A stretch of 64,000 bases of DNA from Chondrosia reniformis (Eukaryota; Porifera; Demospongiae; Chondrillida; Chondrillidae), in NCBI GenBank assembly GCA_947172415.1, contig OX359197.1, positions 2,232,001 through 2,296,000 on the forward strand. The letters run 5' to 3'. The translations under genes and the position numbers were made by a program. Of this stretch, positions 1 to 64,000 are shown one piece after another; the stretch's first letter is position 1, and each line of letters begins with the position of its first letter. The notes beneath the pieces were generated by a model. The model searched no databases, was not told where the DNA came from, and saw only the letters and a program-made list of their open reading frames with translations.

Positions 1-774
1 CATAGGATACACCTAGAGTGACTGCCTATTTTAAGTAACTAAAGGAAGCAGCTCCAGATTCCCCCACTCATGCTTGCCTTTTGACAGTCATTAGGATAAA
101 GAGGAAGGAAGGGGCTTGGCTTCAAACTCTCCCAATATCATCTCTATACTTGTACAAGGAAGAAGATACCTTTGTGTCAGCCACACAAATATCATCCGTG
201 TGGAACCCGGCTGCTAGGAAACCTACAGCATACACTTCTGTAAGAGTCTGGGATGTCACTCTTGCCACTTGGCAATTGACGACCTCATCTAGAGATCACT
301 TGGACCTGTAAAGATCTTAGCACATACTTAAGCCGGCAGGAATTTGCAGCAAAGATTCGATGGGGTTACAGTCCTGCCTTGGAAGAGTGGCAGGGCATTG
401 GTTTGGGATGCCACGTGTTCTGCTACCTTTCTCCCATCTCATCTTGAATTGACTACCAGGGAAGGGGAGCTGTGGTGAATCAGGTTGAGCAAAGGAAAAA
501 GCCAAGGATACCAAGCTGACAACAACCCACCATTTTGTCTCATTGACAGTTAAAATCACTGGCTGTTTGGATCTGAGGCTGAGGTGTTCTTTCAAGAATT
601 TGACCAAAGAGGAGACAGGAGAACCCTGGCACATGACTTGTCAATACCCTTTACAGAGAATTTAAATATAATTACACTTACTTAGACTGTGTCCAAAAGA
701 GAACACATAATGAATTTGCTAATGTTGTTTTAGATAAAAGTGTTCATGAGAAGGCTAAGAAAACCAAATACAGA
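1..774. other. unassigned sequence, no supported gene
   Basis: This stretch is less AT-rich than its surroundings. Open frames exist on the plus strand (81-311) and minus strand (634-317), but neither shows a recognisable domain or a splice phase that joins to the Calx-beta exons. It could hold 3' exons of that gene or an old mobile element. Confidence 0.3.
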
Positions 775-880
775 GTGCCACACACTTTGGATTAGAACTG
801 TTTTTTGCTAGTGATTTCTTGCAAATGTGTGATTCCAGCTTGTCTACTCATAGCAAATGGTCACTACTCTTGTGTCAAAA
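775..880 (-). pseudogene. decayed duplicate of the 1270-1112 exon
   Basis: About 100 bases match 1121-1254 closely, including the shared run around cattccagcttgtctactca-like sequence at 829-849 and 1189-1209, but with internal deletions that break the reading frame. It looks like a tandem exon duplication in the Calx-beta gene that has since lost coding ability. Confidence 0.55.
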
Positions 881-1111
881 TGAACTCAAAAATTTAAATT
901 TAACTTTTGATGTATCAAAGAATGTTTATTAGGAAATACATAAATCTAAACTTATAATCATCCTACATCTCTCATGTAGAATGATAGCATGATTTTCAAT
1001 CAAGTACTTCAATGTGAACATTTTGCACCTCCCCAGACAAGATTCATGTGTATATACTTTCATTGACAACTAATTTGATGTAGGATTTCACAACAGTCCT
1101 ACGAAACTTAC

Positions 1112-4100
1112 TTCTTCTGTTTGCCACACATTTTGGATCAGAACTGTTTTCTGCTAATCTAATAGTGATTTCTTCCAAATGTGTGATTCCAGCTTGTCTA
1201 CTCATAGCAAATGTAACAGGTTCTGCATTCTCTTTGGTCACTATTCTTGTGCCAAAGAGAATGTTAACAGCTGCAAATGTCAGACAAGAAAGGACTGGAT
1301 GATCAACATTTATGCATCTACATATAGCGATATTAATACCTATTTAGAATAATGAAATATGCTTGAATTAACCATGCACATATGAAAAATCTAAGATATC
1401 ATTTTCCTACATGCTTTGCCTATTCTGTAAAAGAGCCTATAGAGGAACTAAACCTGAAGAGAGCCTTGGATGAAGATACAGGAGTCTTTTCTTCCTTCTT
1501 TCATCTCCTGGGTCAGACAGCCATTTCTGGGAATTCCACCCTTCATCAGTGATCCTGGGAGTCTTTGTTTTTTTCTTTATCTTTATCTTGATCTTCTGTG
1601 AATCCTTGGCATGCATGATAATCAAATTGCATTGCATTGAAATTTCAATTTATGAATTTATTGGGATTTTTACAAGAAATAAAATCAAAGCAGATTATTA
1701 GAATTGATCTAAATAATAACATTCCAGAGTATAAGAATGAGTTATTTTCAGAGCTTACGAGTATCTGTAATGGTGATGGTAACTTCATCATCACAAGGAT
1801 TGCTAGCAGCTGGATTGGTATCAAGTATAATCCTAAACGTTTCAGGCCCTTCACATCCTCGTGTATCATTCAGGATAGTTATACAAATTTCCTCAGATTC
1901 ACTATCATCCTCAAATATCAGTCTTTCAAATCCACTTCCACTGGCAGGTACAGGGATATACTCAAAATTAGCTAAAAATGATGTTAATATGTTAAAAATC
2001 TACATCAATCTCTTTAGGAGCAGTCATTTACAGAATATTTGCGGTGCTAGTAATAACAATGTCATACTCACGTGAAGCGAATCCTCGTCCCATTCTGGCT
2101 AATGTTTGGTAGCCCACAGAAAGTGGGTCACCATCATCAGGTTGTCTTGTTATATTGATACAGAACTGTCCATCTAACTCAGATACAGTAAATGATCTCT
2201 CAGTACCTTCAAAACAGACTGCATGACCGATAGGAAAAAAAATAATTGTATGCACTTTTGCAACAGGAAAACAAGTAAAATTGAATGGAATTATTTGAAT
2301 ACATATTAATGTTTTCTGTGATAGCTATGTAGATAGATGATTTGGCTAGCTGGTCATTCCGCTAAACTTTGAATGACATTTACTTAGCCTGAAACTTGGA
2401 AACTTTCAATATCAATCTAAACATTTCAATAATGTCACTGTTATTTTGCACCAATTGAGAATTGAATATATGATAACTAATGTACAGTTAACATGTCACA
2501 ACCATATTATGAGAGTTAAGGAAAGAAGACATTTGTATATACATGTGATGTCTGGCCTGGAAGTTCTGAGCAGGGAGGCTACAAACAATTAATTATTTGA
2601 AACAAACTAAGATGGCCAACTTTGTGTTAGAATAGTGATGTGCATTCATTTTCCATTTGTATAACTCTCGATTGGTGTCTGAGCCAGAGGGACAGGGTGC
2701 TACAGCATTCCCACATTTTCAGGTGGAAGCTAAGACATCCTTTATTCTAGAAACTAGCTTTAGCAGCTGGTTGGAGCAGTTTCAATACTTGTGGTCACAC
2801 AGCAGTCATGTATACAAAATATTTCATACCTAAACTTCTAAATTCTTCCTATATATGCACACATATAAAATCTAACTAATAAACATACTTACATAAAAAT
2901 GGCCACTCTATTGAACCATTTAGTAAACTAAATCCTACTTGTATTTATAATATGAAATTTCTGTCTGTTTAAATGATGTAAAATGTAAATAAAAAGGAAA
3001 TCTGTGAAATACCGTAGAACACATCCAAAATATCAGTGCTATAAGCTGATAATTCAAATACGTATAGTGCTATTGCTTAAAAAATGCACATGTAGGTCTA
3101 CTTAATACACAAAAGGGACTATACACACTCTGCAATAGGACTGTACATAGACATCTAAGTATGTATGTATATGACTATAGGGGAAGTACGTACTAGTACA
3201 TACAATAGTCATATCTTATAACATCTCATTAATATACCAGTTCTTCTATTACAAATTAATAATTAAAAGCATATAAGATTTCAATCTGAGTGTCTTGAAA
3301 CTCTGTTTCTTATTTTCCCAAAGAATTATGTAATGAGAATCAGGGATAAGGAGTGTCTACAAAAGTAGTCACCAGCCAAGGATACAGCAAAATCTGATAT
3401 TTTATTGACAACCAACATGGCCAAAATGCCTAACAAATGTCCACACAACCAACTGCACATCTATTAGATACTGTAATAGTATATACGTACGTACGTACAT
3501 ACATACATACCAAGATGAAGCATACAAAAATATGTAGATATCAAATATATGATAACAGAATGTACCGATATTTTCACTATAAATAACAACATCCACTGGA
3601 GACTAGATAACAGATACTGCCTGGTTCTTAGCAACATCTATCTGTCCTATAATAAACTGAAACTCAGACTTCATACAACCTAAAAATTTGAATTAAGTTA
3701 TGTATGTAATACGTACGTAAGTACAGTAAAATTGTTATAAACTAAAGGGTCAGCGCATGTTTATAAGCTAATCAGTTAGTGAACAACAAGAGACACCCAG
3801 TGGAGACAACCTAACCTCAATCCAAGCCTTAGGAGTCCCACGGTTGCTTTCCCACATGTGCCCTGACTAAGTTGGCTATGCTCTAATTATTTCACTAACA
3901 AACTAATCCATCTCTAATCAGTGAGCTGAACCACAACAATTAGGTTGGCTCACAGTGACTGCACCCAGCTATTGTTTGCATGCTCACTTACCATAAAGAT
4001 ATCTGATATGTATTCATGACAACTAATTTACATTTACAAGCATAAATGTGTACATTTATCATGCAATACTAAATAAGCAGTTGTTATTAGATATCAATAA

Positions 4101-6698
4101 TCTAAAACACCATTTTCCTATATAGGCATAGGTAACTTGAGGCTAAAGAAAAATACTTAAAATAGACTGTTTTCTTAGACATAATAATTTGGGAAAACCT
4201 ATAGCCATACAGCTCTTTCTGGAAATTCCATCCTATATCAATGAATTTTAGGTCTTTTGTCCTATTCTCTTCTTCTCTAAGTCCAGAGCTCTACGTAAGT
4301 GCTAAATTCACATATCTAATATACACATTTTTTGGTATGTACGTATATACTGTCACAATATATACAGCATTTTCTTGTCTTGCCCTCAGATGTGATAAAA
4401 AAAAACTGGATAAGTTTCTATAGAGCCTACACAATTGCATAAATTAGAAGTGACCATTCTTCTATACTACATATACGTAGATGAATAGACATGAATATCT
4501 CTCTATTCACTCTAAGAGCAAAAGGGAGTCATAGAAAAGTGATCACATATATGAAAACCAGATGGTCAGGTCAAGCGATACTGGTCTAATTCAATTTATA
4601 AGAATCAAGCTTCAATGGCTTAATATTCAACTTCTAAGGCAAAAACCAACACTACAAAGCAAATTGTTCATTTGACTATCATTTCCATATGACACCACAT
4701 AAGCTAAAAACAGATAGGATGGACTCTTATGTGAATCAAAATCTTAGTCACTCTATAGAGTACAGTACTACTATATGAAAAATTGTCATATTTGAGGTAT
4801 TTGAGGGGAAGAGTAACTTCTTAACTACCAAAGCATTAATAGTTAGGCATTCACACAGTCTTGGAATTCAACAAATGACTATGAAATTCAATCTCCATTC
4901 AAAATATTCAATGAGAAAGGCCTATTGCAATCATAGAAGGATGTATAGTCCCTTACCAATTCAAAGCACACAATCATTGAGCAAGTACCTGGGTGTGAGG
5001 TTACTCTATAACCTTTAGTACAAACAAGCCTAACCAAAAGTTCTAATTATGTCTACATACGTATATACTTTAGTGACTTCTTCTGAATGCTTAAATAAAA
5101 GCTTTTTACACACACCAGTACATCAAAGAGGTATACATTACAAATAGCAATGCATGAAAAGCTTTAAGGAATAAGTTAAGAGTACATAAAGTCACTAAAG
5201 CATTGGAATTAACTCAAAAAGTAATGAAGAAAACACAGTAGAACCTGTGCAAGCTATATATATCACATGAATAAGGTCCATGTGGTCACCTCCAATTACA
5301 ACAGCAAAAAGTGTATATATATAATAGACCCTATATAGTATTTCTGTATAATGCCACTACCTCTCTAGTTTAGCTGGCCCCAAGCTGACCGCATTACACA
5401 GGTTTCACTGTACATTCAGAAAAGTCTTTGTACTCCATCTGTGTACATCATTAGGGTCATCACACCAATGAATTATTATGCACATGGGCTATGCAATATA
5501 GATGTACATTTGTCTTATGGTTTAGGTCTTTTCATTGTCTTAGCCGTGTTTAATGATTGGCTAAAGGTTTTCCAAAAATTTGAAAGAAGAATGTTAAGAA
5601 AAAATAGGCGAACTTTAAGATCTAAAGCCAATCTTAAAGCATCGACATCATTATCATTGAATTATGGATATTACCCCTGAGTTTGAGTGGCTAGTCTGCC
5701 AAAACTTCCATCATATGCCATACTGCTGAGTCCTAACAAGGACGAAACAGCTTTCTATGGTTCAACCATCTTTTTGAGTGGCTAAGGGGAGACTCTGGTT
5801 CCCATCAAGCGAACTTCAGTTCCACCCATTAGCTCATTACACTCCTCCAGGAGACATGAGTGGGCAGGGGTAATATCCAGAGTTCAATGATGATGAGAAG
5901 AATACTAAATGGAATTATTTGCAATCTCTTTAATTTTCTCCCACACTGTTAATATGTGCTGGGGTTCCATCCCAATTTGTTGCAGAGTTTGCATCACCGA
6001 ACATAACTAAACATATACAACTATCAAAACAACAATATTATAGAAAGAGATATATGTCATGTCTAAGAATTTCATACATTCAGCAACGTGACTAAAAGTT
6101 CTGAAAGTCTGATTCTACACAAAATCTAGACTATATAGGTACACCATTATGGTTTGGTCTGGCTCGCTAGACTAGGAAGCCCTGCTAACTATTCAGACTA
6201 TAAATTACTTTGTAGGCTGGAATTCATAAACCCAATAAATTAACACAATTTTCAGACCACACTCTGCACTCTGGACTTCTTGTGCTTCTCGGCTTAACGG
6301 TCAAATCATAGAGTCATTACTTGGTATATACTAAATTGATCAGAGACAATAAAACTAATAACGGTTATAATATAAATTCTTCCACGAAGACTTAAAACTA
6401 CGTACTTTACTTTCAAGGCAGTTAAAAAGCTTCAAAAGTAGAACCATTAAAAACTTGAGCTAAAGATAATATCCTATGTAAACGAATAGACCATGCGGAG
6501 ATAGCTATACACGATACTATATGCACCCTATTTTTGAAGAGACACTGCCCTTTACTCCCGGAATCGTAGGGATAAAACCACTATACCAATTTGGCATTGT
6601 TGTGTTTCCAATATTAAGGGGTACTTACTTGTACTATATCCTACTGACAGGGTCAGCAAGAAGATGCTGAACTTTAAGAGCTGAGGAAGATCAGTCAT
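1112..6698 (-). CDS. secreted Calx-beta domain protein, 3' end not found
   Basis: Exons on the minus strand: 6698-6629 (start codon, 23 codons, hydrophobic signal peptide around KFSIFLLTLSVG), 2218-2072, 1971-1759 and 1270-1112. Every junction has AG/GT signals and every exon enters and leaves in phase 1, so they join in frame. Exons 2218-2072 and 1971-1759 together make one Calx-beta fold: residues FTVSELDGQFCINI, then IPVPASGSGFERLIFEDD, EEICITILNDT and VTITITDT. Calx-beta domains bind calcium and repeat in adhesion proteins, including sponge aggregation factors. The last exon begins a further repeat (VNILFGTRIVTKENAE). The gene probably runs on to the left, possibly past the window edge. 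A candidate exon at 3679-3566 fits the phase but has an in-frame TAG. Family assignment is fairly sure; exon set is incomplete. Confidence 0.65.
3566..3679 (-). pseudogene. possible broken exon of the Calx-beta gene
   Basis: This stretch has an AG acceptor before 3679, a GT donor after 3566 and a phase-1 to phase-1 length like the neighbouring exons. It reads CMKSEFQFIIGQIDVAKNQ and, after an in-frame TAG at 3605-3603, SPVDVVIYSENIG. Either it is a decayed exon that is skipped, or the match in phase is chance. Confidence 0.25.
5589..5900 (+). repeat. fold-back repeat carrying a hammerhead-like motif, copy 1
   Basis: The element has inverted ends of about 32 bases: a segment reading tcattgaattatggatatta near 5655 and its near complement ending near 5896. 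A second copy lies at 56000-56290 with its inside in the opposite orientation. The left flank (actttaagatctaaagccaa) is shared on the same side in both copies. It sits in the long intron of the Calx-beta gene. Confidence 0.7.
5717..5761 (+). ncRNA. hammerhead ribozyme relic
   Basis: Read 5' to 3': helix I left arm GCCATA (5717-5722); core CTGCTGA (5723-5729; consensus CTGATGA, one change); helix II GTCC/GGAC around loop TAACAA (5730-5743); GAAA (5744-5747); a short CAGCTTTC segment; then TATGGT (5756-5761), which pairs with all six bases of the left arm (one G-T pair). The expected cleavage site is after C5755. The second copy of the repeat keeps CTGATGA but has AAAA for GAAA, so the ancestor of both had a full core. 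Helix III is minimal, as in hammerheads that work as dimers. Activity of this copy is doubtful. Confidence 0.6.
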
Positions 6699-9345
6699 GG
6701 CGCCTTGTTAGTAAACGCCAAACCAAAGAAATCCCCTTCTACGCTCTGTATACTCCCAGGTCTGACTAGTACTAGGCTTAAATTGAGAGTGCTATTCAGA
6801 TGGCATTGTTTAGTGCCTAATGCGATAATAATATTCATTGCCTGCAGCTGATATTCATAGCCACATCTATATGAATTCGCTACGTGTGCTATTGTAAGGC
6901 ACATCGTATCAGGTGAAACCTTTTAAATCCTAACCCAGAGTATAACTTTTTTATAGCAATCCATTTTCTTGATTTGCTGCAGAGTAGTAACAGCTGATTT
7001 AGATAGGAATTCTTTAAAATATGCAAAGTTCACATTGTTTAATTACATGAGAACAATGTAAACTGAAGCCATGTGTGTGAGGTAGGTATAGTTAGACCTG
7101 TGAGATCAAAGAGCTTCTGTAACCATACTTAGTGTATGTTGATATTAGAATCCCTATACAAGCATGTAAGAACATTGTTTAGCTATTTAATCAAATGTAA
7201 TAGGGGAGTTAATAACACTAAAGCCTTGGCAAAGTAATGATATATATAGTACCTCCCAGCAGATGATTTATTTACATCTTCTTGCAATTGGTTACATAGG
7301 CTATTTTTATGGTATATTTAAATAATAATGGTACTATAATAGCTGTGATAAATATCTTATTAAATTATAACCATTACTTCTAAATGGAAGTTACAGTTAT
7401 GGTATAAATATTATGATTCTACAATACTATATAGCTATAATTTTACTTCCATTTTAAAAGCACAATATTTAATAAGTGGAATTATAACATTTACCAAATA
7501 GAATGGATGACACCAGTGTTTAAACATTTCTGAGAAACTAAATCTCTATTTTTAAAAATAAGAATGTATTCCTACGTACGCGTGGTTAGTAATATATATA
7601 TAGCCCAGTGCCCAGTTTGATATGTACATACCATATACATATATATATATATACATTGAAATGGGATGATTACATTGTAAACAAGTCTATGATATGTTGG
7701 AAATAATCCTTCCGGCTGGGAGATTACTATGCCAGCCCAACCAAAGTGGCTCACTCCCCACCAACCAAAGTGGCTCACTCCCCACCCACCAAAGTGGCTC
7801 ACTCCCCACCCACCAAAGTGGCTCACTCCCCACCAACCAAAGTGGCTCACTCCCCACCAACCAAAGTGGCTCACTCCCCACCAACCAAAGTGGCTCACTC
7901 CCCACCAACCAAAGTGGCTCACTCACCACCAACCAAAGTGGCTCACTCACCACCAAAGTGCAACATACTGGTGTGCCCTAAGTAGGGCAAAAGAGAGCTA
8001 CTGTCCAGGCTGATTTGTGTTTTTTGACAATTTTGTCATCTTGTATTGGATTACTGGGAAGCTATCATTGCACATTCATTATATGTACTTTGCATACTGT
8101 ATATACAAGAATATAATTGACCAAAATGATTGAGATCATGCAGGACACAACAAGGTTGATGAATATAACTAAGATCATTCATAATTAATCTAGCCCCTTG
8201 TCACTCTCTCAGTCTCATATGTATATAAGTAAAGTATAATATGTCTTCTAAATTTTCAATCATAATTTGCATCATCTCTCTCAATATATGGATATATTGT
8301 TTGTTAATTTATACTCTGTGATTTAAATGTGTATATCCAATCACAACTATATGTTTTTCAGCTAAAAGTAACAGATGGAGTTCATTGGATGTATTGTTTA
8401 TACACGTTAACTTTTAAGATTTACCTATTAGCTGGTCTTTATCCTGTACAATATATACGTATCTTAATTTTTTGGCTGATAGTTTGCTAAGTTCTATAAT
8501 GACATAAAAGTTTAACACATTCCACACAGAGTATGTACGTATTTGCATTAGAGCTTTTAGAGTTAGCATTGCATTATAGAAAGCACTTCATGTATATGAC
8601 CTATACATGGTATTAGGAAAGCTGAGTCAAGTAGGTAGCTATAGAATAGGTACAGACATGCGTATACGTATATCCTAGAAATAAAACATTTTATGCAATA
8701 TTAATGCTTCAATGTTTCTTTGCATGTTCTTGCATTCCTTGAACTACTTACGTATTGCGGTTTATTTTATACTGTACCAGGGTTTCCAGTAAATGTATGC
8801 TGGAACACAATCCAAATGGTATGTACATAGCTACGTATGTATGTGTGTATATATACTGGTCCAAAGTTCAAACCAACCAATTTCAACATGGCCATGGTGC
8901 GTTGCAGACATATGTACATGTTGAACAAGAGGTAGTATAAGCCTCATAGTATACACCACAAGAAGCTTACAAATATAAATTTTTATTTATTAACAAATCC
9001 TTACACTAAAACAGGCAATATTGATTTACTAGTGTGTCACTATGAATAGCAGTTTACCTGAAAAGGTCCAAATGCCCAGATATATTAATCATATTCATAT
9101 ACCTGACTATATAAGGTCATATGTGTGACTTGACAGGAACATCATTGGCAGGTGATATCATAATTTTCTAAGGCTTTTTCCCACCATGTCATTTATGTGG
9201 TCAGACACGTACACAATTGGGAAGCCATTTATGGGCCCCTTTATATAAAATCCAGCAGCAAGGTGGTTCCTTAATAGTTCAAGTTAATTTGTACATGTGA
9301 TATTGAAGAGGTTGTATTTTTATTAGAAGTTATATCAGTTGGGAG
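6699..9345. other. intergenic region between divergent genes
   Basis: It separates the start codon of the minus-strand Calx-beta gene (6698) from the plus-strand secreted-protein gene (9346) and so should hold both promoters. I see AT-rich sequence and the minisatellite at 7737-7965, but no core promoter element I would defend. Confidence 0.5.
7737..7965. repeat. 24-bp minisatellite, about 9 copies
   Basis: The unit is aaagtggctcactcccca plus ccaacc or cccacc, repeated without spacers. Because 24 is a multiple of three, frames stay open on both strands and produce false octapeptide-repeat proteins such as (AHSPPTKV)n. Confidence 0.9.
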
Positions 9346-10260
9346 ATGATGAGTACAGCGTTTAGAAACTGCCTTTTTCTTGCCTTTGGCCTTCTTGCAC
9401 TGATGGCAAGTGATGGAGTGAACTCCTTACTTCCGTGTAAAGCTTACAATGGAGATGTTTACTTGGTGAAGCTTAAAAATAACGTGCCTCATGAAGTTGC
9501 CATAGAAATGACTCGTAAGTCAGTATTGTGGAATTTCCAAAGCATTTCAAAAGCTAAACAAGCTTTCTTGGTTCAACCGAGTTTTGGTGGACAATTTGAG
9601 AAAGGAATTGATTATCAATATGGTTGCTGCCTGCTAGGAAGATTTAGATGGGATACAATTCAAAGAGTAGGTCATCATAAATTAAACATTCATACGTATA
9701 TGTAGTAAATACAATTTCAGCATTAACTCCTATATGTTATAAAAGGTATGCAGGGAAAAGAAACAGTATATTTCAGATATATCTGCTATCAATGAGACAA
9801 TTAGAGGTAGTGGAATCCTTGCTACAATACGTTTTGCTCATGATAAAATTATGGCTATTGAAGATCAGGCAAGGAGATGGAGAGAGAACTTTCTGAGCAA
9901 GATAAATGATACTCTCACAATTTGTTCTGGAAAAGTTATTGACGAAATTCACTTTTACAGACAACCATTGGTTTTGCAGCAGTTCAAACTCTTCCTTATT
10001 AGAACTGGTGATGAAGATGTAATTAATCTTCATGAAAGAATGAGTAATTTTACAAGTATAGAAGGCTTTCATTATGAACAGACATCCACAGAGGAACTGT
10101 TGTTTGGTATATTACACATAATGAGTAACAGATTCAGCATTGGAAAGGTAATTGTGTATACATATGATTAATACCACAAAATAAAGTATTTATATGTAGT
10201 ATATATCTATTTAATCAACCTATACATTATATCCTTCAAAAATTTTAACATCACTCATTT

Positions 10261-10343
<83 letters not shown>

Positions 10344-10475
10344 AGTGCCCATGCATGTACATACATTAAGGTGTAGATAAATGCTAACCAGTTAATTTGA
10401 ATTAATTTTCTTTAGATCTGTCAAGATGAAAACATAATCTTGGTAGCTCCATTTACAAGAAGAAGATTCAACTAG
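9346..10475 (+). CDS. secreted protein of unknown function, three exons
   Basis: Exons 9346-9666, 9746-10147 and 10416-10475 (stop TAG) join in phase 0 to give 260 residues. The first 27 residues are a clear signal peptide (NCLFLAFGLLALMASDG). The mature chain starts LLPCKAYNGDVYLVKL and has few cysteines and no further membrane segment. The middle exon is rich in charged helical sequence (AIEDQARRWRENFLSKI) and has one NFTS glycosylation site; the end is APFTRRRFN. An alternative second-exon acceptor lies at 9753, but 9746 keeps the frame. I do not recognise the family. The stop lies only about 260 bases before the YJU2 start on the same strand, so the spacer is also the YJU2 promoter region. 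Confidence 0.6.
10262..10341. repeat. AT then ATT microsatellite
   Basis: A run of (AT)n turns into (ATT)n inside the second intron of the secreted-protein gene. Confidence 0.9.
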
Positions 10476-10738
10476 CATATGAACATGTAATTCAGGAAAT
10501 GAACACCATAACCCTGTACACATTTAGTCATCATTTCTAACCAATTGAAATATTTAAATGAACATATGTTTGTGACATTTGAGCGTGGAAAATTGTTATT
10601 TGGTCTGATTGACTAATTCATTAGGCATATATAGCTAATTCATAACAAGACTAATTAATATGCCTTAACTTAATCACAGTACATTTGTTCTAACAGATAC
10701 ATTTGGGCGTTTAAATAAGCGCCTCTTCTGCAAACAAA

Positions 10739-13700
10739 ATGTCCGAGAGGAAGGTCTTAAATGTTAGTTGGCTAACTGGTATATGCCGTCCTATCTTTAC
10801 TTCCTGTATAACGACTTGTATACGCAGCTTATCTCTTTCCTTTAGAAATATTATCCAATTGACTTTGAGTTTTATAAACTCCCCAAACTAGAACTACCCA
10901 AGGACAGGCAGTATGTAGTCAGATTGATGGCTCCCTTCACTATGAGGTAATGGCTAATCCTTTCCGCAATTGGTGAGCACGTGAATTATGACAGTTTAGT
11001 TACAGTGGCGCCCATCGTTGAACACGAAGCGTGCTTCAGTGGCCACTTAGACATTCTATGTGTAATTTAGAGCCTAGTAGTGTTTGGATGTATATCAATG
11101 GATAGTGACATTGATCGATGGTCCGAATACTAGCAAATAACTTTAAAATGGCATCACAGTTCTGGTTGACATTAGCACTGAGTAACTATAGCAAGTAACC
11201 AAAGGGGAGCCAACTCCTCTTTTTGTATGTGTTTTAATCTTCGAGATTTGTAAATTAATGTCATTGTAGTGGAATGTGCATGAATGGTCACCTCTCTTAC
11301 TTAAAGTGGCCATGTCAGAGTCCAAAAATTGATACCATATTACTTTGGATACTTTTAAACTCTGATCATCCAGTCACCTTTATAATGCAGCCAGATAAAG
11401 TCATTCTCCCAGAGGTGACTGGATTAAACAGGTTTCACTATATTCACTGAACTTTTAATGTTTTTATAAGAAGGTAGATTAATTGCTAATTTTGACTGAA
11501 AATATTTCATTCTGTAGGTGTAATACCTGTGGAGAATACATTTACAAAGGAAGAAAGTTTAACGCCAGAAAAGAAACAGTCAAAAATGAGAAATATCTTG
11601 GAATACCCATATTTCGGTTTTATATCAAGTGTACAAGATGTCTATCAGAGATTACTTTTAAAGTAAGCTTTGAGTAAGCTAAGGCGCATGCCTGGTTTGA
11701 TACAGCTTCATGCTTGTGGGAGTATTTGTAAGCAGTAGTGAGGTATCTTCTGCGGCAGCCCCTATACTGTTTGTAAGCAGTAGTGAGGTATCTTCTGTGG
11801 CAGCCCCTATACTGTTTGTAAGCAGTAGTGAGGTATCTTCTGCGGCAGCCCCTATACTGTTTGTAAGCAGTAGTGAGGTATCTTCTGCGGCAGCCCCTAT
11901 AGTGTTTGCATTTTTACTATTGCTTGTTCTGCATGCTTGTTGAATATACGTAATTTGGTTCATGTGCAACTATTGTAACACTTTATTTACATATGACTAG
12001 ATTAAGTTTACAAATAGCAGTATTTGGGAGGTTAAAATCTGTAGCTAAGTTTATCCTTATGTCATTCTTTATGATTGCAAGGATACCGAATTATAAAGAT
12101 ATTGTATGATTTTAGGAAGCCTGTCAAACTCCAATTACCATAGGATGGGTTTTAGTTGCGATGGAAAATTATCTAGAGCATTTGTCTGCTTCCAACAGTC
12201 TTCCAAAAACAGAAGAAACGGTCTTCCATCTCATGTTACCGGAGAAGTGAACAAATCGGAATCAAAGTTTGAATTTGAATACAAAACGCAATTATGGAAC
12301 TCGCAATTGGTCCTGGAAGTAAATAATGCAATTATTTAACCCCGCAATTAAAACCCATCCTATGGTACCTGTCTCTTACACACTCTTTCAATTTGAGTGT
12401 TCAATTAAGGATCAGTCAATCGTTATATTTTCAAACTGAATTTTGTAATCTGAAACAAGCTATATATTGTTAGAGACTCTTTCTCTTGTGTCCTGGAGCA
12501 CATTGTGGGACTTGTAGACCTGTTAAATGTGTGGTTTGTCTTATGGTTGTCTGTTTGGAGTGTGATGCAGGACCAGGTGGGGCTGTTCAGATGTATTTCC
12601 TGAAACGCTTATAGAAATCTATACATACCATCGCAAGTCCTAATCTGTTAAAACTCATACTACAGCTAATCCTTATTTTCTGCCTATAGTGGCCAATCCC
12701 CCATTTAAGGTCCCCCTTTATCATACCCCTATATACAAGCTGGGGTGGTATAACAAAAACCATCTGTATATCAATTAAGAGGTATGTTATTGTTCATACC
12801 TCCTAGGCTCTTAGCAGCCATGAAGAGACGCATGTTGATGGCAGCGCATATCATAAGACTTTTTTTGGAGTTAATGTACCATGAGATTGGACAGCCAGTG
12901 GCAATGGAACAGATACACAAACATAGCTGACAGGTATACTTGCCATCAACTACTATAGTCCTGACGGTCGTCCTCCTTGCTCTCCTGGTGGTCCTGATGG
13001 TCATCCTCCTTGCTCTCCTGGTGGTCCTGATGGTCATCCTCCTTGCTCTCCTGGTGGTCCTGATGGTCATCCTCCTTAATTGCTCTCCTGGTGGTCCTGA
13101 TGGTCATCCTCCTTGCTCTCCTGGTGGTCCTGATGGTCATCCTCTTTGCTCTCCTGGTGGTCCTGATGGTCATCCTCTTTGCTCTCCTGGTCATCCTGAT
13201 GGTCATCCTCCTTGCTCTCCTGGTCATCCTGATGGTCATCCTCTTGCTCTCCTGGTCATCCTGATGGTCATCCTCCTTGCTCTCCTGGTCATCCTGATGG
13301 TCATCCTCCTTGCTCTCCTGGTGGTCCTGATGGTCATCCTCCTTGCTCTCCTGGTGGTCCTGATGGTCATCCTCCTTAATTGCTCTCCTGGTGGTCCTGA
13401 TGGTCATCCTCCTTGCTCTCCTGGTGGTCCTGATGGTCATCCTCTTTGCTCTCCTGGTCGTCCTGATGGTCGTCCTCCTTGCTCTCCTGGTCATCCTGAT
13501 GGTCATCCTCCTTGCTCTCCTGGTCATCCTGATGGTCATCCTCCTTGCTCTCCTGGTCATCCTGATGGTCATCCTCCTTGCTCTCCTGGTCATCCTGATG
13601 GTCATCCTCTTTGCTCTCCTGGTGGTCCTGATGGTCATCCTCTTTGCTCTTCTGGTATCCTGATGGTCATCCTCCTTGCTCTTCCACATCTTTGTCTTCC

Positions 13701-16700
13701 TCTTCCTCATCAGCCTCACTGTCTTGTTCGTCCTCATTAACACAAGCTTCATTGTTGTCCACTTCTTCATTGTCATCGACACTCGCAAAAGGGTCCTGCA
13801 AAAATTTGTCAGGATTGCCGCTAGCCTTTACCTTCTTCATCTCCTCTTCCAGCCTGCTTCTGGTAGCTGCACCAGGCTGTCCTGCTTTCAGGAAGTGGAT
13901 TTTGTTTTCCTCACTGCCATCTGTTGAGGTGGTGATTGTACATGACACGAAGGAGTCTTTCACCATTTGAACGGGAACTGCTTCCCAACAGGACTTCACT
14001 CACTTACAAAGCAAACTGTGAGATGGAGCTTTCAAAATTCTTCATTGCATGTACTGATGGCCAGCTGGTTCAGTGAGCCAGCATCGTAGTGGTTTCACAT
14101 GTTGCTTCTGAAGCAAGCATTCCACACCACATCAGGAGCCTGAATGAACTTAGTGCATCCTCCAGGAACAGGAACTGATGTGTGCAGACGTAGACATGCT
14201 CTTTCTGCTCGAGCAGATGCACTGGTGTGGCAATGGTATGCATCCCATACAAGAAATCGTTTGGTGAACGAAAGGGAACCAGTAATGCTGTGCAAGTAGT
14301 GGGTGAGAGAGTCATTCATTCATTGGAGCTGAAGCATACCACAATGCCAGGAATTTGCTGGAGATCTTTGATGAGCCATGTACCTCTACCCTTTAATACA
14401 AAAAAGGGCTTCATCTTTGTTCCTTTGGCTTGTACTATGAGAATGACTGTGAAATGACTCTTCGCCTGCCATGTTGAGATTTGAGCAACACAGAACTTTC
14501 ACCAGTATGTGCAACAGTGGTGTCTGAGGGCATATCCATCCAGCATACTGTCTCATCCATGGTGAAGATAGAAGATCCAAGAAAGGAAAGGCAAGCAAGC
14601 AATGCCAGATGCAGTCAGTTTCAGTAGGTTGATCTTGTCTGGACAGAAGAGTCGGGCAACCTTGAAGGCAGCCATTGGAGCTTTAAGCCATTGGAGTTTT
14701 AAGGCTGCGTTGCAATTACTGTCAAAAGTCGTCCAGACCAGGCTGTATGCAGGCTTTGGCATATGCCTCTAGCTGCAACTAGACTTGTGGGGAAGGTGCA
14801 TGCAACACTCTTAACAACAGTCTGTACATTAGGGCTGCTTGCAACATGTATACAGATGCATGTACAGTCTTCATAGCATGTGAAAGCCAAGGTTCCATTC
14901 TTTTCGAGGTTGTACATTTACAAAAGCCTCACCATAGTCAATGACAGCAGTCAGTTTAAGCTTTAGAAGTCCAATCTTCTACAAATCCTTAAAGAAGGAG
15001 AGAAGCATTGGTCTAGTGCTAGGACCAACATCTTCATTCTTCTGTAGGAAGGGTTCAACATCCCCAAACTCTACAATCAGCTGATGTCAGACCATTTGCT
15101 CCACAATTGAGTTACACTGTAGGTGGCCATAGATCGTCCAGTTTGCTCTAATTTTGCTTTAGGACTATGTGCAAACAGCATACGCCAATGTATAAATGGG
15201 AGTTAATTGCACTGAGCCATGCAAAGGCTATGATGGTAAGCAAAATAATCACTGGAAATTATTACGCCAAGCCAACCACAGTCCCCCAGCCAAGATTAGA
15301 CTTTGGTTACTTGGCTGGTTTGACGTAATACTTTCCAGTAATTATTTTTGCTTATCAGCATAAGCCAAACTCTGACAGATTAGGAGTCCTCCACCTCCTA
15401 CATGATCTAGTGTATGAGAGAAGCACCCTACATACATCCAAGATGTTAGAGTATATCACCTTTAATGTTGGCATGGCAACACCATTCACTGAAGCATGGT
15501 CTCATATTGAAGTAATAAGCTGATCTGGACCTATATCTTATAATATAGGCTGGTGTAAATGTATACATTCCTTAAATTGTTATACCTGTTTTCCTCTATC
15601 ATTTGTATGGTTCATCTTTCGACTTTTTGAACATCTAAAGATGCAGTTTGGTATATCTTTTGCCATGTCAAACTCTATCTTCGGATGCTGAAAATCAAAA
15701 GATGAACCATCCAAATGATAAGTTTGTATTCTATTTAACTGTTTCTCTTTTAAGACTGATCCGAAAAATACAGATTATGCTCCTGAGCATGGAGCAGTGA
15801 GAACATTTCAGGCTGAAAAACTGGCTGAACAGCAGGTCCTGGACCAGCAAAGAGAAAAGGAGGAAGAAGAAGCAAATGATCCTATGCTTGTAAGTGACTC
15901 CTTTTAGTGGTCTTAATGTCTGGTATACTGCAGATATATGAGCCAGTTTGTTTTACACCAATTAAATTAAATCTGTACACCTAAAGCCTATTAAATTAAA
16001 TCTGTACACCTAAAGCCTATTAAATTAAATCTGTACACCTAGAGCCTATTAAATTAAATCTGTACACCTAGAGCCTGTTCTATTTAGGACTATGAATATA
16101 TAATATATATATACATATATATATATAGGACTATTTGAACACGCATGTGTATACCTTTTTTAGGCTCTTGAGCACCGAACAAGGGATTCCAAAAGGGAGA
16201 TGGATGTATTGGATGCACTTGAAGAGATTAGAGACCAAAATGCAAGATTTGAGCAAGGTATTGTTTACATGGTTGAATTACTGGTAGAATTTATTAAGAT
16301 TGAAAGCTTTGAAATAAAATACTAATTAGTATCTGATAGTTGACTTTCCCTTCCATTTTTGCAAAACGAATTACACCTTTTTGGGAAACATCAGTAGCCA
16401 TTAGAACCAAACGATATAGACTGCCAATCCCCAATCTGTATCTGAATCTGTGTGTTAACAATCTTAATAGTGGGATAGTGGGTATAGTGATTTGTGTACA
16501 CTGACCCAATATATTTGCTGGGGGGAGGGGAGTGAACAGGTACCGTTTGATTATGTGGGGTTTACAGGTTGATGGAAGTTTTCTTCATCCCTATTCATTG
16601 TGTTGATGGCTGACATAATAATTCCAGGAAGCATATTTATGTATATGATAATAATATAGATCTAATAGTGTGACACTTTGCATCGCTGTCAATGCTATGT

Positions 16701-17992
16701 GATTTCAACGTTGTGTGCTCAGTGCTGATTGTACCAGATTTCCACTTATTGAGTCAGTGGATCCGTGTCCATCTGGTTCGGCCGATGTACGTACCTTGGG
16801 ACAGAAAAGGAGCTTTGTTAACCACACCTGCTTATTGTTGTAGTTGAATATGGTGCTTTAGTTTGACTAATGCATGCCTCAATGACTGATGTGGTCGGAA
16901 GCACATCAAACCTTATATGTACGTACTGTAATACAATATATACAATAAAATGTTTATAAAATAAGGATTCTTTCTAATTTAATTATGAACATTTCACCTT
17001 AATGGATCTTCGTACACAACTGTATTCATGTGTTTTGTCATACTTCAAACTGTGACTGCTAAATGGCTTCTGTAATTTTGACTGGTTCTCCAGAATTCTT
17101 GAAAATGTGGCCTCAAGCATAATTAAGCAGCCAAAATCATGGTCTTATACTTACAGTTCTTTTCCATCACCACTAGTACTATATCATACCTCCCATTTTT
17201 TTGATAGGCTAATTATATTGCTCACAGTGTTTTTTAGTTTGTGGCCATATTGGTAGGTGCGAGATGACAACTTCAGAGATTCTGAAATTCATTTCATTGT
17301 TTCTATGACTTGCTCATACGTAGTTGATTTAAATGCTATACTAAAGCATTATCAGGATGAGGAGAAACTACATTTGGAAAAGCAAGAGCATGAAGATGAA
17401 GAATTAGTCCAGTCCATTTTTCATGGTAGTAGCATAGTAAAAAGATTAGACGACAATAACAGTTCTGAAGATGAGGAAAGAGTTCCTTCTAAAGACCAAA
17501 GTGCTTCTTTGAAAAGGCCTTCAACTGATTTTTTAGGTAAGTATGTAATCTGTGCATGCTTGGCTCAAAATTAAGAGTTGATCTGTACTGCTTAGTTGAT
17601 GGTGAAGTAAGTTCAGTGCAAGCAAAGAAAAAGAAGTTTTCCACTAGAACAGCACTTTCTGCATTGATAAAGAAACACACCAATGGTAAGTCACTGCTCA
17701 ATTGTTTTTAATTTCCTATGCATGTGTATTCCTGTAAAGATGATGGTTATTACGTACATGCATATGCGTATGTACATAGCTGTTGATATAGCTGTTGATA
17801 AAAAGTGAAGAAGAATCAAAAGATATAGATAAATATTGTATTTCCTTGTTAGACTCTGAAGGAAATCATAGTCCTGCAGAAGTGACACTGTCTTCAGTTA
17901 AACCAAGTACTACTGAAAGAAAGACTGTATCTACAGGACTTGGCCTAGTTGGGTCTTATTCAGATAGTGACAGTACTAACTCCAATGACTAG
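10739..17992 (+). CDS. YJU2: YJU2/CCDC94 splicing factor (CWC16 family)
   Basis: Eight exons: 10739-10762, 10846-10946, 11518-11662, 15755-15889, 16164-16257, 17324-17536, 17596-17685 and about 17811-17992; the last acceptor is the least certain. The protein starts [15 protein letters not shown] and matches the family along its length: [18 protein letters not shown], the zinc-binding pairs CNTC and CTRC around [15 protein letters not shown], then [19 protein letters not shown], a coiled coil with [18 protein letters not shown], the segment [16 protein letters not shown], an acidic tail and the ending [19 protein letters not shown]2 joins the catalytic spliceosome and helps branching, the first step of splicing, in the nucleus. 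The third intron (11663-15754) is swollen by mobile DNA. The reading frame looks intact. Confidence 0.93.
11724..11905. repeat. 45-bp tandem repeat, 4 copies
   Basis: The unit starts gtttgtaagcagtagtgagg and is nearly identical in all four copies. It begins about 60 bases after the third YJU2 exon and is intronic; frames through it on either strand are an effect of the 45-base period. Confidence 0.9.
12136..12367. mobile_element. MITE with 25-bp terminal inverted repeats
   Basis: The left end taccataggatgggttttag is matched by its near complement ending at 12367. The 232-base inside has no transposase, so the element is non-autonomous. It lies in the third YJU2 intron. Confidence 0.8.
12955..13675. 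repeat. 33-bp minisatellite, about 22 units
   Basis: Units read ctctcctggtggtcctgatg then gtcatcctccttg, with gg/at and single-base variants and two larger blocks that repeat the same order of variants. On the minus strand one frame reads ([11 protein letters not shown])n. The array directly abuts the acidic tail of the transposase remnant at 13676-15120, so it probably grew from that tail. Long frames on both strands come from the 33-base period. Confidence 0.9.
13676..15120 (-). pseudogene. pogo/Tigger-like DDE transposase remnant
   Basis: All three catalytic aspartate contexts of the pogo family are visible on the minus strand, in different frames: [15 protein letters not shown] near 14557, [10 protein letters not shown] near 14245 and [10 protein letters not shown] near 14133. 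The C-terminal part [17 protein letters not shown] followed by [10 protein letters not shown] is at 14000-13900, and a strongly acidic tail follows. Stops and shifts between these blocks make it inactive, and the N-terminal DNA-binding part is not recognisable. Pogo transposases cut and paste elements into TA sites. It sits antisense in a YJU2 intron. Confidence 0.8.
15237..15355. mobile_element. small fold-back MITE
   Basis: The left arm taagcaaaataatcactgga continuing to the ccagccaag segment is matched by an inverted arm ending in tttttgctta. A related half-element with cttgggtggttggcgtaata occurs near 43025-43060. No coding content. Confidence 0.7.
15598..15720. mobile_element. fold-back element, ggttcatctttcgac family
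   Basis: The arms atggttcatctttcgacttt and ttgattttcagcatc-type sequence form an inverted repeat of about 35 bases. The same family occurs at 41066-41188 and 63440-63538. In this copy the central hammerhead-like motif is too worn to read. Confidence 0.65.
15961..16076. repeat. 29-bp tandem repeat, 4 copies
   Basis: The unit begins attaaattaaatctgtacac, within the fourth YJU2 intron. Confidence 0.85.
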
Positions 17993-18689
17993 GACTGGTG
18001 ATTTTACAGAGGTGCACGTATATAATATGACATTGTATAACTTGTATTCTGCAGGTACATGTCTGTGAGTGTTAATCATTGCTGGAAATATTATATACAT
18101 ACATACTAATGTCAGTTCCTCTGATTCCTAGCCCCTTAACTTGACCAACAACGAATGAGTTTAAATCTTAACTTAGCTTAACTGATTGCAAACTAAGGAG
18201 CAAATAGTACTCTTATTAACTTGATTATTGTCCTCTATATGAGCATCCTTTTGCTACACAAAAAATGCTAAATATATGCTTAATACATAACTTAAAAAGG
18301 CTCTTTACCAGAAAAACATCACTTATTTGTTTCTACATTGTTTTCAGTAATCAATTAGACAAATGAAATTCCTATGCATGAGACATAGCCACTATTACTT
18401 CAATTTTTGAGAAGAAACTGCTGCATTTTCAATAACCTAATTAGTTACAAGTTATAGACAAACCATGATTAAATACAGCCAGAACAGTTCTGTGACACTT
18501 ACCACATAATGAAGAAACTTTTGGTAACTTTGAGAAAAGATTGCAGTGCGGTTATTGTATATATAGTTAGAACTTGTCATGACTTAATATATATAGTTAT
18601 AATACATTTCATGTATACAATATATCACATCAAGTGACAAGAAATGGATCAAGACTGTTTATGCACATAATCCTGTAAATCCATCAAAA
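17993..18689. other. convergent intergenic spacer
   Basis: The region lies between the ends of YJU2 (plus) and sulfotransferase A (minus). It is AT-rich and should hold both 3' untranslated regions; I see nothing else in it. Confidence 0.5.
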
Positions 18690-20188
18690 TTAGGAATAAG
18701 TTTGTTCTTTCCATAGATAATGCTCATCATTAACTAATGTGGCTAGCTGCTTATTGTAAGGTGTAAAGAATTCAACTAATATCCTTTCTGTCTCAGGACT
18801 CATATAAAGTGAGCTGTTTGAATATGCTGAAACTCCTTGGTTTTCATAATCAAAAGTTCCTGTCACAGGATGTGTGATGCCATTAACTGGCCATGGAAGG
18901 TCTAAAAAACTGGCAAGTTGATGCAAAATTTTGCTATGATTGCTAAGTTCTTCAGTTCGAATGAGAAGAAATCTCTCCTTAGGAATGTAATAAAGCCAGT
19001 AATACAATGAATAGTAATAGATTGAGCTTCCCAGTGGGAGAAAGATGCAGCTAGGTATCCTCTTGTCAGGTACAATGTGATTTTTGTAATCATATATACA
19101 CATACTACCATCACCTTGAGTAAGCTCCATGCACTTATTGAAGGCAGTTGTGTGTTGTAATACTGCTAAATGCAACCAGTATCTTCTCACTTTGTCATCA
19201 TTAAGAGCCCCCTTCTTTTTCAAGCTTATAAAACATCCTTTATTAAAGTAGTAAAAACCCGACCAAACTAAAAGGACTGGATCTCTCATTACAATTATAT
19301 ACCTTTGTTGCTTGAAGAGTTGGGAGTACATATATGGCATAAACCCCGGTAACACAGAAGTAGTAGTTGCTCTAAATGGCAAACGGTAAGCTGCTAAAAC
19401 ACTGCAATCACCAGTTATCATGTTGGTATATTTGCTAATATTAAAGGCAGCTGGAACAAAATGAGCAAGATAGCGCTTAAAATATAACGAACTTAGCGGT
19501 TCAGCTGTCTTGTAAGGATACCATGTCCACCAATGCAGCTCCTTTTTTCAGGTCTAGCAAACATTTTGATTGTTGTTATTAAGGAATAAAGTGAGGTAGT
19601 TCCTGTTTTAGCATAACCCAGTAGAAAGAAATAAGGCAGGCAATAAAGGTATCTTTCTCGACTGCTTTCGGAATGTGCTCTTATTGCAATTGGAACACGC
19701 AAGTAAGAAGTCGGGCGTCTCACTAGGTATTTCTCTTTTAGTTTAACTGAGTTTTCGTCTTTCTGGCTGACACCGGAAAATTGGAGGCGTTTAAAAGCAG
19801 AAGGTATCCGTAAGTCGGAATACCAACACGGATTTCTAAATTCGGAGATGTACTCATCCGGCAGATGGGACTTCAGGGATACTATATATTCATCCATTAT
19901 CAACAGTTTCTGATGTAATTTGTTTTCCAGTGGCAAATTACGAACGTTCTCCACTAAGTATTTTTGAATACCAGTTGATGGTGATTGAGTCGTTATCTTA
20001 CTTTCGACAGTAGTTGCAAGTGCATGCGGTGTGCTTGGAAAATGAGATTCACTGACACTCACCACTTCGTTAGATATATCCACCTCGCTCAAGTGGCTAC
20101 CAGTCTGTAGTACAAAGACTATTGACAAAGAAATAACAGCAAGCGCAAGGAGATGATGCTTGAAGCGACACGCTAATATTCCATACAT
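18690..20188 (-). CDS. CHST15-like carbohydrate sulfotransferase, copy A, frameshifted
   Basis: This is a near-identical paralogue of copy C (31414-32907) and would move sulfate from PAPS onto a glycosaminoglycan in the Golgi. The N-terminal part (20188 to about 19540) has the membrane anchor LLALAVISLSIVFVLQ and the PAPS-binding motif GYAKTGTTSLYSL. The C-terminal part (from 19421) holds the second PAPS site VMRDPVLLVWSGF and the ending FFTPYNKQLATLVNDEHYLW. The two halves are in different frames: near 19540 copy A has six T in a run where copy C has seven. The rest of the frame is clean, so this could be a very recent knock-out or a base-calling error in a homopolymer. No introns. Confidence 0.8.
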
Positions 20189-20548
20189 GCAAAGACAGGA
20201 TTTTTGAGAGTTTAGAATCGTTAACTGATCCAGACCACAAACCCTGTGTCCCTGACTAATTAAATATAACTTGTTGCAGTTGCGAATATGGCTTCATTTC
20301 CCACTTTCCTTGATCAACAATTGTCACTATTGGTGTCATGATATATGTGGCGTATAGAGTTTTCGCCATAGATACTCACTAACTGTTCTTCTCTCAAGCC
20401 CGAATTCTTCCCCTAACTAGTACTGGTGCTGAGTTGGCTTTGGTTTTCTCTTCTATCAAACTTTTCTAAGCTCTTTGTAAAGTCGATTTCCGGAATAGGA
20501 AGTATGCCGGATAATACAAGGTAGTTTGTATGCAAATTCGTCGAATTA

Positions 20549-21000
20549 CAGTGTAACCTCACTTATCCGAACCCTTGTGGTCAGTTGAATTGAAACATGT
20601 GTTCGGATAATTGAAAGGTTCGGATAACTGAAGCTACCATTGATTATAATAACATGAATATGTTTATGCATTACATGTAAAGCACAAATAAGGATTAATA
20701 TTGTGCTCTTTATCCGCAATTACCGTCAACGAATACTTTTCAACATCTTAATACAGTGGGCTCTGGTTTAACCGACAACCTAATTTAACCGAACGAAATC
20801 GACTGAAATCGATCTAAATCGTATTCCCCGTAATACTTTAGGCCCTCGTATATCCGACCTCGGTTTATCCGTATCCGTATACACTAAAATGGCAGAAGCA
20901 CTGGGTTCATTCGGATAAGCGAGGGTTCGGATAATCGAGGTTGTATATAAAAATTGCGGATTATTTAGGAGTCGGATTACTGAGGTGTTCCACTGTAGCT
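20549..21000. mobile_element. pogo/Tigger-type MITE, nested
   Basis: The left end cagtgtaacctcacttatcc and the right end ggattactgaggtgttccac, complementary to it, are typical of pogo/Tigger termini with TA flanks. Further ttcggataa-type ends inside (20758-20945) show at least one nested related copy. In the paralogous spacer at 27365-28400 only the right end survives beside a LINE. Confidence 0.75.
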
Positions 21001-21014
21001 TTAATGAAATGATA

Positions 21015-21360
21015 GAGTTTATCTTTTAGATGACTCTCAGGGTCAAAACGTTCGACCTTAGCTTTTGGTTGGTTTGAATTTATCGATGGATCAGTGGACC
21101 TTTTATAGACACCTTTTCCCGCCCTCTTCAGTTCCTGTCACATGATCTACACTTCCTGTCACATGATCTCTAACCGGAAGAGAAGAGGAGGAAGCATAAA
21201 TATGTTTCCAGGAATGCTGTAGAATGATTCTTTGGTCTAAGTTCATTCTGACCTGACATTGCTGGATCCTTAGTGCTTCCTTGACTCTCCTCATATGCCA
21301 ATTGTTCCCCTTCATTTTTTGATGCTCAAAGAATCGAAGGATGTACCATTTAAAGGTGAG
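21015..21360. repeat. fold-back repeat with worn hammerhead-like motif (copy in unit A)
   Basis: The sequence shares gactctcagggtcaaaacg and the following 80 bases with 28440-28645 but has lost the CTGATGA part by a small deletion. The right part keeps the inverted end gatgctcaaagaatcgaagg, which the other copy lacks; the two copies have lost different halves. Confidence 0.6.
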
Positions 21361-21763
21361 TTCAACAGTTAGCAGAAATCCTTACGCTATTATGATAGGG
21401 TTTGTTTTGTGATCATAAATGAACTGTGGCAACACATGTATATATGTTTAAATAATGTCACAAACAAATCTCTGGCTGTTCAGGATATTATGAAGACATT
21501 GCATCACATCACATGGGACCGTATGCAAGCCACCATCATAACCCAGGAAACTCATAAATTGAAGAGGAAAACTGGGTAATGCTGATTCAGAAAATTAATT
21601 CCTGCATCAATATCGATTCAGGAATACATTTAGATCCTCTTTATATATATATTACAATTTAAGCCAGTTTCAGAAGATTATGCATACAGATCAGTTTTGC
21701 AAATTATGTATGTATATAGGGAAAGCTTATTAAGTATATATGTCAAGTTTCTGTATTGTTTAA

Positions 21764-23503
21764 CTAATAGAAATACAATTGGTACTCTTCTTCCCATTTT
21801 TGTAACTGTTCTTTAGGAACCACATCACTATCGGAAAATGAAAAGCCATTACTAAAGGGCTCTGGAACATCAATATCATAAGCCCAGCCTCTGCGATTTG
21901 GCTTGATGCCAGGAATATTTGGCGGATTGTAACATTTCAATCTGTTTGTGCCTACATTTTTGCCAACTCTAGCAGCTTCTTTTGCAATTTCCTTGTAATT
22001 AATATTGTAACATTGCTCGGCAACGCATTCACCCATTTTAGACACCAACAGAGACAGTTTGCTCAACAGCTTGCGATCTGTCTTGTTGATAATGTTGTTA
22101 ATGTGGTAGAAATCACTGGTACTGTTGTAAAATTCTTTTTCACCAGTGCACCATTCTGCATACAACCAGTTGGCACCTTCTGCCCAATCACTACCATTAA
22201 GGACATGTATGGCTTGGTAGGTATTATTCCAAAACCGGTTACCCCAAAACCCTGACATGTTGCCATATACCTTGGTATCCATATTGGAAGAGCCTCCGTA
22301 CATTTCAGAGAGTGCTACGGAACGAAAATTGTTAACTTTAGGACTAGGATCAATTTTTCCATTTAGTATGGAGACAATACTTCTTCCATCAAGCTGTTGT
22401 GGGTTTATTGTATTTGTAATGTTGGCTAAATCTAGCCAAGTAGGCAAGAGATCAACACTCATCACAGCTTGGGTCACCTTGACACCTCCTTTCACTCCTG
22501 GACCACGAACTAGAAAGGGGACCAAAACGTCTGTATTGTAAGCCTGTCTCTTGCCTGGTGTTATTCTAAAATCACCAAGGTGTTGTCCATTGTCTCCCAT
22601 GTAAAATATGTAAGTATCCTTTGAAATATCTAACTCATCAAGGGTTTCAACAATGGCTGCCAACATTTCATCGACTGCCTGTAAGGCTCTCAGTCTATTA
22701 CGATAAAAGTTGTCAATGTCTGCAATTTGACTTTCAGTAAGCAGTGGTAGGCGCTTAATCCAACTTGGTTTTTGCTGCTGAATGTCATCAGAAGGGTTAA
22801 AAGAAGGATAGCGGGGAGCCTTTAGATTATTAAACATATTTTCATGTCTTTTGGCTGGAATTGACGGCGCATGAGGGGCATGAGGGGCAATGTACAAAAA
22901 GAAAGGTTTATCTTCATCTCTTCTCTCAGTGAGATAATTGAGTACCCAATCTCTAATGTAATCTGTCTGGTATATAGTCTTTGGTACATGGTACTCAAAT
23001 TTACCATCCATTGAGACTACTGGTCCGTAGTATAACAATCTAGTCATTCCTCTCCAGTAGGTCCAACCTGGTGGAACATGCTTATACATGGTATACCCAT
23101 TCAGATATTTACCAATCAAAACGGTTTCGTATCCTGCTGCTTGCAGCAGGGTAGCTATTGTAGAATTATACAGACCCTCTGCTATAAATTTTGTAATTCC
23201 ACCACTTAGGTAGGTCTTGTTGTTCAAATCACCATTGTCCCAAATTTTCGTATTGTGACAGTACTGCCCTCTGATAATGGTCGATCGACTGGGACAACAA
23301 AGTCCAGTTGGAACAAAATAGTTCAAAAATTCCATTCCTTCGTTTCTGAGCAGTTTGTTCAAGAATGGCATGTAATCGAGTGACTTGGCCGTTACGTCTT
23401 GGTCATCTGTTAAGAGGAACAAAATATTTGGAGCCTTATTTCCTTCTAGCGAAGGAATACAAAAGCAGATGAACAACAGTACTTCTGGAAGACAAACCCT
23501 CAT
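21764..23503 (-). CDS. GNS-like sulfatase, copy A
   Basis: An intronless 579-residue sulfatase, close in length to the N-acetylglucosamine-6-sulfatase group. A signal peptide covers residues 1-20. Metal-binding D33-D34 lie in LLTDDQD. The formylglycine motif is CCPSRS at 69-74, with C69 the residue to be modified. K132 lies in LIGKYLNG, a conserved histidine in PHAP at 211, and D304-N305 in YMGDNGQHLGD, followed by K318. The order matches GNS. It would remove 6-sulfate from glucosamine of heparan- or keratan-like chains, in the lysosome or outside the cell. Several NxT/S sites fit a secretory protein. It lies between sulfotransferase copies A and B on the same strand. Confidence 0.9.
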   Translation of the reverse strand: MRVCLPEVLLFICFCIPSLEGNKAPNILFLLTDDQDVTAKSLDYMPFLNKLLRNEGMEFLNYFVPTGLCCPSRSTIIRGQYCHNTKIWDNGDLNNKTYLSGGITKFIAEGLYNSTIATLLQAAGYETVLIGKYLNGYTMYKHVPPGWTYWRGMTRLLYYGPVVSMDGKFEYHVPKTIYQTDYIRDWVLNYLTERRDEDKPFFLYIAPHAPHAPSIPAKRHENMFNNLKAPRYPSFNPSDDIQQQKPSWIKRLPLLTESQIADIDNFYRNRLRALQAVDEMLAAIVETLDELDISKDTYIFYMGDNGQHLGDFRITPGKRQAYNTDVLVPFLVRGPGVKGGVKVTQAVMSVDLLPTWLDLANITNTINPQQLDGRSIVSILNGKIDPSPKVNNFRSVALSEMYGGSSNMDTKVYGNMSGFWGNRFWNNTYQAIHVLNGSDWAEGANWLYAEWCTGEKEFYNSTSDFYHINNIINKTDRKLLSKLSLLVSKMGECVAEQCYNINYKEIAKEAARVGKNVGTNRLKCYNPPNIPGIKPNRRGWAYDIDVPEPFSNGFSFSDSDVVPKEQLQKWEEEYQLYFY

Positions 23504-24309
23504 GTCTCGCTCCCGACAGGAATTTTTGCCTATAAATATTAATACTATTATATCTGGAAAGTTATACGTATTCTACCGTATTTGTCCTCTTAGATTTATA
23601 ACGTATATACTTATTTTCTTACTCCATTTTGTTATGACGCAATTGTGGGCGTGACATTTATATACATGCATATATGCAATATACATTAATGGTATCTTAG
23701 ATTTTTCATGCACTTGATTGTGATTATCCTATGAGTCAATTGCATAATATCTTTAAATTTGTAACTTGCATTGTGTAGTACTTGATTGTAATTATTATAC
23801 ATAATCTCTAAGGGAGAAGGCCTTTCTACACTATATTGAGGAAGCATAATAACTAAAAAGACAAAAAGGAGTATTTAAACAGATTGGTATACAAAGATGA
23901 CAAGGTTTATCCTATACCCTACAGTTATATATATCCTTGCACATATTTACCATGCACATGCAGCTTTATAGGCAATGTAGATTTTAATATGTATTCTGGG
24001 TTATACAATACTATAGAGATAAAGTTGTGGCAGATTAATAGGGTTACACGCATAAAAATGTAATACAACATGCAGTAACCAATTCACATCAAGCTATATA
24101 AGTGACAATAAATAGATCAAGCTTATAGTCTATTGCTTGGAAGAAGTTTGTTCCCTTTAACTTGAGTAAAGATGGATTTCAGTGTGGTTATCCATGCCGT
24201 GACTTATTATATATATGTAGTTATAAACACAATACATTGCCAAATATCAAATCAAGTGGATCAAGACGATAATACTATTTATGCACATAATCCTGTTAAT
24301 CCATCACAA
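23504..24309. other. spacer between sulfatase A and sulfotransferase B
   Basis: The sequence matches 30784-31413 with small gaps, so it was copied with the genes. It holds the 5' region of the sulfatase and the 3' end of the sulfotransferase. No gene seen. Confidence 0.6.
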
Positions 24310-27005
24310 TTAGGAATAGGTTTGTTCTTTCCATAGATAATGCTCATCATTAACTAATGTGGCTAGCTGCTGATTGTAAGGTGTAAAGAATTCAACTAAT
24401 ATCCTTTCTGTCTCATGACTCATATAAAGTGAGCTGTTTGAAGCTGCTGAAACTCCTTGGTTTTCGTAATCATACGTTCCTGTCACAGAATGTGTGATGC
24501 CATTAACTGGCCATGGCAGGTCTAAAAAACTGGCAAGTTGATGCAAAATTTTGCTATGATTGCTAAGTTCTTCAGTTCGAATGAGAAGAAATCTCTCCTT
24601 AGGAATGTAATGAAGCCAGTAATACAATGAATAGTAATGAGCTTCCCAGTGGGAGAAAGACGCAGCTAGGTATCCTCTTGTCAGGTACAATGTGATTTTT
24701 GTAATCATATATACACATACTACCATCACCTTGAGTGAGCTCCATGCACTCATTGAAGGCTGTTGTGTGTTGTAATACTGCTAAATGCAACCAGTATCTT
24801 CTCACTTTGTCATCATTAAGAGCCCCCTTCTTTTTCAAGCTTATAAAACATCGTTTATTAAAGTAGTAAAAACCAGACCGAACTAAAAGGACTGGATCTC
24901 TCATTACAATTATAAACCTTTGTTGCTTGAAGAATTAGGAGTACATATATGGCATGAACCCAGGTAATACTGAAGTAGTAGTTGCTCTAAATGGCAAACG
25001 GTAAGCTGCTAAAACACTGCAATCACCAGTTAATATTAAAGGCAGCTGGAACAAAATGAGCAAGATAGCGCTTAAAATATATATAACGAACTTAGCGGTT
25101 CAGTTGTCGTCTTGTAAGGATATATACCATGTCCACCAATGCAACTCCTTTTTTTCAGGTCTAGCAAACATTTTGATTGTTGTTAATTAAAGGAATAAAG
25201 TGTGGTAGTTCCTGTTTTAGCATAACCCAGTAGAAAGAAATAAGGCAGGCAATAAAGGTATCTTTCCCGACTGCTTTCGGAATGTGCTCTTATTGGAACA
25301 CGCAAGTAAGAAGTCGGGCGACTCACTATGTATTTCTCTTTTAGTTTAACTGAGTTTTCGTCTTTCTGGCTGACACCGGGAAATTGGAGGTGTTTAAAAG
25401 CAGAAGGTATCTGTAAGTCGGAATACCAACACGGATTTCTAAATTCGGAGATGTACTCATCTGGAAGATGGGACTTCAGCGATGCTATATATTCATCCAT
25501 TATCAATAAGTTTCTGATGTATATAATTTGTTTTTCCAGTGGCAAATTACGAACGTTCTCCACTAGATATTTTTGAATACCAGTTGATGGTGATTGCGTC
25601 GTTATCTTACTTTCGACAGTAGTTGCAAGTGCATGCGGTGTGTTTGAGAAATGAGATTCACTGACACTCACCACTTCGTTAGATATATCAGGATATCAGG
25701 ATATCAGGAAATCTTATTTAAACTGGTGAGGCCAATAGCCTGAGGCTACTACAAAGGCACCCAGTACAAAAACAACAATATGTACAATAAATAAATAATA
25801 AATAAATAAATAAATAAAATAGAATTGTCAATTCGGTTGTGTGAATATTGTTACATAATACAAATTGTTGCTCATGCATTAGAATAAAAACGTTTACATA
25901 GTTCCGTAAAATTGTTGAGGCTGAGGTTAGGTGTTGCACGAATGGCTGCATGTAGGTATAGGCTGCGTCAGAGGGAAGCACCGGCAAAACTGAATGCCCT
26001 CTGTCCGAATGAAGACCTGACCAAGGGAAGATTAAGTTGGGAAGTGAAAGAGGAACGAGTGTTATGGTGGCAAGAAACATAAGAGAAGAGCCGAGACAGA
26101 TAAGGTGGAGCCTGGGAGGATAAGCTGCAAAACATACACTGGGCCATGTGAAGTTTTCTTCTCAAGGTGAGAGTCGTTAATCCAAGTTCTTGAAGAGCAG
26201 CAGTGGAAGAAGAGTCACGATGCCTATGAAGCACAATCTTACAACCAAAGTTCAGCAGCGATTCCAAGCGGCGAGATTCACCTTGAGTACAGCCAGACCA
26301 GACGACATCACAATAGTCGAAGTGGGGAAGGATGTATGATTTAAGATAAGTGAGGAGGAGAGAGCGAGGAAGAAACCAAGAGAGCCTACGAAGAAGGTTG
26401 AGATGACAGCTTACTTTTCTACAGATCATATGCATGTCAACATGATCACTCCAAGTTAGGGTATCGTTTATAAGCACACAAGATACTTGAACACTCGTAC
26501 CTGATCAACAGTTACACCATCAACAAGAACGTCCAAGCCAGTCTCAATTTTTCTTCTACTAGAGTGAAGGAGCATACATTTTGTTTTGCTTGCATTCAGT
26601 TGCAGTCCATTGCTGGCCATCCACAGGCTGGTTGCATCTAGACACTGTTGAAGTGAAGAGTTTAAAAAAGCAAGATTGCTACTCGTGATGTAGATGGCAG
26701 TGTCATCAGCGAAGAGAACAACAGAATCAGCAGGCAGGACTGAAGGCAGGTCATTGATAAAGGCAGAGAAGAGAGAAGGACCAAGCACAGAGCCTTGGGG
26801 AACACCAGTTGTGGGAACACCAGTTGTGGGAAAACCAGGAGAGGAGAATGAATCACTGACACGAGTAACCTGGCAACGATCGGAAAGATAAGACTTAAAT
26901 ATATCCACCTCGCTCAAGTGGCTACCATGCAGTCTGTAATATAAAAATTATTGTCAAAGAGACAACAGCAAGCGCAAGGAGATGGCGCTTGAGGCGACAT
27001 GCAAA
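24310..27005 (-). pseudogene. CHST15-like sulfotransferase copy B, broken by a LINE
   Basis: Two pieces of a third sulfotransferase copy, 24310-25689 and about 26899-27005, flank a LINE. The coding part also has several indels against copy C: a lost stretch near 25031 that removes the segment before the NMITGDC residues, extra bases near 25080, 25110 and 25180, and a shift near 24640. Motifs such as VMRDPVLLVRSGF and GYAKTGTTTLYS survive in separate frames. It cannot make a full protein. Confidence 0.88.
25690..26898 (-). mobile_element. 5'-truncated CR1/L2-like LINE inserted in copy B
   Basis: The element keeps the end of a reverse transcriptase: motif B GVPQGSVLGPSLFSAFI, catalytic FADDTAIY and the thumb segment SNGLQLNASKTKCMLLHS, then after a frameshift near 26475 the C-terminal part SYILPHFDYCDVVWSG. 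The 3' end is an 8-base microsatellite (cctgatat)n at 25690-25711, as in CR1-type elements. The flanks share atatatc at 25683-25689 and 26900-26906, a target-site duplication. Dead. Confidence 0.85.
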
Positions 27006-27364
27006 GACAGGATTTTTGAGAGTTAGAATCGTTAACTGATCCAGACCACCAGACCCTGTGTCCCTGACTAATTAAATATAACTTGGCGAATATGGCTTCA
27101 TTTCCCCCTTTAATTCTTTGAAATTGTTGATCAACAATTGTCACTATTGGTGTCATAATATGTGGCGTATAGAGTTTTCGCCATAGATACTCACTAACTG
27201 TACTTCTCTCAAGCCCGAATTCTTCCCCTAACTATAGTACTGGTGCTGAGTTGGCTTTGGTTTTCTCTTCTATCAAACTTTTCTAAGCTCTTTGTAAAGT
27301 CGATTTCCAGAATAGGAAGTATGCCGGATAATACAAGGTAGTTTGTATGCAAATTCGTCGAATT

Positions 27365-28366
27365 TATATATAGGCAGGTCGTTTATGCAGTTGATGCAGT
27401 CACTGGTGGAATCTGTGTTGTTGTATGGGGCAGAGATCTGGGGTTGCCATCAGAAGGTAGATGGGTTGAACCAGCTACAATTAAGGGCCCTGAGAATCTT
27501 CTTTGGGGTGGGTGTGCAGGTATCCCTGATGATGGAGGCTGATGCTTTCCCGGTGGTCTGGCTTGCAAGGGTGAGATGTGTTACATTCTGGTTGAAGGTT
27601 ATGACGAATCCACTGTTTGAAGGAAGGATTTTGAGGGCAGCAGTGTTGGAGGCGGCTAAGAGTGGTGGAGGATGGATGAAGAATCTGAAAAAATACCTGG
27701 AATGTTTTGGTTGGTGTGGAATCGGTGCCGAGGAGGTAAAAGGGCTGTCATGTAGAGAAATCACAATGATGTTATAGGCTTGCGCGAGAAGGAAGGTGGA
27801 AGATGAATGGGATGGTGAACTGGTCACAAAACCCAAGTTGGCCTTGTTGAAACTTTTGAAGGAGAAAGGTGGTGAATCTTGATGTTTAAGATGTGGCAGA
27901 TAAGGGTAAGAGACGGATGATGATGATGATCAGGGGTGGGACAGCCCCACTTAGGATTGAATGTGGAAGATGGAGGGGTCTCGAGAGAGCGGAGAGAACA
28001 TGTGGGGAGTGTGAATTGGGGAAGGTGGAAGATGTGCAACATTGGCTGCTGGAGTGCGAGAGATGGAAGGATGAAGGAGTGGACCTTTTTCAGTCATTGT
28101 CACGGGTAGCACTGGGGTTTGATTTGATGACGATGATGATAAACTATTTGCCATTCTGGATCAAGGATGCAAGCATCACTCAATCCTTAAGATTATTTTG
28201 AAGATGTGGACTGCTAGATTTAGTTGACCTTTTGATGACTTAATGTTTTGTTGAACTGATTTATTTGTCATGATGTATTGGTGTGTGCCTCATAGGACAG
28301 TTTGTCCTAGTGCTATGCATGTGGCACGTTAAATAATAATAATAATAAAATAATAATAATATAGAC
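27365..28366 (+). mobile_element. 5'-truncated LINE with AAT tail
   Basis: Open stretches read ESVLLYGAEIWGCHQKVDGL, LNQLQLRALRIFFGVG and, after shifts, the C-terminal zinc-knuckle type CGECELGKVEDVQHWLLEC. The 3' untranslated region ends in (AAT)n at 28331-28363. Comparison with unit A (20545-20970) shows that it replaced or entered most of the pogo-type MITE there. Confidence 0.8.
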
Positions 28367-28439
28367 TTCAGTATATAAAAATTGCGGATTATTTAGGAGT
28401 CGGATTACTGAGGTGTTCCACTGTAACTGTAATGAAATG

Positions 28440-28645
28440 ATAGGGTTTATCTTTTAGATTCGATTCTTTGAGCAGTCGCTGATGAGGACTCTCAGGGTCA
28501 AAACGTTTGACCTTTTGGTTGGTTTGGATTTATCGATGGATCAGTGGACCTTTTATAGACACCTTTTCCCGCCCTCTTCAGTTCCTATCACATGATCTAC
28601 ACTTCCTGTAACATGATCTCTAATATAACCTAAAAGATAAGTTCA
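28440..28645 (+). repeat. fold-back repeat with hammerhead-like core (copy in unit B)
   Basis: At 28475-28512: helix I arm GTCG, CTGATGA (28479-28485), a GACT/GGTC helix II, AAAA where consensus has GAAA, then ACGTT followed by TGAC, which pairs with the first arm (one G-T pair). The upstream arm ttagattcgattctttgagc is the inverted partner of the end kept in unit A at 21330-21350. Confidence 0.55.
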
Positions 28646-29040
28646 ACAGTCAGCAGAAATCCTTACGCTATTATGATAGGGTTTGTTTTGTGATCATAAA
28701 TGAACTGTGGCAACACATGTATATATGTTTAAATAATGTCACAAACAAATCTCTGGCTGTTCAGGATATTATGAAGACATTGCTTCACATCACATTGGAC
28801 CGTATGCAAGCCACCATCATAACCCAGGAAACTCATAAATTGAAGAGGAAAACTGGGTAATGCTGATTCAGAAACCTTATTCCTGCATCAATATCGATTC
28901 AGGAATACATTTAGATCCTCTTTATATATATATTACAATTTAAGCCACTTTCAGAAGATTATGCATACAGATCAGTTTTGCAAATTATGTATGTATATAG
29001 GGAAAGCTTATTATATACGTCAAGTTTCTGTATTGTTTAA

Positions 29041-30783
29041 CTAATAGAAATACAATTGGTACTCTTCTTCCCATTTTTGTAACTGTTCTTTAGGAACCAC
29101 ATCACTATCGGAAAATGAAAAGCCATTACTAAAGGGCTCTGGAACATCAATATCATAAGCCCAGCCTCTGCGATTTGGCTTGATGCCAGGAATATTTGGC
29201 GGATTGTAACATTTCAATCTGTTTGTGCCTACATTTTTGCCAACTCTAGCAGCTTCTTTTGCAATTTCCTTGTAATTAATATTGTAACATTGCTCGGCAA
29301 CGCATTCACCCATTTTAGACACCAACAGAGACAGTTTGCTCAACAGCTTGCGATCTGTCTTGTTGATAATGTTGTTAATGTGGTAGAAATCACTGGTACT
29401 GTTGTAAAATTCTTTTTCACCAGTGCACCATTCTGCATACAACCAGTTGGCACCTTCTGCCCAATCACTACCATTAAGGACATGTATGGCTTGGTAGGTA
29501 TTATTCCAAAACCGGTTGCCCCAAAACCCTGACATGTTGCCATATACCTTGGTATCCATATTGGAAGAACCTCCGTACATTTCAGAGAGTGCTACGGAAC
29601 GAAAATTGTTAACTTTAGGACTGGGATCAATTTTTCCATTTAGTATGGAGACAATACTCCTTCCATCAAGTTGTTGTGGGTTTACTGTATTTGTAATGTT
29701 GGCTAAATCTAGCCAAGTAGGCAAGAGATCAACACTCATCACAGCTTGGGTCACCTTGACACCTCCTTTCACTCCCGGACCACGAACTAGAAAGGGGACC
29801 AAAACGTCTGTATTGTAAGCCTGTCTCTTGCCTGGTGTTATTCTAAAATCACCAAGGTGTTGTCCATTGTCTCCCATGTAAAATATGTAAGTATCCTTTG
29901 AAATATCTAACTCATCAAGGGTTTCAACAATGGCTGCCAACATTTCATCGACTGCCTGTAAGGCTCTCAGTCTGTTACGATAAAAGTTGTCAATGTCTGC
30001 AATTTGACTTTTAGTAAGCAGTGGTAGGCGTTTAATCCAACTTGGTTTTTGCTGCTGGATGTCATCAGAAGGGTTAAAAGAAGGATAGCGGGGAGCCTTT
30101 AGATTATTAAACATATTTTCATGTCTTTTGGCTGGAATTGACGGCGCATGAGGGGCAAAAGGAGCTATGTACATAAAGAAAGGTTTATCTTCATCTCTTC
30201 TCTCAGTGAGATAATTGAGTACCCAATCTCTAATGTAATCTGTCTGGTATATAGTCTTTGGTACATGGTACTCAAATTTACCATCCATTGAGACTACTGG
30301 TCCGTAGTAAGACAATCTAGTCATTCCTCTCCAGTAGGTCCAACCTGGTGGAACATGCTTATACATGGTCTCATACCCATTCAGATATTTACCTATCAAA
30401 ACTGTTTCGTATCCTGCTGCTTGCAGTAGGGTAGCTATTGTAGAATTATACAGACCCTCTGCTATAAATTTTGTAATTCCACCACTTAGGTAGGTCTTGT
30501 TGTTCAAATCACCATTGTCCCAAATTTTCGTGTTGTGACAGTACTGCCCTCTGATAATGGTCGATCGACTGGGACAACAAAGTCCAGTTGGAACAAAATA
30601 GTTCAAAAATTCCATTCCTTCGTTTCTGAGCAGTTTGTTCAAGAATGGCATGTAATCGAGTGACTTGGCTGTTACGTCTTGGTCATCTGTTAAGAGGAAC
30701 AAAATATTTGGAGCCTTATTTCCTTCTAGCGAAGGAATACAAAAGCAGATGAACAACAGTACTTCTGGAAGACAAACCCTCAT
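29041..30783 (-). CDS. GNS-like sulfatase, copy B
   Basis: A 580-residue intronless paralogue of the copy at 21764-23503, almost identical. The differences seen include one extra glutamate in LNGYETMYKH and PFAP for PHAP just before the conserved histidine, which is kept. The CCPSRS formylglycine motif, TDDQD and MGDNGQHLGD are intact, so it should be active. I start at the ATG giving MRVCLPEVLL; an upstream in-frame extension would need a non-ATG start. The very low divergence points to a recent duplication or gene conversion. Confidence 0.9.
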   Translation of the reverse strand: MRVCLPEVLLFICFCIPSLEGNKAPNILFLLTDDQDVTAKSLDYMPFLNKLLRNEGMEFLNYFVPTGLCCPSRSTIIRGQYCHNTKIWDNGDLNNKTYLSGGITKFIAEGLYNSTIATLLQAAGYETVLIGKYLNGYETMYKHVPPGWTYWRGMTRLSYYGPVVSMDGKFEYHVPKTIYQTDYIRDWVLNYLTERRDEDKPFFMYIAPFAPHAPSIPAKRHENMFNNLKAPRYPSFNPSDDIQQQKPSWIKRLPLLTKSQIADIDNFYRNRLRALQAVDEMLAAIVETLDELDISKDTYIFYMGDNGQHLGDFRITPGKRQAYNTDVLVPFLVRGPGVKGGVKVTQAVMSVDLLPTWLDLANITNTVNPQQLDGRSIVSILNGKIDPSPKVNNFRSVALSEMYGGSSNMDTKVYGNMSGFWGNRFWNNTYQAIHVLNGSDWAEGANWLYAEWCTGEKEFYNSTSDFYHINNIINKTDRKLLSKLSLLVSKMGECVAEQCYNINYKEIAKEAARVGKNVGTNRLKCYNPPNIPGIKPNRRGWAYDIDVPEPFSNGFSFSDSDVVPKEQLQKWEEEYQLYFY

Positions 30784-31413
30784 TTCTCGCTCCCGACAGA
30801 AATTTTTGCCTATAAATATTAATACTATTATATCTGGCAAGTTATACGTATTCTACCGTATTTGTCCTTATTTTCTTACTCCATTTTGTTATGACGCAAT
30901 TGTGGGCGTGACATTAATATACATGCACTTGATTGTGATTATCCATAATATCTTTACATTTGTAACTAGCATTGTGTAGTACTTGATTGTAATTATTATA
31001 CATAATCTCTAAGGGAGAAGGCCTTTCTACACTAATTGAGGCATAATAACTAAAAAGACAAAAAGGAGTATTTAAACAGATTGGTATACAAAGATGACAT
31101 GGTTTATCCTATACCCTACAGTTATATATATCCTTGCACATATTTACCATGCACATGCAGCTTTATAGGCAATGTAGATTTTAATATGTATTTTGGGTTA
31201 TACAATACTATAGAGATAAAATTGTGGCAGATTAATAGTGTTACATGCATAAAAATGTAATACAACAGATTTTTGTGTATGCATATGCAGTAACCAATTC
31301 ACATCAAGCTATATAAGTGACAATAAATGGATCAAGCTTATAGTCTATTGCTTGCAATTCCCTTTAATGTAAGTAAAGATTGATTGCAGCATAATCCTGT
31401 TAATCTGTCACAA
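30784..31413. other. spacer between sulfatase B and sulfotransferase C
   Basis: It is a paralogue of 23504-24309, shorter by a few deletions. No gene. Confidence 0.6.
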
Positions 31414-32907
31414 TTAGGAATAGGTTTGTTTTTTCCATAGATAAAGCTCATCATTAAGTAATGTGGCTAGCTGTTGATTGTAAGGTGTAAAGAATTCAAC
31501 TAATATCGTTTCTGTCTCATGACTCATGTAAAGTGAGCTGTTTGAATCTGCTGAAACTCCTGGGTTTTTGTAATTATACGTACCAGTCAGAGAATTTCTG
31601 ATGCCATTAACTGGCCATGGCAGGTCCAAAAAACTGACAAGTTGATGCAAAATTTTGCTATGATTGCTAAGTTCTTCAGTTCGAATGAGAAGAAATCTCT
31701 CCTTAGGAATGTAATGAAGCCAATAATACAATGAATAGTAATAAATTGAGCTTCCCAGTGGGAGAAAGACGCAGCTAGGTATCCTCTTGTCAGGTACAAT
31801 GTGATTTTTGTAATCATATATACACATACTACCATCACCTTGAGTAAGCTCCATGCACTCATTGAAGGCTGTTGTGTGTTGTAATACTGCTAAATGCAAC
31901 CAGTATCTTCTCACTTTGTCATCATTAAGAGCCCCCTTCTTTTTTAAGCTTATAAAACATCGTTTATTAAAGTAGTAAAACCCCGACCGGACTAGAAGGA
32001 CTGGATCTCTCATTACAATTATAAACCTTTGTTGCTTGAAGAGTTGTGAGTACATGTATGGCATGAACCCCGGTAATACTGAAGTAGTAGTTGCTCTAAA
32101 TGGCAAACGGTAAGCTGCTAAAACACTGCAATCACCAGTTATCATGTTGGTATATTTGTTAATATTAAAGGCAGCTGGAACAAAATGAGCAAGATAGCGC
32201 TTAAAATATAACGAACTTAGCGGTTCAGCTGTCTTGTAAGGATACCATGTCCACCAATGCAACTCCTTTTTTTCAGGTCTAGCAAACATTTTGATTGTTG
32301 TTATTAAGGAATAAAGTGAGGTAGTTCCTGTTTTAGCATAACCCAGTAGAAAGAAATAAGGCAGGCAATAAAGGTTTCGTTCTCGACTGCTTTCGGAATG
32401 TGCTCTTATTGGAACACGCAAGTAAGAAGTCGGGCGAGTCGCTATGTATTTCTCTTTTAGTTTAACTGAGTTTTCATCTAATTTCTGGCTGACACCGGGA
32501 AATTGGAGGCGTTTAATAACAGATGGTATCTGTAAGTCGGAATACCAACACGGATTTCTAAATTCGGAGATGTACTCATCCGGAAGATGGGACTTCAGCG
32601 ACGCTATATATTCATCCATTATCAATAGTTTCTGATGTAATTTGTTTTCCAGTGGCAAATTACGAACGTTCTCCTCTAAGTATTTTTGAATACCAGTTAA
32701 TGGTGATTGCGTCGTTACCTTACTTTCGACAGTAGTTGCAAGTGCATGCGGTGTGCTTGGAAAATGAGATTCACTGACACTCACCGCTTCGTTAGATATA
32801 TCCAAGTGGCTACCAGTCTGTAGTACTAAGACTATTGACAAAGAAACAACAGCAAGCGCAAGGAGATGGCGCTTGAAGCGACACGCTAATATTCCAGGCA
32901 TGCTCAT
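31414..32907 (-). CDS. CHST15-like carbohydrate sulfotransferase, copy C, intact
   Basis: A 497-residue single-exon type II Golgi enzyme. The membrane anchor is at about 13-30 (LLALAVVSLSIVLVLQ). The 5'-phosphosulfate loop GYAKTGTTSLYS is at 189-200, followed by KKELHWWT, which matches the KEPHWWT segment of CHST15. The 3'-phosphate site VMRDPVLLVRSGF is at 298-310. The C-terminal block FFTPYNQQLATLLNDELYLW matches the end of CHST15. CHST15 adds 6-sulfate to N-acetylgalactosamine 4-sulfate in chondroitin sulfate; the exact acceptor in this animal is unknown. This is the only fully open copy of the three and lies upstream of sulfatase B on the same strand. Confidence 0.88.
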   Translation of the reverse strand: MSMPGILACRFKRHLLALAVVSLSIVLVLQTGSHLDISNEAVSVSESHFPSTPHALATTVESKVTTQSPLTGIQKYLEENVRNLPLENKLHQKLLIMDEYIASLKSHLPDEYISEFRNPCWYSDLQIPSVIKRLQFPGVSQKLDENSVKLKEKYIATRPTSYLRVPIRAHSESSRERNLYCLPYFFLLGYAKTGTTSLYSLITTIKMFARPEKKELHWWTWYPYKTAEPLSSLYFKRYLAHFVPAAFNINKYTNMITGDCSVLAAYRLPFRATTTSVLPGFMPYMYSQLFKQQRFIIVMRDPVLLVRSGFYYFNKRCFISLKKKGALNDDKVRRYWLHLAVLQHTTAFNECMELTQGDGSMCIYDYKNHIVPDKRIPSCVFLPLGSSIYYYSLYYWLHYIPKERFLLIRTEELSNHSKILHQLVSFLDLPWPVNGIRNSLTGTYNYKNPGVSADSNSSLYMSHETETILVEFFTPYNQQLATLLNDELYLWKKQTYS

Positions 32908-34990
32908 CTATGTAACCCGACTGTCTGGCAGGCATCGACAACTGATGAAGCGATTATTGAGGGGCGGAGCTTATTCTGGCGCGTCTCCGCAGCATATACA
33001 TTTCAAGACATGACGGATATTCTTTTCAGCGCTTTTAACTTTACGAAACTATTCCCGACAGCTTGTTCTTGTCATGCATTTAATCACGGAGTACATTTTT
33101 AGTTATATGTGTTCCTTCTATAGTATATGTATCTCTTAATGTAGATGATGCCATTGCGCCGGGATTATAATGGCGATTTTTAAACTTAGCAGAGTTAGTA
33201 AAACGTAGTCGATTCTAAGCCTAAAAAATTCCAACGTGTTATAAATGTGAAATTTTCTTCGCCCTAAATCTTATAACTAGCAAACGTGCGCACGCGTCTC
33301 CCTTTTTTCCTATGCACATTCACAATTTAATTATTGACCAACTCATTACAAAAGAATACTCAATAGGAGGTGAATAGGAGTTAAAGAATTAAAAGTAATG
33401 TCAAAAATAAATTGTTAAAAGAGTATTCTCACTTTTGTTTTACTTATTCATTTAATTTATTTATCTGGGAATTTGTTGTACAAGAGCAATTAGGTGATCA
33501 TAATTCACTTGGAAACCGACATTGCACTCATTACCTTGGAAACTTCATCCCTGACATTAATACCTTTATTACATAAGATACATTGAATAAAATAATTAAA
33601 AATGAACTACGCATAATGCTATAAGGAAATAGTTCATATGATATGGATAGTAACTGTTGTATCTATTGGAGTAGCTAGTAGTAAGGGATGCTTAGCAAAT
33701 GTACTTTTTTACTACTGCTGTAAAGTAGTCAAATCTTTGAAAACCTTTATACACTCTTTACATAGATAGCTAGAACTAGTTTCTACGATCCAGAAAACAG
33801 GACAAGCTTTACCTTTCATAACGGCGCGCGGCTGCATGGAGGAGAATTAAATCATTGAGGTGGTGCAGTAGATTAGATATGTGATCATACTTGAATGTGC
33901 TGCAGACAAGAAAGTACATTTGGCAGGGTCAATAAACTGGAAATCTCATTCCCTATCCTCATGTTAAGTACAACTTAAAGGTCAGCCATCTTTTCAATTT
34001 TCTTTTCTTCTCATTTTTCTCGTGCATGGTCATTCATTTTCAATCTTATCACATATACGGTATGAACCTAAATTTTCATGGGACTAAACTTTTGCAGTTT
34101 TCGCGGATTGGCAGCCATCCGCGAAAATTTAGGTCCATACGGTACTTTCCTTTGTTTTCATCCAATCACATTTTATATTCCCACGCAGGACCTGCAGCTG
34201 CATGAAAACCTTTGTGGGTGCATGGAAAAAGGGTACATGAGCTAGGGCTTTGGGAGACCTAGACTCTAATAAAAATGTCCTACAAAACATTACATTTTTA
34301 GCCCAGCCACAGCACTTTAATTAAGAAATTTTAACAATATGGTAATCAATGATTTATTGAGCATCAGCAACATATATTTAATACAGAAACCAGTTTAAAT
34401 AGGGGAAGGTGTGTCATGAGATGTGTGCAGTGTGTATCAAAGTGAAAACATAGCTAGGGTGAATGTTGAGTGTGTGTTAATTTGTAATATAATGTCATTC
34501 CATATGGCATCCTGGTTCATGTATCTCCTCGAGCTCATCATTGCTGCATGATCGATGAAGACTTCTGGGTCGAAAATGTCCAAATCTGTTAAAATATATA
34601 TATGTTGCTGATGCTCAATAAATCATTGATTACCATGGTGATCGCATGCAACAAATACTCCCTATTCATGTATTACTAATATTATGTATTACTAAAATGA
34701 GGATATATATATACTAACACCTGAAACAAAATACAACATTAACATAGACTTTAAATTTACAATGGCCAATTGCAAATAATAATGATAATTCAATAATCAT
34801 TATTATTATATATATTAAAGGTACAGCCCCATCAGCACAATACTGGTATGAATAGGGGACCATATACAAAAAATAAATGAGTAAATATATTTCTAACATT
34901 TGAAATAAATATAAAAATTCAGAATAGGAATTAATTTAACTCCATAAAATAAGTCATTATTCTTCTCCTGAAGACTTGATCACCAGTTTT
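32908..34990. other. intergenic region upstream of the sulfation array
   Basis: The right border of the duplicated block is at about 32905; upstream of it the sequence does not match units A or B. It should hold the promoter of sulfotransferase C. One small MITE is at 34059-34143; otherwise nothing recognised. Confidence 0.5.
34059..34143. mobile_element. short fold-back MITE
   Basis: The ends cggtatgaacctaaattttc and gaaaatttaggtccatacgg are inverted copies around a 40-base centre. A worn relative may lie at 45600-45695. Confidence 0.7.
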
Positions 34991-34995
34991 CCTTA

Positions 34996-37325
34996 TTTCT
35001 AGGGTAAAAAATTCCATTCCTGTCCAGCTTTGTAGAAGTAGGACTTAGCTAGCCAATTAGACTTAGGAGTTGGCAAGTAAATGTCACTTGCTCTCCTAGT
35101 AGATCGCAAACCTAACTCTTCATGTGTTTTGAATTGCTTGGCCATATAACTGGGTACTTTGCGAACTATGTACTTCCTTGTGCACTTGGCCCTAAACATA
35201 CTCCTCCGACAACTCAGGGACATCCAACCAAGCTTGCACTTCATAACTGCTGACGGGAAGTCCCTCTGATGGATGTTTAGAATCATCCTCATTCCTGCCT
35301 TCTGGATTCTCTCTAACTTGGTGGCACTCTCCTTGGAACACTCTGCCCATACAACAGCACAGTAGTCCAAATGGGGTCGAATGAATGATTCAAACAGCTG
35401 CTTTTTCATCTTGAAAGGCAGTGCACTCTTTACCTTATATAATAGGGATAGACTAGAGATACACTTCTTTCTCACTCTGTCAATATGTTCCTTCCAAGTC
35501 AGCTACCGATCAACAGTTACTCCTAAGTACTTTACTTCTTCACAACTCTTTAGTACCACACCTTCCATTCTGACCTCCACTCTGTCAGCTTCTTTTTTCC
35601 TACACTTCTTTGAGAAAGTCATAAACTGTGTCTTTTTCACATTAACTTTTAGACCGTTCCGCTGAAACCAGCTAGTCATTCGATGAATATCCAGATCAAG
35701 TACCTCCATCAACCTTTCAACACTGGAATGAGAGTAGTACATTGTTGATCATTTTACAATCAGAGATGTAATTTGGAAGGTCATTAATGAAAATGCTGAG
35801 GAGCAGAGGCCCAAGAACAGAACTCTGGGGTACACCAGCTGTGACATCAGACCACTCAGACACTTCCTCACCATAGACTACCCTCTGTTTCCTGCCATTC
35901 AAATAATCTTGAAACCATTCCAAAACCTTGCCCCTGAGACCATATCTTGATAGTATCTCCAATAATAATGAATGACAGATTGAGTCAAAGACCTTGCTAA
36001 GATCTACAAAAATGGAGCCAACAATCTCACCCTTGTCCAGATTTCTCCTCCAATCGTCTACAACTTTCAGAAGAACATCTTGTGTGCAATACCCAACTCT
36101 AAAGCCTGATTGAATTTCATTAAGAATATTCTGCTGCATTAGAAATCTGTATACTTGGGAAAACACAAGCGACTCAAATACTTTGGCAACAACAGGAAGT
36201 ATAGATATTGGTCGGAAATTATCTACATTTCTAGTTGTCCCTGCTTTCTTAGGAATAGAATAATCCTGGCTGCCTTCCATTCAGCTGGTATTTTTGAGGT
36301 GGCTAGGTTGGCGTTAAAGATGGCACATAAACTGTTGGAAGTTGCAGGAGCAGATAATCTCAACATCCTGGCGCTGATTTCATCTATCCCTGTTGCCTTA
36401 GAGACCTTCAATCTTGATAACTCCTTAAACACCTCCTCTTCCTTAAAGGGCTCAAATTCAAAAGAGTCCGCATGGACGGGGATATCCATAGAACTTCCCA
36501 TTGATGTAGCAGCCTCACTCAGATTAGAAAAATGTCTATTCAGTCTATTTACCATATCATTCTCAGTACTGACAGGTGAGGTAGATTCCCTTCCCAGGAG
36601 CTTATTTAGATGTCTCCAAATATTTCTTGATGAGCCTCTTTTTGATCCGGAAACTAGAGCTTCAAAATAAGCATGCTTCGCTTTCCTCAATGATGAAGTC
36701 ACACTGTTTCTGGTAACCCTATAACTGTTCCAAATGTCTTCTTTATTTAATTTGCTGGCCAAGGTCCTCAGTCGATTCCTCTTTCTCATCAGCTTTCTAA
36801 TATTCCCATCAATCCAGGGCAGAGAATCCCTGCGTATTCTACAAGTGATGACAGGAGCATGCTTGTTGAAAACCTTGAGAAATGTTTCTTTCCACTTACT
36901 CCAAAGATGATCAATATCACTGTCAGTTGATGCTAATGAAGACCAGGAATGTATAAGGTTGCCACTTGCATGCTGAGGCATGCACGAGCTCAAGTACATG
37001 TCATGCTGTAGCTGCTGCACCACTTCCTTAGTGCTTTTAGTGTAAGCCAGGTAAGCTGTTCCCTGATCCAAGTATAGCAGAAGTGGAGTCTTTCTCTTCT
37101 TCAGAATTGTGTGTCCAACATAATTCTGGAGTCTTTCGAGCTTGCTAGCCTGCACATCAGTACAACAGTTCCAAACGACATCACAATAATCAAACAGGGG
37201 GAGAATGTAGGAGTTATAGAACAACAGCATGGCATGCCTCAGAAGAAACCAAGACATCCGCCTGAGTAGATTTATGTCCTGGATACGTTGACTGTGATGG
37301 AAGCAATGTGGTTGTCCCATGAAAG
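34996..37325 (-). mobile_element. composite dead LINE
   Basis: From 37010 down to 35000 the minus strand gives, in broken frames, a linker region (RDSLPWIDGNIRKLMRKRNR), then reverse transcriptase blocks FRPISILPVVAKVFE, the catalytic FVDLSKVFD and GVPQSSVLGPLLLSIFINDL. After INDLPNYISDCKMI a deletion removes the YADD active site; the thumb and C-terminal part FESFIRPHLDYCAVVWAEC follow. The segment 37320-37010 is the C-terminal end of a different LINE (SYILPLFDYCDVVWNC) joined upstream, so the frame there is chimeric. No activity possible. Confidence 0.85.
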
Positions 37326-39863
37326 ATGTTCATTGATAGTGACACCTAGGAACTTGAAGCAGGGGAGCTGTTCAATTGGGGTATTCTGGAGCTCAATTAG
37401 ACATCCACTGGCTATAGTTCCTCAGAGTTGATGATAGTGTCTGACTAATATTGGTGACATGTTTGGATATTTTCTAACTTATTTTTCATCATAATGATAA
37501 ATGGGAATGGATCTAGCAAGGATATGAAGTTGGTTTGTTACTGCATAACGTCAAGCACACATGAGGGTGGTTAATATACTGCTTCACCGATATACCAGAA
37601 GGCATCTTAACGATTATTGGGCAATCGAGATGCAATTCTCCCTTTGCGGTAAATTCTTGCTTTCCAAAAGGAAACGCCCCCAAGTAGACTACGGGACAAT
37701 CATGGAAGGTATCAACAGTAGGACTATGTCTTGTTAAGTAAGTATTTGTCGATCTAAGTCTTTAATATCTGACCCGTAGTAACATGTACAGTATACACAT
37801 TTATAAGGGGTGAGTTTAACTTTATCGAGTTTCTTTTAATTTTATACAGTAAGACGTTTATTAACCGAGATACTCCGAACAGCGGACATTAGAACACCTA
37901 CCGTTTACCACCCGTTTATTGACATTTCCACTTTTAGGTGTAAATTTGTAGCCATAATATAGCCCTTGTATAGTTTGGGTAGCATTCTTAAGTGTCCAGT
38001 GTCTGTTGGATGACACATCTCAGAAACACGCAGCAAAAGATAATTTCGTTACTTTAGTGGAAGTTAGAGAATTAAATCACACATATTAGGCTTGCTATAT
38101 ACACCCGAAGAGTTTAGGCTGTGCCCAGTAATAGCTATTCCCTCAAGGCTGTTGGGCATTTTATGTAGCCTCGAATTTAGAAATATAACCTCTATTACTC
38201 TGTCGCTCTAAACATTTTTAAAGTGGCTATACATATGTGGTATAGACACAGCCATCACTTTTTGGAAGTTGCACTATGTATAGTCTGGGGATCAGAGATA
38301 ACAAGAATTATCAGATGATAGCCAACAGGAGTGTAGGATATAAAAACAGGCAGAAAATTGATGAGTGGGTATGGGTTGATATGTAAACATCTGTCTCAGT
38401 CTGGTGAAACAGTGGTGAGAGGGTGGATGAAAATAATAAACATGTACGTATAAACACACTATTATTTGGACAAGTTGCTGCATAGATTTTGTAGTTCTAG
38501 ATTAGAACTAGAAACAGTCAGCATGCTATAACTTGGAGATTTGGTGCCATTCCTGAATAGCTCTATCAGTGCCCGAGGAATTCTACCGAGAAGTTCCCCC
38601 TCTGTATGAATGGACTTCCAAGATTCATAAGCCAGGTACCCCTCTCCCGGGCAACTAATATCCTTTGTCAACTCGCCCACCTATATACCCTATAAAATGC
38701 CAGTGCACCCTTTATGGTAGACAGTCTCCTTTACATGTAGAGAACTCTGCTGGGCTCACCCCTTTTGTTTGACCTTGTATTATACACTATTCACTAGAAC
38801 TGGCTAATATATGTATAATATATTGATTTGAACTTGAACCCACAGTGCAGACCCATTTTAACAGAGCAAACATCTTTGCCGTCTGACGGGGTTGTTAAAC
38901 TTCTTTGATGCCTTGTTGCTGTATACCTGGTATACAGAGGGGAGATGTTCTAAGAGGTATTTGGCACAGCCATGGCATTGTGGCAAAGGGACTCTCCACC
39001 TCTGCTCAACCACACCCCTTCTGGAACCCGTATGTTAAACCTTCACAGTATTATACTCAAGAATGGATCCAATAATTCCAATTTACTGACCACTAAGTTC
39101 GCAATTAAGAAGTATCTCTCCTCTACCTGAATACCAGAGTCACCTGTCATGATTATGGTTCTCTGTTCACCATATAGGTCATAGGCATAGACCAGTATTT
39201 GGATTATGACATCCCATCCTTTGGCCAATACGCAAGTACTGCATGCGTGCAGTGGCCAACAGGTTTCTCACCCGAGCAGACAGAATTTGTATACACGTGT
39301 AAGCTCAGGTATGCAATATCAGAGCTAATCCCTGCGCCTTGCCAAGATAGCTCACAGAACGCTAGCAGAGTGATCACTGAACGGTTAACCACACTGACAA
39401 AATGAATCCATATCAGCTGCAACTACAGCAGCTAGTACAATAGGTGATAATACTTAAACATTAGTTTAGTGGTATGGTAAACATAATACCACATAGTAAA
39501 CAGTCCTATGATTAACTAAATAATCTAAGGTTACACACGTCTGTTCCTGACCTTGATGAATCCTAAGATGCATGTGATCAAAACATAGAGGCATACCCCA
39601 TAGAGCTTGTTAAGAGGAATTGGTACCTCACATCAAGGTCCAGGCCTGTCCCTAAGCTAGCTAGATCGACTCAAGGCCATGCTACTTATCCATTTATCAT
39701 CTCACAGAATCAATTTAGAAGATATGTCCCCATTGGAGATATGCATGTACATGCTCTCAACCACTCCCTGTCATGAGGCAGGTGGTCAACTTGAAGGACC
39801 ACATTCCCCTCCAGCAATGGGCAGGTGTGGTATGCAGGATTTCCTGCATTGCCTATGCTAAGG
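37326..39863. other. gene-poor region with old open stretches
   Basis: Between 38460 and 39860 the sequence is less AT-rich and keeps unrelated open frames on both strands (for example minus 38680-38462, minus 39228-39043, plus 39199-39405). None shows a domain, a splice phase or a start I can support. An old mobile element or a decayed gene is likely. Confidence 0.3.
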
Positions 39864-40007
39864 AGTATACGGTACCTTTCAAAATAAACTATCCATACTA
39901 CAGGTTACTTACAGGTATACGGACGGGTTTGCTACGGGTTTAAAGTGGGAAAAAACAGGTACGGGTACGGGCGTATTACAGGTAGTTTATTTTGAAAGGT
40001 ACCGTAC
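39864..40007. mobile_element. MITE with about 30-bp inverted ends
   Basis: The left end gtatacggtacctttcaaaa followed by taaacta is mirrored by tagtttattttgaaaggtac followed by cgtac. The 144-base element has no coding content. Confidence 0.8.
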
Positions 40008-40107
40008 AGGTTTCTTGATCAACACTCTGGTAAGACATAAGTTATCAATATAATAATCAGCGTCAGAGTTTAAGACCATGCATTACCCAGGAGTTAATTA
40101 TTATATC

Positions 40108-40370
40108 TAGGCACTCTCTTGTTGTATCTAGACACTCTCTTGTTGTATCTAGGCACTCTCTTGTTGTATCTAGGCACTCTCTTGTTGTATCTAGGCACTC
40201 TCTTGTTGTATCTAGGCACTCTCTTGTTGTATCTAGGCACTCTCTTGTTGTATCTAGGCACTCTCTTGTTGTATCTAGGCACTCTCTTGTTGTATCTAGG
40301 CACTCTCTTGTTGTATCTAGGCACTCTCTTGTTGTATCTAGGCACTCTCTTGTTGTATCTAGGCACTCCC
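40108..40370. repeat. 21-bp minisatellite, about 12 copies
   Basis: The unit ttgttgtatctaggcactct plus one base is nearly perfect across all copies. Open frames on both strands here are artefacts of the 21-base period. Confidence 0.92.
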
Positions 40371-41065
40371 TATAGTACTGCATGTATCTCCACTCCACCA
40401 ACCCCATTCCAGCAGTATTCTGTTACTCATAGCCTCACAAAGACCCACCTTTTATACATGATAATGTCCTTCAGATGGTTCATCTATTGTCTTCAGTAAG
40501 TTGCATGATGCAGTTATATGGAAGAATCCTCATCTTCATATCATCAATCTGTTCATAAGATCTAAAAGAGCACAGAAACACTGGTTTTGACACCCTTCAC
40601 CAACAGTGCAAAGACCTATGTACAAATCTATGTAGGTCTTTCTGCCAGATCTAACGTATATCAGGTGTAAAAATCTGGCAAGCCTATTAATTAAAACACA
40701 TTTTTACAACATTCAATGAAAAAAACTGCAAGGATTTACTGTCATCCTTCCAAATTCCTGGAATCTTTAATTAGTCAGTATTGATAACCAAAAATGAAGC
40801 TATGTAAGGCTAGATAAAACCTAAGGTGAAGTGTTACCCAAGCAATGCAACAGTTAGCGATCTTACAGATGGCAAATACAGACTGTTTCATTTAATTAAT
40901 CATTTGTAGGGTACAATTTGTTAACCATATAAGAGCTTCATCATACTTTCCTCTTTCTCTGACATGTAAGGATAAAATTACATTGATTTTGTCTTTTGTT
41001 TAAGTTTTGAATCATATCTATTACAAAATGTTGATATATCTTCTAACTGCATCGAACGTTTCTAT

Positions 41066-41188
41066 TGAAAGGATCATCTTTTGACTTTTAGAGCATCTAA
41101 AGAAGACCTTTGGGGTCGAAACGTCTGACACTCAAGAGAGACTACAAAACTTTAGACTCTCTAAAAGTTGAAAGGTGATCCTTTCACA
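41066..41188. mobile_element. fold-back element with hammerhead-like centre
   Basis: The arms gaaaggatcatcttttgact and gttgaaaggtgatcctttca are inverted. Between them 41097-41125 reads CTAAAGA (consensus CTGATGA, two changes), a GACC/GGTC helix, GAAA and the palindrome ACGT followed by C. Same family as 15598-15720 and 63440-63538. Confidence 0.65.
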
Positions 41189-41584
41189 GTGATTAGTATT
41201 ATGTACATATAGCTGAGAGTGTACATATGGTCATGGTTTAATTGTTTTACTTATTGCCAACACAGCAGTTACCTGAAAATGAAATATGTATAAACATAAA
41301 TGTTTGTGTACATAACCTCTAACTAATGTAAGCAATGTGGCTTTCCTACTTTCCAATTATGGAGAGTATTCAATTCCAAGAATGATGGTCCCTTCTGCCT
41401 AAACATACTATACACATATACACACAAAAATAAGTAGATAAAATATATATGTATGTGTGTACATACATATATACTATAATCAAGACTTTCCTAATGATCT
41501 ACTATGTATAGGTACATATTCAAGGAAAATTTCTACATGTTAAATTTAATAAGAGTCAAATATATATAGGATATCTATGCAAGG

Positions 41585-44500
41585 ATGAAGAAAAGTAGAA
41601 ATCCTCATTCACCATTACTCTCTCCCAAGCATCCAGTAAAGGATAAGACTGAGGTTCAAGGATTAAAGCAAAGTTTTGATACTCATATACCAGATAATCT
41701 CGCTACTAAATCTAGATATCAACCAAAACACCAAATCCATGAGAATCTACCTGTTTCAGATCCACCTCCTCTTCCTCCAAAAGGACCTGTTATTCAAAAT
41801 CCTAACGTTCCTCCAGAGATTCCTAGAAAACCAGTTAAACTTCCTTCTCCTAAACCAAGCAGCAGAAGACAAAGACCGCCCCCATATAAATCTGTTTCTC
41901 AGATCCAAGCTCTTCAGGAATGTGTCAAAAATGTACAATTTCCTGTTATGATTCGTGTTGCTTCAGGAAGATATGATTACCTGGAGGAGAGGAAAACTAT
42001 ACCAACAGGTTAGTCCAACCCTTTAAGGTGTTTTAGCACCAAACTTACTATGCTCTCAACAAATTCTGGCAACCGTGTATAATTTCAAATCTATATGCAT
42101 TTACATAGAATGCATGAATTTTCATGTAAGCACTGCATCTACTAAATTTATATACGTATATATAGACCAGGAATTTGTTGCCTTATTTAAGAAAAGAACC
42201 AAAGTTGTCAGAGCTAAACCTGAAGACTACATGAGAATGTATTCAATTCCTATCAATTCTGCCATCAAGTTTATACCACTCTATGAAGAAGATAGCAGAT
42301 TTGATAAAGCTTCATGGGAGGGTGATTTTGATAATGTTGCAGATCTTCACAAGCTTGATAAATTGCCAAAAGTAAGTAAAAATCCATTATAAGAATAATA
42401 ATATATGTAATTAAATATAGTATATGGCAGAGTTGATGATGTACGTATGTAATTAAATACAGTATACGTATGACAGAGTTGATATTAGACATACCTTGAG
42501 GTCAGCCTTAAACACACACATACAATTGCCAATTGAAAGATTCAGAAGTAGTGTGATAAATACACACATGGAGACTAAAGTACATTTTAGCGGTCTTTTT
42601 GAATTGTTTTGAAGACTTAAATAATAGTTACATAGGTAAATGTGTGAAGCGACAGTGGAAACTGGTTAACGAATACTCCTTGGTACCATCCCTTTTAGTT
42701 ATCAGTAGTTTTTGTTAAACAATAGAACTGCTATAATACATTTATACGAAGTTTTGTATAATATACATACATATATGGTTAAAAATAGTCATTATGTGTA
42801 GCCTCTGTCATGTCCCCTGAGGGGCACAATGAGCAAATGGCAGAACCGAAGCTCTTTCTGTTATAGGGTTTCTGTTTTCTGAGTTTTGTACGCATTGTTT
42901 GTTTCCACTGTAATTGCACTAAAGCCTGTGCAAAAACTATATATGAAGAAGAAATGAATTATCATTGGATGATTTGGAGGTGATCATTTTAATAAGTTCC
43001 CCCAGCCAAGATGTTTGAAACATCAGTCACTTGGGTGGTTGGCGTAATATGTTCCAGTGATACGTACATAGTTCACTATTTGTGTATATGGGTCTTGTTT
43101 TATTGAGACCTGTGTACAGGAGCTATATACTGTTTGCAAAGTGTAAATATCTAATTTGGCTCTAGACATGTAGCTGATTCACGTTCTAAACTATTAACAG
43201 GCATGATCTTCTCACAAAGCAGAGACTCTACTTGGGACGATAAACCTTATATATCTACTACATAGTGATCTTAATCGACATCAGTCTTGAAAAGTTGTGA
43301 TTACTTGTTAACTAATTCACCATTTTAATGACGTCATAATCAGTCGAAGATTGCGAAACCATAATGGTTTTAAAATACAAATCTAATTCCTAAAATCTGC
43401 ATGTCATTGCCATCTATTATATCTCTTACTTTCACTAACTATTCATAACAGTCTTGCTTTTGATTTTGTAATTTATCAATTGGTCAGGACACACTCGCTA
43501 ACTGTAATCATTCCTGTAGGTGTAACTAACCTTAAAACAAGTTGTCATCCACTTATAATGTAGTGTTACATACTTAGGAAATCACTTTAATGTATTATTC
43601 ATGTTTTCAGAATTATAGTGGTGTTGTAGATTATTCATATGCAATTTTACCTACGTATGTACACTGTATATAGGTTTTGGCTGTTACACGTGATATATTT
43701 GATTCGGATAGAAAACCTATTAAATCAGGAACTTACTTGTTTCAACTGCAAAAGAAGGTAAAAAGAAAAGGAGAAAGAGGAATAAAAGCAGTTGATCATC
43801 TTGGCAAAAAACATTCCTTTTTTGAAAATGAAAGAGTTTCTTTCAGTAGCCGAAGAGATCATATTAAAATGTTTGTGTATGAATTTTCCAAATTTATGAC
43901 TTTTCCTGTGAAGGTTCAAGCCAGAGTACCTGTGGAAGTGGAGAATCTGATGAGAGCTGAGGCTCTTGGCTCAGAGCCATTTATTGAAGATTTTTCCATT
44001 TTGAACTTCGAAAAGTTAGAAGATGAAACTACTATTGTAGTGTATATGGATATAGCCAACCTTAATTTAAGTCTAACCAGTATGGAATATATCATGGAAA
44101 TTCCAACTGATATTGAGATTGATGTAAGCAATACAACTCAACCATCAATGAATATATACTGTACAGCTAACGCACTTGTTCAGACATACATGCAAACCAT
44201 TCTCTTACTCCAAGTTAGCTATGTTTAATTGGTTGATTTAATTTCTTCTAATGATATTCCATATTGACTGTAAGACATATGTATGTATGTATAAATATCT
44301 GCATATGTGCATGCAGGTGCAAATTATTGAATTTGAAGAAGAAAGGAACCAGAAGGAGATGTATGAAGCTGTTGTCCATTTCTATGAAATCCTTGGATCA
44401 GGAAATCAGAGTTGTGATAATCCTTATTCTTCATCAGGACAGAGGATTTTAAACTCCAATGTAGACAATACATATGAATGTGCTACCGAGTTGGATGACA

Positions 44501-47500
44501 TTGATCATATATATGATTACATCAGCTTTATACCAAATATGGTAAGGAAAGTATTATACACTGTACGTATAGGTCCCTCTGCTTGTAATGATATAAATCA
44601 TCATTAACTATGTACCTATATCAAGTAATTGATTGTATGTGTCGAAAGAATGCGAGATTGGAAGTTTTGCCGCATTTATTATCTTTTAATGCAATTGATT
44701 AGTATTATATACATTAGTCTGTACACCTTAAAGCTTCCTCTGCATTCTTTTAACCACAATGTTTTACTTATACATCTAATTTGCAATCTATCACCCTCAT
44801 AATCAATCAATCAATCTTATTTGGTGGGGAGCCTATTAGCCAATTCAGTGCTACTTTATAAGGGGCCCACCATACTTATACGGATATACAGAGAGAGTGT
44901 GTGTAAAAATAGAAAATTTATTGGTTCATTAATAAAAACTTGAATGTTATATTTACAGTAAGATAGTCTTGGATTGCTTGATTAAATACTTTCAAATTCT
45001 TCATTTCTTTGATATGTCTTGGAAGTTGGTTCCAAACATGTGGCATCGTAAATCAATAGGCTTTCTTTCCATATAAGGTTAAATGAAGTAGTGGATGAAG
45101 ATTTACGGATGTTTCCCTATTATTATACTGGTAGATAGATGATTTCTTAGTACAGAGAATTGAGAGATATGGAGGGTGAAATTGGTGAATTGATTTGAAT
45201 GTATGTAATAGAAAATGATATTTATGACAAGTCTATAAGGTGCACCAATTGAGCCTTTTCCTTATGCCAGCCGTGGGCTCAGGGGTGTTGGATGTCAGAT
45301 GGAGGTGTGTATGGGCTTCTCTTCCTCTGTGTCGATCCACTTGGCTCAGTTGCAACTGCGCATGTAGTGCTCTCCAATTCCTTCTGAACAGTGGCAGCAG
45401 AACAAGCTTCTCCAAATCTGTCACGATGCCACGTTTGGGGACCAAGTAAAAATGAATAGATATGATTCTCCACCAGGAGGAACAAAGCACTCGATGACAA
45501 GGAACCAGCACCCGTCATATAATAACTAATCATCACCCTTTTCTTATGAATGACATCATCGATTCAGTCTGTACATCGAACCATACATGTTTCCATTAAT
45601 GACTAAATTTTAGCGAACGTAATATTTGGGGATGGCTGGTGATTTGCAAAAACTATGAACATTAAACCCCGTGAAAATTAAAACACATACGGTATATGAT
45701 TATTATGCAACAGGTATATAGTCACCTCTATATTACAGTTGGTTCTTAATGTCCCAGCAAAAGTCATAAATTTAAAGGTTCAACTTGCCCCAGGCTGACT
45801 GTGCAGCTGACAGGTTTCACTGTATAATCATGCTTTAAACTTGGCAATGCAGAGATTATGTATTAATTACATATTAGTAGCATATCTATATATAAAAATG
45901 CTTAAGTGGACCCAAGTGTGCGGCTACTTACAGAATATTCTGTAATATTCTCTAGATTCAGGGAGAGTCTAATTTGCAGAAAACAAAACCAGTTCATAGT
46001 GCAAAAGGTTAGCCCAAACCTTAGGACAAGAGATGGGTATATATTAATTACAAGAGTTAGAAATATTGTCAAATTGGTCAAGCGTTTGTTCCTAAGAACA
46101 TTTATTAAAATACGTTTATATGTATCATGCTACTTGTATGGCATCACTAGTCACATGGATGGTGAGCAGCTTTTGGTTATCTATAACACAAAACACAAAC
46201 TGAGTCTTAAGCCAAATATTGAACAGCAACAATATCCCATTCTATAATATCGACTGAAAATAGCACTTCTGAACTATGTATGTAGTATGAATTTCAAAAA
46301 TGGCAACAGTTTATTGAATGTTTCTCCTATAGAACTACCACTACCACGGCCACCTAAGGAAGAGCCACCAAAGTTGCCACAACCTCGTAAGGAAGAGCCG
46401 CCAATGTTGCCACAACCTCGTAAGGAAGAGCTACCAATGTTGCCACAACCTCGTAAGGAACAGCTGACAGTGGAACCTCTGGTGCAAGCTCCAAGCATAC
46501 CAAAATCGCCTAAAATTGGTCAGTATACTTCAAGTATGGGTATAGTCAAATTACATACATATTTATGTACTATTATGTATACCTAAGTATGTACATACGT
46601 ATATACCAGTTTTGCAATAGAGGCATACATGGTGGGTGAGTGTGAACAGAATGCTATAATTTACCTTTCAGTGCTATAAGTAACAGGAAGCATTCTTCAA
46701 AGGATTCAATTAGGAGATGATCAAAATACCTACCTATATATATATATGACTTCCCACTTTAAATTATTGAGTAAACACCTTCAAAATAGTCATTAAATAG
46801 GTTTCAAATTTTTGTAGGCATCTTCTGTAATAGTTGATTTAGATACACACTTTTGATTGTTGTTTCCATAATGTGTGTTGCCAAGATGTAGTATTCTTAA
46901 GGGTTAGGCCAATACACCTGATGTAATTCCTAGCTGCTGTTAGTTAAAGTTGCATGCATAATTAGTGTTTGGGTTCAATATGATTTTTAGCATCATTTGA
47001 AAAATGGGATGGTTGACATTATATAATGCAGTCCTACTAGCCAAAGTGCCTTGAACAAGCTTTTGGGCATGGAAATTACCTGTGCCAAAGCCGTTTAATA
47101 TGTACAACTCTAATACTTCTTAACTGTTGACCATTCACCACATGTATACGTAAGTAAACATTAGCGGTAAAATTAAAATTGAAGCCAAGTGAGCTTCTAA
47201 TGCTTAAAATAATGTTACTTAGAGCTTTTATGGTAATGATAATGGATTTGATGTCAAGATCAAATTTAAAGTGTTGTAGGCTATATAGTGAGTGTGTAGG
47301 AAGGTTATGTGAATAATATTATACACACTCTTATTTGATTATGAGTAATTATGAGGTAGTATATAAGACAAAACTTGTAAGTTCAAATTACATCATTTAG
47401 TTGTACGCAACCTAACAAGTTTTTATGCATACTTTTCCATCCACTGCATGGCTTCTTGTCCTAAAGATGGTATCTCCATGTAATAAGCCTCAGTATATAT

Positions 47501-48727
47501 TTTGATAGGGCTATTTTCTCCAATCCTCCTTATTTACGGTTCTAAAGGGAATTACATATAGGGAATTTCAAAGTGAATAGTTAATAGTCTTACCACTGTA
47601 ACCTGTTACATTAAGTATATAGGTCCTTAGACCTAAATATGGAATACATGGTGATACAGCAGAGCTCAAAACTCTGTATTATATTGGGTAGAGTAAAAAA
47701 TTGTAAGAAATAAACCTCACCTCAAGTCTTTAGAAGATGTCACAAAAAGTATTGTGTTAGAAGACCTTGCAATGCCTAAAGTAAACAGAAGCCCAGTGCT
47801 ACTGATGAGTGATGGTTTTTCACAAGGCTCTAGTATACATATCTGTTTCATGGCATCTTCTGAAGAAGGTCTTTGTGGTAAGCCTTATTTCTCAATTCTC
47901 ACAAAAATATGGAAATCTTATAAAATGTGTATATACTCTGTTGCCAGGGCAACCACCTGTGTTTAAATTTCGTAACCATGATATAACAGGATTTAAGAAG
48001 CTATATACTTCATCGGCTTCTTAAATCCTGTTATATCCTTGCCCAAATATGGTAAACTAAGACGTTTCTTCTTGGGGAGTGGACAATTCTCCTTACATTT
48101 AGGACAGTTGGAGTAGTCAGGGCAAGAGCATTCTATGAAGTCATCAGCGTTTAAGCAAAACTAACTAGATGCTAGATGAGCCATCCTGAAAGTCCCGCCA
48201 AAATAGCAATATGAAGCGACGGAGTATATATCACTCATACCATGGCGCTTCGGTGTATATGGATTTTATACATACTCGCCCTCGGGCGCTAACATGTCCT
48301 CGTGACTTGTACGTATAAAACCCATATACACCTCAGCACCATGGTATAACTAATACATATTCTCACTAAGAATATAACATACATAAAGATATTGTACATT
48401 CCTATAAACATGCATAGACTGCTATTTCATTGTATTCCTTCCACAGACAAAGGTGAGGATAGCCATCGTCAATACAATAAGGAATATCTTAGAGGCTTGA
48501 ATCACATCAAAGTCCTAGAGCTGCTGGACTTAATGGATCTTGGCAAATACAGAGAAAATTTTATGAGGGAACATATTGATGGAGAAGTCCTTGTTGATTT
48601 GGGTGAGGAAGAACTGAAAGATTTGGGAGTTGTCAGCAGACTACACATACTCAGGTTTAAGAAAATAATAGAAGGAGAAACACCAGCACAAAAGTATCTA
48701 GAAGAAGGCAATCCTTACAAAATATAA
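41585..48727 (+). CDS. CABIT-SAM adaptor protein, copy 1
   Basis: Exons 41585-42008, 42166-42371, 43674-44123, 44317-44541, 45962-46007, 46333-46518, 47761-47868 and 48447-48727 join in frame to 641 residues. The first exon is proline-rich (PPPLPPKGPVIQ, PRKPVKLPSP; SH3-type ligands) and starts the CABIT domain at ALQECVKNVQFPVMIRVASG. The next three exons complete the CABIT domain (YMRMYSIPINSAIKFIPLY, FVYEFSKFMTFPVKVQAR). A linker with four KEEPPMLPQPR-like repeats leads to a C-terminal SAM domain (DLMDLGKYRENFMREHIDGE, LVDLGEEELKDLGV). CABIT proteins of the GAREM/Themis type link receptor tyrosine kinases to Grb2 and MAPK signalling. The 47761 exon fits by phase only, and the true 5' end may lie in an upstream exon. 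Confidence 0.85.
42372..43673. other. intron 2 of CABIT-SAM copy 1, with repeat pieces
   Basis: The intron holds a fragment of the 5.6/56-kb repeat (tcccctgaggggcacaatga near 42807) and a half fold-back element near 42990-43065 related to 15237-15355. No exon seen. Confidence 0.5.
44812..45235 (-). mobile_element. 3' fragment of a CR1/L2-like LINE
   Basis: Minus-strand sequence reads HVWNQLPRHIKEMKNLKVFN after an in-frame stop, the usual C-terminal end of LINE reverse transcriptases. The 3' end is ccaccaaataagattgattg with a (GATT)n tail. The LINE at 25690-26898 ends in a similar aaataagatt box followed by its own short microsatellite. It lies antisense in intron 4 of the adaptor gene. Confidence 0.7.
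47980..48037. repeat. perfect 22-bp hairpin
   Basis: gatataacaggatttaagaa plus gc is followed after 14 bases by its exact complement. It lies in the last intron of CABIT-SAM copy 1. Confidence 0.85.
48237..48347. mobile_element. fold-back MITE with 39-bp arms
   Basis: The left arm begins ataccatggcgcttcggtgt and the right arm ends cagcaccatggtat. The centre has a small cgccctcgggcg palindrome. It lies about 100 bases before the SAM exon. Confidence 0.75.
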
Positions 48728-50756
48728 ATAACTCGGATATAAATATGTATGCATACTAGCTTAATTACATTGAGTAGATGTATATGTGTGATTTGAAATA
48801 ATCATATAGACTGGGTCCAATCATTTCTATGCAAATGTGATTTGAATATTTACAAAAATAATATAACAGTCTCTTTCTTAATAATTAAGAATATATTATA
48901 TATATAGCATGATTATACATATTTTTGGATGAGTCAATGAATAATACTATTCCTTAGAAAGTATCTGTGCCATGTATTATACATTGAATCTATTAATACA
49001 TTTAAAATAAAGAAATAATAAATTTTTCAGTTCAATTATCAAACATAAAAACAATAATAAGGTCACCCGAAGGTCCCCAGGACTGAGGCAGCATTGCCTC
49101 GCTGGAGGGCCACTGACACCTGCTGCAGAATGAAAGCCCGTGATTGTGCTTCATTAGTGACTGCTCTGACTCGGCTGCCAATGTCATGTATTATATATGT
49201 ATATGTACAGATAATGTGTGGGTTTGTCTAAATAATGTTTTGTTATGTATGTTTACATACATAACTTGTGACTGTATACTTTCCAACTCATTATGCAATT
49301 TGTACATACGTATATATACGTACATATTAGCCCATTTAGAGTAGATATTATAGATACATTTAACATAACCCACGCATATTATATAAGTCGATCGCATAAT
49401 GTAATTTCCGTTCAGCTAATGACGCCTCTTTAATTACTTCCTGCATTTAACGAAGTGCCTGGCCGTGAAAGATTCTCTCCTGCCTTCTGTTCGACCCGAT
49501 TCAGCTTAGGCACTATTGTTGTATACCTTTTTAAAGGTTAGAATTGGGTAACTGTAAGTTTTATATACATTCACGACCATTTCTTCTCTTTTATGAAATA
49601 TTCCGCATGCGGGAGCTTCTTGTAATGTAATGTGGAGAGCTAGACCTCGGTTCGTCAATCATGTATAAAGCGAACGACTCAAATGTTTACCGTTCACCAA
49701 TTTTACCAAATTGGAGTATTGTCAGCGCTACTGTACACCAGGGGATCAAAATGAACGAAGAGCGCATATTTGAATAATGATAGATCTTCTCAGAGTGAAG
49801 ATTTCAGTAAACTCTGAATTCTTATATATTCCGGCTGCAATAATATTACTAACTAGCTATAGTGTATATGCTTTGTAGGGTATAACTGTATGTATGGCAA
49901 CTGTCATTGTAAATCTTATTCCACTGATCATGTTGCTGTGGGCTATCCAATTAGAGAGATCCGAGATACTCACTCTGTCATTCCTCATTTTACTCAATGC
50001 GAACTAGACTTTATTGTATCTTCAGCCTCCACCATGTAACCCTAACTCTTTAAATCACTTTATGTTTGTCTCTGTTCTTTTGCACCTCCACTGGTGTGTT
50101 TTCAACAACACCACCAATAATAATAATAATATATACACACTGGGGTATTATTATATACAGCCTGCATGCTGACTTGAAATAATTAACTGAAAATGTGTTG
50201 ATAGAAATGTACATATATATAATGTATAATGTATTCCCTTTTGTTGTTTTATGGCCTATGGATTGAAGTTTTGTCGTATACCAGTTAATCGAAACATTGC
50301 TGGGCTTTTAACTGTTTAAGTGTAGAAGGTAGTAAATTTAATACAGAATTACTTGTTATTTTGAATAAGCAGTAAATTAGATACTACTTCCTAATAGGTA
50401 TTTTAGCTTAGGAATACTGTATATCGACTATAGGGCTGTTGTATGGTAATTTCTGTTTTCATTTTCTATACTTGGCAATAACATGGTGGGCTGATATAAT
50501 CTGCTCTGTATAAGACCTATCATATAAACTACATTGTTGCAATTTGAACACAATTCATAATGGAGATGTTATGCATTTTTGTATAGTAATGCTAATACAT
50601 TTCTCAAAATATCCTATTATGACTAATCCTGATCTCCATTTTGTGTACGAGCTCAACAATTCAGCCATTTTTGACAAAGTACCTAGCTGTGATGTTGAAG
50701 AGTTGCTAATTATACCATGTTAATACCTATCTATTTGTCATGTTTAGGTCACATTA
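48728..50756. other. spacer between the two CABIT-SAM genes
   Basis: The spacer is AT-rich. A short GC-richer block at 49050-49160 and an (AAT)n run near 50120-50140, which may be an old LINE tail, are the only visible features. The promoter of copy 2 should lie here. Confidence 0.45.
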
Positions 50757-53700
50757 ATGGCAAGTCCTAGACTGTCTAAAAGAAAGACAGCTGTAAAATC
50801 AGGATCCTATGTTCAAATGCAAAGACCTGACAATTCTTGCAATGTACCACAACAAATGATATCAGATCAACCACCACCACTGCCAAAGGAAAGGAAGAAA
50901 CATCCAGGCCTGCCTCATCCTCCTGGTGGACCTCCAGCTGTCCACCAATCACAAGGATCACCAAAGGTTCCACGAAGGCTCCCATCCCAGACTTCCAAAG
51001 ATCAGCCAGACTCTGGGCCACCTCCTCTTCCTCCTAAGGAACCTATTCGTCAGGACCCTAGGAGTCCTCCAATTATACCTAGAAAACCAATAAAACTTCC
51101 CTCCCCACCGCCACCATTAAGAACAAGGCCGCCACCTTATAAATCTATCTCTAAATCCTACACTCTTGAAGAATGTATCCAGAAAGCAAAGCTCCCAATT
51201 ATGATTCGAGTTGTATCAGGAATATTTGATGCAATGGAAGAAAGGAGAACTATACCAACTGGTTAGCCATCAGTTTTGTAGATATCATATTATATAATAT
51301 GGCTACATAGCCAATGTACGTACATATCACATATATACACATGTAGATCAGGAATTTGTTGCCTATTTTCAAAAAAGAACCAAAGTTGTCAGAGCTAAAC
51401 CTGAAGACTACATGAGAATGTATTCAATTCCTATCAATTCTGCCATCAAGTTTATACCACTCTATGAAGAAGATAGCAAATTCAGTCACGCTCCCTGGGA
51501 AGGTGACTTTGATAACGTGGCAGACCTTCACAAACTTGAAAAATTGCCAAAGGTACCTATTCATAATACATATGTATGTATGTACATTTACTTGTGAATC
51601 GGTATGAACAATTTCTTTCTTACAATTTTATCACTTGGAGATGTCTATGTCACTCCAGACCTATGGAAGTATATTGTACCCCATGCATTGTCGAGGTAAA
51701 GAACTCATAATGGAGGGGCATTATCTACTGTAAACAGTGTTAATTCCTGATTAGGAGATTTTACAGTGGAAGTGAAGTAAAATTATACCCATTCATTTTT
51801 GGTTACTAATACTTACTTGTTTCTTCTATCCTTGGCTGCCCATATGCCATGACAATGGATTATAAAACAGTTTAAACCCATCAGCTGAGATTTCCACTGA
51901 GATGTGATCATTTAACATTGGCCTTGTATTATATTTGGCTATAGTTATCACCTCCGGCTATATCTATTATATATATGTATTTGCATATTAATACAGGCTT
52001 GCATATTCATAAGGGAGATTATAATTACCTTGTATGTAACCACTCAGTTTTAGAAGGAGAAATTTTTGTTTACATAGGTTTTAGTAGTAACACGTGACAT
52101 AACTGATACAAACAAGAAACGCCTGAAATCAGGAGCCTGCTTATTCCAACTGGAAAAGAAGATGAAAAAAGGAGAAAGAGGAATAAAAGCAGTTGATCAT
52201 CTTGGGCAAAAGCATTACTTTTTTGAAAATGAAAGAGTCTTTTTCAGTAGCCGAAGAGATCGTATTAAAATGTTTGTGTATGAATTTTCCAAATTTATAA
52301 CTTTTCCTGTGAAGGTTCAAGCCAGAGTACCCGTGGAAGTGGAGAATCTGATGAGAGCTGAGGCTCTTGGTTCAGAGCAATTTATTGAAGACTTCTCCAT
52401 TTTGACCTTTGAAAAGTTAGAAGATGAAACTACTATTGTAGTCAATACTGATATATCAAATTTGAGCAACAGACAAACAAATATGGACTACATCATGGAA
52501 TTGCCTACTGACCTTGATATTGAGGTATGTATATACATAAACAAAATAAACAAATAGTGTAATGATCATGGACAGTCCCTAACACTATACTACCGATAAG
52601 ATATACATATATACAGTGAAATAGCATTAATGTGAACTAACTATTTATTGATGGAATAAGCATTTCTTTTAATTATGTCAAACTTATGTTTTAGATGAAT
52701 TGATGATAAAGATTTAACAAACTGTATCCCCGTATGTACTAACTTTTAAAATATGAACTACGTACGTATTTAACATTCTGTTAATTAATACAAAAAATAC
52801 AGGGGAAATTTCTGGATATGATTATTATTAAATTTAAACATTTGGAATGAATAAGACTGTATAGATATATGTAAATGTTGCATATTTAAGTGTTTTGTGT
52901 AAATAACCTACTAATGTGAAGAAAAAATGAAAGTATTCAAAATACTTAGTTTTAACTTTCACGACTTCTACACATATTGACATCATAAGGTTACACTTAT
53001 ACTTTAATTGTTCCCATTTTCTGGCCACATTTCATTATGTAACAGTCCATTGTCGGTATCATGAAATCAGAACCTTTTATAATATATCCACGAGGAGCCT
53101 AGGACTTACAAAAGATCAAGAAAGAAGACAAAAAATCCCAGGGTCACTGATGAAAGGTTCCCAAAAGGCTGTCTAGCCCAGTCTTGTATCCTCATCCAAA
53201 GCTCTCACTGGGTCCTATAAGCCTTTATTCTAAAGCAGATGTAGTAAAATGGTGTGTTTGATTATTCATGATGCAGGTAGAAATCATTGAATTTGAAGAA
53301 GAGAAGTACCAGAGGGAGATGTATGAAGCTGTTGTCCATTCCTATGAGATATTTGGAACAGGAAACAAGAATTGTGAGAACCCTTATTCTTCATCAGGAC
53401 AAAAAGTTCTCAACTCCAACGTAGACAGTACATATGAGGGTGCTACCGAGTTGGATGATATTGATCACGTGTATGATTACATCAGCTCTAAAAGCCTTCT
53501 ACGAATGGCTAAAAATGTTAAGGTATACAGACAAAAACATGCATAAGTACAATTAGTCATATACTACGTATATTATGAAGTGATAAGGGTTGTTTGTTGC
53601 GATCATGATTGATTCCAGAGGTATTATTGAGCAACAGCAACATAAATTATTGATAATAGAACATTTCAACCCATACGTCTTCATCAGCAAACAACCCTGT

Positions 53701-56700
53701 GGGTTGAAACATCCTATTGTCAATAATTTATGTTAGGTATATTATATACTGCATATACCCATAAAAATGTTGGTTACATAACAATACAAGAACATGGCAA
53801 ATATCAATTATTTTCAACTTTATAAAAAAACTAGTTACATACATTAAAGGTAATCAAAGCAATTAGCATGTTTGTGAGTTTTGACTAACTTATACACTCT
53901 AATTAGTCTAAAGTTCAATAGTGAAACAAATTAGTACCTTAGTAACCAACATTACCTTATTGCTATTTATTGTTCTCTGTACTCTTTACAAAATGATTTA
54001 CGATCATTGAATAGTATATACATAGATTACAGTTTTTTGTAACTACATATGTATCTAGGAATAAAGTAATACATTTTGCCATATCTTCATTTTAGCTATA
54101 CTGTACATATGTAATCTAAGAGACAGAGGTTGATCTCTCTTTTAGGGTGATTTACTAGCATGTTTCACCGTTTTGCTCTTTTCATTCATAGAAATCTGCT
54201 GCCGTCACTCCTGAGACAGCACTCATGGGCCCAGGCCCCTCTCATTTCCCGAGACCAAGTCGAAGTGCTAAGGGTAATTATACTATACACTGTATTCACA
54301 TTCATATATCATTGTAATCCAGAGCAGATCCTTTCCTATATTAGTGTGTGGGTCCTGCGTGTTTTGGTTAGATATTAAGCAATTAGTGTATAGTCTTTCA
54401 ACCATTTTTCCTATATACCCATAACAAAGGATTTCTACATTATAGTGATACCCTGCTGTTATTCTCCATATGTACATATGTATCCGTATATACCTACGTA
54501 TACATTTACCCCTATTTCATTAGTATTACTGTTAGTCAAGAATCTTGTGTTTGTTTATTGGCATTATTCTTGCACACTCATTTTTTCTACTGCTTCTATT
54601 GGCAGATCTACCTTTACCGCTACCTCCTGTAGAACAAAGCGTGGAGCCCCAAGTACCTCAAATAACACCCCTTCCTCCCAGAAATAGTCAGTCTTTTATA
54701 TCAATATGTTATTAATATGTTACTAATGAAAGCTAATTATTTTGCTGTACCCTGACTGTCAAAAATTGTTAAATTTTCTTTTAATTTATTTATCTGACTA
54801 CCTGGTCTCATATAGACATACATGCGTACATGTGGTCCGTATACTTTGGCGTGTAGCAAAGTGTATACTGTATACATCAGTTAATACCCCATTGCGATGG
54901 CAATGAACTGATACATTGAGGGTATTATCAACAATAATTTCTTATTAAGGAGGTATACAGTATGTAAAGTTTATATAGGAAGTGAAACAATCTTACACAT
55001 TCCTTTTCTTTGCTACTGGTAGTTATTTACTCACTGAAGCTAATTTGACACTTCTCTTTATTAGCCCTATTGATCCTGGGGTGCCTAAATACCATGGCAA
55101 CGGGGTATGAAACAGTTATCCCAAAGGCAAAGGACTATAGCCAAAATGTAATAAAGGCCAAGGTGGAGCTTAACAAGCTCTGTTTCAACTTTAAGTTAAG
55201 ATATTGATTTATGACGATAATAATGAATTTGAGTACAAAGTAATACTTAATGAAGGTTAATGAAATGTGTAGTAGTACTTTATGTAGAGTATGTATACAT
55301 GTGAAGGATGCTCCCATTCCGTATTGTGAGCATTTTTGTATTTGTCAGTCCAACTTGACATAAAAAAATACGAATGTATAATATAGTCTAATAATTGTAC
55401 GTGTACATGTGTGATTAATTTGAAGATTTCTTAAACCACTTTATTCTGCACTAATTTGGATGTGAATATAACCAGAGGCCCAAATAAAGGTATATACAGC
55501 TGGTGATATACTAAAACGGACCTCTCTTAATAAGTTGTTTTCCGGTTAGGGTGTTTTTTCCTTGAAGCTAGGTTTCAATGTTGACTCAATAGTATAATTA
55601 GGTCAGTTTCACTTAGTTGCTAACATCCTATGTTTTTAGAAAATTTACAGGTGTATACGTACGTACATAGCGTTACTTCTCAAGTGTAATTATGTAGAAC
55701 CAATAATTTTGTATGTTCATAAAAACTGACCTTTTTGAACAATTATAATAGAGTATAGGCTGAGTGTGTATATAAATATGTGTAATACAAGATTGCTTGA
55801 TGAGCATTGGATACCTTTTAAGCCATTCTCTCCATACTCTTGACATTTGTGTAAGTGGTTAACCACATATGCTGGGGTAAGCATGTAGTTATGGACTAGA
55901 TTTAGATGTGCATTTTCAGTATATGATAGTGTTCCACCTTGTGATAAGTTACTACATACTGTACGTACAATTAATTTCACCAAGTAATACTAATACTGGA
56001 AAAATAGGGGAACTTTAAGGTCTAAAGCCAATCTTAAAGCTCTGATGTCATCATCATTGAACTCTGGATATTACCTCTGCCCACTCATATCCCCTGAGGA
56101 GCACAATGAGCTAATGGGCAGAACCAAAGTTCATTTGATGGGAACCAGAGTCTCCCCTTAGCCACTCAAAAAGATGGTCAAGCCAAAGACAGCTGTTTTG
56201 TCCTTATTAGGACTCATCAGTATATGGCATACGATGGAACTTTGAGTGGCTAGTCTGCTCATAAGTACTTCCAAAAGCAAAAAAATGCTTGTGGTTTCCT
56301 TATCAGCAGATAAGGGGTACAGCCAAAAGATATTACCTCTGCCTCCAGGACCTAGTCACTCTTAAAAGCAAATATGAATGGTAAACTTGAAGGTAGACCT
56401 CCTGGTTAGGACTTGATTGTCATTCCAATCAACATCTGCCTCTATATATTTACATACGTATATGCTGTTGAGGTAATCATAGTCAATACACTAATGAGTA
56501 ACAATTGTTTTTCGTGCAATTATACTTTGCTAAGTGTTGTATGTATGTATGTAGCTGAAGCAGTTTCAAGAAGTCCAAGAAATATTTCTGCCCTGAGTCC
56601 TATAATACCAATACCTCCAAGAGGTTCTATGTCATCAGGTCAGTGCAAATACACCCTCTGTAAAGTAGAATCTCTGACTAATGGGACTTTTTAATATGTT

Positions 56701-59362
56701 TTACCTAAAAATAATGCAGCACAAAATGCAAAATTCAGGTTGATAGAAGAATATATATTTAGATGTATCTGAGGGATAATTGTGGTTGGTTAGAAAAAGT
56801 AGTGAAGAGTACGTGGGTATGGTTAAATTAATAGAGAGCTACTACGTTTACAATTTTCAAATTGATGTACAGTATGTATATAAATAACTGAAAATTTCAA
56901 GATAACTGTAGAACATACGTATATAAAAATTATAGTAGTTCAATATCAACACGCTGTTATACATCCATCTTAATTTAACTTTTACATTTATTTGAATCAG
57001 TCTAGAGGAATTAATATTTAGTTAACTAATAAAAAAATAGAAGGACTATGTCTGTAGAACATTTACCTTTCTACATAATTAGATGGCCAGTCACCAGCAA
57101 GCAGTGTACTCAGCTGCAGTGTACCACAACTTCCGTATGAACCTATGCGTCTAAATGATGATAGTGATGGAAGTGATGTGGATGAATATGTCGAACCCAT
57201 GATATTACCAGCTCCAACTCCAAAAGAAGGTCGGTGTGTATATTGTGTGGTATACATACAACTCATATCGTCTATCAGGAATTGAATGTATGATATCGCA
57301 AATACAGGTCTAAGCAAACATTGTGGTTAAAATAATGTGAGATGAAGTTTAAGGTGTATGGACAAGTATATGGAATTACTGAGGTGTCAATTAATGTGCG
57401 GCAAAAGATTGCAGATGCAGGCAAAACCCACAATCTTACATTCTTTAGACAAACACATTCAATTCCTGATATATGGTAAATATAATGAGAACTTGGTTGT
57501 GAAGGATTACAATACAACTTTTATTTATCTGTATGGCCACTTGACACACTAGGGTAATTTGGTCCCAATTTCAAGGTATCCTGGCTGTCAAGTTAATTAT
57601 TTTATACTTTATAGTAATACCGTATTTAACTCAGTGGCAGAGCAATACAGGTTGGTGGCATTGACCAGCCTTCTTGAGTGTATTTACTAGATTTATGGGG
57701 GTTGATCTCTGTTTTGTCCTTCTGAGTGGTCTGTTTAATAATACTAATAAGTGGTCAGGCCCAAAGAACAGCTTTAGAAATGTGGAATCTTTGATGTCAC
57801 TATCTAAAAAGGGAAGTTATCCCCAATTAGGCCAGCATGCTGTAATTTACCCATTCCTTTTGTCTTTGTGGTGGTTATAAATAAACAACTTAAATTTGTG
57901 TAAACTAAACTTTTCCATGCATCTTGTATTAATAAAATGTACTTAAAAGTGTAATGCATATTTATACTTAAATTGTATTACAGAAAGAAATGTTCCTGCT
58001 ACTCAGTTCCCCTTTGACAGCAAAACCGCGATCACAAGTCCTAATCAAGAGCCTCCATTAAAAGGTAAACTACAGTGTGTGTACATACCATATATTGGTA
58101 ATTGAATGCGAAGGCAATAGATTGCAATTTATCCAAATTACAGGTACATATTGTGTATAAGTAAAACATTGTGGTTAAAAGAATGCGAGATGAAGCTTAA
58201 GGTGTATGGACTAGTATACAGAATTACTGAGTTGTCAAATCAATACAAATGAAAAGATTGCAGATGCGGGCAAAACTCACAATGTCGCATTCTTTATACT
58301 CAGTCATTCAAATCCCAATATACAGTACATACACGTACGTATATTTGAAGTGGTTGGGTATCATATTGAAATTATGTTGAGAGTACTCAATCATATAAAC
58401 ATCTTCATATTGTACCTCGTGATTCATTTCATTCAAATTAATTATTGTATGAGCCCTAATGTGAACTGATAACTCCTAATAGCAACTTGTGTATTACACT
58501 GGCAACATGTTACTATCTGAATTATATACCGTACGTATATCAGGATATGAATGCGAGATTGCGAATTACGGATTTAAGTAAACATTGTGGTTAAAAGAAT
58601 GCGAGATAAAGCTTAGGTGTACAGGAAATGTATACTGAAATTATGAGGTGTCAAATCAATACGCGTCAAAAGATTGTATGTACATACAGTCAAAACTTGC
58701 AATTCGCATTCTTTTGACACATGCATTCAATTCCCGCTTACTCTAAGTCACTTATGTAGTTTATAAAATACCATCTTACAAGACACAATGTCTTTATAGT
58801 ACCAATATGGTATTTTGAGGAGTTGACTCTTTTACAGAGCACTTGCATTTATGCATATACATACAATGTCATACATACCATAGACTAACCAACATATGTT
58901 GGTTAGTCTATGTACATACGTACATACAGTATATACAATATGTATGTATGCGTTAATTCTTACCAAATTTAACAGCATTCAATTTGCAGAATATGCTGTA
59001 TATACACACACCAAATTATTTAGTACATACATCTACAAATCATATATAAAAAATGTATGTATATACTTCTTGTCAATATAGGTAACAACGAAGACAATTG
59101 TGAAATGCATAGGCACTACCTGAGAAGCTTGAATCATATAAAAGTATTACAACTGTTGGATTTGATGGGTCTTTCCCAATACCGAGATAACTTTATAAAG
59201 GAACATATCGATGGAGAAGTGCTTGTAGACCTAGGTGAGGAAGAGCTGAAAGATTTGGGAGTGATTAGCAAAATACACACCCTAAGATTAAAGAAGATAA
59301 TAGAGGGGAAAATACCATCACAAAAGTACCTGGAGGAGGGCAACCCTTATGGTTCTCTGTAG
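50757..59362 (+). CDS. CABIT-SAM adaptor protein, copy 2
   Basis: Ten exons: 50757-51261, 51347-51552, 52078-52524, 53277-53522, 54192-54273, 54606-54686, 56555-56638, 57083-57229, 57984-58064 and 59082-59362. They join in frame to 719 residues. The order is proline-rich N-terminus (PPPLPPKEPIRQDPRSPP, PPPLRTRPPPYKS), CABIT domain from about residue 138 (LEECIQKAKLPIMIRVVSG) through exon 4, a linker made of small phase-1 exons, and a SAM domain at about 640-705 (DLMGLSQYRDNFIKEHIDGE). The linker contains YEPM, a YxxM-type SH2 site, and acidic DDSDGSDVDEY. Exons 1-4 and the SAM exon pair one-to-one with copy 1, and the SAM exons have equal length (281 bases). Likely cytoplasmic signalling adaptor. 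The start codon follows a possible acceptor, so a 5' non-coding exon is possible. Confidence 0.88.
53600..53735. mobile_element. fold-back element with hammerhead-like core
   Basis: The arms cataaattattgataataga and gtcaataatttatg are inverted. On the minus strand CTGATGA (53687-53681), a weak GAC/GTT helix and GAAA (53667-53664) follow in order, but helix I does not pair well. It lies in intron 4 of CABIT-SAM copy 2. Confidence 0.55.
56000..56290 (-). repeat. fold-back repeat carrying a hammerhead-like motif, copy 2
   Basis: Same family as 5589-5900, with the inside inverted. On the minus strand: CTGATGA (56220-56214), GTCC/GGAC around TAATAA (56213-56200), AAAA for GAAA, then the palindrome ACAGCTGT and C. 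Helix I is imperfect here. It lies in intron 6 of CABIT-SAM copy 2. Confidence 0.65.
57274..58737. repeat. three copies of one MITE family in introns 8-9
   Basis: Copies at about 57274-57470, 58091-58325 and 58540-58737 share inverted ends of the form aggaattgaatg/cattcaattcct and the inside cattgtggttaaaagaatgc. A fragment of the family is at 44637-44690 in the paralogous gene. The SAM-proximal exon 57984-58064 lies between copies one and two. Confidence 0.75.
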
Positions 59363-59530
59363 GTTTGCATAGCATCTTATTTTATACGTATAATATACCA
59401 ACATTTTTGGTCACTTTATAATTAATTCTTTTTTTTCTTATAGTTACCAGTTTTGTTTATGATGCAAACATTTACCATGCATTTTTATTAGTTTTGTTAT
59501 GCAGTTACTAATGCAGTTACTATAACTAAA

Positions 59531-59902
59531 GTTAAATAAAAACATTCAAAAATGAAGTTAAAAGTAGGGATGGCACTATAACAGTGATTGGCACATCTAG
59601 AAAAAGTAACGAAACAAGAAAGTGATCATATGGTAAGGCTAACATTGCAAAAGTGGCATACTGAAACTTAACTATACACATCACTTCTATGTTTGGGCGC
59701 ATCATGGATATATACTAGAAGTAGGGATCGATGTGCCCAAACATAGAAGTGATGTGTATAGTTAAGTTTCAGTATGCCACTTCTGCAATGTTAGCCTTAC
59801 CATATGATCACTTTCTTGTTTCGTTACTTTTTCTAGATGTGCCAATCACTGTTATAGTGCCATCCCTACTTTTAACTTCATTTTTGAATGTTTTTATTTA
59901 AC
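59531..59902. mobile_element. large fold-back element, 173-bp arms
   Basis: The left arm 59531-59703 is matched almost base for base by the inverted right arm 59730-59902 around a 26-base loop. The few mismatches include cgc/cac near the loop and aaag/agaa in the arm. The arms contain gtagggatggcactataaca, and the same gtagggatgg box recurs inverted at 60648-60657, so this may be one end of a larger element of about 1.1 kb (59564-60657). Confidence 0.85.
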
Positions 59903-60657
59903 TTGTATTGCTCCTTTTTTCTTGTTAATATTTGTTTTGAAAGTTTTCTTGGCGAAAACTCGAAATAAAGTAGCAGAATAGACGATATAATAGAGAGCTC
60001 TAAATTAAAAAATGGCGTCCGAAAAGATCCCAAATTTGATAAGATGTTTTCTACCGTTCTTTAACATTCAGTTTAGGATATTAAAGGGTCCATAATCGTT
60101 AAGAATACGACTGTATATAGGCCCTGCAAAGCGACTAAGAAATTCGATCGCGGGTAACGGCAGTACCACAAATATTACTCATTCGGGTTACTTATTTTAT
60201 ATACAGAGAATTTGAAACTTAATTAAAAAATGGCGTTCAAAGAGGCCCTAAATTTGGCACTTTCAAAAGTAACACGCTTCGGTTGGAGCGCGTTGAAATC
60301 TAGGGTAGCCTATTCCCTAGTTCGGAAACATTCATGACGATTTAGTATTTGTATGTACCTGCGTAAGTTCGCATGTTAGCGCTAGCTCATTTGAAAAAAG
60401 AAGAAGAAGAAGAAGAAGAAGAAGAAGAAGAAGAAGAAGAAGAAGAAATGAGGAATTGCAGAATTTGGCCTATTTCGGTTTAACCACTTTGCGAAGGTTG
60501 TAGAGCATCGTAACATGTTTTGGCGTTTAGAAAAGCATGCAAAAACGACTGCAAACACACAAATGCAACCGAAAATCTGAACGTTGTTGATTTATGAGGT
60601 GTTAATTGATAATACATTGAATAGGGCGGCCATGTTTTTTTTCGGCCATCCCTACTT
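59903..60657. other. possible inner part of a 1.1-kb element
   Basis: The stretch has a diverged internal direct repeat (aattaaaaaatggcgt at 60004 and at 60221) and a (GAA)n microsatellite at 60397-60447, and ends in ggccatccctact, the complement of the box at 59564. No transposase is visible. Confidence 0.45.
60397..60447. repeat. GAA microsatellite
   Basis: An uninterrupted (GAA)n run of about 50 bases. Confidence 0.9.
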
Positions 60658-61515
60658 AGAGAGTACTACAGTACTCTCTGATATAAATTCCTAAAATGGG
60701 ATTTCCCCTTTTTGCGTGTATATGCATACATATAGAGCTCTGTATATATATACGTACATATAACATAGAGAGCCTATGTATGATGTGTATGACTATAGTA
60801 TGTAGATGGGAATGTACAGAGTATTGTGTGCATGAGGCTGCATAGATATGTGCATTCTTCTTCTCAGCCTCTGATTACACCCACTAGATAGTGAGCAGAT
60901 GTATTAAAGCAATTTTTGTGCAGGACACAGAAGTTTGAAACTTTTCATTGGTCATCGGAAGAGATTGTATACTTATTTGTTATCAAAGCAGTCCATCATA
61001 TTATACATATGTATGAATACTTGTAATACATGAAGTTAGTTACCATAATGAAAGTATTCAAAAACAATTATACATAGGGTTTAGGACTGCTTCCTAAATA
61101 CATGTATATCCAACACATTTATGGTACATATATACCCAATTGCAATCCACAGAATATGTAATATAAGATTATTGCATTTTCAGCAAGGAAATGAGCCTTT
61201 AGTAATAGTAAGACATGAAAGGAATAAATAGTGTAATAATTGTGACATTGCTAGGTAATTCTGAACAAGGTACAACTGCATGAACTTCAAATTGAAAATA
61301 CCCCGTAATAGATTCGACATGATTTGTATTAACTATAGGAGGAGAATAACAGTTACGCAAATGAAGGCATTAAATTAAAATGAATATGGAATTTATAATT
61401 GTAGATTAAGTGTGCAATACAGAAAAACAAGTCATTTACATATACATATATGTAAGTACGTACGTATATGTATGTTTGTATGTTATATATATAAATCTGA
61501 GTGGTTAGGACAATC
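60658..61515. other. AT-rich spacer
   Basis: I see no gene or repeat element here beyond short TACGTA-rich sequence near 60740-60770 and 61440-61490. Confidence 0.4.
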
Positions 61516-61566
61516 CATCTTTACTTTGTATATGATCTTGACACTAACCAAAGTTTAAAATTATAC

Positions 61567-61609
61567 AACCAAACATTTCAACAACTAATCAGTTGTCTTC
61601 ATCAGTGGT
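61567..61609 (-). ncRNA. candidate hammerhead ribozyme, minus strand
   Basis: On the minus strand: helix I arm ACCA just before CTGATGA (61605-61599), one extra A, helix II GACAAC/GTTGTT, GAAA (61579-61576), ATGT, T, then TGGT, which pairs with ACCA. The core is exact, but helix I has only four pairs. Confidence 0.55.
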
Positions 61610-61639
61610 ATCATACAGCAAGTGATCTCTGGGGGTGGA

Positions 61640-61690
61640 ATAACCACTGATGAAGACAAATGAATATAGTTGTCGAAATGTTTGGTTGTA
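61640..61690 (+). ncRNA. candidate hammerhead ribozyme, plus strand
   Basis: Helix I left arm ATAACCA (61640-61646); CTGATGA (61647-61653), exact; one extra A; helix II GACAA (61655-61659) and TTGTC (61670-61674) around a 10-base loop; GAAA (61675-61678), exact; ATGT as a two-pair self-complementary helix III; T61682 as the cleavage nucleotide; then TGGTTGT (61683-61689), which pairs with all seven bases of the left arm (one T-G pair). An extra A after CTGATGA is known in a natural hammerhead. Such a short helix III would need dimer formation to cleave. Confidence 0.6.
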
Positions 61691-61772
61691 TAATTTTAAA
61701 CTTTGGTTAGTGTCATGCTCATATGAAGTAAAGATAGATGTATTTGTATGTTGTTACATATCACAAGCAAGA

Positions 61773-61958
61773 AAGAAAAAGGTAAGTTTGCTAAAGTTTA
61801 CAGGTTTGCAAACTACTGATTTACAGGGAGTTTGGCAAAGTTTGCACACAATATTGTTTATATAAACCCTTATGTAAACAGTATTGTGTGCAAACCACCT
61901 GTAAATCAGTAGTTTGCAAACCTGTAAACTTCTGAATCAGCAAACTTACCTTTTTCTT
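61773..61958. mobile_element. fold-back element with about 80-bp arms
   Basis: aaggtaagtttgct, then tttacaggtttgcaaactac and the following bases, are repeated inverted on the right half, with a gap in each arm. The inner part repeats tttgcacacaatattgttta in inverted form too. No coding content. Confidence 0.8.
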
Positions 61959-62285
61959 ATAGGCTACAATTGTATGGTTAGCAAGTGTGGCTTGTTACAT
62001 CAAAGAGTGAGAAATGATAATTTCCCTCACCTCAAGCAACTGTACAGTGTTTGGACCATTTCTGTCTACCTCAAAACTTCCAGTGCAAAACACAATAGTA
62101 AAACAGGCTCTACAGATAACTGCCAGATATATACATAATAAATAATAAGAATATAATAAATGATACAGATATATTATGTATATGTTAACAATAGACAATA
62201 AAGTATATGTACATCTATGTATATAGTCTACTTATAGTTTTGCGTAACTAATAAACCAACTTACATTTAGATAAAAGGGACAGTT

Positions 62286-63001
62286 TTATTTATAAGATTT
62301 AGGAGGAGCACCTTTGGGGGCACTCAGTTGTGCAATCTGCTCAAAACCACCACAAACAATAGGACAATCTGCATGTATAGTGGCTGCTGAACTAAACCTA
62401 GAGTATGTGAGACAATTGCAATACAAACTATTAAACTCTGTTTTCCGACAAGGGTATATGTTGGTGTTCCGTATATACCAATGATGGTCAGTTACATACA
62501 TTATATGATTTCATAGTTGTAAGATCCAAATCATTGTGTGGTCGGCCACACTTAGGTGGCTGCTCTTTACCAGTTAAGAAAAGGAAACCACAAGCTTCTT
62601 TAAACTTCTAAGAGTTCAATAATTGACAGGTGAACCACTTATATATCAATTGTATACCACCCCTAGTAGGATCAATTTACTTATTTGTGAAATGAACTTA
62701 TAAATTGATTTGATGACATTTAAGGAAGAAATATATACAATAATAATATTCAATTTCACCTTTTAATACTTAGAATACTAAATATTGAATAAACCTGCCA
62801 AAGTAGACAAACTACTCATTTTTGCTAAGCTAAGATAAAACCTTTTTACTGGTCCTAATTGTATCATCTTTACAGGGTTCCACCATACACACACCCACAT
62901 CCACTCTTTTGATGTTTCAAGCAAAGGTTTCCTATACTTAAATACCTTGCTGGCATGTATGGGTCAATATCCACTTCTTGGAATTTGATTTCAGGTATCT
63001 C
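62286..63001 (-). CDS. last two exons of an unidentified gene
   Basis: Exon 63001-62946 reads EIPEIKFQEVDIDPYMPA and ends in phase 2. Exon 62391-62286 continues in phase as SAATIHADCPIVCGGFEQI, then AQLSAPKGAPPKSYK and a stop; ATAAA overlaps the stop and can serve as a polyadenylation signal. The sequence looks conserved (two cysteines in CPIVCGG), but I do not recognise the family. Upstream exons should lie between 63002 and the right edge or beyond it; a possible piece is IAYDGRFANGKALHD near 63880-63830, though its phase does not join directly. Confidence 0.5.
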
Positions 63002-64000
63002 CTATTAGAATGACAATATGCACATGGTAAAATAGTAACATTGAACAACTAAACTAAGATTCGGCAACAAAGGTGATGATGTAATGGCATGTGTATAGAA
63101 TTTCAAAGCATCACTATAACAGCTGATAAATGCTGTGCACTATATCATGCTGATGGCTATATCCAGTATAACAGTGTTGAATGGAAATGCTAGTTTCCCC
63201 CAATACTACTCATAAATAGGTTTATAAGCCAGACACACAAGTTTATTTAAGTGTACACACCATGCACGTGTAATACATAAATGAATAATAGTTATGTGCA
63301 AAGGAAAAGCACTATTAGTAAGAGACCAAGTGTCACTGTTAGTAAGAGACCAAGTGTCTTAATAATATGTTAAAGAAAAAGAAATTTCACTAATTTCGTA
63401 GATGATAGGGATTTCCTCTAACTGCACCAAACTTATCCTTGAGATGGTTCATCTTTAGTCTTGAAGAAGACCCCGAGAATCTAAAATGTTTGAATCCTAA
63501 ACGTTCTAGACGCTCAAAAGACTAAAACCATCTCAAAGAAATTTCGCTAACTAAATAAAAATATCACCATTAATGTTGCCATTTTGCATTTTGGGGTACA
63601 TCATCACAGCCTAGACCTCTAAAAATTAAACAAAATTCTTCCACACAGTATACTAACTACATTGGCTGTGTGCAACTTTTGGCAACTCCCTTGATAAAGC
63701 ACATTACAATGTGGAAGGTAGCTATACTGCATGAAAACATAACATTTGAAAGAGTAACATCAACATTAAATTAAACTAATTCACATATAAAACTTTAGTC
63801 CATTGTAAGATAGTCATAGGGTTACTAAACAAGCAGCAATCATGTAAGGCTTTCCCATTAGCAAATCTTCCATCATAAGCTATTTGCATCTGCCTCCTAA
63901 GCATAAAAAGCAGTATTCAAGAAGCACCATTTACATGAAAAGCTAAGTGTATACATACTGTAGTAGGGTTTACATAGCAGACATGAACATCAGCAGTGAA
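63002..64000. other. upstream part of the unidentified gene, mostly intron
   Basis: The stretch holds the fold-back element at 63440-63538 and AT-rich sequence. No exon could be fixed. Confidence 0.35.
63440..63538. mobile_element. fold-back element, ggttcatcttt family
   Basis: The ends gagatggttcatctttagtc and aagactaaaaccatctcaaa are inverted. The centre keeps GAAGACCCC but the hammerhead-like core is worn. Relatives at 15598-15720 and 41066-41188. Confidence 0.65.

Follow-up and report, generated by a model that had tools for sequence, protein, structure and literature searches.

An insertion with inverted arms and two hammerhead cores

The window analyzed here, a 64,000-nucleotide stretch of the Chondrosia reniformis genome (contig 9, positions 2,232,001 to 2,296,000), contains close to its right end a short insertion that comprises two head-to-head copies of one repeat unit, with an exact 10-bp target-site duplication at its ends (Table 1). 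The arms of this structure are part of a repeat that is dispersed in the sponge genome: in DNA searches of the 117,379,552-base assembly (15 sequences), the stretch as first reported recovered 83 matches and a longer query 46. A count of the genomic copies, which had been suggested in the initial annotation of this locus, bears out the dispersed nature of the element, with 40 places listed.

Table 1. Coordinates of the insertion and its component features in the window
Feature	Position	Strand	Remarks
Left target-site duplication, TTTGTATGTT	61475..61484		Exact 10-bp repeat at both insertion ends
Right target-site duplication, TTTGTATGTT	61743..61752		Exact 10-bp repeat
Whole insertion, two head-to-head units	61485..61742		Flanked by the 10-bp duplication; arms align with the unit
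Left unit (pLTR-like), tailed	61486..61643	-	Unit positions 10-169; BLAST against unit consensus 90.6%
Optional tail of about 30 bp, on left arm only	61486..61515	-	Inner limit approximate
Right unit, without tail	61643..61739	+	Unit positions 44-142; 5' truncation immediately ahead of the core
Inverted arm pair	61530-61587 / 61667-61724		58 nt, 95% identity
Inverted arm pair	61586-61609 / 61643-61666
Inverted arm pair	61513-61531 / 61721-61739
Inter-core segment	61610..61642		Upstream part of left unit, up to the junction
Hammerhead motif, plus strand	61634..61698	+	Predicted cleavage after T61682; covariance model R1 62.5 bits (training sequence)
Helix I 5' strand of plus copy, chimeric	61640..61646	+	61640-61642 from the other arm, 61643-61646 unit proper; from junction position
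Core CTGATGA, plus copy	61647-61653	+
Extra A after the core, plus copy	61654	+
GAAA, plus copy	61675-61678	+
ATGT, plus copy	61678-61681	+
Hammerhead motif, minus strand	61556..61618	-	Core from 61605; predicted cleavage after T at 61572

The initial annotation had described the element as a fold-back structure with the elements of a hammerhead ribozyme core arranged in the right order on each arm, and this description of the cores is confirmed. The core letters CUGANGA and GAAA, the A15.1/U16.1 pair and H17 are present in both window copies, and a scan for the core with its helices (exact core letters, helix II of at least 4 pairs with a loop of at most 15 nt, and helix I of at least 3 pairs) found both arm sites in the window and no site in 100 first-order Markov simulations of it, a zero that holds for loops of up to 15 nt. 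The minus copy has a helix II of seven pairs, including a G-U pair at its base, and a helix I of four contiguous pairs, and scores 84.7 bits with R1, a covariance model derived from 41 motifs that include this one as a training sequence. In the plus copy, helix II is GACAA/TTGTC, with five pairs and a 10-nt loop, and helix I has seven pairs, one of them a wobble. While these counts agree with those given earlier, the helix I of the plus copy loses its weight as evidence: the right unit is cut just before its core (at about 61643), so that 61640-61642 belong to the neighboring arm and the long helix I is therefore partly accidental. Similarly, the letters of the plus-strand core are as claimed, but the assertion that it has no mismatch overlooks an extra A between CTGATGA and helix II, which is found in both copies. 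The ATGT is likewise present, but it needs two G-U pairs to pair with itself, ACGT being the fully self-complementary form.

RNA of the entire insertion is predicted to form a hairpin of -125.3 or -127.6 kcal/mol, depending on the strand; the window motifs folded alone yield -10.8 and -12.3 kcal/mol. The further claim, that one ribozyme would arise whichever strand is transcribed, is not supported, because each transcript also carries the complement of the ribozyme and a single hairpin is predicted.

The window contains several other structures. At 53639-53734 a smaller structure with inverted arms (35 nt, 89%) contains a minus-strand hammerhead-like core, which scores 30.3 bits with R1 (E 2e-5); by eye, its flank resembles a motif beside the L022 copy of the present family, which suggests that it represents another family of Penelope-like elements (PLEs). 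Two hammerhead-like motifs on the plus strand, at 28466-28523 and 41084-41141 (R1 27.6 and 20.7 bits), are of the short helix II type seen at loci with GIY-YIG domains. A separate palindromic repeat with 20-nt perfect outer arms adjoins the insertion at 61773-61958; a genome search with it yielded 29 matches, drawn from 15 candidate places, and it looks like a MITE. The minus strand further carries duplicated sets of long ORFs (21764-23503, 29041-30840, 18690-20188 and 31414-32907), whose translations, judged by eye, look like those of sulfatases and sulfotransferases.

The dispersed unit and its hammerhead motif

Thirty-five of the loci were placed on a common unit, with L026, L027, L029 and one further site left unplaced. 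The unit begins with an upstream pyrimidine-rich part, followed in order by CTGTATGATACCA, the core, helix II (GACAACT/AGTTGTC), GAAACGTT and AAGTAAAGATGG, beyond which an optional further stretch ends in CTCAGGTCTATATA. Helix I of the unit has four pairs (ACCA/TGGT) and, beyond a 2x2 internal loop, another four, and helix II has seven; in the minimum-energy fold of the consensus motif as typed, both helices are present and the core is partly paired too. This architecture supports, in both arms of the window element, the earlier assignment to the minimal type I hammerheads known from PLEs. Such hammerheads without helix III are in some cases located in the pLTRs of PLEs (PMC7761336, in part), and those of PLEs and Terminons resemble the sponge motif in having no stable helix III, in being dispersed and in presumably acting as dimers (PMC7761336 and PMC7229834, both in part). 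A weak palindromic helix III is also shared with the satellite and retrozyme hammerheads of newt and axolotl, which cleave efficiently as dimers; these, however, lie in tandem repeats of 330-350 bp, in contrast to the inverted PLE-type insertions of the sponge (PMC7229834, in part).

We examined the motif in two alignments, namely A1, with 41 rows (40 distinct) from across families, and A2, with 29 rows of the window family chosen by homology. For the latter, BLAST pieces spanning fewer than 36 motif positions were omitted, which left 35 distinct stretches. Six of these were excluded, namely the second units of L032 and L028 as well as L031, L046 and L035, whose matches end inside the motif, and L025, whose match starts inside it; the other 29 make up A2, in which L034 is visibly misaligned and was scored as damaged. 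In A1, 84.3% of the cells are paired, double changes occur at 10 of the 15 pairs (a number reached by 19 of 500 shuffles), and the covariation score is 0.267 versus 0.171 ± 0.013 for shuffled alignments (reached by 0 of 500) and 0.056-0.109 for slid versions; RNAalifold run unaided predicts four of the helix I pairs and three of those in helix II. Among the 12 non-family rows of A1, three were picked by the core alone and nine with helix II pairing required, whereas helix I was never required. Given that the rows are related and that nine of these 12 were selected for helix II, we regard the covariation in A1 as support rather than proof. Within the family, the signal in A2 is weak, with double changes at 3 of 15 pairs (322 of 500 shuffles reach that), a score of 0.172 versus 0.140 for shuffled alignments (3 of 500) and only helix II found by RNAalifold. 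The covariation of helices I and II that had been put forward as a check is thus supported between families and weak inside this one.

The individual copies vary in how well they retain the motif. Both core halves are intact, with no insertion inside CTGANGA, in 15 of the 29 family copies, the remaining 14 being damaged or misaligned; 11 of the 29 have an A at position 12. The helix III tetranucleotide is ACGT in 9/29 and ATGT in 11/29, and is other than ACGT in 20/29 altogether; a stable helix III is absent from the monomer, which has just this 4-nt palindrome. These changes in the core and helix III look as if old copies had decayed, to a large extent at CpG sites. All 12 of the other motifs and 28 of the 29 family copies have the extra A between the core (A9) and helix II, the one remaining copy having a T there. 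An extra core nucleotide has reportedly been published for a viroid hammerhead.

A match to the Rfam hammerhead models, which the initial annotation had proposed to look for, was not obtained in the window: the scan at gathering thresholds was without any match, and a permissive scan of 61400-62000 had no hammerhead row among its 42 matches. The same models gave no match at 11 motif loci, eight of them GIY-YIG loci (one was also scanned permissively). As Rfam is blank at eight motif-bearing GIY-YIG loci too, the miss in the window tells little, and we did not use it as evidence; rather, since the models passed over the PLE-type motif in every scanned stretch, such motifs are easily overlooked.

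A connection to PLE genes is seen at the GIY-YIG loci themselves. In a domain search of the genome, in which 150 matches were scored of 382 candidates, 12 loci were fetched, and nine of these have R1 matches, eight of them downstream on the same strand and one (L062) on the other strand only; L060, L063 and L064 are outside the training set of R1, the other GIY-YIG loci being at least partly in it. Beyond the domain, L057, L063 and L065 show a second, inverted head-to-head R1 match (one at L065 is weak, at 23.7 bits). The reverse transcriptase was detected in two of the three ORFs checked, that of L067 (RVT_1, 2.3e-10; GIY-YIG, 4.6e-5) and that of L065, where GIY-YIG is accompanied by a reverse transcriptase match just under the Pfam cut-off; the ORF of L057 has GIY-YIG only. 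In L067, the stop codon is followed by the motif CTGAGGAAGACCCCCAGGGTCGAAACGTT, which is similar to the hammerhead motif of the unit. L009 also holds two hammerhead-like motifs in inverted orientation that belong to a different family, at 2216-2267 (minus strand) and about 2378-2420 (plus strand), with cores about 120 bp apart. For the 150 scored of 382 candidates, the median GIY-YIG position lies at 0.37-0.50 of the chromosome length on all nine chromosomes checked, possibly as a mark of centromeric zones.

These data bear on whether the motif is a hammerhead or a conserved protein-binding or other site at PLE ends that resembles one by chance or without such a function. The weak covariation within the family, the extra A in the core, the absence of an Rfam match and the damaged or misaligned cores of nearly half of the copies are in line with mere likeness, as is the report that hammerhead mutants of an anole PLE inserted normally in vitro, with no reads ending at the cleavage site (PMC11167929, in part). 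Against this, the core letters are kept and the helices covary between families whose flanks are unlike each other, and the anole work also has a PLE hammerhead that cleaves in vitro together with its protein (PMC11167929, in part). Hence, we consider a chance or non-functional resemblance unlikely.

Unit ends, head-to-head pairs and target duplications

The placed loci comprise 20 with a single unit, 10 with a close inverted pair (nine distinct), four with partial direct tandems and one, L038, in which two head-to-head units lie about 970 bp apart and were not counted as a close pair; judged by eye, L038 has a degraded tail on the left arm and none on the right, and no duplication longer than 7 bp was found there. 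Across 52 unit pieces, the 3' ends fall into two clusters, 20 at unit positions 130-142 and 17 at 165-169, with 15 elsewhere; these two end points about 30 bp apart correspond to the optional tail of PLEs. The 5' ends are ragged. The direct tandems lie on chromosome 13 at 1.75-1.92 Mb (L028, L031, L032 and L045) and have two units in direct order with a linker of about 47 bp; at L045 the tail opens a 26-codon frame into the next unit.

The nine distinct close pairs (L001, L003, L012, L013, L018, L022, L033, L040 and L049) are all head-to-head; L040 and its duplicate L043 are a single duplicated site counted once, and L049 is seen as an inverted pair in a looser alignment only. In every one of the nine the arms are unequal at their 3' ends, one ending at 158-169 and its partner at 127-142. 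Seven pairs have one end in each 3' cluster, the exceptions being L003, whose longer arm ends at 158, and L049, whose shorter arm ends at 127; if the ends were independent and equally frequent, nine mixed pairs in nine (with these two looser pairs included) would have a chance of about 0.002. No two of the nine pairs share a 5' junction. Five of them, including the window copy, are flanked by target duplications of 10-12 bp, which differ from pair to pair; of the remaining pairs, two have 6-7 bp and two have no duplication of at least 5 bp. Duplications of at least 9 bp are found at 5/9 pairs versus 0/72 cross-paired flanks of mismatched sites; a control with random boundaries, less strict than the cross-pairing, gave 5/540. 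Among the single units, a target duplication was seen in only 1 of 12. With nine different junctions and their own duplications in five of nine cases, the pairs look like separate insertions.

We also searched for a coding partner of the window family. No scored GIY-YIG match (150 of 382 candidates) was found within 19 kb of its 40 listed places. A 26-residue translation of one tail region had matches in five chromosome-13 copies only, and searches with the peptide, the extended unit and the tail region, which gave 5, 46 and 17 matches, respectively, found no longer gene. As an ORF of its own with reverse transcriptase and GIY-YIG domains was not found, we classify the family by its structure as PLE-type and non-autonomous.

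The lack of a scored GIY-YIG match within 19 kb, the small non-coding unit with a type I hammerhead and the partial direct tandems with short linkers are also what one might expect of an animal retrozyme, that is, a small non-autonomous hammerhead retroelement that spreads as circular RNA. However, none of the 35 placed loci is a regular tandem array, the helix III is not a stable one, the ragged 5' ends come within 2 nt of the predicted cleavage site in just one of the 52 pieces, and the two-point 3' end is a signature of PLEs, rendering the retrozyme very unlikely. The initial interpretation as a fold-back element, here taken as a DNA transposon of the fold-back or MITE type in which the inverted arms constitute the mobile form and each strand carries a ribozyme, has in its favor the near-perfect 58-nt arms and the strong predicted hairpin, but it is hardly credible in the face of the preponderance of single-unit loci, the distinct junction and unequal arms of each of the nine pairs, and duplications that vary between pairs and are proper to five of them.

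The window element as a probable Penelope-type insertion

Taken together, the element in the window is very probably a single truncated insertion of the Penelope type, in which two head-to-head pLTR-like units meet at a ragged 5' junction and a target duplication of 10 bp lies on either side. The unit, its two end points, the duplication, the covariation across families and the presence of the motif at GIY-YIG genes, on which this reading draws, were established computationally. The inverted arrangement, which the initial annotation did not know as a form already described, has precedents, as head-to-head pLTRs have been published (PMC3846280, in part) and PLE hammerheads are placed in pLTRs (PMC7761336, in part). 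In Penelope elements of the rotifer Adineta vaga, adjacent inverted pLTRs, most commonly head-to-head, are explained by self-priming, and an optional 31-bp tail on one pLTR and, for several copies, target duplications of 8-10 bp are described (PMC3846280, in part). The sponge unit is alike in its head-to-head layout, one-arm tail, target duplications and truncated and solo copies; the Adineta copies differ in that they mostly enclose an ORF or captured DNA, whereas the window copy is made up of two units alone (PMC3846280, in part). A further difference is the recognizable hammerhead of the sponge unit, the term 'hammerhead' being absent from the Adineta paper (PMC3846280). Among the literature titles listed, there was none on a sponge PLE hammerhead or on an inverted hammerhead pair.

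The Poseidon PLE of Anolis provides a second point of comparison, with hammerhead stems I and II, as in the sponge unit, and a 30-40 bp tail from two start sites that is comparable to the tail of the latter (PMC11167929, in part). There, the tail is the stretch between two start sites of reverse transcription, and each of the two DNA strands is cleaved and extended; the hammerhead does not cleave without protein, and its cleavage is dispensable for insertion in vitro (PMC11167929, in part). Poseidon differs in that its ORF begins at stem II, while the frame from the core ATG of the sponge consensus, read by eye, runs into a TAG after five codons (PMC11167929, in part).

By analogy to these systems, the two 3' end points of the sponge unit might be start sites of reverse transcription, with one arm of a pair ending at the nearer and the other at the farther, tailed point, and the layout would result either from priming at both DNA ends or from self-priming as proposed for Adineta (PMC3846280, in part). 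In a tandem PLE transcript, two motifs could pair through the palindromic ACGT as helix III, an interaction expected between tandem units only, and the resulting dimer may cleave behind the GUU triplet, a mode of action presumed for minimal PLE hammerheads (PMC7761336, in part). Owing to its inverted layout, an RNA of the window copy would instead contain the motif together with the complementary sequence and be locked into a hairpin; given this expected hairpin, the window copy is most likely an inert relic without useful self-cleavage. As a more tentative idea, possible though on the doubtful side, the pairs might arise in one PLE reaction in which each end of the target DNA primes its own cDNA, obligatorily from different RNA start sites, one at either edge of the tail, with the hammerhead unneeded at that step; if so, a PLE dimer would allot a different start site to each DNA end.

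The window element would accordingly be a neat but fairly ordinary retroelement relic, and what seemed to be a new kind of element, with ribozymes in a fold-back structure, is removed from consideration, as it resembles an insertion product already known. Neither the layout nor the motif is new, and it is their combination in a sponge, along with the one-tail pattern of the pairs, that is worth keeping. The family adds a sponge case whose short copies allow the tail of PLEs to be read along with the inverted layout and the target duplication, and should the one-tail pattern be shared by other PLEs, it would be informative on the insertion mechanism of this poorly understood group of retroelements.
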